A stretch of 64,000 nt of DNA from Vreelandella halophila (GTDB lineage Bacteria > Pseudomonadota > Gammaproteobacteria > Pseudomonadales > Oleiphilaceae): contig NZ_JACHUZ010000013.1 in NCBI RefSeq assembly GCF_019903425.1, forward strand, positions 2,548,361 to 2,612,360, written 5' to 3'. Below are positions 1 to 64,000 of this stretch, in pieces (within the stretch, counting starts at the first letter, position 1; every line of letters starts with the position of its first letter). Under the pieces are notes generated by a model. That model worked only from the letters and a program-made list of their open reading frames with translations. It made no database searches and was not told the DNA's origin. The position numbers and the translations under genes are program-made.

Positions 1-2
1 GG

Positions 3-326
3 CTGGTGAGGACCATCCAGCAGGAGCTGGAACAGGGTCAGACGCTGGAGTTGCCGGAACCCGAGGATGACGACACCGCCGAGGAGGCGCTTGAGAACTG
101 GTGTGCGGGCTTCACCGATACCTTCCTGCTGGATGAGGATCAGTGGGTTGGTGAGGAGGACGAGGAAACCGTAGGGCAGCTGATGACGCCCATACTGACC
201 CTCTCAAACCTGTTTGACGATGAAGCCTTCCAACAGGCGCGCAAGGACCCCAAGCGCCTGGCGGACTATGCCGACGCCATCCCCGAACTCCTTACGGACC
301 TCTACCTGCACTATCATTCGCCCTGA
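3..326 (+). CDS. UPF0149/YecA-YgfB family protein, 3' part
   Basis: The reading frame is open at the left edge, so the true start lies outside the window; the GTG at 6 is only the first possible start inside it. About 106 residues are visible. The segment around ENWCAGF with the following acidic stretch (LDEDQW) resembles the YecA/YgfB (UPF0149) family, whose members are usually about 180-200 residues, so roughly half the protein is missing here. The composition is very acidic. Its role in the cell is unknown. The gene converges on the PHP-domain gene, and their 3' ends overlap by 13 bases. The family call rests on pattern recognition only. Confidence 0.6.
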   Translation: MVRTIQQELEQGQTLELPEPEDDDTAEEALENWCAGFTDTFLLDEDQWVGEEDEETVGQLMTPILTLSNLFDDEAFQQARKDPKRLADYADAIPELLTDLYLHYHSP

Positions 327-1192
327 AGGCGGGCCCGCGTCTCCCTCCGGAAGTGCCACCAGACCGGCTCAGGTCCGACAGGCAGTTCCGGAAGGCGGCC
401 CAGCTCGGACCAAGGCCGTTCCGGCCAATGGAAATCACTGCCCCCGGAGGCCCAGAGCCCGCCATCCAGGCACAGGCGCGTAAGATAACCGCTATCCTGG
501 GGTGAATGCCCGGCACTGAGAACCTCCAGCGCCTGACCGCCGGCATCCTGGAATGTCTGCACCAGCTTCCTCAGCTTGTTGTTGGTCAGCCCGTAACGGC
601 GCGGGTGCGCCAGCACCGGAATGCCTCCGGCCTCACGGATCCAGCCAACAACCTCGGCCAGTTCCGGCCAGCAGGCTGCCACATCTCCCACCTTGCCGGT
701 TCCCAGATAGCGCTGGAACGCCTGACGTGCCCCGGGAACCACGCCTGCATCCACCAGTGCCTGGGCAAAATGGGGCCGCCCCGGAACGCCAGCCGCCAGA
801 GCGCGCGCCTCCTCCAGTACCGAGGGCAGCCCCTGTTTCCGCAGCCGCTCATCAATGGTGCCCGCACGCTCGTGCCGGACGCTCTCCTGCCCTTCCAGCG
901 CCTCTAGAAAGCCCATATCGTCCGGATCGAAGTCCAGGGCCACCACATGGATGGTCTGGCTACGCCAGAGGCAGGACAGCTCCACACCGCTGACCAGATG
1001 CATGCCTTCCGCCATGGCCGCCTCCCGGGCCTCGGCCACGCCGGCAATGGTGTCATGGTCGGTCAGCGCCAGAACGCCCACGCCCTTCTCCGCGGCGCGG
1101 GCCACCACTGAGGCCGGCGAAAGACCGCCATCGGAGGCGGTGCTGTGGCAGTGCAGATCCGCAAGCAGCGGCCTGGGTCCGTCAGTATGCAT
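314..1192 (-). CDS. rnm: PHP-domain phosphoesterase, RNase AM / nucleoside bisphosphate phosphatase type
   Basis: 292 residues, the usual length for the YciV/TrpH family. The N-terminal PHP metal motif is intact (DLHCHSTASDG, then LTDHDT), and later metal ligands appear as GVELSC, AHPRR and SGGSDFH. Known family members hydrolyse 3',5'-nucleoside bisphosphates and trim 5' ends of short RNAs with three metal ions. The ATG at 1192 has a CGGAG ribosome site about 5 bases upstream on the minus strand. It lies divergent from yciI, an arrangement that fits a housekeeping RNA-turnover gene. Assignment to the exact enzymatic subgroup is inferred from length and motifs. Confidence 0.85.
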   Translation of the reverse strand: MHTDGPRPLLADLHCHSTASDGGLSPASVVARAAEKGVGVLALTDHDTIAGVAEAREAAMAEGMHLVSGVELSCLWRSQTIHVVALDFDPDDMGFLEALEGQESVRHERAGTIDERLRKQGLPSVLEEARALAAGVPGRPHFAQALVDAGVVPGARQAFQRYLGTGKVGDVAACWPELAEVVGWIREAGGIPVLAHPRRYGLTNNKLRKLVQTFQDAGGQALEVLSAGHSPQDSGYLTRLCLDGGLWASGGSDFHWPERPWSELGRLPELPVGPEPVWWHFRRETRARLQGE

Positions 1193-1303
1193 AATGCTCC
1201 GGGAAATGCTGTTCCATGCCGGGATTGGCGCGAAGGCGGGGGCAGCTTATCATAGGCGGCTGTTACGACTCATACGCCCCCGTTTTCCAGGCAGGAGATC
1301 CGT

Positions 1304-1603
1304 ATGTACTACGCCATCATCGCCAACGATGTTGCAGACAGCCTTGAGCGCCGCAAACAGGCCCGGGCTGCGCACCTTGAGCGCCTTGAGGCCCTGAAGA
1401 GCGAAGGGCGCCTGCTCATGGCTGGGCCCTTCCCCGCCGAGGATACCACCGAGCCGGGCGAGGCCGGGTTTACCGGCAGCCTGGTGATAGCGGAATTTGA
1501 ATCCCAGGCAGCAGCACAAGCGTGGGCAGAGGCGGATCCCTACGTGGAAGCAGGTGTTTACGAAAAAGTTACAGTCAGGCCATTCAAGCCAGTGCTGCCC
1601 TGA
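1304..1603 (+). CDS. yciI: YciI family protein
   Basis: 99 residues, the standard length for YciI. It begins [10 protein letters not shown] and contains the family pattern of a conserved His (AAHLERLE) and the AGPFP loop, followed by a ferredoxin-like C-terminal half ([18 protein letters not shown]). The family is related to muconolactone-isomerase-like folds. A His-Asp pair is thought to be its active site, but its cellular reaction is unknown. The start has a strong AGGAGAT site about 5 bases upstream. The SH3 protein gene follows 65 bases downstream in the same direction, so the two may be cotranscribed. Confidence 0.85.
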
Positions 1604-1668
1604 GCCTCACTGGGCAAGGCGAATGCGCTGTGGCAGAATCCGGACTCCGTTTAACAGGGAATGACATC

Positions 1669-2358
1669 ATGACCCCACAGAAAGGCATGAACAGAGCATT
1701 ACGCTGCATGGTGCCGCTGCTGCTTGTGCTGGCCTCCGTGGCACAGGCCGAAACCCGATATGTGGACGATGTGATCTACGTCCCGGTTCGCTCGGGCCCG
1801 AGCAACGAGTACCGGATCATTGAGTCCGCCCTGCGCAGCGGCACCCCCGTGGAGGTGCTCGAAGAAGACGCGGAGAACGACTATTCGCGTGTACGCTTTG
1901 GTGATGACGAAGAAGGTTACATCGCAACCCGCTTCCTGAGTTCCGAGCGTATTGCGGAAGACCGGCTCCAGGACGTCCAGCAGCAGCTGGCCAGCACTGA
2001 AGAGGAGCTCTCTGGAGCGCGCTCACAGCTGGAGGAGACCCGCTCCGAGCTTGAGCAGGTACAGCAGGAGAAGCAGTCCCTGGAATCGGAGCTCAACGAA
2101 ACCAGTGACGAACTTGAGCGCATCCGTACCATCTCCGAGGACGCGATCAATCTCGAGAAGCGCAACCGCGAGTTGCGTGAGGAACGCCAGGAGTTGCGCA
2201 AGGAGGTTGAGCTGCTGACCAACGAAAACCAGCGCCTCGAAGACAGCCGTGAATCCAGCTACCTGCTGACCGGGGGCGGCCTGGTGATCGCGGGCATTTT
2301 CATAGCGGTTATCTTCCCGCTGCTCAAACCCAGCCGCAAGAGCGAAAACTGGGCCTGA
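1669..2358 (+). CDS. SH3-domain, coiled-coil envelope protein (TIGR04211/YgiM type)
   Basis: 229 residues from the ATG at 1669, chosen because it begins a good signal peptide (hydrophobic run VPLLLVLASVAQA) and has AACAGGGA upstream; the frame is open further upstream. Order: signal peptide about 1-29, bacterial SH3 domain about 30-95 (VPVRSGPSNEYRI, GYIATRFL), a long Glu/Gln/Arg coiled coil about 100-195, one C-terminal membrane segment (LLTGGGLVIAGIFIAVIFPLL), then a short basic tail. This matches the YgiM-like family with periplasmic SH3 and coiled coil held by a C-terminal anchor. The family role is not settled; a link to cell-wall binding is usual for bacterial SH3 domains. Confidence 0.8.
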   Translation: MTPQKGMNRALRCMVPLLLVLASVAQAETRYVDDVIYVPVRSGPSNEYRIIESALRSGTPVEVLEEDAENDYSRVRFGDDEEGYIATRFLSSERIAEDRLQDVQQQLASTEEELSGARSQLEETRSELEQVQQEKQSLESELNETSDELERIRTISEDAINLEKRNRELREERQELRKEVELLTNENQRLEDSRESSYLLTGGGLVIAGIFIAVIFPLLKPSRKSENWA

Positions 2359-2370
2359 CCATGGTCAGGC
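2353..2370. terminator. 18-base perfect palindrome between convergent genes
   Basis: GCCTGACCATGGTCAGGC is perfectly self-complementary. It overlaps the stop codon of the SH3 gene and sits one base short of the PilZ stop. It could act as a two-way transcription barrier between convergent genes. There is no T-run, so factor-independent termination is doubtful. Confidence 0.35.
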
Positions 2371-2667
2371 TCAGCGCTTGACCTCATCGATCCGCAGACC
2401 GACACGCCAGCGGCCACCGTCTATCGGTTCACTTCTGAGTACGGTGGAAACGGTCTCGAAAGGCGGAAAATCCGGGTTGTGGGAGGGCAACGACGTATGC
2501 AGCCGCTGCCCTTCCGCCATCTCCCGATCCATCTCAACCGCCATCCCAGTGGCGCTCAGGTCCACGCACCGCCCCTGTATCCTCTGGTCACTGCCATCCT
2601 CGAAAAGCTCAACCACCGTATCCACGTGCATACGGATAAAGTCGCGCTTCTCTGACGTATCCCGCAT
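2371..2667 (-). CDS. PilZ-domain protein
   Basis: 98 residues from the ATG at 2667, which has GGAG five bases upstream; in-frame ATGs at 2682 and 2700 would add 5 or 11 residues. The c-di-GMP signature is intact: RDFIR supplies the RxxxR motif near the N terminus and DLSATG supplies the (D/N)xSxxG motif about 30 residues later. It is a single-domain PilZ protein of usual size, presumably a cytoplasmic c-di-GMP receptor that acts by docking on a partner. No flagellar, pilus or cyclase gene is next to it, so the output is unknown. Confidence 0.85.
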   Translation of the reverse strand: MRDTSEKRDFIRMHVDTVVELFEDGSDQRIQGRCVDLSATGMAVEMDREMAEGQRLHTSLPSHNPDFPPFETVSTVLRSEPIDGGRWRVGLRIDEVKR

Positions 2668-2780
2668 TGAGTCTCCGGTCATGAGATGATCCCGTCCCAC
2701 GGTTGTTATTGTTACTGGTCGACTACGTTATACCGGGAGGGGCTACGGGCGTCAAAGAATGAGATGGCATAAGGCGGAAC

Positions 2781-2807
2781 GGGAGCCGGATGTGTGCGCC
2801 GGCTCCC
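2781..2807 (-). terminator. GC-rich hairpin downstream of rraA
   Basis: A perfect 9-base-pair stem (GGGAGCCGG / CCGGCTCCC) with a 9-base loop lies 13 bases beyond the rraA stop on the minus strand. The T-run after it is weak (GTTCCGCCTTAT), so it may be a poor intrinsic terminator or an RNA-stabilising hairpin. Confidence 0.5.
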
Positions 2808-2819
2808 GGAAACAGCCGG

Positions 2820-3317
2820 TTACACGGAGACTTCCGGCAGCGGTTCAGCGGATACGATGATGCCGTTGTTATCGGCATAGACATAATGACCGGGTTCGAA
2901 GGTGACTCCGCCAAAGCTGACGGCCACGTTCAGATCTCCCAGCCCCCGCTTCTCACTCTTACGCGGATGGGTAGCCAGGGCCTGAACGCCAATGTCCGTT
3001 TCGCCGATCACGTCCACATCCCGGATACAGCCGTAGACAATCACGCCCTGCCAGCCATTCTTCGAGGCCTTTTCCGCCAGCATGTCACCCAGCAGGGCAA
3101 TACGCAGCGAGCCGCCGCCGTCGACGACGAGCACCTTGCCATGCCCTTCCTTGCCGACCTGCTCCTTGACCACGGAGTTGTCCTCAAAGCATTTCACGGT
3201 GACGATCTCGCCACCAAACGCACCGCGCCCGCCCAGGTTCACGAACATGGGCTCAACCACAGCTACTTCCGGGTGCTCATCCACAAGGTCCGGTGTGACG
3301 ATTGTCTCTTGCGACAC
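2820..3317 (-). CDS. rraA: Regulator of RNase E activity A
   Basis: 165 residues, close to the 161 of E. coli RraA. The typical core is present: [28 protein letters not shown] (the G-x20-R-D type pocket) and [13 protein letters not shown]. Known RraA proteins are trimeric and bind the scaffold region of RNase E, inhibiting mRNA and tRNA processing; the fold is shared with HMG/CHA aldolases, so some homologues are enzymes. The short C terminus and the ATHP-x-K motif favour the regulator. The alpha/beta hydrolase gene starts about 960 bases downstream on the other side of a 26-base gap and reads in the same direction; the two are not obviously one unit. Confidence 0.88.
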
Positions 3318-3343
3318 GATTTCCTCCTGATCCAGTTGCGATT

Positions 3344-4282
3344 TCAGTCGATACTGTCAGCCCGCAGGCCGCGGGTATGTTCTGTCAGCCAGGCGCGGAT
3401 ATCATCCTGGAGCGCCGTTCCCAGGGTGCTCTGGCCGGCGGCGCTCCTGCTGCCGCTCTCCTGGCCCAGGGTATGGCGGACCTGTCCGCCAAGATTGCCC
3501 GCAAAGTCGCGCACAGTGGCCTCCTCATCCTCGACACCGACCACGAGCCCCGGGCAGCGGATGACGCGCAGTCCTTCGTGGGTGGGATGCCCCTTGCCCC
3601 TGCGGTAACGTTTCTGGGTCCGGTACAGATCCCGGAACAGGGCGCTGGGCTCATCCTCCGGGCCCCAGCCGTGCAGACCACCCAGAAACCGCTGGCGCCG
3701 GCGCAGCCCCAGTTTCTCACCCATGGTCGCCTCGGATTCCGTCCAGTGGGAATCCGCCCGGCCGGGGTCCACAAAGACGGCGGCGGGCACCAGGCGCAGG
3801 AAGCGGTGGTTGTTGACCAGGGCGTAAGCCAGCATGCGGGCTCCAAGGCCCTGCCCAAGCCAGGCCGGGGGCACGCCGCTCTGCTCTTCCACGAACCGCT
3901 GTACAGGAGGCAGGTCCTCCTCCGCCAGCAGCGCAATGTGGCCCAGCGCCCAATCGCGGTTACGCGGGGACATGCCGTGGCCGCGCATCTCCGGCAGCCA
4001 CACATCAAACCCGTATCGGGCAAGCAGCCCTGCCAGTCCCTCGCCTCCGGGCGAGAGCCACTCGCGCTTATTCTGGAACTCCCGGTGAATGAGCACAACC
4101 GGAACGCGTCGACCCTGCCAGGCCGGATCCCGTACCCGGGTCACCGCGATACGGACGCTGGGATCCGGGCTCACACCGGGGTTCAGCAGGTACACGTCCT
4201 CATAGAGGTCAGCGGCCATTTCGGTAGCCGACAGGGTCACCGGAAACAATCGGCTGCTGCTCTGCATACCCGCTTTCCTCAA
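3344..4282 (-). CDS. Degenerate alpha/beta-hydrolase-fold protein
   Basis: 312 residues with the alpha/beta hydrolase layout: a first strand and oxyanion loop ([14 protein letters not shown]), [15 protein letters not shown], and a nucleophile elbow. The elbow reads GQGLG where active members have G-x-S-x-G, so the nucleophile is Gly. The usual C-terminal His context (SHFD-like) is also absent, being replaced by [10 protein letters not shown]. The acid region (LVVGVEDEE) is recognisable. No signal peptide is seen. It is therefore probably a non-catalytic family member, perhaps a binding or scaffold protein. Codon use matches its neighbours, which argues against a decaying pseudogene. It lies 26 bases upstream (minus strand) of rraA. 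Confidence 0.7.
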
Positions 4283-4307
4283 GCCTGCCTGGGGTTACAC
4301 CGGTCGA

Positions 4308-6686
4308 TCAGGAGTGCTGCCCTTCCGCCAGGAAGAACCAGGTGTCCAGCACCGAATCCGGATTAAGAGAGACACTGTCGATGCCCTGATCCATCAGCCA
4401 TTTGGCCAGATCCGGGTGATCCGAGGGCCCCTGGCCACAGATCCCAACGTACTTGTTGGCCCTGCGGCATGCGGCAATGGCGCTGGCCAGCAGCGACTTG
4501 ACCGACTCGTTGCGTTCATCAAACAGGTGGGCCACGATCCCGGAATCCCGGTCCAGCCCCAGCGTGAGCTGTGTCAGGTCGTTGGAACCGATGGAGAAGC
4601 CGTCAAAATGCTCCAGGAACTCATCCGCCTGGAGGGCATTGGCCGGCAGCTCACACATCATGATCACGCGCAGGTCCTCGCGACCGCGTTCCAGACCATT
4701 CTCCGCCAGCAGTTCCACGACCTGACGACCCTCGCCCGGCGTACGCACGAACGGCACCATGACCTCAACGTTGTTCAGACCCATCTCGTCCCGGACGCGG
4801 GTCAGTGCCCGGCATTCAAGCTCAAAGCAGTCCCGGAAGGAATCCGAGATATAACGGGATGCCCCCCGGAAGCCGAGCATCGGGTTCTCTTCGTCCGGCT
4901 CATACAGGGTGCCCCCGATCAGGTTGGCGTATTCATTGGACTTGAAGTCCGACAGCCGCACGATGACCGGCTTGGGATAGAAGGCGGCCGCCAGCGTGGA
5001 TATGCCCTCGACCAGCTTGTCCACGTAGAAGTCCACCGGTGAGCTGTAACCGGCGATGCGCTTCTCAACCGTCTGCTTGATGTCCCCCGGCAGCGAGTCG
5101 AAATTCAGCAGCGCCTTGGGATGAACGCCGATCATGCGGTTGATGATGAACTCCAGCCGGGCAAGACCCACGCCTTCGTTCGGCAGGGCCTGGAAGTCAA
5201 AGGCCCGATCCGGGTTGCCGACGTTCATCATGATGCGGAACGGCAGCTTGGGCATGGATTCCACGGAATTCTCGCGCAGCTCGAAATCGAGCCGGCCGTC
5301 ATACACCAGGCCGGTATCGCCCTCGGCGCAGGAGACCGTGAGCTCCTGGCCCTCCTGGACCAGCTCGGAGGCATTACCGCAGCCGACAACAGCGGGAATA
5401 CCCAGTTCCCGGGCAATGATGGCCGCATGGCAGGTGCGTCCGCCACGGTCCGTGATGATCGCGGCGGAGCGCTTCATGACCGGCTCCCAGTCGGGGTCGG
5501 TCATGTCCGTCACCAGCACATCCCCTTCCTGGACGCGGTCCATCTCGTTGATGCTGGTAACGATCCGGGCCGGGCCGGCACCGATGCGGTGGCCGATGCT
5601 CCGGCCCTCAACCAGCACGGTCCCCTTCTCCTTGAGCAGGTAGCGCTCCATGGTGTGCAGCCCCTTGCGGCTGCGGACGGTCTCAGGCCGTGCCTGAACA
5701 ATGAACAGCTTACCGGTGTCGCCGTCCTTGGCCCATTCGATGTCCATGGGCCGCCCGTAGTGTTTCTCGATGGTCAGCGCCTGGCGGGTCAGCTCGGTGA
5801 CATCCTCATCGGAGAGGCAGAACCGGTTGCGATCCTCCGCATCCACCTTGACCGTCTCAACCGAACGGCCCATTTCACCGTCACCGGCATAGACCATCTT
5901 GATGGCCTTGCTGCCCAGGTTGCGACGCAGAACGGCGGGGCGACCGGCCTCAAAGGTCGGCTTGTGCACGTAGAATTCATCCGGGTTGACCGCACCCTGT
6001 ACCACCGTCTCGCCCAGACCGTAGGAGGCAGTAATGAACACCACTTCCTGGAAACCGGATTCGGTGTCGAGAGTGAACATCACACCGCTGCTGCCGGTCT
6101 CGCTGCGCACCATGCGCTGGATGCCGGCAGAGAGCGCCACCTTGTTGTGATCAAAGCCGTGATGTACGCGGTAGGAAATCGCCCGGTCATTGAACAGGGA
6201 GGCGAAGACCTCCTTGATGGCGAGCTTGACGTTATCCAGCCCCACGATGTTCAGGAAGGTTTCCTGCTGCCCCGCAAAGGAGGCGTCCGGAAGATCTTCC
6301 GCCGTCGCGGAGGAACGAACCGCCACCGCCATGCGCTCGTTACCGTCCTGCATGGCGCCGAAGCGGTCCGCAATCGCCTGCTCCAGCGCCGGCGGGAAAG
6401 GCGTATCGATGATCCACTGGCGGATCTTCGCACCAACCCGTGCCAGTTCGTTGACGTCATTGATGTCCAGACTGTCCAGCGTCTCATCAATGCGCTGGCG
6501 CAGCCCGTCCTTCTCAAGAAACTCGCGGTAGGCCTGTGCTGTGGTGGCGAACCCACCGGGTACCGTCACACCGGCATTGGCGAGGTTACTGATCATCTCC
6601 CCGAGGGAGGCATTCTTGCCGCCCACGCGCTCGACATCGTCCATGCCGAGTTGCTCGAAACCGATGATGAAATCGTCCAAAGCCAA
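4308..6686 (-). CDS. ppsA: Phosphoenolpyruvate synthase (pyruvate, water dikinase)
   Basis: 792 residues, full length. Domains in order: N-terminal ATP-grasp ([30 protein letters not shown]), phosphohistidine swivelling domain ([17 protein letters not shown], with the phospho-His), and C-terminal PEP-binding barrel ([46 protein letters not shown]). It makes PEP and AMP from pyruvate and ATP for gluconeogenesis. The start is TTG at 6686, directly preceded by GAGGGAGAT; no better ATG matches the family N terminus. The regulator ppsR is divergent across 162 bases, the classic pairing. Confidence 0.97.
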
Positions 6687-6848
6687 TCTCCCTCGTTATT
6701 GCCTGTCACCCGGGGCGCCACGCGCCCTGCAGAGCCCGCGTATCATACTGTAACCGGCAGGGTTATCTCCACCATTGCGCGGAGCGGGTTCACAGACCGA
6801 CCGTATCGGCCTAGGATACCGGAAAATCAGGAGAGAGCCCCACGCCTC

Positions 6849-7667
6849 ATGAAACGCACCGCCTTCTTCATCTCCGACGGCACCGGCATTACCGCCGAAG
6901 CCCTTGGCAACAGCCTCCTGGCCCAGTTCGACAGCATCCAGTTCGAGAAGATCACCCTTCCCTACATCGATTCCGTGGGCAAAGCCCAGGAGGCGGTTGA
7001 GCAGATCAACAAGGCGGGGGAGCTCGACGGGGCGCGGCCGCTGACCTTTGATACCATTGTTGACAGCGAGATCCGGGGTGAACTCTCCAGAGCCGAAGCG
7101 TTCATGGTGGACATCTTCGGCACCTTCCTGTCGCCCCTGGAGAACGAGCTTCATTCGAGCTCCTCCTACACTGTGGGCAAATCCCACGCCATCTCCCGCG
7201 ACGGCGGCTACGAGGAACGGATCAAGGCGGTGAACTACGCGCTGGAGAACGATGATGGCGCCCGCACCCGCTACTATGACGACGCCGACGTCATCCTGAT
7301 CGGCCCGTCACGCAGCGGCAAGACACCCACATGCCTGTATCTCGCCCTCCAGTACGGCATCAAGGCGGCGAACTACCCGCTGACCGAGGAGGATATGGAG
7401 GAGCAGCGCATTCCCTCCGCCCTGCAACCCCACCGGCAGAAGCTTTTCGGACTCACCATTGACCCCAACCGGCTGTCGGCCATCCGCAACGAACGCCGCC
7501 CCAACTCCGGTTACGCGTCCCTGCGCCAGTGCATGATGGAAGTCAATGAAGCGGAAAGCATGTACCGGCGCGAGCGGATCCCGAGCCTGAACACCACGGA
7601 CTACTCGGTGGAAGAAATCTCCACCCGTCTCCTGGTCCAGACCGGGATCGAGCGCCGGGCACGCTGA
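6849..7667 (+). CDS. ppsR: PEP synthase regulatory kinase/pyrophosphorylase
   Basis: 272 residues from the ATG at 6849; the frame is open for a long way upstream but that part is antisense to ppsA. It begins [20 protein letters not shown], the typical DUF299 start, and carries the nucleotide-binding loop [10 protein letters not shown]. Members of this family inactivate PEP synthase by ADP-dependent phosphorylation of a Thr beside the catalytic His and reactivate it by Pi-dependent removal. Its position divergent from ppsA supports this role. Its stop codon directly abuts the stop of the convergent M16 peptidase. Confidence 0.95.
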
Positions 7668-10592
7668 TCAGATCTCGAGAACCTTCATGCCAAGATCCGC
7701 CAGCCGCTGCCGGTTACCATGACCGGTGACCACGGCCGTGGAGGCGCGTTCAGGCGTAAGCCAGCGTTCGGCCGCCCTCTGCATGGAGGCCAGATCCACC
7801 GCCAGTACCCGCTCGCGGAAGCGCTGCTGCTGCTCGGGCGTACGCCCGAAAAGCCGGCTCTGATACGCGAAGCGGGCCTCCCCCGCGGGTGAACGAGGAC
7901 GGTCCAGCTGGGAGATTACACCCAGTATGGCCTCTTCCACGGAAGCCGCCGTCTGGCCCCCCGCGTGCAGCCACTCCAGCGAGCGGTCGAAGTCGGCCAG
8001 GGTCTCCTCAAGTCGTGGATCGCGATAGGAGAAGAACCGGAAGACCCCGTTCGCGCTGTCCTGCCCCGCGCCGCTGCCGTAGGCACCACCCTGCTCGCGG
8101 ATGCTGCGGTGCAGGTTGTCATTGCGCAGCAGCACGCCCAGCACGCTCAGCGGCGCCGCATCCGGGTGTTCCACCGGCACCGTCGGGAAGGCCCGGGCGC
8201 AGAAGTTCACCTGGGTCGCGGTCAGCCAGCCTTCGTTGACCTGTTCACTCACCGGATCCAGATGGAAGCCGCCGGCGGCCTGTTCCCCATCCAGGGACCA
8301 ATGGCCGCGTACCGCCGCCTCGGAGTCTTCCAGCCCACTGCTCTCACCGATCAGCAGGAAGTCCGGGCCCCCGGCATGGATCCGCTCATGGAGTTCCGAA
8401 AGCCGCTGGCAGAAGCGGTCAAGCTCAGCGCTGTCGTCCAGGCGGTCGTCCAGTGCAACCAGCTGCCGGATGCCCTCAAGCCCGCCCAGCTCATAAGTCA
8501 GGCGGGCGCCGGGGCTGGCCCCATGGGAGGCAGCCCCCATGGCCAGCGCATGTCCGCTGCCGGTAATCGAATGCTCCCGACGGGCCCGCATCTGCGCCAC
8601 CAGCTCACGCACCCGCTCCTTTTCGTCGAAACGTGCGGCGGAGGCTACGTCATGCAGAAGCCCGGCGAGATCGTCGCTGTTCGCGGCCAGGGCCTTGCCG
8701 CCCAGGGTGAAGTAACCGCGCACGGACTGGACATCGTCGACATTGCCCTTGATCGTGGCCGCGCCACTGATACCGCCACTGCCCGCCGAGATGCGGTCCT
8801 GCATACGCAGGTAATCATCGGAGCCCGCGCCCACTTCACTCAGCATGCTCGAATAGATGGGCAGCAGCTGACGGTGTTCCGGTTCCAGGTCCGGCAGCGG
8901 TGCCACCAGCTGCTGGTACACCAGGCCGTTGGTCCCCATGTGATAGCGGGTGATACGCCCGGACGCATCGGACTCACCTTCCGGGATCTTCAGCGACGCC
9001 GGCACATCCTCGATGCCCACGCGCGGCAGCATGCTGTCGTCCGCTTCCTGGTTCTGGCGCGCCTGCAGGGCCTGCGCCTGCTCCACCAGGGTGCGCTCCT
9101 CCTCGCCGCTCAGGCTCGCCTTGCGCTCGTCCAGCGCCTGCCGGACCGCCTGTTCCCGGCGTTCGTTGAGCCCGGTGTCCGGTGCCAGGGCCAGGCGTAC
9201 CCGGTGCGGGTTGTCCAGAAGCAGACGCCGGATCAGCCCGGGCACATACTCCGGATCCTGGATACGCTGACGCAGCCGTTCCAGCACCGGCTCCAGGTCG
9301 AGCAGGTCCACGGGATCACCACCGTGCACCATGGGCGAAAGCGCCTGCATGATCAGCTGCAGGCCATAGGGGAACCCGTCGCCCGAAATCTCGCGCTGCT
9401 GCAGTTCCAGCTGGTGCACGATGGCCTCCAGCTTCTCATGGGCAACGCCCTCCCGGGCCACGTTCTCCAGGGTTTCGAGAATCAGGTTCTCCACCTCACC
9501 GGCCTGCTCCGGCTCCGTACCCTCAATGCCGCAGACAAAGGTCATTTCCCGATTGGAATCCTCGAGACCGCACAGTGGCGAGGGGGCCTGCCCCAGGCTG
9601 GTGGTCTCCAGCGCCTGCAGCAGCGGCGAGGCGCTGTTTTCCAGCAGTACGGCCGTAAGCAGCTCCGCCTCGAGGTTCTTCTCAAGGTCGAAGCTCTCCC
9701 CCAGCAGCCAGCCCATGACCACGTGGGTGCGGTTGTCGGTGCCCTCGTCAGGGTCCACGCCATAATGCTCCTGGACCCGCACGGGCGCGTAGTAGCGCTT
9801 CTCATTGCGCACCGGCAGGTCGATCTCCGCCGCCGAGAACCGGTTCAGCGCCAGGGACTCGAAGCGCTCCTGGTGCTCGCGCGCCGGGATATCGCCAAAG
9901 GTGGCGAAAATGGCGTTGCTGGGGTGGTAGTGGCGGCGATAGAACTGGACCAGCTGATCATAGGTCAGGTCCACGATGTGGTCCGGCTCGCCGCCGCTGT
10001 TGTAATGGTAGGTTGTGGTCGGGAACAGGTGCTTCGACAGTGTCTGCCAGAGCTGCGACACGGGCGAACTCATGGCCCCCTTCATCTCGTTGTAGACCAC
10101 GCCCCGGTGCACCAGCGGCGTACTGGGGTCATCCGGGGTCTCGAACTCCAGCCGGTGGCCCTCCTGGGCAAAATCCAGCGGGTCCAGATTGGAGAAGAAC
10201 ACGGAATCCAGGTAGACCGAGAGAAGGTTGTCGAAATCCTTGCGGTTTTTGCTGGCAAACGGATAGGCCGTCCAGTCGCTGCTGGTCAGCGCGTTCATGA
10301 AGGTGTTCAGCGAGCGCTGGATCATCATGAAGAAGGGATCGCGCGTGGGGTAGTTCTCGCTCCCGCACAGAGCCGTGTGCTCGAGAATGTGCGCAACCCC
10401 GCTGGAATCCATAGGGAAGGTCCGCAGGGCCACGAGAAAGACGTTCTCGTCGTTGTCTGAAGCGAGATGCAGATGGCATGCCCCGGTGGCCCGATGCCGA
10501 TACTCCTCCACTTCCAGGTGAAGTGTCTCGATCCGGTGATTGCGTACCCACTCGAAAGCCGGGTGAACCTGCGGTTCCGCCTGATCCAGCAT
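7668..10592 (-). CDS. M16C-family zinc metallopeptidase, presequence-protease type
   Basis: 974 residues, the usual size for the PreP/falcilysin (M16C) group. The inverted zinc motif HILEH is at residues 68-72, with ALCGSENYPTRDPF after it, typical of M16C. A second non-catalytic M16 half follows, with the clamshell linker in the middle, and family motifs such as GGAYGSG near the C terminus. No signal peptide is seen, so it is probably cytoplasmic and degrades unfolded peptides. Proteobacterial homologues are common but their substrates are poorly known. It converges on ppsR with zero spacing. Confidence 0.88.
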   Translation of the reverse strand: MLDQAEPQVHPAFEWVRNHRIETLHLEVEEYRHRATGACHLHLASDNDENVFLVALRTFPMDSSGVAHILEHTALCGSENYPTRDPFFMMIQRSLNTFMNALTSSDWTAYPFASKNRKDFDNLLSVYLDSVFFSNLDPLDFAQEGHRLEFETPDDPSTPLVHRGVVYNEMKGAMSSPVSQLWQTLSKHLFPTTTYHYNSGGEPDHIVDLTYDQLVQFYRRHYHPSNAIFATFGDIPAREHQERFESLALNRFSAAEIDLPVRNEKRYYAPVRVQEHYGVDPDEGTDNRTHVVMGWLLGESFDLEKNLEAELLTAVLLENSASPLLQALETTSLGQAPSPLCGLEDSNREMTFVCGIEGTEPEQAGEVENLILETLENVAREGVAHEKLEAIVHQLELQQREISGDGFPYGLQLIMQALSPMVHGGDPVDLLDLEPVLERLRQRIQDPEYVPGLIRRLLLDNPHRVRLALAPDTGLNERREQAVRQALDERKASLSGEEERTLVEQAQALQARQNQEADDSMLPRVGIEDVPASLKIPEGESDASGRITRYHMGTNGLVYQQLVAPLPDLEPEHRQLLPIYSSMLSEVGAGSDDYLRMQDRISAGSGGISGAATIKGNVDDVQSVRGYFTLGGKALAANSDDLAGLLHDVASAARFDEKERVRELVAQMRARREHSITGSGHALAMGAASHGASPGARLTYELGGLEGIRQLVALDDRLDDSAELDRFCQRLSELHERIHAGGPDFLLIGESSGLEDSEAAVRGHWSLDGEQAAGGFHLDPVSEQVNEGWLTATQVNFCARAFPTVPVEHPDAAPLSVLGVLLRNDNLHRSIREQGGAYGSGAGQDSANGVFRFFSYRDPRLEETLADFDRSLEWLHAGGQTAASVEEAILGVISQLDRPRSPAGEARFAYQSRLFGRTPEQQQRFRERVLAVDLASMQRAAERWLTPERASTAVVTGHGNRQRLADLGMKVLEI

Positions 10593-10735
10593 GCTCTCTT
10601 CCTGTCCTGTGAATGTGCCGCCATTCTAGCGGTTGCGCGCCCGTGTTCCCACAGGCGTGGCGGAATGCCCTCTGGCAACCGCTCACATCTTGTTTATAGT
10701 GTGGGGACACTGGGCAACGTCTGAATGGGTAATCA

Positions 10736-11200
10736 TTGACCGGCCAACACGAGCATACAGAGACTTCCGGATCCCGCCCCCGCGTTGAGGCCTATTGGGT
10801 CGAACGCAAGCGTTACCTGGAGGAAATCCGCGGCATACCGGAACTGCGGCGGCGATACGTCAATGCACTGGTGATCTACCTGATCCGCCGTATCCTCTGG
10901 TCATTCGGATTCTTTCCCGTGTTCCTGGGGGTATGGATTCCGCTGGTGTTCGCGCGCTTCAACCCGGTGGCGCTGGTGGACAACGCCCTGCCCCACCTGG
11001 AGCGCTTCGTGGACGCAACCGCCCAGGTCCAGGCCACCACGCTCGATACGCTGGTGCTGTCCTGGCTTTCCGTGGGCCTGCTTTTCGCGGTCTTCGACCT
11101 GGTCCTGACGCCGTTCAAATCGCCCTACGAGTATGAAGCGGATGTCCACATGCGCGCCTGGGAGGAACTGCAGCAGCGGAGGCACTCGGAAAACGCCTGA
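10736..11200 (+). CDS. Conserved small inner-membrane protein, unknown function
   Basis: 154 residues. The start is uncertain: an in-frame stop lies at 10730-10732, and the first possible codon is TTG at 10736, with no clear ribosome site. The protein has a polar basic N terminus (YWVERKRYLEEI), two predicted membrane segments (about 50-75 and 105-125) and a short hydrophilic tail rich in Glu, Arg and Gln. I do not recognise a family. It is divergent from the M16C peptidase gene and 118 bases ahead of the PEGA/MORN gene in the same direction. The frame is supported by membrane-protein-like composition and a well-behaved C terminus. Confidence 0.6.
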   Translation: MTGQHEHTETSGSRPRVEAYWVERKRYLEEIRGIPELRRRYVNALVIYLIRRILWSFGFFPVFLGVWIPLVFARFNPVALVDNALPHLERFVDATAQVQATTLDTLVLSWLSVGLLFAVFDLVLTPFKSPYEYEADVHMRAWEELQQRRHSENA

Positions 11201-11318
11201 AAAGTGCGTCACTTCACGCAGCCACCGCCAGTTCTCCGATAACATGAAGTCAGACTGAACAGGTGGCGCACCGCCCCCTGTCTGACCCGCTGTGTCGGAA
11301 TGAACGGAGTGGCATGCA

Positions 11319-12599
11319 ATGATCGACTACAGACCGCTGCTGTTTGCGAATTTTCTCGCGATCATGCTGCTGGTGACGGCCGGTTTTGCCACCATCCAGC
11401 GCTCTCCGGAGCTGGTGGGCTCACGCATTCCGGTGGTCTCGCCGCCTTCTTCCGGGGAGACTGAAGCAAACGCGGACGATGAGCACGCCTCAGCAGACGC
11501 AGCCCAGGCCGATACCGACAGAATTCCCAGGGTTATTCCGGCCGTTTCCGTACCCGATACCGGGAGCGGTGCCAAAACCACTGCCGATGCCGCCAGCGCC
11601 GAAGCGGCGGCTGACACCCTGTCCGCCACGTCCACAGAGCAGGCGCAGGAACAGAAGCAGGAGCCAACACAGGCACGGCTGACACTGCGCTCCAACGTCT
11701 ACGACGACCAGGTGAAAATCAACGGCGACCCCAGGGGCTCCACCGCCATGGACCTGGAGCTGGATCCGGGGACCTACAGCATCGAGATCAGTAAACCGAA
11801 GCACAGCACCTGGCGGGAACAGATCCACCTGGATGCCGGAGACGCCCCCACCCTGATGGCACGCCTTGAGCGCTATACCACAGTCCGCTACCGCGACGGC
11901 ACCTGGGAACACGGCGTGAAAACCGGCGAGGGTACCTACGGGGACAGCGACGGCCTCACCTATGAAGGCGAATTCCGCAACGGCGAGTTTCACGGCGAGG
12001 GTACGGCCCATTTCCCGGACAGGCGCATCTACGAGGGCGAGTGGCAGCAGGGCGCCATGCATGGCGAAGGCAGCCTGCAGCACCCCAATGGCGATGTCTA
12101 CGAGGGCGAGTTCCAGGACGGTGAATACCATGGACGTGGTACGCTCACGGCCAGCAACGGCGATACCTTCACCGGTAACTGGGAGGACGGCGAACTCAAT
12201 GGGCACGGCACCCTGACCACCGCCGAAGGACTCATGTACGTGGGTAACTTCCGGGACGGCCAGCTCCACGGCGAAGGTCGCCTGACCTACCCCGACGGCG
12301 GCTATTACCGCGGTGACTTCGCCAACGACCGTTTCCATGGCGAAGGGGTTCGCACCTTCAGCAGTGGCCGCCAGTACCAGGGCCAGTTTGTCGATGGCCG
12401 CTTCCACGGCCGGGGCGAGATCCGTCATCCCAGCGGTGCCAGCATTGAAAGCACGTTCCGAGAAGGCGACCCTTACGGCGAGGTCCGCATGACGACACCG
12501 GAGGGCGAGGTCTTCACCGCCCGCACTTCGGAGCCGGGTGTGTGCTACCGCAAGGGCAGCTACCGGGAAACACAGTGTCCCTCCATGGAGGCGTGGTGA
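11319..12599 (+). CDS. Membrane-anchored PEGA and MORN-repeat protein
   Basis: 426 residues. Order: N-terminal membrane segment about 8-28 (a signal anchor; no Cys lipobox), a low-complexity Ala/Thr/Glu linker about 40-120, a PEGA-like domain about 122-185 ([28 protein letters not shown]), then about eight MORN repeats from 195 to 395 with the pattern Y-x-G-x-(F/W)-x-x-G-x-x-(H/N)-G-x-G. The C-terminal ending contains two Cys (VCYRKG, TQCPS). It is likely exported and periplasmic. PEGA and MORN modules generally bind surfaces or membranes. The response-regulator gene starts 47 bases downstream, suggesting an operon. Function unknown. Confidence 0.8.
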
Positions 12600-12646
12600 C
12601 CATGTCAGCCGATCCGGTAACAACGCAGTACGCAAGAGGAAGTCAG

Positions 12647-13732
12647 ATGACCATCAATACCGCTCTGCTGGTGGACGACTCCAAGGTCGCCCGCTTCGCC
12701 CTGAGCAAGCTCCTTGAGAGCCGCAACATGGATGTAAGCATGGCGGGCTCCGCGGAGGAGGCCCTGGATCTTCTGAACAGCGAGCAGCCACCGGACGTCA
12801 TCTTCATGGACCACCTGATGCCGGGCATGAATGGCGTGGAAGCCACCAAGGCCATCAAGCGCAACCCGGCAACCGCCTCCATCCCGGTGGTCATGTGCAC
12901 CTCGAAGAAATCGGATGATTTCATCCAGGAAGCGCAGGGATACGGAGTCTACAACATCCTTACCAAGCCCCCGCAGGCGGATGGGCTCGACAGCATCCTC
13001 ACGGCGCTGACCCAGGACCTGAACCAGGGCACCCTGCCCGAACCACCGGCACCCGAGGATGTGGCCGAGACACCGGATGAATCCGACCCCCTTGAGACCG
13101 AGGCCAGTGTACGGCTTGCGGACAGTCGCCAGAGCGCGGGTGCCGAAGGGGATACCGTGCCCCTGACCACTGAGCTGATCGAACAGATCGCACGCTCGGC
13201 GGTGAAGACCCATATCCATAACCGGCTGCACGAGCTGCTTTCCAGCCTTTTCGACGAACAGCACGACCATGTCCGCCGCCTGATCGAGGACAGTGAGCGC
13301 CGACGGGAAAAAGCCATAGAAAAGCAGACCGCGGATTTCCGCGAGCTGGTGGAGGGCCGCCTGGAGTCGCTGAAAAACGAGGTAGCCGCCGAAGTCACCC
13401 TCAATCTGGGCAATGAGCTCAGCGAGCTGCGCCGGGAGGTCCGGGAGCAGACACAACAGGGGCTGACGGAAGGCGACCTGAATGCTCTCAAGGACCACCT
13501 GACCGCGACACAGACGGTGGATACGGAATTCTGGCAGTCACTGCAGTCGGAAGCCGTCCAGCAGGCCCATGACATCGCCCGGGATACCTCCGAGGAAGTC
13601 GCCCAGCGCACCCTGGATCTCTACCGGCGCGAGCAGAAAACCACGGCAGCTCGGATCTACACCATGGCACTGGCCGTCAGCCTGGGCATCTTCAGTCTCG
13701 GCATTGCCTGGCTGGGCGGGCTGATCGGCTGA
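12647..13732 (+). CDS. Response regulator with coiled coil and C-terminal membrane anchor
   Basis: 361 residues from the ATG at 12647, chosen for its AGAGGA site 6 bases upstream and the REC-like start TALLVDDSK; ATGs at 12602 and upstream are possible. Receiver domain about 1-120 has the acidic pair VDD, phospho-acceptor Asp55 (FMDHLMP), Thr85 and Lys107 (LTKPP), so it should be phosphorylatable. An acidic linker follows (about 125-170), then a helical coiled-coil stretch (about 175-330) and a single hydrophobic C-terminal segment in the last 25 residues. There is no DNA-binding or enzymatic output domain and no sensor kinase nearby. It probably controls a partner at the membrane. The PEGA/MORN gene precedes it. 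Confidence 0.82.
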
Positions 13733-13800
13733 GCCGCTGCCCGCCCCATGCGGTGATCTGCTACCATGCGGGCTTTCACTCCGCAGGCAGCCACCGCATC

Positions 13801-14652
13801 ATGAACCGTCTTTTCGTTGATAACCTGACCGTCATAGACTTTGCCTACCTGGACCCTCACCGCGGCCTGGTCGGCGAAAGCTGGATCGTGGACATCGAAC
13901 TCGCCGGCGAGCTGAACGAGGCCGGCATGGTGTTCGACTTCGGCCATGTCAAAAGCACCATCAAGGCGCATATTGACGACCAGGTGGACCACCGGCTGCT
14001 GATCCCGGCGGATTATTCCGGACTCCAGTGGCTGGACCCGGAAGCGGCCGGGCATTTCCGCTGGCACCTGGAGGACGGCACCTGGATCGAGCATCGATCA
14101 CCGGAGCAGGCGGTTACCACCGTCCCCGGCACAGCCGTTGAACGCCAGGCCATCGCCACCCGGCTTTCGGAAAGCCTGCAGCGGATCCTTCCAGACAACG
14201 TCCAAAGCGTGCACATCAGCCTGCGCCTGGAGGCCATCGAAGGCGCCTGGTACCACTATGCCCACGGGCTCAAGAAGCATGACGGCAACTGCCAGCGCAT
14301 CGCCCACGGCCACCGCTCCCGCATCCGGATCCTGCGCAACGGTCAGCGCGCCCCGGACCTGGAGCACTACTGGGGCGAGCGCTGGCGTGACATCTACCTG
14401 GCAACAGCCGAAGACCACACCGAAACCTTCGAGGATGCAGGCATCACCTATCATCGGTTCAGCTACGATTCGGACCAGGGCCATTTCGAAATGGCCCTGC
14501 CGGCGGCCCGTACCGAGATCATGGGGCCGGATACCACCGTGGAGTGGATTGCCTGCCATCTGCGCGATGAAACCCGCAAGCTGGAACCGGAAAGCCGGAT
14601 TGAGGTGTACGCCTTCGAGGGAGTGAACAAGGGCGCTATCGCGGAGGGCTGA
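13801..14652 (+). CDS. Double-domain 6-pyruvoyl-tetrahydropterin synthase/QueD-like protein
   Basis: 283 residues from the ATG at 13801, more than twice the length of QueD (about 120). The N-terminal half has the PTPS core (MVFDFGHVK, then DDQVDHRLL), but the position of the zinc HGH motif reads VGES. The C-terminal half restores a zinc-type motif (YHYAH, then CQRIAHGH) and ends with a PTPS-like strand (RIEVYAFEG). It therefore looks like two fused T-fold domains, the first without a zinc site. QueD makes 6-carboxytetrahydropterin for queuosine and folate-like pterins; whether this protein keeps that reaction is unclear. It is followed by a strong terminator. Confidence 0.75.
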   Translation: MNRLFVDNLTVIDFAYLDPHRGLVGESWIVDIELAGELNEAGMVFDFGHVKSTIKAHIDDQVDHRLLIPADYSGLQWLDPEAAGHFRWHLEDGTWIEHRSPEQAVTTVPGTAVERQAIATRLSESLQRILPDNVQSVHISLRLEAIEGAWYHYAHGLKKHDGNCQRIAHGHRSRIRILRNGQRAPDLEHYWGERWRDIYLATAEDHTETFEDAGITYHRFSYDSDQGHFEMALPAARTEIMGPDTTVEWIACHLRDETRKLEPESRIEVYAFEGVNKGAIAEG

Positions 14653-14671
14653 GTCCGGAATACGGACATAA

Positions 14672-14697
14672 AAAAGCCGGCCAAATGGCCGGCTTTT
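14672..14697. terminator. Bidirectional intrinsic terminator
   Basis: An 11-base-pair stem (AAAAGCCGGCC / GGCCGGCTTTT) with an AAAT loop. T-runs lie on both sides, so it can stop the PTPS-like gene from the left and the gltX-tRNA transcript from the right. Confidence 0.9.
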
Positions 14698-14704
14698 CTG
14701 TATC

Positions 14705-14780
14705 TGGCGTCCCGTAGGGGACTCGAACCCCTGTTACTGCCGTGAAAGGGCAGTGTCCTAGGCCTCTAGACGAACGGGAC
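14705..14780 (-). tRNA. tRNA-Glu (TTC)
   Basis: 76 bases including an encoded CCA. On the minus strand it starts GTCCCGTTCGTCTAG, with an acceptor stem GTCCCGT pairing with ACGGGAC. The anticodon loop is CTTTCAC (anticodon TTC) and the T loop is GGTTCGAGTCC. It follows tRNA-Ala by 7 bases in the same direction and lies downstream of gltX, the gene for the enzyme that charges it. Confidence 0.97.
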
Positions 14781-14787
14781 TGAAAAG

Positions 14788-14863
14788 TGGTGGAGCCAGG
14801 GAGGCTCGAACTCCCGACCTCGGCGCTGCCAGCGCCGCGCTCTCCCAGCTGAGCTATGGCCCC
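14788..14863 (-). tRNA. tRNA-Ala (GGC)
   Basis: 76 bases with an encoded CCA. On the minus strand the acceptor stem is GGGGCCA pairing with TGGCTCC, the D arm reads AGCTCAGCTGGGAGAGC, the anticodon loop is CTGGCAG (anticodon GGC), and the T loop is GTTCGAGCC. It lies 65 bases downstream of the gltX stop on the same strand. Confidence 0.97.
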
Positions 14864-14928
14864 ACTGCGTCCAACGGGTGCGTATATTAGTGGCGACCCA
14901 GGGGCGCGTCAACCCCTGATTGCCGCCT

Positions 14929-16416
14929 TTATTCGCCGGTCTCCAGTGCCGCGTATTCCTTCTCGACCTTCTTCGCCTGCTTCTTGGAGAAACCACCCAG
15001 CACATTCAGTGCATGGCGCAGGCGTGCCCGGCTCACGTCCGGCCCCAGAAGCCCCATGGAGTCCACCACCGACCAGGAATTGGGAGTCCCTGCGATAGCC
15101 ACGAAGATCGGGAACATGAATTCCCCCATCTTCAGGCCCATGGCACCCGCAAGCGCCTTGAGGTCGGCAAAGACCGTATCCCGGCTCCAGTGGCGCTCCG
15201 CCTCGAGACGCCACAGGGCAAACTGCAGGATCCGGCGCACTGTCTCCTCATCCAGCTTGCGGTGCTGGAAGTCCTCGGGGCGCATATCCAGCATCCCGGA
15301 GAACATGAACGACGCCATGGGCGCGATGTCCGAAAAGGTCTCAACACGGCTCTTGAGGTGCGGCACCAGCGGCGCCAGCTGCTCACGGCTGAACCACCAG
15401 TCCCCCACCCGGTCCATGAAGGCCTCGTCGCTCAGCGTCTCGCGGATCCAGAGGCCGTTGAGCCAGCGCAGCTTGGCCTGATCGAACACCGGGCCGCCGA
15501 GCGAGACCCGATGGATATCGAATTCCGCCTGCATCTCCTCGAGCGTGAACCGCTCCCGCTCGTCCGGCATGGACCAGCCCATGCGCCCCAGGAAGTTCAG
15601 CACCGCCTCGGGCATGAACCCAAGCCGCTCGTACAGGCTGATGCTGGTGGGGTTCTTGCGCTTGCTGAGCTTGGTGCCGTCCTCGTTGCGCAGCAGTGGC
15701 ATATGGCAAAGGCTCGGCATCTCCCAACCGAAGTACTCGTAAAGCAGCTTGTGCTTGGGCGCGGAATTGATCCATTCCTCACCCCGGATCACATGCGTGA
15801 TGCCCATACGGTGGTCGTCCACTACGTTCGCCAGGTGGTAGGTGGGCATGCCGTCGGACTTGAGCAGGATCTGGCAGTCGATCTGGGTCCAGTCGATGCT
15901 CACCGTGCCACGGAGCATGTCCTCAATCTCACACACGCCCTCCTCCGGCACCTTCATCCGGATCACATAGGGCTCGCCGGCGTCCATACGGCGCTTCACC
16001 TCATCCGCCGGCAGCTCCAGATCCCCCTTGATGCCCGGGTTGAGCCCCTGCTCGCGCCGGGCATCGCGGATGGCATCCAGCTCCTCAGGGCTGCGGAAGC
16101 AGTAAAACGCATGACCGCTCTCGACCAGCTGCTCGGCATAGGCACGGTACTCATCACGGCGCTCGGACTGGCGGTAAGGGCCGTACTCGCCGCCCACATC
16201 CGGCCCCTCGTCCCATTCCAGCCCCAGCCAGCGCAGGGAATCCAGGATCGCCTGCTCGGACTCCGGCGTGCTCCGGGCCTGGTCGGTATCCTCAATTCTC
16301 AGGATGAACTGCCCGCCGTGCTGGCGCGCAAAACACTGGTTGAACAGCGCGATATAGGCCGTACCCACATGCGGGTCGCCGGTGGGCGAAGGGGCGATTC
16401 GGGTTCTGACGGTCAT
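14929..16416 (-). CDS. gltX: Glutamyl-tRNA synthetase
   Basis: 495 residues, normal length for the class I enzyme. The nucleotide-binding signatures are present: [12 protein letters not shown] (HIGH equivalent) near the N terminus and KLSKR (KMSKS equivalent) near residue 250. The C-terminal helical anticodon-binding domain follows. It charges tRNA-Glu with glutamate. The next genes on its strand are tRNA-Ala and tRNA-Glu, so enzyme and substrate may share one transcript ending at the terminator at 14672-14697. The znuA gene is divergent across 163 bases. Confidence 0.97.
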
Positions 16417-16559
16417 ATCGGTTCCTGGCTCCTCGACTAGGTCGGCATCGACTCAATGAAAGCGCGCATTATAACGTCTCCACCGGGCCGGGTCGTCCTT
16501 CCGTATCCTCACCTATGGTCGTTTACGCCCTGATTGGATAGAATGCAGCCTCCACTGAT

Positions 16560-16575
16560 ATGTTATGTTATAACG
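16560..16575 (+). promoter_or_regulatory. Candidate Zur operator upstream of znuA
   Basis: ATGTTATGTTATAACG contains the 8-base palindrome GTTATAAC (16567-16574) and a repeated GTTAT half-site. It resembles the core of the gammaproteobacterial Zur box (TGTTATA-N-TATAACA type) and ends 4 bases before the znuA ATG, where binding would block expression when zinc is plentiful. The match is partial. Confidence 0.45.
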
Positions 16576-16579
16576 CTCT

Positions 16580-17482
16580 ATGACTGATCGAAATCTGCTG
16601 TACCTGCTGATACTCCTTCTGGGCCTCATGGCCACGCCCGCCTGGGCGGAGCGCCCCCTTGTTGTTACCAGCACCCACCCCCTGGCACTGATCGTCAAGG
16701 AGGTGGCGGCTGAGCAGGCGGATGTCCAGGCCCTGGTGCCCGCAGATGTCAGCCCCCATCACTACAGCATGCGGCCCTCTGAGCGCCGCAGCCTGGCGGA
16801 GGCGGATCGCATCTACTGGCTGGGAGCCGGGCTGGAACCGTTCCTGCAGGGAACCATGAGTGACAGCACGCTGTCCGGCAAGGCGCGGACACTGGTCGGG
16901 GAGCCCCAGGGCCAGTCGGAAAATGATGAGCACGGCCATCACGGCACCGGCGAGGACCCCCATGTCTGGCTGTCCCCGGAACGGGCCCTTGCCATGGCCG
17001 AGCGTGCCAGGGAAACCCTTGACCAGCTGGACGGGGTGGACAGACAGGCCATTGAACGCAATCACAGACGCTTTGAGGACCGTCTGCATGAGACTGAAGA
17101 GCGCATCCGTGCACAGCTTGACCCCCTGCAGATGATCACGCTGTTCACCTATCACGATGCGTTCCACTATTTCGCGGACCACTTCGGGCTGACCATCGCC
17201 GGCACGCTCACCAGCAACCCTGAACGCAGCCCCAGTGCACGACACATCGCGGGCCTCCAGCAGTCCCTTGAAGAGGCCCGATTCCCCTGTATCATGACGG
17301 AAACCCAGCTCGGCGGTGACTGGTGGCGCGGCCTTGATGTGCCCCAGCCCCTCGCTGTCAGCCGCTGGGATCCCATCGGGGGTGACACCCCTGTCGAAGT
17401 GGGTGGCTATACAGCGTTCCTGGAGTCCCTTGCGGAGGCGGTGAGCCGCTGCCGCCCCGAACAACCATCCAAGGATAAGTAG
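16580..17482 (+). CDS. znuA: Zinc ABC transporter, periplasmic zinc-binding protein
   Basis: 300 residues. A cleavable signal peptide ends near ATPAWA. Zinc ligand contexts of the cluster A-I family are visible: STHPLALI, DVSPHHYSMRPS, DPHVWLSP, and TYHDAFHYF. A short His-rich loop (EHGHHG) precedes the DPHVW motif, as in ZnuA. It captures periplasmic zinc for the ZnuBC permease. The permease and ATPase genes and zur are not adjacent, which is less common. The dusA gene starts 6 bases after its stop, so it may be cotranscribed. Confidence 0.92.
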   Translation: MTDRNLLYLLILLLGLMATPAWAERPLVVTSTHPLALIVKEVAAEQADVQALVPADVSPHHYSMRPSERRSLAEADRIYWLGAGLEPFLQGTMSDSTLSGKARTLVGEPQGQSENDEHGHHGTGEDPHVWLSPERALAMAERARETLDQLDGVDRQAIERNHRRFEDRLHETEERIRAQLDPLQMITLFTYHDAFHYFADHFGLTIAGTLTSNPERSPSARHIAGLQQSLEEARFPCIMTETQLGGDWWRGLDVPQPLAVSRWDPIGGDTPVEVGGYTAFLESLAEAVSRCRPEQPSKDK

Positions 17483-17488
17483 ACCGGC

Positions 17489-18481
17489 ATGCAGCACCCG
17501 GAACCGGATCGCCGTTTCAGCATCGCACCCATGATGGATCACACCACCCGGGACTACCGCTGGTTCGTCCGGGGCCTGACCCGTCATGCCCTGCTATACA
17601 CCGAAATGGTAACCACCGGCGCCCTCATCCATGGCGACCGGGCACGCTTCCTGGACTATGACGCGGAGGAGCACCCCATCGCCCTGCAGCTGGGAGGCGC
17701 GGACCCGGCGGAACTGGCCCAGTGCGCGGCCATGGCCGAAGCCTGGGGCTATGATGAGGTCAACCTGAACGTGGGCTGCCCCAGTGACCGCGTCCAGAAC
17801 AACCGTATCGGCGCCTGCCTGATGGCGGAACCGGACACCGTTGCCCGCGCTGTGGCCGCCATGAAGGCCAGCACAACCCTGCCCGTCACCGTCAAACACC
17901 GTATCGGCATCGACGGCCACGAGCAGTGGGAGGATCTGGTCCACTTCATTGAACGGGTCGCGGAGGCCGGATGCCGCACCTTCATGGTTCATGCCCGCAT
18001 TGCCATCCTTCAGGGACTCAGCCCCAAGGAGAACCGAGAGGTGCCGCCATTGAAGTATGACTGGGTCCATGCCCTGCGGGAACGCTTCCCCCAGCTGGAA
18101 ATCATCATCAACGGCGGTTTCTGGCAGATGGACGCCATTCGTGAGCAGCTCCAGTACGTGGACGGCGTCATGATCGGCCGTGCCGCCTATCAGCAGCCCT
18201 GGCTGCTGAGCCGCGTGGACCCGGAGATCTACGGCGCACCAGATCCCTGCATCACGCGCGCAGAGGCCATCGAGCGGTTCATCCCCTATCTGGAGCGGCG
18301 CCTGGCCGAGGGGGTTCCCCTGCAGGCCATGACCCGTCACATCATGAACCTTTTCCACGGCTGTGCGGGTGGCCGCCAATTCCGTCGCCATCTCAGTGAG
18401 AACGCCCATCGCGCCGGGGCCGGCACCGGGGTTGTCCAAGATGCGCTGAGCCTGGTCCGGGAAAAGGCCGATGCCGCCTGA
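17489..18481 (+). CDS. dusA: tRNA-dihydrouridine(20/20a) synthase
   Basis: 330 residues, matching the DusA subgroup. Features: FMN-barrel start (FSIAPMMDHTTRDYR), TEMVTTGALIHGD, the catalytic Cys97 motif NLNVGCPSDRV followed by GACLM, VKHRIGID, and FMN-phosphate loop residues (IINGGF, DGVMIGRAAYQQPW). It reduces U20/U20a in the D-loop of tRNAs using NADPH and FMN. The start lies six bases after the znuA stop. The DusA motif GCPSDRVQ separates it from DusB and DusC (GCPA type). Confidence 0.95.
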   Translation: MQHPEPDRRFSIAPMMDHTTRDYRWFVRGLTRHALLYTEMVTTGALIHGDRARFLDYDAEEHPIALQLGGADPAELAQCAAMAEAWGYDEVNLNVGCPSDRVQNNRIGACLMAEPDTVARAVAAMKASTTLPVTVKHRIGIDGHEQWEDLVHFIERVAEAGCRTFMVHARIAILQGLSPKENREVPPLKYDWVHALRERFPQLEIIINGGFWQMDAIREQLQYVDGVMIGRAAYQQPWLLSRVDPEIYGAPDPCITRAEAIERFIPYLERRLAEGVPLQAMTRHIMNLFHGCAGGRQFRRHLSENAHRAGAGTGVVQDALSLVREKADAA

Positions 18482-18585
18482 CTGGCGGATTCCGCGCTTG
18501 TGACACCGGCGACAGCGCGCTATCGTGACTCGGGTTACCCTTCAGGGTTCCTTACACCCGGATGCACAATGGACGCAACCAGCCG

Positions 18586-19551
18586 ATGACTTCCAAACTT
18601 GATCAGCTTCGTCAAATGACCACCGTGGTCGCCGACACCGGTGATCTGGACGCCATACGCCAGTGGCAGCCCAGGGATGCCACAACCAACCCGTCGCTGC
18701 TGCTCAAGGCCGTGTCCTCGGACGCCTATCGCCACCTGGTGGAACAGGCACTGGACTGGGCCCGGGAGCAGGGCCGGAGTACCTCTCCGGACCCTGTTCT
18801 CGCCGGTGACTGCCTCGCCGTTCTGGCTGGAGAACAGATCCTGCAGAGCGTGCCGGGAATGGTCTCCACCGAAGTGGACGCGCGCCTGTCGTTCGACCGC
18901 GATGCCACCATCGCCCGGGCGCGGGAGCTTACGCAACTCTATCGCCAGCGGGGCGTGGATACAGACAGGGTCATGATCAAGATCGCCGCCACCTGGGAGG
19001 GCATCCAGGCCGCCCGGGTGCTGGAGCGCGAAGGTATTGCGTGCAACCTGACACTGCTGTTCTCATTCACCCAGGCGAGGGCCTGTGCCGACGCTGGCGC
19101 CACATTGATCTCACCCTTTGTGGGGCGGATTCTTGACTGGCATCTGGCGCAGACCGGCCAGGACGCCATCACCCCAGCCGAGGACCCCGGTGTGCGCTCG
19201 GTACAGCGCATCTACGACTATTACAAGGCGCACGGCTACCAAACCATTGTCATGGGGGCGAGCTTCCGCAACCAGGGCGAGATCGAGCACCTGGCCGGCT
19301 GTGACCGGCTGACGATCAGCCCGCAGCTTCTGGAATCGCTGTCACAGGATACCGGCACGCTGGAGCGGCGCCTGGACCCCGGGAACACAAGCTGCAAGGA
19401 ATCCCATGCCCCGCTGGATGAGAGCGGCTTCCGCTGGCATCTCAATGAGGATGCCATGGCCACCGATAAGCTGGCTGAAGGCATCCGGCGCTTTGCCGCC
19501 GACCAGCGTCAGCTGGAAAAGAATCTGGGAGACTGGATCCAGGCCGCCTGA
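18586..19551 (+). CDS. tal: Transaldolase
   Basis: 321 residues from the ATG at 18586; an in-frame ATG at 18562 would add eight residues not typical of the family. It begins [10 protein letters not shown] like TalB. The Schiff-base lysine is K132 in [11 protein letters not shown], the same number as in E. coli Tal[10 protein letters not shown] and the C-terminal FRNQGEI motif are also present. The enzyme interconverts sedoheptulose 7-phosphate plus glyceraldehyde 3-phosphate with erythrose 4-phosphate plus fructose 6-phosphate. The DAHP synthase gene begins 26 bases downstream. Confidence 0.95.
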
Positions 19552-19577
19552 ACGCCATACAGAGACCCGGAGGGCCC

Positions 19578-20690
19578 ATGCTACTGATACTTCATCCGGA
19601 TACGGATCGCGACAGCGACGCATACCGCGAGACCATGAACTTCCTCGATCAGCTCAGTAATGTCGAGGTCCGGGTTCATGACGTGCTCGGAAGCCAGCAG
19701 ACACTGACCGAGGTCTACCTGATCGGCGACACCAAGGCTCTGGATGCCGGGGAAATTGAAGCACTGCCCGCCGTCGAGCGGGTCATCCGCATTTCCGACG
19801 ACTTCCGGGTCCTCGGTAGGCACAGTGACGCCGAACGCCAGACCGGTTTCGACTACAACGGCATCCACTTCGACCAGGACAACCTCAATGTCTTTGCCGG
19901 CCTGTGCGCGGTAGACAACCCGACCCACGTGGAGGAGATGCTCAGGGCCCTTAAGGACAACGGTCAGCAGTGCACCCGGATGGGCGCGTACAAGCCCCGC
20001 ACCAACCCCTATTCCTTCCAGGGCCATGGTGCGGACTGCCTGCCCTGGGTATTCGAACTTGCAGGCCAGTACGACATCCGGGTGGTCGCCATGGAGGTGA
20101 CCCACGAGAACCACGTGCATGAGATCAAGCAGGCACTTGAGCAGACCGGGCACCCGACAGGCGTGATGCTCCAGGTGGGGACCCGCAACACCCAGAACTT
20201 CGAGCTGCTCAAAGCCCTGGGCCGCCAGAGCACCTTTCCGGTGCTGCTCAAGCGCGGATTCGGCATCACCCTGAACGAATCCCTGAATGCGGCTGAATAC
20301 CTGGCCACCGAGGGCAACACCAATGTGATCTTCTGCCTCAGGGGCATGAAGACCGAGGCCGGCAACCCGCACCGCAACCTGGTGGATTTTGCCCACATTC
20401 CGGTGGTCAAGCGCCTCACCCGCATGCCGGTCTGCATTGACCCGTCACACTCGGTGGGTGTCCGTGACCGGGCACCGGATGGGATGTCCGATATCGTCCA
20501 TGCCACAGCGCAGGGCGTGATCGCCGGGGCCAACATGATCCTGGCGGACTTCCATCCAAACCCGGAAAAAGCCCTGGTGGACGGTCCCCAGGCACTGCTG
20601 CCCCGGGATCTGCCCCGGTTCCTGAAAGACGTTGAACTCTGCCACGAGACGTACCGAAAACGGCGCGCTCTCTACACCGATAACGGATGA
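19578..20690 (+). CDS. 3-deoxy-7-phosphoheptulonate (DAHP) synthase, type I-beta with N-terminal regulatory domain
   Basis: 370 residues. An N-terminal ferredoxin-like domain (about 1-90) precedes a KDO8P/DAHP synthase barrel. Core motifs are AGLCAVDN (usually AGPC), GAYKPRTNPYSFQG, LLKRGFG, CLRGMKTEAGN and IDPSHSVG. This layout (type I-beta, as in Thermotoga) differs from the AroF/G/H enzymes of enterics. It condenses PEP with erythrose 4-phosphate at the head of the shikimate pathway. Its neighbour transaldolase makes erythrose 4-phosphate, so the pair supplies and consumes one intermediate. In AGLCAVDN the residue after AG is Leu rather than the usual Pro. Confidence 0.88.
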   Translation: MLLILHPDTDRDSDAYRETMNFLDQLSNVEVRVHDVLGSQQTLTEVYLIGDTKALDAGEIEALPAVERVIRISDDFRVLGRHSDAERQTGFDYNGIHFDQDNLNVFAGLCAVDNPTHVEEMLRALKDNGQQCTRMGAYKPRTNPYSFQGHGADCLPWVFELAGQYDIRVVAMEVTHENHVHEIKQALEQTGHPTGVMLQVGTRNTQNFELLKALGRQSTFPVLLKRGFGITLNESLNAAEYLATEGNTNVIFCLRGMKTEAGNPHRNLVDFAHIPVVKRLTRMPVCIDPSHSVGVRDRAPDGMSDIVHATAQGVIAGANMILADFHPNPEKALVDGPQALLPRDLPRFLKDVELCHETYRKRRALYTDNG

Positions 20691-20707
20691 AGGAGGCATC
20701 CGCGTCC

Positions 20708-21511
20708 ATGCTGATCTACGGTCATCGCGGCGCCAAAGGCGAAGCACCCGAGAACACCCTTGCCGGCTTCATGCACGCTTACCGCCACGGCATTCGCCGC
20801 TTTGAGATGGACATCCTTCTTTCCCAGGACGGCGTTCCCGTGGTCATTCACGATCGCTCCCTGCTGAGGACCACGGGCAGCGACCGCACCGTCAGCTCGG
20901 TCTCCGCCCTGGAGATGAGCACCCTGGATGCCCGCCAGAACACCGCGAACTGGCACCACGCCACGGGCATTCCCAGCCTCGATGACGTGGTGCGGGCCTG
21001 CCCCGACTACAGACACCTGCAGCTGGAAGTGAAATCCGATGACCGCGGCCGGCTCAACCGGCTCTGCAACCGCCTGATTGAGTGGATCCAGCGTGAGAAC
21101 CTCTACGAGCGGATCACCCTGACCTCGAGCAACACCGGCTTCCTGCGTTCAGCCCGCAGGCTGGATCGGCGGGTAAGCCTGGGCTATGTGGCGGAAAGGC
21201 GCTTCCCCTCTCCGGTCCGCCAGGCCAAGAGCCTCGACTGCCAGTACCTGTGCTGCAATTACCGGATCTGCAGCGAGGGCCTGGTCAGCGACGCCCGCAA
21301 CAAAGGCATGAGCGTGTCCACATGGACGGTCAACCGGATCCACGACATGCTGGAGCTGGAGAAAATTGGCGTGGCGTCCGTGATCACGGACTACCCGACC
21401 AGCGCCCTGGTCTACTTTGAGAACCGGCGCCGGCTGGGCCATCAGGTGGAGAGCCTGCGCGGCCCTGAAGCCGCCACAGACCCGGACCCCTCTCTCAGAA
21501 AATCCGGTTGA
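20708..21511 (+). CDS. Glycerophosphodiester phosphodiesterase family protein
   Basis: 267 residues from the ATG at 20708, preferred because GAAGGAGG lies 11 bases upstream and homologues begin MLIYGHRG; the ATG at 20687 overlaps that site. The GDPD barrel motifs are present: [35 protein letters not shown] and LEVKSD. A C-terminal WTVNR motif precedes the end of the barrel. No signal peptide, so cytoplasmic. It would release glycerol 3-phosphate and an alcohol from glycerophosphodiesters. Its 3' end overlaps sthA by 17 bases in convergent orientation. Confidence 0.88.
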
Positions 21512-22889
21512 GACCGTTGAGAGCCGCCACCCTGTAGGCTTCCGCCATGGTGGGGTAGTTGAAGGTGGTATTGATGAAGTAATCCAGGGTGTTCGCCTCA
21601 CCAGGCTGGTTCATGATCGCCTGTCCGATGTGGACGATCTCCGCTGCCTGGTCACCGAAACAGTGGATGCCCATAAGTTCCTTGGTCTCCCTGTGGAACA
21701 GCAGCTTGAGCATGCCCACCGGATCCCCGGAAATCTGCGCCCGGGCCAGGTCCTTGAAGAACGCTTGCCCGACTTCATAGGGCACCTTGGCTTCCGTGAG
21801 CTCCCTTTCAGTCTTACCCACGGAACTGATTTCCGGAATGGTGTAGATACCGGTGGGTACGTCGTCCACATAACGGAAGTAGCGGTCCGCCATGATGTCC
21901 GACGAGGCGGAGCGGCCCTGATCGTAGGCGGCGCTGGCGAGCCCGGGCCAGCCGATCACATCGCCAACGGCATAAATGTTCGGAACCTGGGTCCGGTAGT
22001 GATCGTCCACGGCCAGCTGGCCACGGTAATTGGTTTCCAGACCCACATTCTCAAGGCCCAGGGATCCAGTGTTGCCGCTCCGGCCGTTGCACCAGAGGAA
22101 GGCATCGGACCGTACCTTCTTGCCGGATTCAAGGTTCAGCACCACACCGTGGTCATCCCCCTCCACCGACTCGTATTTCTCGTTATGACGGACCAGCACG
22201 CCGTTATTCCGCAGGTGATAACTGAGTGCGTCCGAGATCTCATCATCCAGGAAGGACAGGAGACGGCTTCCGGGGTTGATCAGATCAACCTTCACGCCCA
22301 GTCCGCAGAAGATGGACGCGTATTCGCAGCCGATCACGCCCGCGCCATAAATGGTGATGGTGCGCGGCGTATGCGACAGCGTCAGGATCGAGTCACTGTT
22401 GTAGATCCGGTCGTGTGAGAAATCCACGTCCGGCGGCAGATACGGCGAGGAGCCCGTGGCGATCACAAAACTGTCTGCCGTGATCCGCTGCCCACCGGTC
22501 TCCTCATCATGCAATTCCAGCTGGTTCTGATCGAGGAAACGTGCACGGCTGTGAAAGCGCTGGACCCGGTTACGGGCATAGAAGGCAGTGCGCAGCTTAA
22601 CCTGCTTGTTGCGTACGCGTTCGGCATTCTGCAGCACACGCGGGAAAGAGAACCAGCGCGGCTCCCCGATATCGCGGAACATCGGATTGGTGTTGAAGTT
22701 GATGATCTGCTTGACCGAGTAACGCAGGGCCTTGGACGGAATGGTCGCCCAGTGGGTGCAATTGCCACCGACGGTCTGCTTGTCATCCACAATGGCAACC
22801 CGCCGACCGTTCTTTGCTGCGTTCATGGCGGCCCCTTCACCCGCGGGTCCGGCACCAATCACTACAACATCAAAATGCTGATCCGACAT
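21495..22889 (-). CDS. sthA: Soluble pyridine nucleotide transhydrogenase
   Basis: 464 residues from the ATG at 22889, with GAGGAG 11 bases upstream; a GTG at 22901 would overlap that site. FAD-binding motif [20 protein letters not shown], then GGNCTHWGTIPSK-like sequence (here [16 protein letters not shown]), in which the redox Cys pair of dihydrolipoamide dehydrogenase is reduced to one Cys, as is normal for SthA. The NAD site is [13 protein letters not shown], and [13 protein letters not shown] ends the dimer domain. It equilibrates NADH/NADP+ with NAD+/NADPH. It lies just downstream of nqrM on the same strand. Confidence 0.95.
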
Positions 22890-22936
22890 CCGCTCAATCA
22901 CTCCTCTGTCTGCCTGAATTCAGTAACCGGTGCCGT

Positions 22937-23185
22937 TCAGGTTCGCCGGTCGCTGTCTGCATTGTAGGTAAGGCTCTCCGCTTCTCCAGCGTCCGGCGCC
23001 TCTTCATCGTCGGCGCAGCTTCCTGATGATCGCCCGCAGACGGAACAGCCGCTGCCGCCGCCAACCTGATTGCCAACGCCCCCGCAGGAGCCGCTGATGG
23101 GCTTGCGCCCGAAGATCACACCGATCGACATGCCGGCAATCAGCACCATTACCAGAACCAGTGCCAGTACAAATGTCACAAACAT
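22937..23185 (-). CDS. nqrM: Na+-NQR maturation protein NqrM
   Basis: 82 residues from the ATG at 23185, where a membrane segment begins (MFVTFVLALVLVMVLIAG). After it comes the DUF539 signature: GRKPISGSCGG, then a second Cys pair (GCSVCGR). NqrM delivers iron to, or builds, the Fe centre between NqrD and NqrE. It follows nqrF on the same strand, separated by an intrinsic terminator, so it may depend on read-through or its own promoter. The flavin transferase gene apbE, often between nqrF and nqrM, is not here. Confidence 0.92.
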   Translation of the reverse strand: MFVTFVLALVLVMVLIAGMSIGVIFGRKPISGSCGGVGNQVGGGSGCSVCGRSSGSCADDEEAPDAGEAESLTYNADSDRRT

Positions 23186-23252
23186 GCTTACCTCCCTAAC
23201 ACGATCCGCCCAAGGCCATGTTGACGCCCCGCCGGCCGCGGATTCAACCAAA

Positions 23253-23276
23253 AACACCCGGCCTTGGCCGGGTGTT
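23253..23276 (-). terminator. Intrinsic terminator after nqrF
   Basis: An 11-base-pair stem (AACACCCGGCC / GGCCGGGTGTT) with a two-base apex, followed on the minus strand by TTTTGG. It begins 7 bases after the nqrF stop and should end the nqr transcript. Confidence 0.85.
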
Positions 23277-23283
23277 CTCGGGG

Positions 23284-24510
23284 TCAGCCCCCGAAATCAT
23301 CCAGGGCTATGTTCTCATCCTCGACGCCCAGATCCTTGAGCATCTTGATGGTCACCGCATTCATGATGGGTGGCCCACACATGTAGTACTCAATGTCCTC
23401 GGGTGCCTCATGGTGCTTCAGGTAGTTCTCATAGAGGACATTATGGATAAAGCCGACATCGCCTTCCCATTCGTCCTCGGGCAGTGGATCGGACAACGCC
23501 ACATGCCAGGTGAAGTTGTCATAGTCCTCCTGAAGCTGGTTAAAGTCCTCAACATAGAACATCTCACGCCTGCTGCGCGCGCCATACCAGAAGGTGATCT
23601 TCCTGTTGGTGTTGATCCGCTTGAGCTGGTCGAAGATATGCGCCCGCATTGGCGCCATACCAGCACCACCACCGATGAAACACATCTCCGCGTTGGTATC
23701 CTTGGCAAAGAACTCGCCGAAGGGACCCATGACCGTCATCTTGTCGCCCGGTTTCAGGGAGAACACGTAGGACGACATCTGCCCCGGCGGATGGCTGGTA
23801 CCGGGCGGTGGCGTTGCGATACGGATGTTGAAGCGCAGCTCGCCCTTCTCTTCCGGGTAGTTGGCCATTGAGTAGGCCCGCACGATGTCTTCCTTAACCA
23901 CCGACTTGATGTCCCAGAGACCGTGCTTGTCCCAATCCTCGTGGTACTCCTCCTCCACGTCGAAATCCTTGAAGTGCACCTCGTGCGGCGGCGCCTCGAA
24001 CTGCACATAGCCGCCGGCGCGGAAGTCCACTTCCTCGCCTTCCGGCAGGTTGAGGATAGTTTCCTTGATGAAGGTGGCCACGTTGTGGTTCGACTGGACC
24101 GTGCACTCCCACTTACGCACACCGAAGAACTCCTCCGGCACCTCAACCTTCATGTCCTGCTTCACGGGCACCTGGCAGGAGAGGCGCCAGCCTTCGCGCT
24201 GCTCCCGTGGCGTGAAATGGTTCTTCTCCGTCGGCAGCACAGCGCCACCGCCCTCGTGAACCTTGCACACGCACTGGCCGCAGCTGCCACCACCGCCACA
24301 AGCGGACGACAGGAAGATCCCCTGTTCGGCAAGCTTGCCCAGCAGCTTGCCGCCGCCCTGTGTCGTGAAACTGTGTTCCGGGTCGCCGTTGACCTCGATC
24401 TCTATATCACCGGAACTGACCAGTCGCGCCCGCGCACCAAGGATGATCGCGACCAGCGACAGGACGATCACGGTGAACATCACCACGCCCAGTATGATTT
24501 CTGTAACCAT
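23284..24510 (-). CDS. nqrF: Na+-translocating NADH:quinone reductase subunit F
   Basis: 408 residues, standard length. One N-terminal membrane helix, then a 2Fe-2S ferredoxin domain with the Cys spacing [12 protein letters not shown] ([15 protein letters not shown]), an FAD domain (RAYSMANYP) and an NADH domain ([29 protein letters not shown]). It is the NADH dehydrogenase entry point of the pump and passes electrons from FAD to the 2Fe-2S centre. Last of six consecutive nqr genes; 36 bases separate it from nqrE. Confidence 0.98.
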
Positions 24511-24546
24511 GACTCCGCCTTCTGCCTTGAATCCGAATACGCCGTA

Positions 24547-25155
24547 CTACAGCGATATGCCCGAGAAGGACATGAAACCGAGCGACATCAGCCCCACGGT
24601 AATGAATGTGATACCGAGCCCACGCAGTCCCGGCGGGACGTCACTGTACTTGAGCTTCTCACGGATACCCGCCAGTGCCACGATGGCCAGGGCCCAGCCG
24701 ACGCCGGCGCCAAAGCCATAGGCCACACTCTCACCAAACGCATAGTCACGCTCGACCATGAACAGCGATGCACCCAGGATGGCACAGTTCACCGTAATCA
24801 GCGGCAGAAAGACCCCGAGCGCGCTGTAAAGTGCCGGCACGTAACGGTCCAGGAACATCTCCAAAATCTGTACCAGCGCCGCGATCACGCCGATGTAGGT
24901 CAGAAGCCCGAGAAAGCTCAGGTTCATGTTGGGCAGCCCAGCCCAGGACAGGGCGCCATCACGCAGGACATAGTTGTAGATGAGGTTGTTCACCGGCACT
25001 GAAATGGTGAGCACCACGACCACAGCGATCCCCAGTCCCAGAGCCGCCTCGACCTTCTTGGAAATGGCCAGAAAGGTACACATCCCCAGGAAGAAGGCCA
25101 GCGCCAGGTTCTCGACGAAAACCGCCTGGAGGATGAGGCTGATATAGTGTTCCAT
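24547..25155 (-). CDS. nqrE: Na+-NQR subunit E
   Basis: 202 residues, six membrane segments. Typical NqrE sequences: [16 protein letters not shown] near the N terminus and [11 protein letters not shown] in the middle, each with a conserved Cys that helps hold the Fe centre shared with NqrD. Start and nqrD stop overlap by one base (TGATG). Its twin is RnfA; the nqr context and neighbouring nqrF decide the name. Confidence 0.97.
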
Positions 25156-25820
25156 CAGAACGCCTCCCGTACTTTATGGGGCTGCATCTCAAACTCCTCT
25201 TCCTCAACCTGGTCCGGATCCCAGATCCGCACAGCCCAGATGAAGAAGCCAATCAGGAAGAAAGCACTCGGCGGCAGCAGCATCAGGCCGTTCGGGACAT
25301 AGAAGCCACCCTCACTGGCCAGCGGCAGAACGGTGAAGCCCATCCAGGTACCCGCACCCAGGATCTCCCGGAAGGTGGCCACTACGATCAGGATCACACT
25401 GTATCCTATGCCGTTACCGAGCCCGTCCACAAAGCTCAGCCAGGGCCCGTTCTGCATCGCGAAGCCTTCAGCCCGGCCAAGAATGATGCAGTTGGTGATG
25501 ATCAGCCCCACGAACACCGACAGCTGCTTGCTGATCTCGTAGGCGAACGCCTTGAGGAACTGGTCCACGACAATGACCAGGGAAGCAATGATGGTCATCT
25601 GGACAATGATCCGGATACTGCTCGGGATCTGTTTGCGGATCAGCGATACCGCAAAGTTGGAGGCACAGGTCACCGCGATCACGGAAGCACACATTACCAG
25701 ACTGACTGTAACACTGGAGGTAACGGCCAGAGCCGAACAAATACCCAGGATCTGAAGTGCGATCGGGTTGTTGTGCAGTATGGGTCCAAACAGGACGTCT
25801 TTGGTTTTCAGTTCCGCCAT
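25155..25820 (-). CDS. nqrD: Na+-NQR subunit D
   Basis: 221 residues, six membrane segments. It starts with the family pattern [28 protein letters not shown] and contains [16 protein letters not shown], with the conserved Cys in each half for the Fe centre with NqrE. It is one base from nqrE and 3 bases from nqrC, part of the nqrABCDEF operon. Confidence 0.97.
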
Positions 25821-25823
25821 GGA

Positions 25824-26624
25824 TCAGATCTCCCCGTTGCGCACCCTGGCGAGGAAAGGCGCGTAGCCCCGCTCGCCAAGCCAGAAATTGATCGTGCTTT
25901 CCACCCCCCGGGATGTCAGCGTTGCCCCGGAAAGCGCATCCACCTTGTGTTCGCGACCCTCGGTGTTCTCGCCCACACCGCCCTTGATCAGACGGAAATT
26001 GGGGTTCTGCCAGTTGCCCGGCTCGTAGATCTCCTTGCCCTTCCACTTGGCAACCCAATCAGGGCTCTGGATCTTCGCCCCCAGCCCCGGGGTCTCGCCG
26101 TGTTCGTAGAAACGGAGCCCGGCAACGGTGTTCCCATCCCCTTCAAGGGCCAGGAAACCGTACATTGTTGACCAGAGTCCATAGCCGTGGATCGGAAGAA
26201 CCACCCGCTCCACCGAGCCATTATCCTTCAGGACGAAGGCCTTGCGATAGGTCGCCTGCCGGTTGATGCCGGCCGGATCATCCTGCAGCCCCCGGGATAT
26301 GTCCGGATCGCGGGCAGCCCGGCGCTGGTCATAGGATTCCGCGGACTCCGCCTTGACTGTTTCGGGAGAAACCGTCTCCCCCGTTCCCATCTCCACCAGC
26401 AGTACTTCAAACCGCTCAAAGGTTTCCGCGACCTTATCATTGGACGCATCCGCCTCAATGATTCCGGCCGCGGCGAGCATGTTGGAGCGTGTGCTCAGCG
26501 CCTCGTTGCGCTCCTGGGCCGGGCGCAGCGTAACCGCCGCGCCGGAGACAATCACGGAGAAGACGATGCTGAGCGTTACGGCGACGATCAGGATCTTGCT
26601 GACGGTATCGTTAGACTGCGACAC
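25824..26624 (-). CDS. nqrC: Na+-NQR subunit C (covalent FMN)
   Basis: 266 residues. One N-terminal membrane segment ([20 protein letters not shown]) then a periplasmic FMN domain. The covalent flavinylation motif is [10 protein letters not shown] with the acceptor Thr near residue 235. FMN is attached by ApbE, whose gene is not in this window. NqrC passes electrons from the NqrD/E iron to the FMN of NqrB. Its 5' end overlaps nqrB by 14 bases. Confidence 0.97.
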
Positions 26625-27819
26625 GGGCCTGCCTCCGCTTGATATTCGCCTGAATGACGAGGTGGTCGATGAAGGGCGCGAACAGGTTCGCGAACAGGAT
26701 CGCGAGCATCACACCCTCCGGGAATGCGGGATTCACAACCCGGATCAGTACCGTCATCACGCCGATGAAGATGCCGAACACCCAGCGCCCGGTGTTGGTC
26801 ATGGACGCGGACACCGGGTCCGTCGCCATGAACATCATGGCAAACGCGAAGCCGCCGATCACAAAGTGCCAGTGAGGCGGAATCTCGAACATCGGATTAC
26901 TGTCGGAGCCAACCGCGTTGAACAGCAGCGCGGTGCCGATCAAACCAATCAGCGTACCAAATACGATGCGATAACTGGCGATCTTCATCAACAGCAGCAC
27001 GGCACCGCCGATCAGGATCGCCAGTGTTGACGTCTCGCCAACCGAGCCCTGCATGAATCCAAAGAAGGCATCAAACCAGGTCAGGTGATCACTCAGCCCC
27101 TCCAGGCCATCGGAGGCGGCAACGCTCAGTGCGGTTGCACCGCTGAATCCATCCACGGCCGTCCAGACCTCATTGCCCGAGATCTGGGCTGGATACGCGA
27201 AGTACAGAAACGCCCGGCCGGTCAGTGCCGGGTTCAGGAAGTTCTTGCCCGTGCCCCCGAAGATTTCCTTCGCAACGACCACACCGAAGGTGATGCCCAG
27301 CGCCACCTGCCACAGAGGAATGGTTGGCGGCAGGATAAGTGCGAACAGAATGGAGGTCACAAAAAAGCCCTCGTTGACCTCGTGCTTGCGCACGGTCGCA
27401 AAAAGAACTTCCCAGAAACCACCAACCACAAAGGTCACGAAATAGATGGGAACGAAATAGGCGGCACCGAAGATGATGTTATCCCAGATGCTGCTGGGGT
27501 CATTGCCCGCCAATGCGGAGATGAAGGCGGCACGCAGCCCCTCATCCGTCATGGCCATACCCTGCTCGGCCAGGTAGGTGTTGGCCTGGTAGCCCGCATT
27601 CCACATGCCAAAGAACATGGCGGGGAAAACACAGAACCAAACAGTGATCATGATCCGCTTCAGATCAATCCCGTCACGCACATGAGCGTTGGTCCGGGTC
27701 ACAGACGGCGGTGTGTAGAAAATGGTGTCCACCGCTTCGTACAGGGGATACCAGCGTTCAAAACGCCCCCCTTCGTCAAAATGCGGTTCAACCCGGTCTA
27801 ATATCTGTCTCAGCCCCAT
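26611..27819 (-). CDS. nqrB: Na+-NQR subunit B (covalent FMN, riboflavin, Na+ path)
   Basis: 402 residues, about ten membrane segments. Starts [14 protein letters not shown], as usual. The flavinylation motif is [10 protein letters not shown] with acceptor Thr near residue 229. The [30 protein letters not shown]-type region (given here in part: [13 protein letters not shown]) and the [16 protein letters not shown] segment mark the quinone and Na+-translocating part. It is the Na+ channel-forming subunit. nqrA ends 3 bases upstream. Confidence 0.97.
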
Positions 27820-27822
27820 GAA

Positions 27823-29178
27823 TCAGCCCTCGATCTCAATGCGCGTCAGATTCTGCCGGAGGATCGGCCCGAACTCATACTTGCCGGGGCACACGAAGGT
27901 GCACAGAGCAAGGTCTTCCTCGTCGAGTTCCAGTGCCCCGAGCTGCTGGGCCTGTTCGGTGTCCTGAACGATCAGCGAACGCAGCAGCTGGGTGGGCAGG
28001 ATGTCGAGGGGCATCACCTCCTCGTAGACTCCGATCGGCACCATGGCCCGTTCCGAGCCATTGGTTGTGGTGGTGAAGTTGAATCGCTTGCCCGGCATCA
28101 GCTTCGACAGGTAGATGTTGAGACGGGAAAAACGGTTCGGCCCAGGTGACAGCCACCCCATGAAGTAACGGCGATAGCCCTCCTCCAGAGCGGTGATTTG
28201 GGTGGCTGTCCGCGCCAGATAGCTGACAGGCCCGCGCGCGGCGCGCCCGCCCAGAACGGAGCCATTCACCAGACGGATATCCATGTCCCCCTGCTCCAGT
28301 TCACCTTCGAGCAGTTCCTCGAGGCTGGCACCGATACGGGTGCGGAGCAGGCGCGGCTTTGCGGCACAGGGGCCGGTTATGGCCACAATCTGTTCCGTGG
28401 GCAGCATACCGGTAGTAAACAGACGGCCGATATCCATCACATTCTGGTAACCCACCGTCCAGACCACCTTGTCGCCACCCACGGGGTCAATGAAGTGGAT
28501 ATGGGTACCGACATTGCCGGCGGGATGGGGGCCGTCAAACGTATGCTGCTGGAACTGCTCACCCTTGGGCATCGGGATCCGGGCATCCGGACCACCCCCC
28601 AGATGGACAGCGCCACTGGTCAGCCGGGAAAGCACGCGCAGACCGTTCTCAAACGCCTCGGGATCCTCGTTAATGATGGTCTGGGGATCCGGAGACAGCG
28701 GATGGGTGTCCATCGCGGAAACGAAAATGGCGTGGGGTTCCGGCGCGTCAATGGCCGGCACCTTGCTGTAGGGGCGGGTTCTGATCACCGTCCACATGCC
28801 GGAATTGACGAGGTTGTCCACCACGTCCTGACGGGCAAGCCCATCAATATCGGAAGCGCTGTAACGGTTGAAGGTCTCAGCCTCCTCATTCTCATCCACT
28901 TCGATGACGAGGGACTGGAAAACACGCCGTTCGCCGCGGTTGATTTCACGGACGGTACCGCCAGCCGGGGCGGTGTAGACAACGCCTTCGTTCTTCTTGT
29001 CCGTGAAAAGGAGCTGCCCACGCTTGACCTGGTCGCCCTCCCGAACCTTCAGAGTCGGCTTCATGCCGATGTAATCAAAGCCGGTCAGGGCCACATGCCT
29101 CACAGGCCGTCCCTGATCGATGGTCGGTTCGGGCGCGCCAGTTATCGGAAGATCGAGGCCTTTCTTGATCTTGATCAT
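27823..29178 (-). CDS. nqrA: Na+-NQR subunit A
   Basis: 451 residues from the ATG at 29178; homologues begin [11 protein letters not shown] exactly as here ([14 protein letters not shown]), so the in-frame upstream extension is not used. Soluble cytoplasmic subunit with RnfC-like folds ([28 protein letters not shown]). It contacts NqrB and takes part in quinone binding. First gene of the nqrABCDEF operon. A TATAAT element 45 bases upstream is a likely promoter. Confidence 0.97.
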
Positions 29179-29222
29179 TCGCTTTGCCCAATCAGAACTG
29201 GATGGAGTGAAAAACCGGCCCA

Positions 29223-29251
29223 ATTATAGAGATACCAGGCCCAGGATTCCA
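29223..29251 (-). promoter_or_regulatory. Candidate sigma-70 promoter of the nqr operon
   Basis: On the minus strand a perfect -10 TATAAT covers 29228-29223. A weak -35 (TGGAAT, 29251-29246) lies 17 bases upstream. Transcription would start near 29216, giving a leader of about 38 bases before nqrA. The weak -35 suggests an activator or a low basal rate. Confidence 0.6.
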
Positions 29252-29258
29252 CACAGAA

Positions 29259-29305
29259 CCGGCCCGGAGCGACTACCCAATAGGTGGGAGACGCCCTCGG
29301 GCCGG
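29259..29305 (-). terminator. Candidate structured terminator region after gap
   Basis: CCGGCCCG (29259-29266) pairs with CGGGCCGG (29298-29305) around a 31-base loop. It lies 20 bases beyond the gap stop on the minus strand and upstream of the nqr promoter. There is no T-run, so a Rho-type or insulating role is more likely than intrinsic termination. Confidence 0.3.
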
Positions 29306-29324
29306 CCGCGTGCCATGGAGTTGA

Positions 29325-30809
29325 TCAGTGATCCGCGGCGGTGCCGCGCTCCGGGAAAATGGGGAAGGACATGCCTGCCATTTCACTCACCAGCCGGATG
29401 ACCTGGGCGCTGTAGCCCGCCTCGTTGTCATACCAGACGTAGAGCACGGCACGGTTACCGTTGGCGATCGTGGCCTGACCATCCACAACCCCCGCATGGC
29501 GGGAGCCCACAAAATCGGAGGACACCACCTCGGGGGAACTCACGTAATCAACCTGCTTCTGCAGATCCGAGTGCAGCGCCACATCCCGCAGGAACTCGTT
29601 CATCTCATCGCGTGTTGCGGCCTTCTCAAGGTTCAGGTTGAGAATGGCCATGGACACGTTGGGGGTGGGCACCCGGATGGCGTTGCCGGTGAGCTTGCCG
29701 TCCAGATCCGGCAGGGCCTTGGCAACCGCCTTGGCGGCCCCGGTCTCAGTCAGGACCATGTTCAGCGGTGCGCTGCGGCCCCGGCGCTCACCCTTGTGGT
29801 AGTTGTCGATCAGGTTCTGATCGTTGGTGTAGGCATGGACTGTCTCCATGTGTCCATCAACAATACCGAACTGCTCTTTTACCGCCTTGAGCACGGGGGT
29901 AATGGCGTTGGTGGTACAGGAAGCCACGGAGAGGATGCGATCCTCGTCCGAGTACAGATCATTGTTGATGCCTGGAACGATGTTCTTGATGTTGCCCTTG
30001 CCGGGCGCTGTCAGAACAACACGGCTTGCACCCTTGGAGTTAAGATGCAGACCAAGGCCTTCGTCGTCACGCCACTTACCGGTATTGTCGATGATGATGG
30101 CGTTGTCGATGCCGTACTGGGTGTAATCCACCTGGTCCGGGCCGTCGGAATAGATGACCTTGATGTAGTTGCCATTGGCGATGATCGCCTCGTTTTCCTC
30201 GTCCACCGTAATGGTGCCGCGGAAGGAGCCGTGCACGGAATCGCGGCGCAGCAGGCTGGCACGCTTTTCCAGGTCGTTCTCGGCCCCGCCCTTGCGGACG
30301 ACGATGGCACGCAGGCGCAGGTTGTTCCCGCCGCCGGCCTTCTCCACCAGGATGCGGGCCAGGTACCGGCCGATACGGCCAAAGCCGTACAGGACAATGT
30401 CCTTGGTGTCGCTCTCGCTGGCCACCCTGGCTTCCTCGTCGTAGCGGTCGACCACCGGGTTGACCGCTTCACGCAGGAAGTCTTCCAGGCTCTGCTGGTC
30501 GCGCACCTCATTGTACTGGTTCGCGAGCTTGCCGATGTCGATGTGCGCCTGGCCCAGATTCAGGCGGTCCAGTGTCTCGAGGATCGGATAGGTATCGTGA
30601 ACATCCAGCTCTTCCGCCTCAATCTGGCGCACAAATCGGTGTGCCTTGAGGATGTTGATGACCGACTGGTTGATCAGCGCCCGGCCGTACATGGACGTCA
30701 CCACGTTGTTGCGGCGGTACAGACGGCCGATCAGCGGAATCATGGCCTCGGCGATGGCTTCACGCTCGGTCCAATCGGAAAAGTAGCGGTTGAGTTGCTC
30801 CTGGCTCAC
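29325..30809 (-). CDS. gap: Glyceraldehyde-3-phosphate dehydrogenase, long N-extended form
   Basis: 494 residues from the GTG at 30809 (AGAGGA about 8 bases upstream; the next residues SQEQLNRYF match the long-form start). Ordinary GAPDH is about 335 residues; here a helical extension of about 140 residues precedes the NAD fold (VLYGFGRIGRYLARIL). The catalytic Cys is near residue 298 in SVASCTTNAITP, followed by HAYTNDQN and RGRSAPLNM. Pseudomonas and Marinobacter carry the same long form next to mfd, as here. It is probably used in gluconeogenic flux, but cofactor preference cannot be read. Confidence 0.92.
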   Translation of the reverse strand: MSQEQLNRYFSDWTEREAIAEAMIPLIGRLYRRNNVVTSMYGRALINQSVINILKAHRFVRQIEAEELDVHDTYPILETLDRLNLGQAHIDIGKLANQYNEVRDQQSLEDFLREAVNPVVDRYDEEARVASESDTKDIVLYGFGRIGRYLARILVEKAGGGNNLRLRAIVVRKGGAENDLEKRASLLRRDSVHGSFRGTITVDEENEAIIANGNYIKVIYSDGPDQVDYTQYGIDNAIIIDNTGKWRDDEGLGLHLNSKGASRVVLTAPGKGNIKNIVPGINNDLYSDEDRILSVASCTTNAITPVLKAVKEQFGIVDGHMETVHAYTNDQNLIDNYHKGERRGRSAPLNMVLTETGAAKAVAKALPDLDGKLTGNAIRVPTPNVSMAILNLNLEKAATRDEMNEFLRDVALHSDLQKQVDYVSSPEVVSSDFVGSRHAGVVDGQATIANGNRAVLYVWYDNEAGYSAQVIRLVSEMAGMSFPIFPERGTAADH

Positions 30810-30982
30810 GATCAGGGTCCTCTGAAACAGGGTGTATGTCGGGTCATGGCCTCTGCCCTTGCGGGCTGGCGTATTATCCAGCTTAAAACGCTCCGGCGCA
30901 ATCAACTCCCGCCCCGCCGGGGTGGCAGGCGTGGCGTCTCGGCCTTAGAATGGCGCCTCCGCACACCGACCATGCAGCGTTG

Positions 30983-33900
30983 ATGAACCAGACCAGCACC
31001 CAGCCCCCGCTCCTGCCCGTTGACCCGCCCACCGGCGGTGGCGATCACCGTCACTGGGGCTCGCTCCCCGGCAGCACCCGCTCCCTGGCCATACTTGAGG
31101 CCAGCCGGCGCTTCCCAGGGCTGACGCTGGTGATCACCGGCAGCACCGACGAGGCCCAGGCGCTGGAACAGGAACTGGCGTTCTACCGTGACGATGAACA
31201 GGACGAGGCCCTGCTCTCACTGCCTGACTGGGAAACACTTCCTTACGATATGTTCTCGCCCCACGAGGCGATCATTTCCCAGCGCATCCGGACACTGCAC
31301 AACCTGCCCCGGATGAGGCGCGGTTTGCTGGTGCTGCCAGCCCGGACCCTGATGCACCGGCTGCCCCCACCGGCGTTCACCGAGGGCAATACCCTGATGC
31401 TGGCTACCGGCGACCCGCTGCCCATTGATGACTGGCGCCAGCGGCTCGAGGCCGTGGGCTACCGGCATGCCGATAACGTCCAGGAACACGGTGAGTACGC
31501 CGTCCGCGGCTCAATTCTCGACATCTACCCCATGGGAGCTGATCTCCCCTACCGGATTGAGCTCTTTGATGACGAGGTGGAAACACTCCGCACCTTCGAC
31601 CCGGAAACCCAGCGCTCCATTGACCAGGTTGAACGCATCGAGCTGCTGCCAGCCCATGAATTCCCCTGGGACGAACGCTCCCGCCAGCGGTTCCGCAGCC
31701 GCTGGAACGAGGCCTTCCCGGAAGCACCCCGCGAGGCGCCCGTATATCAGGATGTGGCCGCCGGCATACGTCCGCCGGGGATCGAGTATTTCCTGCCGCT
31801 TTTCTTCGACGAAACCGCTACCCTGTTCGATTACCTGCCGGAGCAGTCCCTGGTCCTGACCGACCCGGAACTTCAGGGTGCGCTGGATCACTTCCAGGCG
31901 GAGGTTGATGAACGCTATGAGGAACGCCGGTACGACCGCTACCGGCCAATCTTGGCCCCCAAGGAAGTATTTCTCCGGACCGAGGAATGCTTCCGGCACA
32001 TCCGACGCCTGCCCCGGGTTACCTGGTTCGCCGAGGAACAACCCCAGGCTGCCGGTGTGCTCAACATGCCCTGTGCCCCACTGCCGGATATTGCACTGGA
32101 CGCCAGGGCGGAGGATCCGGCGGCAAAACTGCGGGCCTTCATGGACGAACGCTCGCCCCGGGTGCTCTTTGCCGCCGACTCCGCAGGCCGCCGCGAAGCG
32201 CTGCTGGAGCAGTTAAGGCAGTACGGCTGGCAACCCAGGGAGGTCGATAACTGGCAGCAGTTCCAGGCCGCCAGTGACACCGTGGGACTGTGTACGGGCC
32301 CGCTGGAACATGGAGCTTGGCTGAATGAGGCCGGGCTCTGCGTCATTGCCGAAGCGGAACTCTACGGCCAGCGGGTGATGCAGCGCCGGCGGCGCCAGCG
32401 CGCCACGGACTCGGACACCGAAGGCAGCATCCGGGACCTTTCCGAGCTGCGCGTGGGTGCCCCCGTAGTGCACATCGACCACGGCATCGGCCGCTACCAG
32501 GGGCTGCAGACCATTGAGGTGGATGGCCAGCCCACTGAGTTCCTGACCCTGCAGTACGCCAACGGCGCCAACCTCTATGTGCCGGTCTCCAACCTGAACC
32601 TGATCTCGCGCTACAGCGGTGTGGACGATGCCACCGCGCCCCTGCACCGGCTCGGTTCCGAGAAATGGACTCAGGCCAAGCAGAAAGCGCTGGAGAAGGT
32701 CCGGGACACCGCCGCCGAGCTTCTGGATGTGTACGCCCGGCGCGAAGCCAGCCAAGGTCACGCCTTCCCGCAACCGGATGACGCCTACCATTCCTTCTGC
32801 GCCGAGTTCCCGTTCGAGGAGACACCGGACCAGATGGCCGCCATTGAGGCCGTGGAGCAGGACATGGCCAGTGAACGGCCCATGGACCGGCTGATCTGCG
32901 GCGACGTGGGCTTCGGCAAGACGGAAGTGGCCATGCGCGCCGCCTTCCTGGCCACCCACGCGGGTAAACAGGTGGTGGTACTCGTACCCACCACCCTTCT
33001 CGCCCAGCAGCATTACGACTCCTTCCGGGACCGTTTCGCGGAGACCGGCGTGCGCGTGGAGCTGCTCAGCCGCTTCCGCAGCCAGAAACAGCAACAGGCA
33101 ACCATGGCCCGCGCCGCCGAGGGCGAGGCGGACATCATCATCGGTACCCACAAGCTGCTCCAGGGCGACCTCAACTTCCCTGACCTGGGCCTGACGATCA
33201 TCGACGAGGAGCACCGCTTCGGCGTCAACCAGAAGGAAAAGCTCAAGCAGCTGCGCGCCCAGGTGGACGTTCTCACCCTGACAGCCACGCCCATCCCGCG
33301 CACCCTCAACATGGCCATGGGCAACCTGCGGGACCTGTCCATTATTGCCACGCCACCGGCGCGGCGGCTGTCGGTGAAGACCTTTGTGCGCCGCCGTGAG
33401 GATGCCCTGGTCAAGGAAGCGATACTCCGGGAGATCCTGCGTGGTGGCCAGGTCTACTACCTGCACAATGACGTGGAATCCATCGAGCGACTCGCCGAAG
33501 AGGTTCGGGCCCTGGTTCCGGAAGCCAGGGTGGGCGTGGCGCACGGCCAGATGCGCGAGCGTGAGCTCGAGCAGATCATGTCGGATTTCTACCACAAGCG
33601 CTTCAACGTGCTGATCTGCACCACCATCATCGAGACGGGGATCGACATTCCCAGCGCCAACACCATCCTCATCGAGCGCGCGGACCGCTTCGGTCTGGCC
33701 CAGCTCCACCAGCTGCGCGGCCGGGTCGGCCGATCCCATCACCAGGCCTATGCCTACCTGCTGACTCCCGAGGGCAAGAAGATCACCGGGGATGCAGAGA
33801 AACGCCTGGATGCCATTGCCGCCGCCCAGGACCTGGGGGCCGGCTTCATGCTCGCCACCCACGACCTGGAGATCCGCGGCGCCGGCGAACTGCTCGGGGA

Positions 33901-34480
33901 TGATCAGAGCGGCCAGATCCAGGGTGTGGGCCTGACCCTCTACATGGAGCTTCTGGACGAGGCCGTGAAGGCCATCCGCGAGGGCCGCACACCCAACGCG
34001 GATCTGCCCATCCGCCACGGCACCGAGATCAACCTGCGCATCCCCGCCCTGATCCCGGAAGACTACCTGCCGGATGTTCACCAGCGCCTGATCCTCTACA
34101 AGCGCCTGGCCAGCACCCAGAGCCAGGAGCAGCTGAAGGAGCTGCAGGTGGAAATCATCGACCGCTTCGGCCTGCTGCCGGAACCGCTGAAGAACCTGGT
34201 GCGCCAGACCGGCCTGCGCATACGGGCCGAAGCGCTCGGGATCAGCAAGGTGGATGCAGCAGGTTCCTCCGCCACCATGGCATTCAGCGCCGATACCCGG
34301 GTGGATCCACTGGTGCTGGTGGAGCTGGTCCAGAGTTCACCCGGCGACTACGCGCTGGAAAGCGGCGACCAGCTGAAGTTCCGGCTGAACGGGGAAACCG
34401 CGGATGATAGACTCAATGATCTTGACCGCTTCCTGACGCTCCTTGAAGAACGCGCCACGGAAAGCAAAGAAACCCAATAG
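30983..34480 (+). CDS. mfd: Transcription-repair coupling factor
   Basis: 1165 residues from the ATG at 30983 (an ATG at 30950 would add 11). Order: UvrB-homology region at the N terminus, RNA polymerase interaction domain (VHIDHGIGRYQGL, TEFLTLQYANG), RecG-like translocase with Walker A ICGDVGFGKTEV, DEEH box (IIDEEHRFG), TATPIPRTL, ETGIDIPSANT and QLRGRVGRS, then the TRCF C-terminal domain. It displaces RNA polymerase stalled at lesions and recruits UvrA. It is divergent from gap and 11 bases ahead of csiV. Confidence 0.98.
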   Translation: MNQTSTQPPLLPVDPPTGGGDHRHWGSLPGSTRSLAILEASRRFPGLTLVITGSTDEAQALEQELAFYRDDEQDEALLSLPDWETLPYDMFSPHEAIISQRIRTLHNLPRMRRGLLVLPARTLMHRLPPPAFTEGNTLMLATGDPLPIDDWRQRLEAVGYRHADNVQEHGEYAVRGSILDIYPMGADLPYRIELFDDEVETLRTFDPETQRSIDQVERIELLPAHEFPWDERSRQRFRSRWNEAFPEAPREAPVYQDVAAGIRPPGIEYFLPLFFDETATLFDYLPEQSLVLTDPELQGALDHFQAEVDERYEERRYDRYRPILAPKEVFLRTEECFRHIRRLPRVTWFAEEQPQAAGVLNMPCAPLPDIALDARAEDPAAKLRAFMDERSPRVLFAADSAGRREALLEQLRQYGWQPREVDNWQQFQAASDTVGLCTGPLEHGAWLNEAGLCVIAEAELYGQRVMQRRRRQRATDSDTEGSIRDLSELRVGAPVVHIDHGIGRYQGLQTIEVDGQPTEFLTLQYANGANLYVPVSNLNLISRYSGVDDATAPLHRLGSEKWTQAKQKALEKVRDTAAELLDVYARREASQGHAFPQPDDAYHSFCAEFPFEETPDQMAAIEAVEQDMASERPMDRLICGDVGFGKTEVAMRAAFLATHAGKQVVVLVPTTLLAQQHYDSFRDRFAETGVRVELLSRFRSQKQQQATMARAAEGEADIIIGTHKLLQGDLNFPDLGLTIIDEEHRFGVNQKEKLKQLRAQVDVLTLTATPIPRTLNMAMGNLRDLSIIATPPARRLSVKTFVRRREDALVKEAILREILRGGQVYYLHNDVESIERLAEEVRALVPEARVGVAHGQMRERELEQIMSDFYHKRFNVLICTTIIETGIDIPSANTILIERADRFGLAQLHQLRGRVGRSHHQAYAYLLTPEGKKITGDAEKRLDAIAAAQDLGAGFMLATHDLEIRGAGELLGDDQSGQIQGVGLTLYMELLDEAVKAIREGRTPNADLPIRHGTEINLRIPALIPEDYLPDVHQRLILYKRLASTQSQEQLKELQVEIIDRFGLLPEPLKNLVRQTGLRIRAEALGISKVDAAGSSATMAFSADTRVDPLVLVELVQSSPGDYALESGDQLKFRLNGETADDRLNDLDRFLTLLEERATESKETQ

Positions 34481-34491
34481 AGGAGACTGCC

Positions 34492-35250
34492 GTGCCGAGT
34501 CGCGGAACCCGCCGCATCCTGGTCAGCATGCTGCTGCTCTGCACCATTGCCATGCCAGCATCCGGGGCGGAGCTGTACCGGGTGGAGCTGCTGCTGTTCG
34601 AGCGTCTGCTGGGAGAACCCGAACAGCTGCCGGACCGCCATGACCCCGTTTCCCTGCCGGAAAGGGGCGTTCCACTTTGGGTGGACAGCCAATGGGCGCC
34701 GGAGCCCGGAAGCGCTGCCGGTGTCGACGCGGAATCCGACGCGCCCGTGGAGCGGACCCCTGAGATAGTGGCACTGCCCCTTGAAGAACTCCGGCTCAAC
34801 AATATTGCCAGGGCACTGGAGAACGATTCCGGCTACCGGGTTCTGGCCTTCACCGGATGGCAGAACCCATTCCCGGACGGCTACCGTACCGTTCCCCTGG
34901 TCGTGGATATCGCGGCGGATGAGGCGGGTAAACAGCGGATCCAGGGCAGCCTTCAGATCGAGCGCCGGCGTTACCTGCATGTCCGAGCCTCGCTGAATGA
35001 CACGCGCCTGAACGAACCCGCACTTGATGTGGCGCCCATTCCCCGCTTCCCGGTGGTCTCAGAGCTGATTCTGCCCCTGCCCCGCTACCTGGCGCCCGAA
35101 AGCCCGGCCTTCAGGGAGACGCTGACCCGGCTGACGGAAAACCGGCGCATGCGCAGCGAGGAGGTGCATTATCTGGACGCGCCCACCTTTGGCCTGGTGG
35201 TCTACTTCCATCCGATTGCTACAGAGGATGGAGACGAAGACGAGGGTTGA
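34492..35250 (+). CDS. csiV: CsiV-like peptidoglycan-binding protein
   Basis: 252 residues from a GTG at 34492 with AGGAG 6-7 bases upstream. A signal peptide ends near MPASGA. The mature part starts LYRVELLLFERL, the usual CsiV (DUF2066-like/PF10972) opening, and has a Pro-rich middle and a C-terminal strand (LVVYFHPI). In Vibrio, CsiV is a periplasmic peptidoglycan-binding protein needed for growth with non-canonical D-amino acids. The gene follows mfd, as in Pseudomonas. Its stop is 17 bases from that of convergent mtnP. Confidence 0.8.
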   Translation: MPSRGTRRILVSMLLLCTIAMPASGAELYRVELLLFERLLGEPEQLPDRHDPVSLPERGVPLWVDSQWAPEPGSAAGVDAESDAPVERTPEIVALPLEELRLNNIARALENDSGYRVLAFTGWQNPFPDGYRTVPLVVDIAADEAGKQRIQGSLQIERRRYLHVRASLNDTRLNEPALDVAPIPRFPVVSELILPLPRYLAPESPAFRETLTRLTENRRMRSEEVHYLDAPTFGLVVYFHPIATEDGDEDEG

Positions 35251-35267
35251 TGGTCGGCGGGCGACGC

Positions 35268-36020
35268 TCAATCCGCCCGGAGACAGGCCTCCAGCACCTG
35301 CAGGACACGCCCGATGCCCGCATCCAGGTTCGAACGGATGTCGTCCATGGTGATGACCTCACGGGTCTTGCCTGCGGCCCAGTTCACCACCAGTGCCATG
35401 CAGGCATAATCCAGCTCCGCCTCCCTGGCCAGAACCGCCTCGGGCATCGCCGTCATACCCACAATATCCGCACCATCCTGCTCCAGGCGCCGGACCTCCG
35501 CGGCCGTCTCCAGCCTAGGCCCCTGGGTACAGGCGTAGACACCGCCGTCATGGGGTACCACACCCACCTCCGCCGCTGCCGCCCGCAGGGCATCCCGGAT
35601 TGACTCGGAATACGGCCAGGTGAAGTCCACATGCACCGCGTGCTCCAGATTCTCCTCATGGAAGCTGGGCGCACGCCCCCAAGTGTAGTCAATGATCTGG
35701 TCCGGCAGCACCAGGCTGGCCGGGGTCATGGCCGGATGGATGGAGCCAACCGCGTTCACTGCGATGATCCGGTCCACTCCGACCTGCCGGAGCGCCTCGA
35801 TATTGGCGCGATAGTTGACCCGGTGGGGCGGGATACGGTGTGGATCACCATGGCGAGCCAGAAAGACCACCTTCCGCCCGCCCAGGCGCCCGATGCGCAG
35901 AGGCGCCGAGGGCTCCCCCCAGAACGTCGTGGCTTTGAGGGTTTCATCAACGACCAGCGAATCAATGGCGGTCAGCCCCGTGCCGCCAATAATGCCCCAT
36001 ACCGGCTCACTGCTGCCCAT
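35268..36020 (-). CDS. mtnP: S-methyl-5'-thioinosine phosphorylase (MTA/MTI phosphorylase family)
   Basis: 250 residues from the ATG at 36020, where the family start (WGIIGGTGL) begins; upstream codons lie in mscS. Motifs: FLARHGDPHRIPPHRVNYRANI, NAVGSI, QGPRLETAAE, and VGMTAMPEAVLARE. Phosphorolysis of methylthio-nucleosides salvages the base and methylthioribose phosphate. The Pseudomonas gene at the same place in the same neighbourhood prefers methylthioinosine, hence the name; specificity here is inferred from synteny. Its start overlaps the end of the MscS gene by 14 bases. Confidence 0.88.
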   Translation of the reverse strand: MGSSEPVWGIIGGTGLTAIDSLVVDETLKATTFWGEPSAPLRIGRLGGRKVVFLARHGDPHRIPPHRVNYRANIEALRQVGVDRIIAVNAVGSIHPAMTPASLVLPDQIIDYTWGRAPSFHEENLEHAVHVDFTWPYSESIRDALRAAAAEVGVVPHDGGVYACTQGPRLETAAEVRRLEQDGADIVGMTAMPEAVLAREAELDYACMALVVNWAAGKTREVITMDDIRSNLDAGIGRVLQVLEACLRAD

Positions 36021-37170
36021 TGGCTTGTCCACCTTCTGTCGCAGGCTGTTCGCCTTCCGCTGCCACGCCCTCGCCCAGAAAGGCCTGGGGCCCTCCCCCG
36101 GCGATGTGCAGGGTACGCGTCGGGAAGGCCACTTCCGCACCATGCCCGCGGATGATCCTGCTGATGCGGAGCATCACGTCCTGTTTCACGTTCTGGTACG
36201 CCACCCACTCGCGTGTGTGGGTAAAGGCATAGACCATGATATCCAGCGAAGAGGCATTGAACGCGGTGAAGTTGACGATCAGGAACTGGTTGGCATCGAT
36301 ATCCTCATGCTCCTCCAGCATGCTGCGGATATCGCTGACAATGGGATCGACCATGTCCACATCATCGTAGCGCACCCCGACCATCTCGTAGATCCGACGG
36401 TTCATCATCCGGGACGGATTCTCCACTGAGATGGTGGTGAAAATGGCGTTGGGAACATAGAGCGGCCGCAGCTCAAAGGTCCTGATACGGGTCACCCGCC
36501 AGCCGATGTGCTCCACCACGCCTTCAATGCTGGCATCGGGAGAGCGTATCCACTCGCCCACCTTGAAGGGTTTGTCCATGTAAACGACGGCCCCGCCGAA
36601 GAAATTCGCCAGCATGTCCTTGGCCGCGAAGCCGACAGCGATACCGCCAACGCCGCCGAAGGCCAGCACGCCGGAAATGCTGTAACCCAGGTTCTGGATG
36701 ATGACCAGGGCGGCGATCACGAACACTGAGACGCGGGACAGCTTGCCAATGGCGGAAACCGTGGTGTAATCCATGGGCTCGGCAACACGGCTCGAGACCA
36801 GCAGCTCCTCGGTGCCCTGTATGAACCGCAGCAGTGCCCAGACCAGCAGCAGGATGAAACCGAACCTGAGCCCCAGCCCATTGAGGTTGAGCAGATCAAG
36901 CTCGTAGAAGCGCGCACCAGCTTCCGAGGCGGAATACAGGCCCAGAAGCCAGATGTACCAGTAAAGCGGGCGCCGTATGGCGTGGATCAGGACGTCATCC
37001 CAGAGATTACGGTTGTTCCGCAGCTTGTTTTCAATCGCCCGGATCACCCACCAGACGACAAACGCCACCACGAAGGTGGCCACCAGGATCACACCGACCC
37101 AGAGCAGCCCGCGCAATTCCGGCGTGACCCCCAGACCGGACAGCACACCATCAATCCTGGAAAGCGTCAT
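36007..37170 (-). CDS. MscS-family mechanosensitive channel
   Basis: 387 residues. Four to five membrane segments in the first 180 residues, then the pore-lining TM3 (LAFGGVGGIAVGFAAKDML, Gly/Ala-rich), the beta domain (GEWIRSPDASIEGVVEHIGWRVTRI, YVPNAIF) and a cytoplasmic alpha/beta end. It lacks the large periplasmic part of MscK/YnaI and resembles YbdG/small MscS proteins. It would release solutes on osmotic down-shock, useful in a saline habitat. It overlaps nagZ (4 bases) and mtnP (14 bases), so the three are likely translated from one message. Confidence 0.92.
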   Translation of the reverse strand: MTLSRIDGVLSGLGVTPELRGLLWVGVILVATFVVAFVVWWVIRAIENKLRNNRNLWDDVLIHAIRRPLYWYIWLLGLYSASEAGARFYELDLLNLNGLGLRFGFILLLVWALLRFIQGTEELLVSSRVAEPMDYTTVSAIGKLSRVSVFVIAALVIIQNLGYSISGVLAFGGVGGIAVGFAAKDMLANFFGGAVVYMDKPFKVGEWIRSPDASIEGVVEHIGWRVTRIRTFELRPLYVPNAIFTTISVENPSRMMNRRIYEMVGVRYDDVDMVDPIVSDIRSMLEEHEDIDANQFLIVNFTAFNASSLDIMVYAFTHTREWVAYQNVKQDVMLRISRIIRGHGAEVAFPTRTLHIAGGGPQAFLGEGVAAEGEQPATEGGQANGQQ

Positions 37171-38192
37171 GCGGGCGCCTCATCGAGCATCCGCAACAGC
37201 GCCGCGCGGGTGTCACGATACCGGGCGGTACTGCGGAAGGCGCCGCGTGGCCCCGGCAGCGGTTTGCCCCGCAGAGAAACCAACCCGGCAGAAGCGCGCG
37301 CTCCGGCCTCGCTCAGGCTCGCGGCCACGGCATCGGCCGCCTCAGGATCATTGCAGACCAGCAGCAGGTCACAGCCGGCATCAAGGGCCGCCCGAGCCCG
37401 TTCCGGCGGTTCGCCGGCCAGCGCCGCTCCCGTCATGGTGAGATCATCGCTGATCACGACACCACGGAATCCCACTTCTCGGGAAAGCACGTTTTTCAGC
37501 CAGAACGGGGAGAAACCGGCAGGCTGGTCATCCACACCGGGATAGACCACATGCGCCGGCATGACGGCATCAAGCGATTCCGCGAGCTCCCGGAAGGGCA
37601 CCGCGTCGTGCTCCAGAATCTGCTCCAGGGTACGCGTGTCGCTGGGCAGCTCGTGGTGGGAGTCCGCCGCAATGGCCCCATGGCCGGGGAAGTGCTTGCC
37701 CACCGCCGCCATGCCGCCTTCATGCATACCCTCAATCCAGGCGCCGGCGAGTTCCGCCACCACCTGTGGATCGGAATGGAAACTGCGATCCCCGATGACA
37801 CTGGAGACCCCGTGATCCAGATCCAGCACCGGCGCGAAGCTGAAATCCACATCCATGTCACGCAGCTCGGAGGCCATCAGCCAGCCGGCCGCATGGGCAA
37901 TGGCACGGCCATTCTCCGGGTCACGCTCCCAGGTCAGGCCGAAACTGCGCATCGGTGGCAGGCGCGTAAGCCCGGACTGGAAGCGCTGTACCCGACCACC
38001 CTCTTGGTCCACGCCAATCAGTATGCGTGGCCGGATCTGGCGGATGGACTGCACCAGCGCCCGCAGCTGGGCCGGTGACTCATAGTTACGGGTAAACAGG
38101 ATCACCCCGCCCACCGCCTCATGGGCAAGTCGTTCACGCTCAGGGGCACTGAGACGTGGCCCCTCGAGATCGATCATCAATGGTCCGCTCAC
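37167..38192 (-). CDS. nagZ: Beta-N-acetylhexosaminidase (peptidoglycan recycling)
   Basis: 341 residues, GH3 family. Signatures: GVDQEGGRVQRF, GKHFPGHGAIAADSHHELP (mobile His catalytic loop) and VISDDLTMTGA (nucleophile Asp). No signal peptide, so cytoplasmic. It removes GlcNAc from anhydromuropeptides taken up through AmpG; the products can induce AmpC where present. It is cotranscribed with mscS and mtnP downstream by overlap. Confidence 0.96.
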   Translation of the reverse strand: MSGPLMIDLEGPRLSAPERERLAHEAVGGVILFTRNYESPAQLRALVQSIRQIRPRILIGVDQEGGRVQRFQSGLTRLPPMRSFGLTWERDPENGRAIAHAAGWLMASELRDMDVDFSFAPVLDLDHGVSSVIGDRSFHSDPQVVAELAGAWIEGMHEGGMAAVGKHFPGHGAIAADSHHELPSDTRTLEQILEHDAVPFRELAESLDAVMPAHVVYPGVDDQPAGFSPFWLKNVLSREVGFRGVVISDDLTMTGAALAGEPPERARAALDAGCDLLLVCNDPEAADAVAASLSEAGARASAGLVSLRGKPLPGPRGAFRSTARYRDTRAALLRMLDEAPA

Positions 38193-38232
38193 CGGGCCTC
38201 CCTAAACGACACAAGAACAGCCCGGGCCGGCC

Positions 38233-38757
38233 TCACTGAACAAGGACAGGCGTGCCCGGGCGTACCCATTCCCAGAGCTGAAGAATGTCATCATTGCGCA
38301 TCCGGATACAACCATGGGACAGCGGCTGCCCCATGGGCTCCGTATCCGGTGTGCCATGGATGTAAATGAACCGTCGCATGGTATCAACAGCGCCCCCGCG
38401 GTTATACCCGGGTTCCTCGCCACAAAGCCAGAGAATCCGCGTGAGTATCCAGTCACGCCCGGGATGCGCCTGATGGAGCTCCGGGCTCCAGACCTCTCCG
38501 GTGGGACGCCGGCCGCGGAAGACCGCGCCCCGGGGCTGGCCGGCGCCGATGCAGGAGCGAATGCGATGCCACCCCAGAGGCGTTCCACCGGAACCATCCT
38601 GCTGACCGGGCCCGGCAGCGGCCGTGGAAATGCGGTAGCAGAGCCATGGACCAGTGCGCCCGCTCAGAGTCATGACCTGACGGGCCAGGTCCAGCTCGAT
38701 CCGCTCAACCGGATCAGCGCCGTCAGGCACCGCTGTCGGAATTCCCTGTGTTGCCAT
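38233..38757 (-). CDS. YkuD-type L,D-transpeptidase domain protein without signal peptide
   Basis: 174 residues from the ATG at 38757; the start lies inside psrA, overlapping its 3' end by 35 bases. The catalytic motif is complete: IYIHGTPD, then SHGCIRM with Cys150 and its partner His. Most YkuD enzymes are exported to cross-link peptidoglycan; here the N terminus (MATQGIPTAVPDG) is polar and no export signal is seen. Either it acts in the cytoplasm on precursors or recycled muropeptides, fitting nagZ 40 bases downstream, or it leaves by another route. An in-frame upstream extension exists but reads as psrA antiphase sequence. Confidence 0.85.
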   Translation of the reverse strand: MATQGIPTAVPDGADPVERIELDLARQVMTLSGRTGPWLCYRISTAAAGPGQQDGSGGTPLGWHRIRSCIGAGQPRGAVFRGRRPTGEVWSPELHQAHPGRDWILTRILWLCGEEPGYNRGGAVDTMRRFIYIHGTPDTEPMGQPLSHGCIRMRNDDILQLWEWVRPGTPVLVQ

Positions 38758-39397
38758 GGGCAACAGTATGCGCCTGCATCCCCGCGGCAAGGAAGGGAAC
38801 GAGCTGGTCCACAATCTCCTCGTTGGGTGTCTCAACGCCCAGTTTGTTCCAGAGGATTTCAGTGAGCGCATCACTGCTGGAGAGGGTGAAGGCTGTGGCA
38901 CCCAGCATGAACTGGTTGCGCCAGTAGCGTTCCACGGCGGACAGTTCCGGGGTAGCGTTTTTGAGGAGCCGCATGAAGCGGCCGAAAGTGTGGCTGTACT
39001 CGGCTTCCAGGAATCGGCGAAGGTGCCCCTGGGACTGGGTATAGGCGAGCCCCTGCAGGCGCATGTAGATGGCGATGCTGCGATCGTGCTGGCGCGGCAT
39101 TTCCACCAGGGTGGCGGTGAGCACGCGGAGCACTGACTCCAGATCGGGGGGCTTCGGAGCCGTTTCCGCCTCCAGGCGATCAAAGGCCGCCTCCAGCGCA
39201 ATACAGAAGGGAGTGAGGAAGCGTGCGAATACCGCCTGGATAAGCGACTTCTTGGAACCAAAGTGGTAATTGACCGCAGCTAGATTCACCCCGGCCTTAC
39301 CCGTGATCATGCGGAGAGAGGTTTCGGAAAAGCCCCTTTCGGCGAACAGCTCTTCCGCCGCATCCAGAATCCTGTCAACTGTATCCGACTGCGCCAT
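38723..39397 (-). CDS. psrA: TetR-family fatty-acid-responsive regulator PsrA
   Basis: 224 residues from the ATG at 39397. The N-terminal HTH (RILDAAEELFAERGFSETSLRMIT, here cited in part: LFAERGFSETSLRMIT; then VNLAAVNYHFGSKKSLI) closely resembles Pseudomonas PsrA, and so does its position beside nagZ. PsrA represses beta-oxidation genes and its own gene, is released by long-chain fatty acids, and in Pseudomonas activates rpoS. Three PsrA-like palindromes lie directly upstream of the start codon, supporting autorepression. lexA, which follows psrA in Pseudomonas, is not present here. Confidence 0.9.
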   Translation of the reverse strand: MAQSDTVDRILDAAEELFAERGFSETSLRMITGKAGVNLAAVNYHFGSKKSLIQAVFARFLTPFCIALEAAFDRLEAETAPKPPDLESVLRVLTATLVEMPRQHDRSIAIYMRLQGLAYTQSQGHLRRFLEAEYSHTFGRFMRLLKNATPELSAVERYWRNQFMLGATAFTLSSSDALTEILWNKLGVETPNEEIVDQLVPFLAAGMQAHTVAHGNTGNSDSGA

Positions 39398-39407
39398 GGA
39401 ATCCCGC

Positions 39408-39447
39408 TCAAACGTTTGACCAAACAATTGTTTGAAACATACGTTTG
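39408..39447 (-). promoter_or_regulatory. PsrA operator cluster upstream of psrA
   Basis: Two sites fit the known motif (G/C)AAAC-N2-4-GTTTG: CAAACAATTGTTTG (39421-39434) and GAAACATACGTTTG (39434-39447). A third, more compact palindrome, TCAAACGTTTGA (39408-39419), lies closer to the start codon with no spacer. Binding would cover the psrA leader and promoter, giving feedback repression. Confidence 0.85.
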
Positions 39448-39522
39448 AGCCGGAAAGGTGTCAAGACGAACGGACGGGTTGCCTGCATCCACCGTAGCCG
39501 GAGCTGCCCCGGTGGTATCCTT

Positions 39523-40437
39523 TCACTCGCCATCTGCGGATTCAGGGGCCCCGGCGCCCGGATCCGACTCCGGCACAGGCACCAGGCTGGGATCGGTAGC
39601 CTGGGCAGCTGCATCCAGCGGCTCTACCTCTCCCTGATCCAGCATCTGCTCGTGGGTGCGCAGGTATTCCTCACGCAGACGGTTATAGGCCTTTTCCGCT
39701 TCCAGAGCAAAAATGAGATAGAGCTGAGCCTGCGCCCGGTTCCGGATGCTGTCCACCAGCTGACCTCTCTCGGAAAGGCTGTAGAGGCCGGTGTACCGGC
39801 TGCGACGCAGGGCCGGATTATACTCGGCCAGCGGGCGGCATGCAGCCGCCAGGCCTATGGGCCCCTCCAGGTGTTCAACATGTTTGCGGGCCCGGTGCAG
39901 CAGGCGCCGCCGTTTCAGCAATAGCTCCATATAGGAGGGGTGATGGGTAAAAACATGGCGCACGCCCGGCAGCCCCCAGAGCGCAACCAGCGCCAGGCCG
40001 CCAAAGGCCACCCCCCCGATTAACGCCGGCACCAGGTTACCCATGCCCGCCAGAACCACGGCGGCAAGTACGCTCACAAGCAGCAGCCAGCTGTCGCGCC
40101 GACGCCGCGCCAGATTCAGTTGGTGATGGTCTGGCCACCCTGGCATGGCAAGAGTATCGAAATCCAAAAGAAGCAGACGCTCACAGTCGTGCAGCAACCG
40201 GCGACGGCGTTGCTGGCGATTGCGCGACGCCTCTCGTGCCGCCTGGAGAGCTTCTTCGGTAGCTGCGTCTGGTGACGCCTCCTCACCGCTGGCCGTATCC
40301 CCATCCCCTTCGCCCCACGGGATCCCGGCATCCACCGACTGATTCCATTCGGGCGTTTCCGATTCAGGAACCGGCTCCAGTCTACCGCCAGGATGAACCC
40401 GCGGTTCCTCCGCCCGTTCAGGCTGATGCTGCGCCAT
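39523..40437 (-). CDS. Conserved membrane protein, unknown function
   Basis: 304 residues from the ATG at 40437 (GGAG 7 bases upstream). An acidic Pro-rich N-terminal tail (about 1-65), a basic Arg-rich helix (RNRQQRRRRLLHDCERLLLLDFDTL), two close membrane segments (about 115-160) and a cytoplasmic helical region with Arg-rich stretches (LLLKRRRLLHRARKHVEHL), ending in an acidic tail. I do not recognise a family. It lies upstream of psrA on the same strand (125-base gap) where Pseudomonas has lexA, and is divergent from the CBS protein. Confidence 0.65.
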   Translation of the reverse strand: MAQHQPERAEEPRVHPGGRLEPVPESETPEWNQSVDAGIPWGEGDGDTASGEEASPDAATEEALQAAREASRNRQQRRRRLLHDCERLLLLDFDTLAMPGWPDHHQLNLARRRRDSWLLLVSVLAAVVLAGMGNLVPALIGGVAFGGLALVALWGLPGVRHVFTHHPSYMELLLKRRRLLHRARKHVEHLEGPIGLAAACRPLAEYNPALRRSRYTGLYSLSERGQLVDSIRNRAQAQLYLIFALEAEKAYNRLREEYLRTHEQMLDQGEVEPLDAAAQATDPSLVPVPESDPGAGAPESADGE

Positions 40438-40589
40438 CCCATTCTCCGCGTACCTGTACCCTCACTGGTTAACGGCTGATTCCGTCGGGTCTTGAATGCC
40501 AGTCCCATGTCCTAGCATGTATTGGCAGCGTAGCGTATTCTGATTCACCCTGAAGGCCGTGGAACAAACTTTTACAGAGGCAAGGCTCC

Positions 40590-41012
40590 ATGACGACCAC
40601 ACCCAAGATCCTGGTACGCGACTACATGCGTTCACTGTCACTCTGGTTCTCTCCTTCTGACCCGATCGAAAAAGTGGCGGCCACACTGGTCAAGCAGGAA
40701 GAGCTGGGCGCGCCAGTTCTGGACGAGCACAAGCGCCTTGTCGGCTTTGTGACCGAGCAGGACTGCATCAAGGAGATGCTCAACGACTCCTATTACGCTC
40801 AGGAGCACCAGCTGGTGAGCGATGTGATGTCGCGGCGGACCGTTTCCGTTGGCCCAAATGAGGATGTGACCCATCTGGCCGAGGAAATGCTTGGCGCCAA
40901 GCCAAAGATCTACCCCGTGGTCGAGAACAGCCGGGTCATTGGGGTCATTACACGGGGTGATGTACTGCGGGCGCTGAGCCGGGTACGCAACAGTGGCCAC
41001 GGCCACATCTGA
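40590..41012 (+). CDS. CBS-domain-pair protein
   Basis: 140 residues made of two CBS motifs in tandem: VRDYMRSLSLWFSPSDPIEKVAATLVK with LGAPVLDEHKRLVGFVTEQD, then VSDVMSRRTVSVGPNEDV with YPVVENSRVIGVITRGDVL. There is no other domain. Stand-alone CBS pairs bind adenosyl ligands and regulate partner proteins. The partner is not evident. It overlaps the possible upstream extension of ribE and ends 17 bases before the GTG of ribE, so the two may share a transcript. Confidence 0.88.
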   Translation: MTTTPKILVRDYMRSLSLWFSPSDPIEKVAATLVKQEELGAPVLDEHKRLVGFVTEQDCIKEMLNDSYYAQEHQLVSDVMSRRTVSVGPNEDVTHLAEEMLGAKPKIYPVVENSRVIGVITRGDVLRALSRVRNSGHGHI

Positions 41013-41028
41013 TCGGGCGGGGGGTGGC

Positions 41029-41652
41029 GTGTTTACAGGAATCGTTCAGGGCATAGCCGAGGTTGCGAGCGTCGAGCGTCTGGCCGGACTCCACCGAATC
41101 CGGCTGCGGTTTCCGGCAGACTTCATTGATGGCATTGCGATTGGCGCTTCAGTCTCCGTCAACGGCGCCTGCCTCACGGTCACCGAAGCCTGGCCTGACA
41201 GCGACCGGGCCGCATTTGATGTGATGATGGAAACCCTGAGGGTCACCACCCTGGGCGGACTCAAGGAAGGGGATCCGGTCAATGTCGAGCGTGCCGCCCG
41301 CATCGGCGATGAGATCGGGGGGCACCTGCTGTCAGGCCATGTTCACTGCATGGCCAGGGTCAGCGCAATTGAGGAGCCCGAAAATAACCGCCGGATCGCC
41401 TTTTCCGTTCCCCAGAAGTGGCGCCCTTACCTCATCAGCAAGGGCTACATCGCGGTGGATGGAGCCAGCCTCACCATTGCCGAGCTGACCGGCGACGGCT
41501 TTGCCGTCTACCTTATTCCGGAGACACTCAGGGCGACGCGTTTCGGGACGCTCGGTGAAGGCGACCACGTGGACATTGAAATCGACCACCAGACCCAGAC
41601 CATCATCGATACCCTTAACCGCCTGGACCTGGTGCCCCGCAGGGCCGACTGA
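41029..41652 (+). CDS. ribE: Riboflavin synthase
   Basis: 207 residues from a GTG at 41029, since the family starts M/V-FTGIVQG; GGGGTGG precedes it. Two lumazine-binding barrels are visible: FTGIVQG with SVNGACLTVTEA, and LSGHVHCMARV with AVDGASLTIAE. It dismutates two 6,7-dimethyl-8-ribityllumazines to riboflavin, the precursor of the FMN/FAD used by NQR, SthA, Fpr and DusA in this window. No other rib genes are adjacent and no FMN riboswitch is seen upstream. It converges on gcvT (17-base gap). Confidence 0.95.
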   Translation: MFTGIVQGIAEVASVERLAGLHRIRLRFPADFIDGIAIGASVSVNGACLTVTEAWPDSDRAAFDVMMETLRVTTLGGLKEGDPVNVERAARIGDEIGGHLLSGHVHCMARVSAIEEPENNRRIAFSVPQKWRPYLISKGYIAVDGASLTIAELTGDGFAVYLIPETLRATRFGTLGEGDHVDIEIDHQTQTIIDTLNRLDLVPRRAD

Positions 41653-41669
41653 CCCCGCCGCCAGCCTTT

Positions 41670-42794
41670 CTAGCGCTGGTAACCGGGGCGCAGGAAGGGC
41701 ATCGCCGAGACCGTCATGCTGCGGCGCTTACCCCGCACATCCGCCTCAACGGTGGTGCCCTTCTCTGCCAGATCCGCACGCACATACCCCATCGCAATGG
41801 GCGCGCCCACGCTCGCGGCAAAGTTGCCACTGGTTACTTCCCCGATGGGCTCCTCGCCACCCTCGGCATAGAGAACCGCGCCTTCGCGCACCGGCGCCTT
41901 GCCCTCGGCTACCAAGCCAACGCGCTTGCGTTCGAGCGACCCTTCGCGCATCTGGGCAAGGACCCGCTGGGCGCCGGGGAACCCCCCTTCGCGCTCACCA
42001 CCGAGCCGGCGTGGCTTGCCGATGGCCCATCCGAGGGAGGCTTCGACCGGGGTGGTGCGAGTGGTGATGTCATGGCCGTAAAGGCAGAGCCCGGCCTCAA
42101 GACGCAGTGAATCGCGGGCGCCCAGCCCCACCGGCTCCACATTCTCGTCCTCGAGCAGGCGGCGGACCAGGGTTTCCGCGACGTCGGAAGGCACGGAAAT
42201 CTCGTAACCATCCTCGCCGGTGTAGCCGCTGCGGGAAATGATCGCGGGGCTGTCGAGCAGCGTCATGGGGCGGTTGTCCATGAATTTCATCTCCCGCACT
42301 TCCGGCTGCAGTTTCGCCAGTGCCTCCTCGGCTTTCGGACCCTGAAGGGCGATCAGCGCCCTGTCGGCCATCTCGGTCAGCGTAATGGAGGCCGGCAGGC
42401 CGGCGCGCAGGTGGGCAATGTCCTCGGCCTTGCAGGCCGCGTTGACCACCAGGTAGAAGCCTTCCTCATGGCGGCTGATCATCAGGTCGTCCAGGACGCC
42501 CCCGTTCTCGTTGGTGAACAGGCCGTAACGCTGCCGGTTCACGCCCAGCCCGACCAGGTCGGCCGGCACCATGGCTTCCAGCGCCTCGGCAATGCCCTCG
42601 CCGCTGAGCCAGACCTGCCCCATGTGCGAGACATCAAAAAGCCCCGCCGCTTCCCGGGTGTGCAGGTGCTCCTGCTTGATCCCGGTCGGGTACTGTACCG
42701 GCATGCTGTACCCGGCGAAGGGCACCATTCGCGCGCCCAGTTCCTCGTGAAGGGCCGTCAGCGGGGTTGTGAGCATTGCCTGATCATTCGCCAT
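41670..42794 (-). CDS. gcvT: Glycine cleavage system aminomethyltransferase (T protein)
   Basis: 374 residues from the ATG at 42794, with AGGAGAGAC upstream; longer readings run into the leader. Motifs: GARMVPFAGYSMPVQYP, LFDVSHMGQVWLSG, RSGYTGEDGYEISVP, GLGARDSLRLEAGLCLYG, and a C-terminal barrel with GEVTSGNFA. It transfers the methylene group from the H-protein aminomethyl-lipoate to tetrahydrofolate. Its leader carries a TTTCC-N4-GGAAA palindrome shared with the gcvH promoter region. The regulator gene lies directly upstream in the same direction. Confidence 0.96.
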   Translation of the reverse strand: MANDQAMLTTPLTALHEELGARMVPFAGYSMPVQYPTGIKQEHLHTREAAGLFDVSHMGQVWLSGEGIAEALEAMVPADLVGLGVNRQRYGLFTNENGGVLDDLMISRHEEGFYLVVNAACKAEDIAHLRAGLPASITLTEMADRALIALQGPKAEEALAKLQPEVREMKFMDNRPMTLLDSPAIISRSGYTGEDGYEISVPSDVAETLVRRLLEDENVEPVGLGARDSLRLEAGLCLYGHDITTRTTPVEASLGWAIGKPRRLGGEREGGFPGAQRVLAQMREGSLERKRVGLVAEGKAPVREGAVLYAEGGEEPIGEVTSGNFAASVGAPIAMGYVRADLAEKGTTVEADVRGKRRSMTVSAMPFLRPGYQR

Positions 42795-42875
42795 GAGCCT
42801 GTCTCTCCTGTTCCTGTTTCCTGATTTTCTGTTTTGCCTGTTCCGGCTTGAACGGATGATACCCATGGTGCCGCA

Positions 42876-42899
42876 TTTCCGATCGGAAACAAAGTTTCC
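42876..42899. promoter_or_regulatory. TTTCC-N4-GGAAA palindrome upstream of gcvT
   Basis: TTTCCGATCGGAAA (42876-42889) is a perfect 14-base palindrome. GGAAAC-AAA-GTTTCC (42885-42899) overlaps it as a second inverted repeat, giving three half-sites in series. It lies 82 bases upstream of the gcvT start and 3 bases after the regulator's stop. The same motif occurs upstream of gcvH at 43548, so it is a candidate operator for the XRE-cupin regulator. Confidence 0.6.
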
Positions 42900-42901
42900 C
42901 G

Positions 42902-43537
42902 TCAGGCGGTAACCCAGAGCACTTCCGCGTCCTCTTCGCTCGTGGAAACCAGCATGTGGCCCATGGTGCAGTCGTAGTAGGCGCTGTCCCCGGCCTCCAG
43001 GCGGACCGGCTCGTAGAACTCGGTGTAGAACAGGATGGCGCCGCTGAGCACGTACAGGAACTCTTCGCCGTCGTGACGGATCCACTCCGGGAAATCCTCA
43101 AACGCCCGCGCACGTACCCTTGTTGTAAAGGGCACCATTTTCTTGTGGCTCAGGTCCGTGGCCAGCAGCTCGTGCTCGTAGGTGGCCGTCGGATGCGGCC
43201 GGCCCTCGCCCCGGCGCGTGATGTCCCGCCGGCCGGAGGGCTGGGCGCTGTTGCTGGGCTCGGTGAACAGCTGGGGCAGGTCGATCCCCAGCCCCGTCAC
43301 AAGCTTGTTCACGACCGAGAAGGTGGGGGAGATCTGCTCGTTCTCGATCTTGGACAGTGTGGAACGCGCCAGCCCCGTCAGCTTGCTGGCCTCCTCCAGG
43401 GTCAGGTTCTGGCCCAGGCGCAGGGAGCGGACCCGCTCGCCCAGGCGCAACGGCTGCAGCGTGGCTTCGGTCTCGCCGTGCTGGACCTGGAGGGTTTCAT
43501 GGAGCGGTTCACGCATGTTGTCGCTGTCCTGGGGCAT
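42902..43537 (-). CDS. XRE-family regulator with C-terminal cupin domain
   Basis: 211 residues. N-terminal HTH_3 (LGERVRSLRLGQNLTLEEASK with LARSTLSKIENEQISPT; cited in parts) at about 32-85, then a cupin sensor domain from about 125 (HDGEEFLYVLSG, LEAGDSAYYDCTMGH). Such proteins usually sense a small metabolite through the cupin pocket. It lies between gcvT and divergent gcvH, and matching palindromes flank it. It is therefore a likely regulator of glycine cleavage; glycine, serine or a methyl donor is the probable signal. In Vibrio gcv loci a Cro/CI-type regulator sits in a similar place. Confidence 0.85.
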   Translation of the reverse strand: MPQDSDNMREPLHETLQVQHGETEATLQPLRLGERVRSLRLGQNLTLEEASKLTGLARSTLSKIENEQISPTFSVVNKLVTGLGIDLPQLFTEPSNSAQPSGRRDITRRGEGRPHPTATYEHELLATDLSHKKMVPFTTRVRARAFEDFPEWIRHDGEEFLYVLSGAILFYTEFYEPVRLEAGDSAYYDCTMGHMLVSTSEEDAEVLWVTA

Positions 43538-43547
43538 GATTCGCGTG

Positions 43548-43561
43548 TTTCCTATAGGAAA
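43548..43561. promoter_or_regulatory. TTTCC-N4-GGAAA palindrome between regulator and gcvH
   Basis: TTTCCTATAGGAAA is a perfect 14-base palindrome centred 17 bases upstream of the regulator start and just upstream of the predicted gcvH -35 element. It has the same half-sites and 4-base spacer as the site upstream of gcvT. A lone GGGAAAA half-site follows at 43576. Expected effects are autorepression of the regulator and control of gcvHP. Confidence 0.6.
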
Positions 43562-43567
43562 TTTACG

Positions 43568-43596
43568 TTGTTTGTGGGAAAATCCGTTGTTAATCT
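43568..43596 (+). promoter_or_regulatory. Candidate gcvHP promoter
   Basis: -35 TTGTTT (43568-43573), 17-base spacer, -10 TAATCT (43591-43596). It would give a leader of about 40 bases before gcvH. The palindrome at 43548-43561 abuts its upstream edge, a position that suits either activation or repression from the upstream side. Confidence 0.5.
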
Positions 43597-43644
43597 AACA
43601 CACACAAAACCACAACCCCATGACCCCCGCAGGAGGATGGAGCG

Positions 43645-44037
43645 ATGACAGCGACGCCTGAGGAACTTCTCTACACCCCAAGCCACGAATGGATCCGTGA
43701 CAACGGCGACGGCACCGTGACCATGGGCATCACCGACCACGCCCAGGATCAGCTCGGCGATGTTGTCTTCGTGGAACTGCCCGAAGCCGACCAGAGCTTT
43801 GCCAAGGGCGATGAACTCGCGGTTGTGGAATCCGTCAAGTCGGCCTCCGACATCTACTCCCCCATCAGCGGCACCGTCGAGAGCGTCAACGAAGCCCTCG
43901 AAGATGCCCCCGAGACAGTGAACGAACACTGCTACGGGGACGGCTGGATGGTCCGCATCAAGCTGGACAACCCGGACGAACTCTCCGAACTCCTCACGGC
44001 CGAGCGCTATCAGGAGCTCGTCGCCGACGAAGCCTGA
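43645..44037 (+). CDS. gcvH: Glycine cleavage system H protein
   Basis: 130 residues. The lipoyl-lysine is K65 in [14 protein letters not shown], the classic H-protein motif, after a [17 protein letters not shown] start. It shuttles the aminomethyl group between P, T and L proteins. AGGAGG lies 8 bases upstream. gcvP starts 16 bases downstream, giving a gcvHP operon divergent from regulator and gcvT. No lpd gene is nearby; the L protein must come from elsewhere. Confidence 0.97.
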
Positions 44038-44053
44038 CCCAGGAGGTATCCCC

Positions 44054-46930
<2,877 letters not shown>

Positions 46931-46940
46931 AGTCTTTACT

Positions 46941-46980
46941 CGGATTAGGGTGATTATTCTAATTTTTCACCCTAATCTGA
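46941..46980 (+). terminator. Long AT-rich inverted repeat after gcvP
   Basis: A 13-base-pair stem (CGGATTAGGGTGA / TCACCCTAATCTG, one G-T pair) with a 14-base AT-rich loop lies 10 bases beyond the gcvP stop. No T-run follows, so intrinsic termination is uncertain. It could also be an operator or a leader hairpin for the gene at 47015. Confidence 0.45.
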
Positions 46981-47014
46981 CGATAGAACTCAAGGGCAGC
47001 AATGGAGGTGATCC

Positions 47015-47461
47015 ATGGCTGAGAAGTCCCCAGACAGTCGGAGTACAACCATGAGCGATCTGACACGCAGGATTCAGGAACAGACCAGCCAGCAATGGCA
47101 GAAGGCCAACCAGGAACTGCAGCGTGTGCTCAGGGATCTCGGCGCGCGGGATGCGGGAAATGAGTCCTTCCAGGAAATGGTCCGGGACATCCGTGAGAAG
47201 AACCCCTCCTTCCGGGAGTTCATGTTCAGCCTGGACGCGGCCACCTACGACACGCGCAAGCGCCTGTCATGGAACGCGCACATGACGTCCGCCTATCTCA
47301 TGAACCGGGTGGAAGCCTCCTACACCAACGATCTCAAGCCGCTGGTGGCCAACTACCGCCAGCAGGCCGGCGAACGGCTGACCGCCCTGAAGCAGCAGCT
47401 TCGCAGCATGCGCCAGCGCTTCCAGTCTGCCGCTTCCGACAGCGCCGACACGCAGGAGTAA
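47015..47461 (+). CDS. Small helical protein of unknown function (phasin-like layout)
   Basis: 148 residues, mostly helical with Gln/Arg/Glu heptads (EQTSQQWQKANQELQRVL; AGERLTALKQQLRSMRQRF) and no membrane segment or signal. The overall look resembles phasins or other amphipathic helical proteins, but I recognise no defining motif. Its ribosome site GGAGGTGATC is an almost complete match to the 16S anti-Shine-Dalgarno, predicting strong translation. It has a strong terminator 36 bases after its stop and an inverted repeat in front, so it is probably a single-gene unit. An alternative ATG lies at 47051. Confidence 0.7.
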   Translation: MAEKSPDSRSTTMSDLTRRIQEQTSQQWQKANQELQRVLRDLGARDAGNESFQEMVRDIREKNPSFREFMFSLDAATYDTRKRLSWNAHMTSAYLMNRVEASYTNDLKPLVANYRQQAGERLTALKQQLRSMRQRFQSAASDSADTQE

Positions 47462-47495
47462 CCCCCTGCCTGAAGCACACAGGTATACCCCTCCT

Positions 47496-47523
47496 CCCCG
47501 TGCCCTGGCGCACGGGGTTTTTT
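47496..47523 (+). terminator. Strong intrinsic terminator
   Basis: An 8-base-pair GC stem (CCCCGTGC / GCACGGGG) with a 6-base loop is followed by TTTTTTAT. It ends the transcript of the small helical protein gene and its T-run reaches the msrA stop codon. Confidence 0.92.
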
Positions 47524-48160
47524 ATGCGTAACGCACACCCGTACCCGCCAACCCGCAGTAACCGCCCGGATTCTTGTGCAGGTACTGCTGGTGCCAGTCC
47601 TCCGCATAATAGAAGGTCACGCCCTGCGCCAGCTCGGTGGTGATAGGCCCCTGGCCGGCCGCATCCAGGGCCTTCTGATAGGCCTCCATTGAGGCCTGCG
47701 CAATCCCAAGGCTGTCTTCATCCGGAAGATAGAGCGCGGAGCGGTACTGGGTTCCCACATCATTACCCTGACGCATCCCCTGGGTGGGATCATGGGACTC
47801 CCAGAAGACCTGAAGGAGCGTTTCCAGCGACATCACCGCCGGGTCATAAATGACCCTGACCGCTTCCGTATGGCCTGTGCGCGCCGTACACACCTCCTCA
47901 TAGGTGGGATTGGGGGTGTAACCACCGGCATAGCCCACCGCCGTTGTATACACGCCCTCCAGCTGCCAGAAGCACTGCTCCGCGCCCCAGAAACAGCCCA
48001 TGCCCACAACCAGTTCCCGGCAGTGATCCGGGAATGGCGGGATCAGGGAGGTTCCCAGCACCGCGTGGCGGTTGCTGACCGGCATTTCCGAGGAACGCCC
48101 CGGCAACGCCTCTTCCGGCGTTACCATCCGCATCTTTTCCCTGCTGAACAGGTGCCACAT
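47522..48160 (-). CDS. msrA: Peptide methionine-S-sulfoxide reductase A
   Basis: 212 residues. The catalytic Cys56 is in [13 protein letters not shown]; other signatures are [23 protein letters not shown] and GTQYRSALY. It repairs the S-epimer of methionine sulfoxide in proteins, with recycling by thioredoxin. The N terminus is about 40 residues before the core, as in the E. coli-type enzyme (MsrA about 212). No msrB is fused or adjacent. Confidence 0.95.
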
Positions 48161-48218
48161 CTCCGGACCTCCCAGGATTCAGTAATACCCCAAGAATAAC
48201 GGACAGCTGCCCACAAAA

Positions 48219-48247
48219 AACCCCCTGCCGGAATCCGACAGGGGGTT
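48219..48247 (-). terminator. Intrinsic terminator after aceA
   Basis: AACCCCCTG pairs with CAGGGGGTT, with an inner CGG/CCG extension across one mismatch. On the minus strand a run of TTTTTTG follows. It starts about 46 bases beyond the aceA stop. Confidence 0.85.
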
Positions 48248-48292
48248 CTGTATCGGCGCGGCCCCGTGGGGCCGCAAGCACCGGAACCGGTT

Positions 48293-49888
48293 TTAAAACT
48301 GGTTCATGGTGTTGTCTTTACCACCGGCCTTCAGGGCAGCTTCGCCCGCGAAGTATTCCTTGTGGTCGTCACCGATGTTGGAGCCAGCCATGTCCTGGTG
48401 CTTGACGCACGCCAGACCCTTGCGGATCTCCTGGCGCTGGACGTCACGCACGTAGGCCAGCATGCCTTCCTCACCGAAGTAGCCCTTGGCCAGGTTGTCC
48501 GTGGACAGGGCCGCGGTGTGATAGGTCGGCAGCGTGATGAGGTGATGGAAGATGCCCGCGTGCTTGGAACCATCCTTCTGGAAGTTCTGGGTCCAGCGGT
48601 CGGCTTCCGCAGCAAGTTCGGAGTCGTCGTACTTGCTGTTCATCAGATCGGCGCGGTCGTACTGGGAAACGTCCTTGCCTTCTTCCTTCCAGGCATCGAA
48701 CACCTGCTGGCGGAAGTTCAGGGTCCAGTTGAAGGACGGGCTGTTGTTGTAGACCAGCTTGGCGTCCGGCACTTCTTCCTTGATGCGGTTGACCATGCCC
48801 GCGATCTGGCCGACGTGGGGCTTTTCGGTCTCGATCCACAGCAGGTCGGCGCCGTTCTTCAGGCTGGTGATGCAGTCCAGAACCACGCGGTCTTCGCCGG
48901 TGCCTTCCTGGAACTCGTACAGGCCATTGGGCAGGCGCATCGGCTTGTGCAGCTCGCCCTTCTTCTTGATGACCATGTCACCTTCCTGAACGTCTTCCGC
49001 AGACTTGACCGGCTCGGTCTTCAGGAAACCGGTGTAGGTAGCCGCCAGATCGCCAGGCTCCTGGGAAACCGGGATCTTGTGGGTCAGGCCCGCGCCCAGG
49101 GAGTCGGTACGCGCAACGATGACACCGTCTTCAACACCCAGCTCGAGGAACGCATAGCGAACCGCGTTAATCTTGGCGATGAAGTCTTCGTGGGGGCAGG
49201 TTACCTTGCCAGCCTGGTGACCGCACTGCTTGGCGTCGGAGACCTGGTTCTCGATCTGGATGGCGCAGGCGCCCGCCTCGATCATCTTCTTGGACAGCAG
49301 GTAGGTCGCTTCCTCGTTACCGAAACCGGCGTCGATGTCGGCGATGATCGGAACAACGTGGGTCTCAAAGTTGTCGATCTTGTCGATCAGCTCCTGGACC
49401 TTCTTGTCGTCGCCGGCTTCACGCGCCGCGTCCAGGTCGTGGAACAGGTGGTTGAGTTCACGTGCGTCCGCCTGCTTGAGGAAGGTGTAGAGCTCCTCGA
49501 TCAGGGACGGAACCGCCGTCTTCTCGTGCATGGACTGGTCGGGCAGCGGACCGAACTCGGAACGCATGGCCGCAACCATCCACCCGGACAGATACAGGTA
49601 GCTGCGCTTGGTGGTGCCGTGATGGCGCTTGACGGCCATCATCTTCTGCTGGCCGATGAACCCGTGCCAGCAACCCAGCGACTGGGTGTACTTGCTGTGG
49701 TCCTTGTCGTACTCGGCCATGTCCTCGCGCATGATCTTCGCGGTGTAACGCGCGATATCCAGGCCGGTCTGGAACCGGTTCTGGGCGCGCATGCGGGCCA
49801 CATACTCAGGGGTGATGTGGTCCCATTTGCCGCCCTGCGACTTGCGCAGTGCAGCTGCTTCTTCAATGTCCTTCATGTAGTTCGACAT
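48293..49888 (-). CDS. aceA: Isocitrate lyase (long form)
   Basis: 531 residues, the length of the Pseudomonas-type enzyme and about 100 longer than the E. coli form. The catalytic Cys, near residue 222, is in SDAKQCGHQAGK (KKCGH in the short form). Also seen: DIDAGFGNEEAT, VARTDSLGA, NNSPSFNW and LPTYHTAAL. It splits isocitrate to glyoxylate and succinate for growth on acetate and fatty acids, in keeping with psrA in the same window. aceB/glcB is not adjacent. Its leader holds an inverted repeat (49945-49963). Confidence 0.97.
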   Translation of the reverse strand: MSNYMKDIEEAAALRKSQGGKWDHITPEYVARMRAQNRFQTGLDIARYTAKIMREDMAEYDKDHSKYTQSLGCWHGFIGQQKMMAVKRHHGTTKRSYLYLSGWMVAAMRSEFGPLPDQSMHEKTAVPSLIEELYTFLKQADARELNHLFHDLDAAREAGDDKKVQELIDKIDNFETHVVPIIADIDAGFGNEEATYLLSKKMIEAGACAIQIENQVSDAKQCGHQAGKVTCPHEDFIAKINAVRYAFLELGVEDGVIVARTDSLGAGLTHKIPVSQEPGDLAATYTGFLKTEPVKSAEDVQEGDMVIKKKGELHKPMRLPNGLYEFQEGTGEDRVVLDCITSLKNGADLLWIETEKPHVGQIAGMVNRIKEEVPDAKLVYNNSPSFNWTLNFRQQVFDAWKEEGKDVSQYDRADLMNSKYDDSELAAEADRWTQNFQKDGSKHAGIFHHLITLPTYHTAALSTDNLAKGYFGEEGMLAYVRDVQRQEIRKGLACVKHQDMAGSNIGDDHKEYFAGEAALKAGGKDNTMNQF

Positions 49889-49944
49889 GATTCACCTATG
49901 ATTACGGGAGTGGAACAACACGATTGGTCGGCGGCTCCCCTGTT

Positions 49945-49963
49945 TCGAGGAGTCGTACCTCGA
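49945..49963 (-). promoter_or_regulatory. Inverted repeat in the aceA leader
   Basis: TCGAGG-N7-CCTCGA lies 57 bases upstream of the aceA start. It could be a regulator site or a leader hairpin; I know no exact match. Confidence 0.25.
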
Positions 49964-50012
49964 GCGCCGGAGTATTCTATCCGGATTCACATCATAATTA
50001 AAATCAATGCAA

Positions 50013-51053
50013 TCAATTCCCACCATTTTTCCCATGAATGCTGCGAGTCACTGAATAGACCCGGAACCGACCGTCATCCGACAGTGTGCGGACCGGGCCG
50101 ATAAACCGGGCCATGGGATCCTGGTACGGCAGGAAGGCATTGGCGACCAGCCTGAGCTCAGCACCCGGTTCCAGAAAACGCGGCAACTCACGGAACCACT
50201 GGTTGACCGGATCCAGGTCCTTCTTCTGGCCCTGATGGAAGGGCGGGTTACAGAAGATACTGGCGTAACGCGCCGGGATACTGGCAAGACCGTCAGAAGC
50301 GACAACAGTCACTCCTTCCAGGCCCTCAAAGGAAGCCCGGGCACAACGCAGGGCCTGCCAGTGCACGTCGGCCAGTGTCACCGCCAGCCCCGGCCAGTAA
50401 TGGCGCAGCCAGGCGGCGATCACGCCGTTGCCGCAGGCCAGATCCAGGACCGGCCCGGGCGGCTCTGCCGTTACCGTTGCCAGCAACTGGCGGGTTCCCT
50501 CATCCAGCCGTCCCTCACTGAACAGGCCCGGGAGGCTGTAGAGTTCGAGATCGGCGTCCGGTGCTTCCAGGTGGACCGAGTCGAGCCAGTCCCCGACACG
50601 GAATGGTGCTGCCGGAACCTCCGGCGTCGCACACCAGAGCTGGCAGTGGCGGGCGCTGTCAATCCTGAAGGCAGCCGGGAAGCGTTCCCGGAACTGACGG
50701 CTGCCACGTGCAATGCCCTCGCGCTTCGCCCCCACCAGCCAGAGTTCGCCGCCTCTGGCCAGCCGGGCAGCTGCCCAGGCCATGCGCATCGTCAACTCGG
50801 AACGCGCCTTGGGCATAAGGATCACGACGGTGTCGAAAGCCTCTGGCGTTTCCGGGTCGTCATAGCCGAAAAGCCGGCCTCCGTCAGCTCCGCCACCCTG
50901 CCGGTACACACCGTAGTGAGTGGTCAGCGCGTGCACCCGGCACTGCGGCCAGTGGGGCATGGGACCATCATGGCCAACAAGGCAGACCCGCTCCCCAAGC
51001 CGATCCAGGGAACGCTCCAGAAGGCTGAGCGCCGGGCTGGCTTCAGTCGTCAT
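50013..51053 (-). CDS. rsmC: 16S rRNA (guanine-N2)-methyltransferase, RsmC type
   Basis: 346 residues. A degenerate N-terminal methyltransferase-like half is followed by a catalytic C-terminal half with the SAM site VLDLACGNGVIAAWL and the N2-guanine signature CNPPFHQG. RsmC methylates G1207 of 16S rRNA. RlmG (23S G1835) shares this two-half layout; length and NPPFH context favour RsmC/RlmG but do not fully separate them. Its start overlaps the end of the TonB-like gene by 11 bases. Confidence 0.82.
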   Translation of the reverse strand: MTTEASPALSLLERSLDRLGERVCLVGHDGPMPHWPQCRVHALTTHYGVYRQGGGADGGRLFGYDDPETPEAFDTVVILMPKARSELTMRMAWAAARLARGGELWLVGAKREGIARGSRQFRERFPAAFRIDSARHCQLWCATPEVPAAPFRVGDWLDSVHLEAPDADLELYSLPGLFSEGRLDEGTRQLLATVTAEPPGPVLDLACGNGVIAAWLRHYWPGLAVTLADVHWQALRCARASFEGLEGVTVVASDGLASIPARYASIFCNPPFHQGQKKDLDPVNQWFRELPRFLEPGAELRLVANAFLPYQDPMARFIGPVRTLSDDGRFRVYSVTRSIHGKNGGN

Positions 51054-52035
51054 TGTTCAAGGGTTCTCCCGAATAGGTGAATCGGAGATTCTGGTAATAG
51101 CGGCGCACAATGGCGGGCGAATCCGGCACACGATACCGCCCCACGGACCGCACCGCACGCAGCGCGCTGGCATCCAGACCGCTGTGGCCGCTGGGCAGAT
51201 GCACGCGGGAGGTCTCAAGATAGCCCTGGGCGTCCACGGAGAAACGGATTTCGCCACGATGACGCGGCTCCGCGCCCTCGGGCTGCTCCCACCGGGCCAT
51301 GATCTGGCGCTTCATCCGGGCCAGATACTCGTTGGCCATGCGGATGCGGCGCTCCTCGATCTCGCTGACCATGGACTCGCCGCGGATGGCGTCCATCTCT
51401 CCCTCATCCAGCGCTTCCATGCCCGTATCGGCACCGATTTCAGGTCCCTTTCCGGACTCCGGCGCCGTTTCCGGCTCCTGCTCTTCCCGCCCAAGGGACA
51501 TACTGGCACTGTCCGGATCCGGCTCGCTCCGGGCTTCCCCCTGGATGGCCGCATCCGGGCTGGGCGCCCCACTCTCCGGCTCCCGCTGCTCACCCGCCCC
51601 CTCCTGGCTGTCTTCCGTGGATTCCGGACGGCTGGGCGTCTCGGAGGTTTCGGGGCTGGGTGCATCCCCGGGGGCCTGGGGGTCTTCCGGCGCCGCGGCG
51701 GGCTCCTCCTCAGCCTCGGGCGCATCCATGCTGGTGCCATCCAGATCCGTCACCTCATCCGTATCCCGGGGCATATGCTGTTCGTCCGGTTCCAGCTCTT
51801 TTTCAGGCTCCGGTTCCGGCTCAGGCGGTTCCGGGGGCTCGGATTCCTCCGGCTCCTGCTCTGGCTCGGGCTCCGGTTGTGGAAAGGCAACGCGTATATC
51901 CCGCTGCAGGGGGTCCACCTCCGGCACGCGGGGCAGAATGGGAGGGAGAAGGCTGACAACCAGCAGGTGCAGCGCCAGGCTGAGCCCGAGAACAAGCCAC
52001 CAGAGCCGGCGGGGCATGGACGTCCTGTTTCCCAT
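51043..52035 (-). CDS. TonB-family protein with acidic Pro-Glu linker
   Basis: 330 residues (start ATG at 52035; the ATG at 52017, with AGGA before it, is equally good). One N-terminal membrane segment (LWWLVLGLSLALHLLVVSLL), a very long linker of Pro-Glu repeats (QPEPEPEQEPEES, about 50-190), and a C-terminal TonB domain (IRFSVDAQGYLETSRVHLPSG, cited in part: FSVDAQGYLETSRV). TonB linkers are usually Pro-Lys rich; the acidic one is unusual and may reflect high salt. No exbB, exbD or receptor gene is adjacent. It could equally be a TolA-like or motility-related TonB paralogue. Confidence 0.8.
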   Translation of the reverse strand: MGNRTSMPRRLWWLVLGLSLALHLLVVSLLPPILPRVPEVDPLQRDIRVAFPQPEPEPEQEPEESEPPEPPEPEPEPEKELEPDEQHMPRDTDEVTDLDGTSMDAPEAEEEPAAAPEDPQAPGDAPSPETSETPSRPESTEDSQEGAGEQREPESGAPSPDAAIQGEARSEPDPDSASMSLGREEQEPETAPESGKGPEIGADTGMEALDEGEMDAIRGESMVSEIEERRIRMANEYLARMKRQIMARWEQPEGAEPRHRGEIRFSVDAQGYLETSRVHLPSGHSGLDASALRAVRSVGRYRVPDSPAIVRRYYQNLRFTYSGEPLNNDD

Positions 52036-52164
52036 GGCACCCCTCGGTCAGCAGACGGGCATGGCGGCGGATCCCAAGCCGGAGCGGTGCGGCTTCCGAC
52101 CGACGCTCCCGCCTGTGATATCCTCTCCGCCCTTCAGACGCCGCGCCGGGTGCACAGCGCAATA

Positions 52165-52185
52165 CCCGCCACCACCCGTGGCGGG
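52165..52185. other. GC hairpin in the tonB-truC intergenic region
   Basis: CCCGCCAC (52165-52172) pairs with GTGGCGGG (52178-52185) around a 5-base loop. It sits between divergent genes, so it is not a normal terminator position. The rest of the 208-base gap (52036-52243) shows nothing else I can support. Confidence 0.3.
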
Positions 52186-52243
52186 GCCTGCACACTGCGG
52201 CACGGGCCGATTGATTTCAGTGATTGTCCGGGAGCCCTGATCC

Positions 52244-53035
52244 ATGGCAACGATGATAACCGGTGAGCATCAGGAGAGCGAACCACTCAGGATCCTCTAC
52301 CAGGACGATCACCTGGTGGCGATGCACAAACCCTCGGGCATGCTGGTGCACCCCACAAAGGTGGATCGCCACGAACAGCGCATCGCCCTGCCCCTGCTGC
52401 GCGACCAGATCGGGCAGCACCTGTACCCGGTGCACCGGCTGGACAAGCCCACCTCCGGCGTTCTGGTGTTCGCGCTGGACCCGGACACCGCACGTGAACT
52501 GGCCAATGCCTTCCAGGCCCACCAGGTGCGTAAGGACTACCTGGCAGTGGTGCGCGGCTGGCCGCCACTGGGCGGCATCATCGACCAGCCACTGGCCCCG
52601 CGCGACCCGGACAGCCGCAAGCGCAAACGCCGCAAGGCCCCCCAGTCGGCCATGACCCTCTATCACCGCCTGGACTGCACCTCCATTCCGATCTCCGTGG
52701 ACGGGCGTTACACCCATACCCGCTACAGCCTGGTCCGTCTGCGCCCGATCACGGGCCGCCGCCACCAGCTGCGACGCCACCTCAAGAGCCGCAACCACCC
52801 GCTGATCGGGGATGTGAACTACGGCAAGGGCATCCATAACCGCTTTTTCCGGGAGAATTACGGCCTGAACCGGCTGATGCTGTGCGCGGTAAGTCTGTCG
52901 TTCGAGCATCCAGTAACCGGCGAGCCGCTTCAGATCCGGACCACGCCAGACGGGGATTTCAACAGCGTGGCCGAGGCCGTGGGCCTGAACCTGGGGGATT
53001 GGGCCGGGGCAGCTGCCTCAGCTCCCGAGCAGTGA
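52244..53035 (+). CDS. truC: tRNA pseudouridine(65) synthase TruC
   Basis: 263 residues, RluA family without the S4 domain. The catalytic Asp67 is in HRLDKPTSGVLVFA. Start region (LRILYQDDHLVAMHKPSGMLVHP) and the later GRRHQLRRHLKS and GDVNYGKGIHNRFFRE motifs fit TruC rather than RluA. It makes pseudouridine 65 in tRNA-Ile and tRNA-Asp. The 3' end overlaps the convergent DUF3524 glycosyltransferase gene by 18 bases. Confidence 0.92.
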   Translation: MATMITGEHQESEPLRILYQDDHLVAMHKPSGMLVHPTKVDRHEQRIALPLLRDQIGQHLYPVHRLDKPTSGVLVFALDPDTARELANAFQAHQVRKDYLAVVRGWPPLGGIIDQPLAPRDPDSRKRKRRKAPQSAMTLYHRLDCTSIPISVDGRYTHTRYSLVRLRPITGRRHQLRRHLKSRNHPLIGDVNYGKGIHNRFFRENYGLNRLMLCAVSLSFEHPVTGEPLQIRTTPDGDFNSVAEAVGLNLGDWAGAAASAPEQ

Positions 53036-54121
53036 CCCGAAGACCTGCCGGTATTCCGTAATCACACGGCTCAGGCGGTAGCGCTCCGGCACCAGGGTTT
53101 CCAGCCCAAGGCGCGGACCCGCCAGAACGGCGATGAGCCACTGCGCCGCCGCCTCCCCTTCACGCTCGGGCTCCGTCTCGTAGGAGGGGTAACGGAGCTC
53201 CGCCGGCACATACTCGGGATAGGCGAGGCGGTCCGGCACAATGGGGACACAGCCGGCCGCCATGGCCTCCTGCACCGCCAGCCCCTGGAAGTCATGCAGC
53301 GCGGTGGACAGCACCATGTCCGCCTCGCCCAGAAGCCGGTCATAGGCGTCCCTGCTCTCCATATAGCCCAGGTTGACCAGCTCCCCGGCGAACTCCTCCT
53401 GGATCCCGGCAAAGGCTTCCGGCGCCTGGCGGAAGCCCTCGCCCACCAGGCTCAGACGGAAGGCCTGCCCACGCCGACGCAGGGCCCGGAGCAGCGCGAG
53501 CAGCCGGTCCGGGCCCTTGTCGTACTCCCAGCGGTGATTCCAGACCATATGGGGAACCGCCGGCCAGTCCCGCCGCAACGCCGTGAACCGCTCATCCGGC
53601 ACAGGCACCGGCACCACCTGAGAACGCGCCTCGATGGTGGTCACGGCGGTTTGCGGTTTGCGGTCCGGCATGCGCCTGAGCAGCTCGCCAGCGCCTTCCA
53701 GAAAGCTCTGCCGGTTCCATTCGCTGTTGAACAGCACGCGATCGGCGGCCAGCGCCGTGTACAGGTTCACCACCTTAGGCTCGTTACTGGCCACCCGTTG
53801 TCGCTGTTCCGGATAGGCAAACTGGTTCTCGTGGAAATAGGCCACGGTGGGCGCAGCTGCGATCCCGCGATTCAGGCCACGCACCACCGCCAGGTCCACC
53901 ATGCTGGTGGCCAGTACCAGATCCGGCGCCTGCTGCAGTTCCGGGGCGTCATACCAGCTCAAGGGGTTGCCACGGATGCGCCATCGGAAATGGCGAGCCG
54001 GCAGCGTCAGGGCCTGCCAGTCGAACTCCGGCAGGCCGTGCGCCAACCGCTCACGCCACTGGCGATGGCTGGCCGCCTCATAGGCGGAGAGGCACAGCAG
54101 TCGTGGCCGTTCAGCGTCCAT
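53018..54121 (-). CDS. DUF3524 glycosyltransferase, tRNA-queuosine mannosyltransferase family
   Basis: 367 residues. The N-terminal DUF3524 signature is clear: LCLSAYEAASHRQWRE, LTLPARHFRWRIRGNPLSW, ATSMVDLAVVRGL, YFHENQFAYP. A GT4-type C-terminal half follows (WNHRWEYDKGPDRLL, DMVLSTALHDFQGLAVQEAMAAGC; given in pieces). In animals the homologue GTDC1/QTMAN adds mannose to queuosine in tRNA-Asp; the bacterial role is not settled. A tRNA substrate would fit the nearby truC and the PTPS-like protein elsewhere in the window. Start overlaps dadA by 11 bases, so it is part of the minus-strand run from the LysR gene. Confidence 0.85.
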   Translation of the reverse strand: MDAERPRLLCLSAYEAASHRQWRERLAHGLPEFDWQALTLPARHFRWRIRGNPLSWYDAPELQQAPDLVLATSMVDLAVVRGLNRGIAAAPTVAYFHENQFAYPEQRQRVASNEPKVVNLYTALAADRVLFNSEWNRQSFLEGAGELLRRMPDRKPQTAVTTIEARSQVVPVPVPDERFTALRRDWPAVPHMVWNHRWEYDKGPDRLLALLRALRRRGQAFRLSLVGEGFRQAPEAFAGIQEEFAGELVNLGYMESRDAYDRLLGEADMVLSTALHDFQGLAVQEAMAAGCVPIVPDRLAYPEYVPAELRYPSYETEPEREGEAAAQWLIAVLAGPRLGLETLVPERYRLSRVITEYRQVFGSLLGS

Positions 54122-55364
54122 GGTAATCCAGCCCCGAGCGCCCTGCTTCCCCTGCGACCCGGTCCCTCAGAAGGGCCGCCGAGCCACAGGCATTGGTCCA
54201 GCCAAGGGTCCCGTGGCCGGTATTCAGGTAGAGCCCCTGCCAGGGCGTGGTGCCGACAAAGGGCACGCTTGAGGGCGTGGTGGGCCGCAGCCCCGCCCAG
54301 AAGCGGGCCTGGTTCCAGTGCCCGGCATCCGGGAAGCAGTGGGCCACCCGGTCCAGGATCTGGCGGCAGCGTGCCGGGTCAATGTCCTGGCGCCAGCCGT
54401 CGATCTCCGCCATCCCGGCCACACGCAGCTCATCCCCCAGGCGGGAATAGACCAGCTTGTACTCATCGTCGATGAGGCTGACGGTATAGGCACGCTCCGG
54501 ATCCCGCACCGGCACCGTCACGGAATAGCCGCGCGCCGGGTACACCGGCAGGTTAAGGCCCAGGGGCCGCAGCAGCGGTGCGGAGAAGCTGCCCAGCGCC
54601 ACCACCACCGCATCCGCGGCCAGGCTGGTGAAGGCCCCGGCCTGGTTGAGCCGCACCCCCGTTACCGTCCTGCCCCTGGTCTCCAGGCCCATCACATGGG
54701 TATCGAACAGAAAACGCACGCCTTGCGCCTCTGCCATCGCCGCCAGTTCGGTGGTGAAAACATGGGCATCGCCGGACTCATCCCCGGGCGTCCAGGTGGC
54801 CCCCTCCAGCTCCGGCCGCACCTGTGCAAGCGCGCGCTCCCTGGCCACCGCCTCCGCAACGTCGATGACCTCGCGCTCGCAACCCAGGGCACGCATGCGG
54901 GCCGCGGGTTCATGGGCGCCGGCGTAGACGTTCTGATTGGTATAGAAATGGAGAATGCCTTCCCGCCGCTGGTGGTATGCGATACCGGTACGCTCACGCA
55001 GATCCGCCAGACAGGCCCGGCTGTGCAGGCCAAGACGCACTACCGTCTCAAGGTTGCGCACGTAACGGCGGCTGCGGCATTCATTGAGGAAACGCAGCCC
55101 CCAGGCCCACTGGTGAGGGTCCAGGCGCGGCCGGAAGCGCAGGGGCGCATCCGGGCGGAAGAGCCAGCGCAGGAGCTGGGCGGGGGCGCCGGGGCTGGCC
55201 CAGGGCTCGGCGTGGGAAACCGAGATCTGGCCCCCATTGGCAAAGCTTGTCTCCTCGGCCGGGCCGCCCCGGCGCTCGACCACGGTCACATCATGCCCAG
55301 CCTCGCGCAGGTACCAGGCCGTGGTGGTGCCGATCACGCCGGCGCCCAGGACCGCCACATGCAT
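54111..55364 (-). CDS. dadA: D-amino-acid dehydrogenase, small subunit type
   Basis: 417 residues. FAD motif HVAVLGAGVIGTTTAWYL at the N terminus, then TSFANGGQISVSHAEPWASPG, GRTVTGVRL and a C-terminal FAD loop with GHGTLGWTNACGSAAL. It oxidises D-amino acids such as D-alanine to keto acids and passes electrons to the quinone pool. It lacks dadX (alanine racemase) beside it. Six bases separate it from the upstream membrane protein gene, and 11 bases overlap the downstream glycosyltransferase gene. Confidence 0.9.
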   Translation of the reverse strand: MHVAVLGAGVIGTTTAWYLREAGHDVTVVERRGGPAEETSFANGGQISVSHAEPWASPGAPAQLLRWLFRPDAPLRFRPRLDPHQWAWGLRFLNECRSRRYVRNLETVVRLGLHSRACLADLRERTGIAYHQRREGILHFYTNQNVYAGAHEPAARMRALGCEREVIDVAEAVARERALAQVRPELEGATWTPGDESGDAHVFTTELAAMAEAQGVRFLFDTHVMGLETRGRTVTGVRLNQAGAFTSLAADAVVVALGSFSAPLLRPLGLNLPVYPARGYSVTVPVRDPERAYTVSLIDDEYKLVYSRLGDELRVAGMAEIDGWRQDIDPARCRQILDRVAHCFPDAGHWNQARFWAGLRPTTPSSVPFVGTTPWQGLYLNTGHGTLGWTNACGSAALLRDRVAGEAGRSGLDYHGR

Positions 55365-55370
55365 CCGCCG

Positions 55371-56069
55371 CTACTCCAGATTGAGGGTGCGCGGCAGTGT
55401 AACCGCCAGTCCGGCCCGCCACCAGAGTATGGCCACTCCAATCCCGTGTACGTTGAGCAGCACGATCAGGATCCAGTCGAAGGCATACTTAATGGGGTCA
55501 TAGTTGAATCCTGGAATGGACTGAAGCACCAGCGACAGGATCGCGATCCCAAGCGTGACGGCGCTCAGCGTCAGCAACCGCGCCCCACCCCGCTGCAGCA
55601 GCGGATAGCGCGAACGCCACAGGACACTGCCCAGAAGGATCTGGACAATGCCTGTTACCCCCACGTAGCCGGCCGTGCCGATGCGCCGAGCCAGCTCAAA
55701 AGCGCCCCCGGAATGACCCAGGCTCAGCACATAGGGCAGCAGGAAGGCGGCCGCCAGCGCCCCGAGCCAGCCCACGGCCTTGCCACGCGGGTAGCCCAGC
55801 GCCTTCAGCCAGTGGTGATTGATGGCCCAGAACAGAACCTGGAGCGTGATCGCCGGGATCATTGCCCCCTTGAAGATGAAATAGGCGAGGCCGTTGCGCC
55901 CGGTGGCGCTGATGGAGGTACAGGCATCCCAGTACGGAATGCACCAGGGCACATGGCCATGCCATGCGGAAAGCAGGTAGGTGGTGTGGAACGTCAGTAT
56001 CGGCAGCAGTGCGGTGATGAATCCCAGCCAGGCAAGCCGAATCTCCCGACTCTGCAGTTCATGCGTCAT
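55371..56069 (-). CDS. Conserved six-segment membrane protein (possible Frag1/DRAM-like)
   Basis: 232 residues from the ATG at 56069; it overlaps the LysR stop by 11 bases. Six predicted membrane segments. The first loop has a striking motif, CIPYWDACTSISATGR, followed by FIFKGAMIPA in the next segment, a pattern reminiscent of Frag1/DRAM/PGAP2-like proteins, but the assignment is tentative. The gene lies between a regulator and dadA, so a transport or membrane-lipid link to D-amino acid or redox metabolism is possible. No enzymatic motif is visible. Confidence 0.7.
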   Translation of the reverse strand: MTHELQSREIRLAWLGFITALLPILTFHTTYLLSAWHGHVPWCIPYWDACTSISATGRNGLAYFIFKGAMIPAITLQVLFWAINHHWLKALGYPRGKAVGWLGALAAAFLLPYVLSLGHSGGAFELARRIGTAGYVGVTGIVQILLGSVLWRSRYPLLQRGGARLLTLSAVTLGIAILSLVLQSIPGFNYDPIKYAFDWILIVLLNVHGIGVAILWWRAGLAVTLPRTLNLE

Positions 56070-56976
56070 CGGGCGCCTCCATGGTTCCAGTGAGGCCGGT
56101 GGTCTCACGGCACAGTTTCAGCCACTGATCCACGCCGGCGCTGCGGTACTTCTGGCGATGCAGGATGAAATAGAACGAGCGGGCCAGATCCCGGTGAGGC
56201 ACGGGAAGCGGGATCAGGTCTCCACGCTCGAAGGCATCCCTCAGGGCCACCTCGGACAGGCAGCCCACGCCCATACCGGTACCCACGGCGCGCTTGATGG
56301 CCTCGGTGTGCTGCAGTTCCAGCAGCACGTTGAGATCCGGCAGCAGCCCGTGCATGGCCCGATCAAAGGTCTGGCGCGTTCCGGAGCCGCCCTCGCGCAG
56401 GATCCAGGTGGCTGCCAAAAGGTCTTCGTCGGTCAGCGCCTCACGCCCGGCCATCGGGTGGTCCGGGGCGCAGAACACCGTCAGCCGATCGCCACGCCAG
56501 GGGATTACCTCCAGCTCCGGGGAATGGATTTCTCCCTCAATAAGGCCCACATCCAGTTCAAAATCGGCCACCTTGCGCCCGATGGTGCGGGTGTTGGCGA
56601 TCTCCAGCGAGACATTCGCGCCCTCGTTTTCACTCATGAATCGTGCCATAATCGGCACCGCCATATAGTTGCCGATGGTCAGCGTGGCACCCACCTTGAC
56701 GTGCCCCACCTCGGCATGACGCGCCAGCGCATGTTCCAGCTCCTGGGCTTCATCGAGCAGCGCGGCGACTCTCGGGCGTACCAGCCGGCCCAGCTCATTG
56801 AGCTGCAGGCGCTTGCCCATGCGGTCGAAAAGCTGAACGCTGAACTGGTTCTCGAGATCACGCAGCGCACCGCTTGCAGCCGACTGGGACATGGCCAGCT
56901 CATCGGCCGCGCGGGTTATGTTTTCATTTCGGGCCGTGGCCAGGAACACCTCAAGCTGGCGCAGCGTGTACTTCAT
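56059..56976 (-). CDS. finR: LysR-family regulator, FinR-like
   Basis: 305 residues from the ATG at 56976. N-terminal HTH (LRQLEVFLATARNENITRAA, SQSAASGALRDLENQ) and a C-terminal periplasmic-binding-like sensor domain. It is divergent from fpr, the same arrangement as Pseudomonas finR-fprA, where FinR activates fprA under oxidative stress. The inverted repeat at 56984-56998 is a candidate binding site. In this genome the gene may also head a run of membrane protein, dadA and DUF3524 gene. Confidence 0.8.
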   Translation of the reverse strand: MKYTLRQLEVFLATARNENITRAADELAMSQSAASGALRDLENQFSVQLFDRMGKRLQLNELGRLVRPRVAALLDEAQELEHALARHAEVGHVKVGATLTIGNYMAVPIMARFMSENEGANVSLEIANTRTIGRKVADFELDVGLIEGEIHSPELEVIPWRGDRLTVFCAPDHPMAGREALTDEDLLAATWILREGGSGTRQTFDRAMHGLLPDLNVLLELQHTEAIKRAVGTGMGVGCLSEVALRDAFERGDLIPLPVPHRDLARSFYFILHRQKYRSAGVDQWLKLCRETTGLTGTMEAPDDA

Positions 56977-56983
56977 AATCGAT

Positions 56984-56998
56984 TGTTCCGATAGAACA
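56984..56998. promoter_or_regulatory. LysR-type box between finR and fpr
   Basis: TGTTC-CGATA-GAACA is an inverted repeat with the T-N11-A core of LysR-type sites (T at 56986 region and A at 56997). It lies 8 bases from the finR start and about 105 bases upstream of fpr. Confidence 0.5.
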
Positions 56999-57102
56999 TA
57001 GCCTGATAATCCATTCAACCAATACATACGTTAAACACTGGGTATCGTCCAGGCAACTGCCTGCGCCCACTCACCCGGTGAGCCATCAGCGAGGTAGCAT
57101 TC

Positions 57103-57879
57103 ATGGGCAAATACAATGTGGAGAAAGTACTGGACGTTCACCACTGGACGGACGAACTCTTCAGCTTCCGCACAACCCGTGATCCGGCGTTCCGGTTCAA
57201 GAACGGCCAGTTCACCATGATCGGCCTGCAGCTGGGGGACGGCAAACCACTGATGCGGGCCTACAGCATGGCCAGCGCCAACCATGAAGACACCCTTGAG
57301 TTCTTCAGCATCAAGGTCCAGGACGGCCCCCTGACCTCACGCCTGCAGCACCTGGAAGTGGGTGACGAGATTCTGGTTGGCCAGAAGCCAACGGGCACCC
57401 TCATCGGCGGCAACCTTCTGCCCGGGCGCAACCTCTTCCTGATCGGCACCGGTACTGGCCTGGCGCCCTTCCTCAGCATCATCAAGGACCCGGAGATCTA
57501 CGAGCAGTTCCAGAACGTCATCCTGGTCCACGGGGTGCGTTACGTGGATGAGCTGGCCTACCGCGAAGCCATCACCAGCGAACTGCCGCAGCACGAATAC
57601 CTCGGCGACATGATCCGGGACCAGTTGACCTACTACCCCACGGTCACCCGCGAGGACTTCCATAACCAGGGCCGTGTCACGGACCTGATCGAAAGCGGCG
57701 AGCTGACGAAGAACCTGGGGATGCCCGACCTGAGCCTGGAGGAGGACCGCTTCATGGTCTGCGGCAGCCCGGGTCTGCTCAAGGACATGGTGAGCATCCT
57801 CACAGAGCGCGGCTTCCAGGAGGCCAAGCAGGGCCATCAGGGCCACTTCGTGATTGAACGCGCTTTCGTGGAACAGTGA
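57103..57879 (+). CDS. fpr: Ferredoxin--NADP(+) reductase
   Basis: 258 residues, the bacterial short type. FAD site MRAYSMASANHEDTLEFFSI, phosphate region GTLIGGNLLPG, NADP site LIGTGTGLAPFLSII and a VCGSPGLLKDM loop; the C terminus ends FVIERAFVEQ, typical of subclass I (Azotobacter/Pseudomonas) Fpr. It exchanges electrons between NADPH and ferredoxin or flavodoxin. The ATG has GAGGT 8 bases upstream. The finR-like gene divergent to it is the probable controller. Confidence 0.96.
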   Translation: MGKYNVEKVLDVHHWTDELFSFRTTRDPAFRFKNGQFTMIGLQLGDGKPLMRAYSMASANHEDTLEFFSIKVQDGPLTSRLQHLEVGDEILVGQKPTGTLIGGNLLPGRNLFLIGTGTGLAPFLSIIKDPEIYEQFQNVILVHGVRYVDELAYREAITSELPQHEYLGDMIRDQLTYYPTVTREDFHNQGRVTDLIESGELTKNLGMPDLSLEEDRFMVCGSPGLLKDMVSILTERGFQEAKQGHQGHFVIERAFVEQ

Positions 57880-57951
57880 GACGGTAAGGATGGCAGCGCC
57901 GATGGTTGTCGTTACACTGGTACTGACGGTGAGCGGCAGCAGGAGGCGCCC

Positions 57952-58263
57952 ATGAAACCCGATGAGTTCCGCAGAAAATACGGCATCGACTCCTCAGACC
58001 AGGAAAGGGAGCACTCACTCCGCGAGAATTCCTGGGAGCGGGCGGTGCGTCTCCATCAGCCGAATGCCGGTACGCCACACGACTGGGAAGAGTGGGAACA
58101 CGCCAGCGAGCGCTATGGCGTGGAAGTGGAATCCGACGAGGATGAAAGCGACCCGACCCGGCCCCATCAGGAAGAAGCGGAAATGATCGATGACCGGCCC
58201 ACGGTCATGGACTGGCTGATCACCCGCTGGCGGCGCCTGCGCAAGCGGATTCTGGGTCACTGA
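57952..58263 (+). CDS. Small acidic protein, unknown function
   Basis: 103 residues with a good AGGAGG 6 bases upstream of the ATG. Strongly acidic in the middle ([21 protein letters not shown]) and basic at the C terminus ([16 protein letters not shown]), giving a polar N-terminal part and an amphipathic basic tail. No known domain or signal. It follows fpr by 72 bases in the same direction. Its 3' end overlaps the MCP gene by 7 bases, in convergent orientation. Confidence 0.7.
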
Positions 58264-59789
58264 GTGCGGAAACGCCCCATGGTCGTACGCAGCTGATTCA
58301 TCTGCGCCTGTATGGCGCGGGCCGCCTCAACGGTCTGGCCGGCATCGGTGTCGGTCTGTTCGGCCACCTCTGAAACCGCCTCCATCCGCCGGCTGATGTC
58401 GTCTGAAACCTGGCTCTGCTGTTCCACGGCTGCCGCGATCTGATCGTTCATGCCCTGGATCTGCCCGATGGCTTCCATGACCCGGTGGATGGCCTCGGAC
58501 GTCTGATTGACGGAGGCAACGCTCTCGCGACTGGCGCTGGCACTGGCCTCGCTCTCGCTGACCAGGGTCTGGACCTGCTGCTGAAGCCGCTCGATGGTTT
58601 CCTGGACCTGGTTGGTGGAGTCCTGGGTCCGCTGGGCCAGATTGCGGACCTCATCCGCCACCACGGCGAAACCACGCCCGGACTCGCCGGCACGGGCAGC
58701 CTCGATGGCCGCATTAAGCGCCAACAGGTTGGTCTGGTCGGCAATCTCCCGGATCATGCCAAGAACCTTGCTCACGTCCTGGGCATCCTGCTCCAGGCTC
58801 TCCATGGTGCGCGCCGTCTCCGCGAACCGGGTATCCAGATGATCGATGCGCTGACGCGCCTCACGCGCCACGCTGTCTCCTTCCTGGGCTGAGTCCGCCG
58901 CTTCATGAGCGTGGCTGGCTGCGCTCTGGGCATTACCGGACACATCCTGAATGGATGAAGCCATCTGGTTGACCGCGGTCGCCGCCTCGCTGACATCGCG
59001 GCTCTGGCGGTCCGCACCCGCATGGGTCTTGGCCGTGACATCCAGTACCTGCTGCACGCTGTTTTCCGCCGTGGCGGTGGCCGCATCGATCTGGCGCAAC
59101 AAATCGCCCACATGGGCGACCATCAGGTTGTAGGCCTCCAGCATCTCACCCACTTCATTCTCGCGGATCTCGATGCTGAGCGTTTCCGAGAAATCCCCGT
59201 CAGCCACCTGACGCAGTTTCTGCCGCAGCCTTTCCACCTGCTCCATGAAATGGAAATTGCCGTAGATGCGGCCAATCGCCAGCATGCCAACCATCATCAG
59301 CAGCAGGACCATGCCCGCCATGGCCGCCTGACGACGGGCGCTCTGATCAGCCTGCCTGACCGCCGCCACGCCCTCTACGAGTGCATTCCGCATCCTGTCC
59401 GAGGCCTGCATGAGAGCCGCCACTTCTGGAGAGGAACCGCCACCGGACTGACCGACCAGGCGCTGGTATTCCCGCCAGGGGTCGTCAAGGGCGCTGAAGG
59501 CCGCCCGCTCGTCGATCAATGGCCCCAGGGTGCGCCCCAGTTCCGCCAGCTGATCCTCCCCACCATCACCACTGGAAACCCGTTCATTGACCGCCGTGAG
59601 CTGCTTCTGGGCAGTCACCGCAGTGTCAATGGCGCCGGGCTCAGGAACAAGATTGCGCCAGAGACTCGCCGCCAGCCCTGCCAGCAGTACAAAAATCAGG
59701 ATAAAGGAAACAAGAAACTGGGCATTAAAGGTTCTCAGACCGACAAGGGCCATCATCCGGAAAACCAGGTTGGCGACCCACTCCTTCAT
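58257..59789 (-). CDS. Methyl-accepting chemotaxis protein
   Basis: 510 residues from the ATG at 59789 (GTGGAG six bases upstream; a GTG at 59801 is possible). Two membrane segments (about 20-40 and 160-180) flank a periplasmic region of about 115 residues without a recognised sensor domain. HAMP follows (about 185-240), then a MA signalling domain whose tip has the conserved hairpin [43 protein letters not shown] (cited only in part: [19 protein letters not shown]). It has no C-terminal CheR-binding pentapeptide. Che genes are not nearby. Confidence 0.93.
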
Positions 59790-60070
59790 AGACTGCTCCA
59801 CGAATACCGCCTGAATGGATGCGGATCCGGGATCCTCACCGGAGGACCGGAAAAATCAAAAAAGAGGCCTCTCCTGAACAGTGTAGAACAATCAAATGTC
59901 CTTCAATTTCAGCAATTTATAGGCATTTTGTGAGCCCGGTCATGGATCCCGATTCCAGCTTAAGGCCTGGATCACAATTTGATCATCAGCCCCTTCTTAA
60001 CCCTCATGAAAGCCGCTCATGATGAGTATGGACAGACTGTTCTTTATACCGCAACCAGGGATCAGTGGCG
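59790..60070. other. 281-base gap between divergent MCP and DUF2156 genes
   Basis: Both genes must have their promoters here. It is more AT-rich than average (AAAAATCAAAAAAGAGG at about 59850) and contains a GTTCTTTATACC element near 60043 that could be a -10 for the DUF2156 gene. I see no repeat or RNA gene. Confidence 0.3.
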
Positions 60071-61152
60071 ATGACAATTCTCATGAAACAGCAATACCTG
60101 GGCGACTGGCGTGAAGGTCTGAGCGCCGCGCAGTGTCGCCCGCTGATCCAGCACTACGGGCGGCAGTCCAGTGCCTACTTCAACCTCCAGTCCGACGTAC
60201 GCCGTTTCGGAGACCCGCGACTCGGCTTTGTGGCCTACGCCCCCGTCAGCACCCTGTTCGGGCGCGTCAACATCGTCTTTGCCAACCCCGTCTGCGCCCC
60301 CTCCATACAGCCACTGCTGCTGGGGCAGTGCCTGGAGCAGGTGCCGGGCCAGTTCCTGTTCAGTGGCATCGACGACAATGTGACCGGCGATCTCCGGTCG
60401 CTGGGCTTTACCATCAATGCCATGGGCACGGAATTCCGGGTGCGCATTCCGGAATTTGACACTGTGGGGCGCGACAAAAAGCAGCTCCGTCACGCCGGCA
60501 ACCTGGGCAGACGCTGTCAGCTGCGTGTGCTGGAACAGCAGGCCCGCGAGGTGGACACAGAGCAGATGGAACATATATCCCGGCGCTGGCGCCAGCACAA
60601 ACGGGTACGCAACCACGAGCTCCGGCTGCTCACGCGGCCGCCGGTGTTCAGCGACGAATGGGGTGTACGCCGCTTCTACGCCTACGACCGGAGCGACCGG
60701 CTGCTGGGCTACGTTTTCTTCGACCCCTTCTTCGAGAACGGTGAAGTCGTGGGATACACCGCCAACATCCTGCGTCAGGACATGGAACAGAGCCCCAGCG
60801 GCCTTCTCGATTTCATCATCCTTGAGGCCATGGAATGCTTCCACCGGGAAGGCATCGAGTACCTGTCCCTGGGGATATCACCACTGCACAACATTGAGGC
60901 CATCCCGGCGACAATCCGCTGATACGGCGTGTGGCCCAGCTCCTGTACCGTCACGGCAACCGCCTTTATGCCTTCCGGTCGCTGGCCTACCACAAGACCC
61001 GGTACCGGGGTGAGGAGACCCGGTGGTACCTGGCCAGCCGCGATACCAGCACCCTCAAGGTGGCCTGGAGCCTGCTGCGCGGTACCGGAATCCTGGGAAG
61101 CCCGGATTACGTCCAGCCCTCGGGAGAACCATCGATACCCGTCCCGGGCTGA
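60071..61152 (+). pseudogene. DUF2156 (phosphatidylglycerol lysyltransferase-like C-terminal) protein, split by a frameshift
   Basis: The first frame runs from ATG 60071 (or GTG 60065) to a TGA at 60920-60922. The second frame, one base behind, continues with NPLIRRVAQLLYRHGNRLYA and ends TGA at 61150-61152. Reading across the join requires one extra G in CCCGG at 60904-60908: with CCCGGG the sequence is IPGDNPLIRR and the whole gene is about 360 residues, as expected for DUF2156 proteins. The C-terminal part holds conserved family sequence (FHK-type YHKTRYRGEETRWY). The loss is one base in a short GC run, so either a recent mutation or a sequencing error is possible. The family includes aminoacyl-phosphatidylglycerol synthases. 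Confidence 0.8.
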
Positions 61153-61165
61153 TCCGCTCGACGCA

Positions 61166-61194
61166 TTGCCGGGCATCGCCACAGCCTTTATACT
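61166..61194 (+). promoter_or_regulatory. imuA-imuB-dnaE2 promoter
   Basis: -35 TTGCCG (61166-61171), 17-base spacer, -10 TATACT (61189-61194). The SOS box begins inside the -10 element, so LexA would block RNA polymerase directly. Confidence 0.75.
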
Positions 61195-61210
61195 GTATAT
61201 ATAAACAGTA
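61191..61210 (+). promoter_or_regulatory. LexA (SOS) box of the imu cassette
   Basis: TACTGTATATATAAACAGTA is a near-perfect match to the LexA consensus TACTGTATATANAAACAGTA, with full CTG and CAG ends. It ends 11 bases before the imuA start. Confidence 0.95.
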
Positions 61211-61221
61211 TCGAGGTGGCA

Positions 61222-61869
61222 ATGTCCGTTCATCCCCGCACACAGCTTGAACAGGACCCCCGCCTGTGGCGGGCGAGTCAGCAGAAGGCCGGCCACTGCC
61301 AGGGTGTTGCCAGCGGTTTTGAGGCCCTCGACCAGCTGCTGGCAACCAGCGGCTGGCCACAGGGGGCACTGATCGAATGCCACAGCCCCCTCAACGGCAT
61401 TGGCGAACTGCAGCTGTTTGCCCATGCCATGCACCAGTGCGTCCACAGCGAAGCAGCCCTGTTCTGGGTCGACCCACCCCACGCGCCCTACCCGCCGGCC
61501 CTGGAGGGCATGGGACTACCCCCCAAGCACTGCTTCATGGTGCGCACCGGCAGCCGCGCGGACCACATCTGGACCCTGGAGCAGCTTCTGGGCAGCAGCG
61601 CCGTGGGCATGGTGATGGGGTGGAGCCGGCGGCGTGATCCGGCTGCGCTCCGGCGACTGCAGCTGGCGCTGGAAGAGAGCCAAACCCTGGGTGTTCTCAT
61701 CACCCCGCAGGAAGGCACCAGCCAGGCGTCGCCCGCCCCCATGCGACTGGCCCTTGATGCGGTGCCCGGAGCCAACCAGCTGCGGGTGACGCTGCTGCGC
61801 CAGCGCGGCGGTCAGGCGGGAAGCCGGACCCTGACACTGCCTCCCGTTATCCCCCACCAGACGGTGTGA
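61222..61869 (+). CDS. imuA: Translesion synthesis protein ImuA
   Basis: 215 residues from the ATG at 61222 (GAGG 6 bases upstream; GTG 61216 also possible). RecA/SulA-like fold: GFEALDQLLATSGWPQGALIEC in the first third, although the Walker A is weak, then ALFWVDPPHAPYPPAL. ImuA helps load the ImuB-DnaE2 complex. It is the first gene of a LexA-controlled cassette; imuB starts 4 bases downstream. Confidence 0.9.
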   Translation: MSVHPRTQLEQDPRLWRASQQKAGHCQGVASGFEALDQLLATSGWPQGALIECHSPLNGIGELQLFAHAMHQCVHSEAALFWVDPPHAPYPPALEGMGLPPKHCFMVRTGSRADHIWTLEQLLGSSAVGMVMGWSRRRDPAALRRLQLALEESQTLGVLITPQEGTSQASPAPMRLALDAVPGANQLRVTLLRQRGGQAGSRTLTLPPVIPHQTV

Positions 61870-61873
61870 CCCA

Positions 61874-63277
61874 ATGCTGTGGCTGTATCTCCATCTCCCC
61901 TCGCTGCTGCTGGATCACCACCAGACCAGCGATGTACCGGTAGCACTGACCACAGGCACGCCCCCGGTGATCCAGCAGCCGGACGAACAGGCCCGGCAGG
62001 CGGGGGTCCAGGCAGGCCAGTCCATGGCCACAGCCCGTGCCCTGTGCCCACAACTCACCCTGATCCCCTTCAGCGAAGACCGCCAGACGGAGCTGCTGGA
62101 ACAGCTGGCAGCGGATCTCTATCAGCTGGCTTCCCCGCTGGCCCTGTGGCCACCGGATGGCATCCTGATCCGCGCCGACCGGCTGCGCCACCTCTACCCG
62201 CAGCCGGAAGATCTGGCGGCTGTACTTGCAAAGCACCTGTCACAGAATGAACTGAACGGCCATATGGCCACCGGCACCAGCCCGCGCATGGCCCGGCTGC
62301 TGGCGCGCCACGGGGCCTGTATCTGCACACGGGATCCGGAAACCATGCTCCAGGCCCTGCACCGCCTGCCGGTCACGGTTACGGACTGGCCGGCCAGGGT
62401 CCGTCAGCGGCTGACCCGCATGGGCCTGCAGCACCTCGAGGATCTGCTCGCGTGCTGCCCGGCGGAGCTGACCAGCCGCCTGGGACCGGAACTGTACGAC
62501 GACCTGCAGCGGATACTCGGGCGCTCCGGTGACCCCGTTCAGGAGTTCCATCCCCGGGCGGCCTTCCATCAGAGCCTGACGCTGACCCGGGAGACCCGGA
62601 ACACCGACCAGCTGCAGAGCCCTCTGGGGCATCTCCTGGGAAACCTTGAAACCTTTCTGCGCCAACGCCAGTGCCGCTGTGACCGGCTCAGCCTCACCCT
62701 TCACCATCCCGACCGGGCGCCCACTTCCCTGGAACTGGAAACCAGCCGGGGCGAAACCAGGGCGAAGACCTTCCTGGAGCTGGCCCTGCTGCGACTGGCC
62801 GCGATCAATCTGCCCGACGACGTAAACGCCCTGTCACTGGCAACAGAACGCACGGTTGCCCTTGATGCCACCGAAAGCCACGACCTGTTCGACAGCGGTG
62901 AAAGCCGGCAGCAAGCCCGTGAAACCCTGCTGTACCGGCTGCGGGCCCGGCTGGGGCGGGACAGCATCCAGTCCCCTGGCCGGACCCCGGACCCGCGTCC
63001 GGAGCGCTGTGCCCACTGGCAGCCCGCCCGGCAACGGGGCACCAGCACACCCCCGCGTTCAGGGCCGGCACGCCCCTTCTGGCTCCAGCAGCCCCCACAG
63101 CCACTGAAGCGGCCCCCTGTCCGCTGGCTCAACGGCCCCGAGCGCATCCAGGGCGGCTGGTGGGATGGCGACTACGTGCGCCGCGACTACTACATCGCCC
63201 TGCTGGACAACGGCCAGCGTGCCTGGCTGTTCCGCAACCGGCAGGATCAGTGGTTCATTCACGGATGGTTCGGATGA
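61874..63277 (+). CDS. imuB: ImuB, Y-family polymerase-like mutasome factor
   Basis: 467 residues. Starts MLWLYLHLPSLLLDHH, typical of ImuB, followed by the Y-family palm and little-finger folds but without the full set of catalytic acidic residues of DinB/UmuC. Such proteins act as clamp-binding scaffolds for DnaE2. The C terminus is basic and Pro-rich (ERCAHWQPARQRGTS, PPQPLKRPPVRW) and ends in FRNRQDQWFIHGWFG. dnaE2 begins at the ATG overlapping its TGA stop. Confidence 0.93.
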   Translation: MLWLYLHLPSLLLDHHQTSDVPVALTTGTPPVIQQPDEQARQAGVQAGQSMATARALCPQLTLIPFSEDRQTELLEQLAADLYQLASPLALWPPDGILIRADRLRHLYPQPEDLAAVLAKHLSQNELNGHMATGTSPRMARLLARHGACICTRDPETMLQALHRLPVTVTDWPARVRQRLTRMGLQHLEDLLACCPAELTSRLGPELYDDLQRILGRSGDPVQEFHPRAAFHQSLTLTRETRNTDQLQSPLGHLLGNLETFLRQRQCRCDRLSLTLHHPDRAPTSLELETSRGETRAKTFLELALLRLAAINLPDDVNALSLATERTVALDATESHDLFDSGESRQQARETLLYRLRARLGRDSIQSPGRTPDPRPERCAHWQPARQRGTSTPPRSGPARPFWLQQPPQPLKRPPVRWLNGPERIQGGWWDGDYVRRDYYIALLDNGQRAWLFRNRQDQWFIHGWFG

Positions 63278-64000
63278 CGATGGATTACGCCGAGCTCCAC
63301 TGCATCAGCAACTTCAGCTTCCTGCGTGGCGCCTCGCATCCGGAGGAGCTGGTCGAGGAAGCCGATCGGCTGGGCTACCACGCCCTGGCGCTGACCGACG
63401 AATGCTCCCTGGCCGGCGTCGTCCGGGCCCATGCCAGGGCCCGTTCACTGGCACTGACCCTGCTGGTTGGCAGTGAGTTCAGGCTGCAGGACCTGCCCGG
63501 CACCCTGATACTGATCGCCCCGGACCGCCAGGGGTACGCCGCGCTCAGCCAGCTCATCACCCGAGGCCGCCGACGCAGCGACAAGGGCCATTACCAGCTG
63601 TGGTTCGATGACCTCGGCCTGTGTCGCGACCAGTGCCTGGCCCTGTGGCGCCCTGGCTTCAACCGGGCGGACAACGAGCACGGTCGCCGGCTCATGGCAT
63701 TGTTTCCGGCACTGCGGCTGATGGCCGAACGCCCCCTGGCCCAGGGCGACCACCAACGCCGGCACTGGCTGGAACAGCTCTCGGCCCGCCTCGGCTGTCC
63801 GGTGGTGGCCACGGGCAATGTCCTGATGCACCGGCGACGCCGCAAGCCCCTGCAGGATTTGGTCACCGCCATCCGCCTGGGCCGCTCCCTGCCGGAGGCC
63901 GCCGACCACCTCCAGAGCAACGCCGAGGCCTACCTGCGCCCGCGCGAGCGCCTGGAGCGCCTGTTCCCGGAAGCCTGGATCAAGGAAAGCCTGAACCTGG
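63274..64000 (+). CDS. dnaE2: Error-prone DNA polymerase DnaE2, 5' part
   Basis: The ATG at 63274 overlaps the imuB stop (ATGA). About 242 residues are visible before the right edge, from a protein of roughly 1030. The start (YAELHCISNFSFLRGASHPEEL, cited in pieces: YAELHCISNFSFLRG) and LTDECSLAGVVRAH are typical of the PHP domain of DnaE2; PHP residues are followed by GSEFRL. It is the catalytic subunit of SOS translesion synthesis together with ImuA and ImuB. The gene is truncated only by the window. Confidence 0.95.
   Translation, partial: MTMDYAELHCISNFSFLRGASHPEELVEEADRLGYHALALTDECSLAGVVRAHARARSLALTLLVGSEFRLQDLPGTLILIAPDRQGYAALSQLITRGRRRSDKGHYQLWFDDLGLCRDQCLALWRPGFNRADNEHGRRLMALFPALRLMAERPLAQGDHQRRHWLEQLSARLGCPVVATGNVLMHRRRRKPLQDLVTAIRLGRSLPEAADHLQSNAEAYLRPRERLERLFPEAWIKESLNL

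Follow-up and report, generated by a model that had tools for sequence, protein, structure and literature searches.

A predicted XRE-cupin operator at the glycine cleavage genes of Vreelandella halophila and its relatives

Introduction

The glycine cleavage system supplies the pools of pyruvate and one-carbon units, and osmolyte breakdown may expose marine and halophilic bacteria to abundant glycine. In a 64-kb stretch of Vreelandella halophila DNA (the window), the gene of a putative regulator, here called REG, lies between gcvT and gcvHP, and a short palindrome stands on either side of it. Are these palindromes operators, which protein reads them, and what would it control? A preliminary description of this DNA proposed a shared, protein-based operator that couples gcvT and gcvHP. 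We compared the locus with those of relatives that keep REG and of relatives that lack it, and the comparison indicates that the two palindromes are very probably the sites through which REG controls glycine breakdown.

Results

REG is encoded on the minus strand at 42902–43537 and is 211 amino acids long; its true start may be later, since many homologues align only from residue 8–24. An N-terminal HTH_3 and a C-terminal Cupin_2 domain were matched and no other families, an architecture that marks REG as an XRE-cupin transcription factor, as had been proposed, and a predicted palindromic operator lies beside its own gene, as in other members of this class. PuuR (NF007408), the best NCBIfam match, was rejected as an identity because its score of 49.8 bits falls short of the 211-bit cut-off, and the match covers the HTH part only. 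The recognition-helix sequence TGLARSTLSKIEN is present in all 81 REG proteins (from 80 related loci and the window) and is directly followed by EQISPTF in 80 of them. A structure model of REG has a mean pLDDT of 71.1, with residues 1–28 below 50, and for this reason we argue no ligand pocket from it.

The proposed target gcvT (41670–42794, minus strand; GCV_T and GCV_T_C domains) lies on the downstream side of REG, and gcvH (43645–44037, plus strand; GCV_H) and gcvP (44054–46930, plus strand; GDC-P and GcvP2_C), also proposed targets and probably sharing one operon, lie on the other side and run divergently from REG. The TTTCC-N4-GGAAA palindromes are where they had been placed, neither assigned to a strand: TTTCCGATCGGAAA at 42876–42889 is a predicted operator in the gcvT leader that is kept upstream of gcvT in relatives, and TTTCCTATAGGAAA at 43548–43561 is a predicted operator between REG and gcvHP that is likewise kept. 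Their coordinates thus flank REG, one on the gcvT side and the other on the gcvH side. The two sites had been called identical, which holds for the half-sites and the length of the spacer but not for its letters, which differ. A second inverted repeat, GGAAAC-AAA-GTTTCC, does overlap the gcvT-leader palindrome (42885–42899, no strand assigned), but it is not a general feature: a GGAAA within 12 bases before the gcvT-side site occurs at 6 of 38 such sites (L019–L022, of the window's genus, L023 and L090), so that few sites outside the genus have the extra half-site.

Exact matches to TTTCC-N4-GGAAA number two in the window, with no others; the mean in shuffled windows is 0.05, and two were reached in none of 100 shuffles. 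With at most one mismatch there are four matches against 1.08 expected. The whole 3.5-Mb genome holds nine exact matches against two for the reversed pattern, and three of the nine have an AT-centred core, namely both gcv sites and a third that precedes a porin gene. The other six, which lack the AT core, lie within mechanically called reading frames, some of which may not be genes, and show that single matches do arise by chance. That the gcv palindromes are themselves chance inverted repeats has next to no probability in our view, given the 0.05 expected in the window and the retention of a site with at most one mismatch in every gcv-linked locus described below; this conservation already rules out a chance origin.

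The third AT-core palindrome of the genome, TTTCCAATTGGAAA (G000:C13:478846-478859; L003 1501–1514), lies between Porin_4 and MatE genes, 245 bp upstream of the former. It is kept by the same genes in two genomes of the same genus (L207, L209) and differs in Halospina (L206), and it is a possible third target of REG.

The conservation of the sites was assessed in the best 80 of 357 confirmed REG relatives, with gcv neighbours called by tblastn; by this measure 50 REG loci are gcv-linked and 30 are unlinked. The preliminary description would be undermined by orthologous loci that keep the regulator and lack the palindrome. We looked for such loci among the 50 that are gcv-linked and found that all carry the site with at most one mismatch, 44 exactly and 6 with one mismatch, although these loci are not independent of one another. 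Exact sites number 70 in the 501 kb of the linked loci and none in the 297 kb of the 30 unlinked loci, whereas ten control palindromes or spacings gave 0–2 matches in the former and none in the latter. An altered recognition helix as the cause of the 30 unlinked REG copies is ruled out, since the helix is the same.

The 70 exact sites comprise 38 between REG and gcvT, which in some loci precede a gene for an AGCS symporter, 30 upstream of REG, and two (L023, L024) that precede sdaA by 111 and 124 bp. Counted by locus, REG is flanked by exact sites on both sides in 24 of the 50; another 14 have them solely toward gcvT, 6 solely upstream of REG, and 6 have no exact site. The last group (L031, L093, L094, L096, L097, L098) all have a one-mismatch site, which by our own arithmetic would occur by chance about 0.001 times in 500 bp. 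In seven loci (L029, L074, L083, L094, L096, L097, L098) one side of REG is without a site at up to two mismatches, the sides examined being the 500 bp before REG and the interval between REG and gcvT (800 bp if gcvT is distant or absent). The core consensus is TTTCC-(T/A/G)AT(T/A/C)-GGAAA, which is often accompanied by another half-site 20–21 bp away, and the middle two spacer bases are AT in 70 of 70 sites. The commonest forms are TTTCCTATTGGAAA (40 sites) and TTTCCTATAGGAAA (17 sites); the GATC-spacer form of the window is a rarer one.

The predicted operator also follows REG where REG has parted from gcv. Of the 30 REG loci without gcv neighbours we traced 17 to their genomes, and 13 of these contain exact AT-core sites elsewhere; in 11 of the 13, the first site fetched adjoins gcv, sdaA or AGCS. 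In one of the other two, from Neptunomonas marina, a palindrome (L204 4701–4714) lies directly upstream of a gene read by eye as formate-tetrahydrofolate ligase (fhs-like), a target that, if true, would tie the regulon to one-carbon metabolism. In the last of the 13, G338, one of the four sites shares coordinates with L142, 182 bp before sdaA. The remaining four of the 17 genomes, all Neptuniibacter, are without an exact site, and matches with one mismatch are about as frequent in them as in the reversed-pattern control. In three of them no sdaA match was found and in the fourth there is a fragment at a contig end, which suggests that targets may be missing from these genomes.

Second REG copies (L030, L033, L043, L044 and similar loci) have an identical recognition helix, lie away from gcv and adjoin a gene for a two-domain response regulator. 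In four genomes the second REG copy is without any exact operator.

We extended the comparison to an order-wide set of 293 genomes, of which 52 have REG (a match at E<=1e-40) and 241 do not; two of the 17 traced genomes are also in this set (the coordinates of G338 and G339 are those of G195 and G043). An AT-core site occurs in 41 of the 52 genomes with REG and 41 of the 241 without (Fisher 1.7e-17, with related genomes counted as independent). When 30 site loci were fetched, 11 of the 14 from genomes with REG lay beside target genes as against none of the 16 from genomes without it, and in further stretches from genomes with REG (L129–L131, L135–L137, L139) sites occupy glyA/gcvT and AGCS/gcvH intergenic regions away from REG. 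The other 3 of the 14 have the palindrome away from known targets, and we make no claim for the AT-core sites away from known targets, some of them inside reading frames, in seven further stretches from genomes with REG (L132–L134, L138, L141, L143 and L146).

It was also found that gcvH is present in 57 of 58 relatives, and 30 of its loci were compared. All 23 gcvH loci from relatives that lack REG are free of the site (none in 77 kb). Seven of the 30 gcvH loci came from genomes with REG; five of these, from the window's genus, have two sites each, and L154 and L158 have none. Taken with the 50 of 50 gcv-linked loci that retain it, this distribution supports the earlier proposal of a shared, protein-based operator that may couple gcvT and gcvHP. 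The regulon had been pictured as local, and the sites do flank REG, but they are not only local, since they are found in trans beside sdaA, glyA and the AGCS symporter gene and once beside the fhs-like gene. In the window's own genome no match to sdaA was found, and the best AGCS locus has no site.

It is conceivable, if improbable, that the palindromes serve another regulator encoded elsewhere and that REG just accompanies the gcv cluster. Eleven of the 52 genomes with REG are without an exact AT-core site, as this explanation would allow; when eight of the eleven were searched at one mismatch, the matches listed included sites within 250 bp upstream of REG in G037, G113 and G171. Against it, REG and the site co-occur even where REG is unlinked from gcv, the site is missing from every gcvH locus of REG-less relatives, and 30 of the 50 linked loci have it in front of the REG gene as well, an arrangement that resembles autoregulation.

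The position of the palindromes relative to predicted promoters differs between targets. A strict consensus scan of 42700–43700 found no promoter and no terminator, and the promoter positions given here therefore rest on conservation. Read by eye, the layout toward sdaA and gcvH is palindrome, about 6 bp, -35, 17 bp, -10, which places the palindrome upstream of the predicted -35 with its centre at about -48; toward gcvT and AGCS the palindrome comes last, 2 bp past a -10 that follows the -35 by 17 bp, and the gcvT-facing palindrome coincides with the predicted start site. In a profile of promoter offsets that excludes hexamers overlapping the palindrome, which confound it, the best offset was +20 at the 43 sdaA-facing sites (z 2.8) and -31 at the 55 gcvT-facing sites (z 4.3); the 15 AGCS-facing sites gave a tie between -31 and -38 (z 3.3). 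The strands that face REG peak at -32 (32 sites, z 3.9). For gcvH (14 sites) +20 was second best only, and for glyA (7 sites) it lay outside the best four. Promoters scored in both directions at sites between REG and sdaA, so that the palindrome may there sit at the start of REG itself, and promoter assignment at these sites is ambiguous.

The gcvHP side of the window fits the sdaA/gcvH layout, with its elements in the expected order on the plus strand: a predicted -35, TTGTTT (43568–43573), 6 bp past the palindrome and in the same place in relatives; an extra GGAAA half-site (43577–43581) between -35 and -10, 20 bp from the half-site of the palindrome; and a -10, TAATCT (43591–43596), predicted from the layout of relatives. 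The gcvT side of the window has no good promoter at the conserved offset, only a weak one. The extra half-site corresponds to an enrichment of TTTCC/GGAAA-like half-sites at a shift of 20–21 bp in sites that face sdaA (mean match 3.09/5 against a background of 1.3); at this distance AGCS-facing sites give 2.93/5 against 1.41, and the gcvT side is weak (2.15/5 at shift 20 against 1.31, and 2.11 at shift 31). Predicted operators also occur in side-by-side pairs, 156–161 bp apart in all six of the traced genomes that have them (G333, G329, G334, G326, G336, G332).

An RNA-based control was considered as well. In other bacteria the glycine riboswitch, an RNA element, governs gcv and symporter genes. 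An Rfam search of the window found two tRNAs only, in agreement with the earlier statement that no glycine riboswitch is present, and a glycine riboswitch was rejected for want of any Rfam match to it in the window or in 14 related loci searched together. A SAM-I/IV riboswitch (L066 7887–7993) lies close to the gcv genes in Marinobacterium nitratireducens. Both palindromes are perfect inverted repeats and could in principle work as RNA hairpins or as DNA structures and not as protein sites. We regard this as very improbable: the stem would be 5 bp, longer only if spacer bases pair as well, and lacks a U run, Rfam gives no family at the sites, 42700–43700 holds no terminator, and the sdaA-side site, upstream of its predicted -35, would not be transcribed from that promoter.

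The window's gcvP is 72–74% identical to those of Natronospirillum and Saccharospirillum loci, and its gcvT is 68% identical to that of Natronospirillum. Both are only about 35–37% identical to their counterparts in the 3.4-kb gcvH loci of relatives without REG, in which gcvP is partial; gcvH does not discriminate, with 63% identity in L155. REG was not found in the 32 genomes of the same family outside the genus. The gcv-REG cassette (41670–46930) may have been acquired horizontally.

Discussion

We consider it likely, from comparative sequence evidence, that REG is a dimeric XRE-cupin repressor of a glycine-catabolism regulon, acting through TTTCC-NATN-GGAAA and released by glycine or a close metabolite. 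A REG dimer would bind this sequence through its HTH domain, and its regulon would consist of gcvT and gcvHP in the window organism, with glyA, sdaA, the AGCS alanine/glycine:Na+ symporter and perhaps fhs in relatives. Repression is the mode that we infer as most likely, because the XRE-cupin factors of P. aeruginosa whose regulons have been defined, seven in number, all repress, according to the parts of PMC7901475 that describe them, and because the palindrome lies at the predicted gcvT start site. One dimer may occupy the palindrome and make a second, weaker and presumably cooperative contact on the half-site 20–21 bp away in the -35/-10 spacer, and the two contacts together would exclude RNA polymerase. 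Since the putative targets make up the route from glycine through serine to pyruvate together with an alanine/glycine-family symporter, the cupin domain may bind glycine or a close metabolite such as serine or a one-carbon signal, and plentiful glycine would then release the repressor.

The mirror-image placement of the operator leaves room for a dual-sign mode. It is possible, though we think it unlikely, that REG activates, or that it has opposite signs at its targets, activating gcvHP and sdaA from upstream of the -35 and repressing gcvT, AGCS and itself at the start. The palindromes facing sdaA favor the position upstream of -35 by 31 to 6 of 43 sites (6 ties), and those facing gcvT favor the start site by 39 to 9 of 55 (7 ties); an activator could also act from upstream of the -35 at sdaA and gcvH sites, and GcsR, the regulator of a gcv-glyA-sdaA operon in P. 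aeruginosa, activates, as sections of PMC4894688 report. On the other hand, opposite signs for the subunits of one enzyme would make little physiological sense, on the sdaA and AGCS sides a further half-site falls within the promoter spacer, as suits exclusion of the polymerase, and the P. aeruginosa XRE-cupin factors characterized in the relevant parts of PMC7901475 repress. Repression by REG remains our preferred reading.

More speculatively, one asymmetric operator, composed of the palindrome and a half-site two helical turns away, the extra half-site falling in the promoter spacer, might be used in mirror image at gcvHP and sdaA as compared with gcvT and AGCS. This would let a single XRE-cupin glycine sensor draw different responses from the two halves of the pathway, either activation then repression or different thresholds, and the gcvPH-REG-gcvT cassette might move between lineages as a self-regulated unit. 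We offer this as a conjecture and consider it unlikely.

A predicted regulator, an exact operator and a set of targets spread over many genera make control of this pathway directly testable. Regulators of the XRE-cupin kind are known; for the glycine pathway and this operator we found no report in a search of full-text open-licence papers.

How does REG compare with known systems? The binding site of E. coli GcvA/GcvR differs from the REG palindrome. GcvA/GcvR is likewise a protein control of gcv, by a LysR-type activator and the GcvR repressor, as passages of PMC4894688 describe. GcsR of P. aeruginosa is closest in its targets: by the account in parts of PMC4894688 it is glycine-responsive and serves the same gene set, gcvH2-gcvP2-glyA2-sdaA-gcvT2, and the proposed targets of REG amount to this glycine-induced set plus the symporter. 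In contrast to REG, GcsR is a TyrR-like enhancer-binding activator, an unrelated protein with the site TGTAACG-N4-CGTTCCG (same parts of PMC4894688). GcsR-type control was rejected for the REG locus, as REG matches HTH and cupin families only and its palindrome is unlike that site as given there. In protein type REG instead resembles ErfA, PsdR, PauR, PA0535, PA1359, PA1884 and PA4987, the seven P. aeruginosa XRE-cupin repressors with defined regulons, which in the portions of PMC7901475 devoted to them also combine an HTH and a cupin domain, a palindromic site and a gene beside the target; the REG regulon is predicted to lie partly in trans, as that of PauR does by the same account. These Pseudomonas inhibitors differ in pathway, and glycine, gcv, serine and TTTCC are absent from the main text of PMC7901475. 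If our reading is true, an XRE-cupin route joins those of GcvA/GcvR, GcsR and the riboswitch, with unrelated regulators acting on the same gene set.
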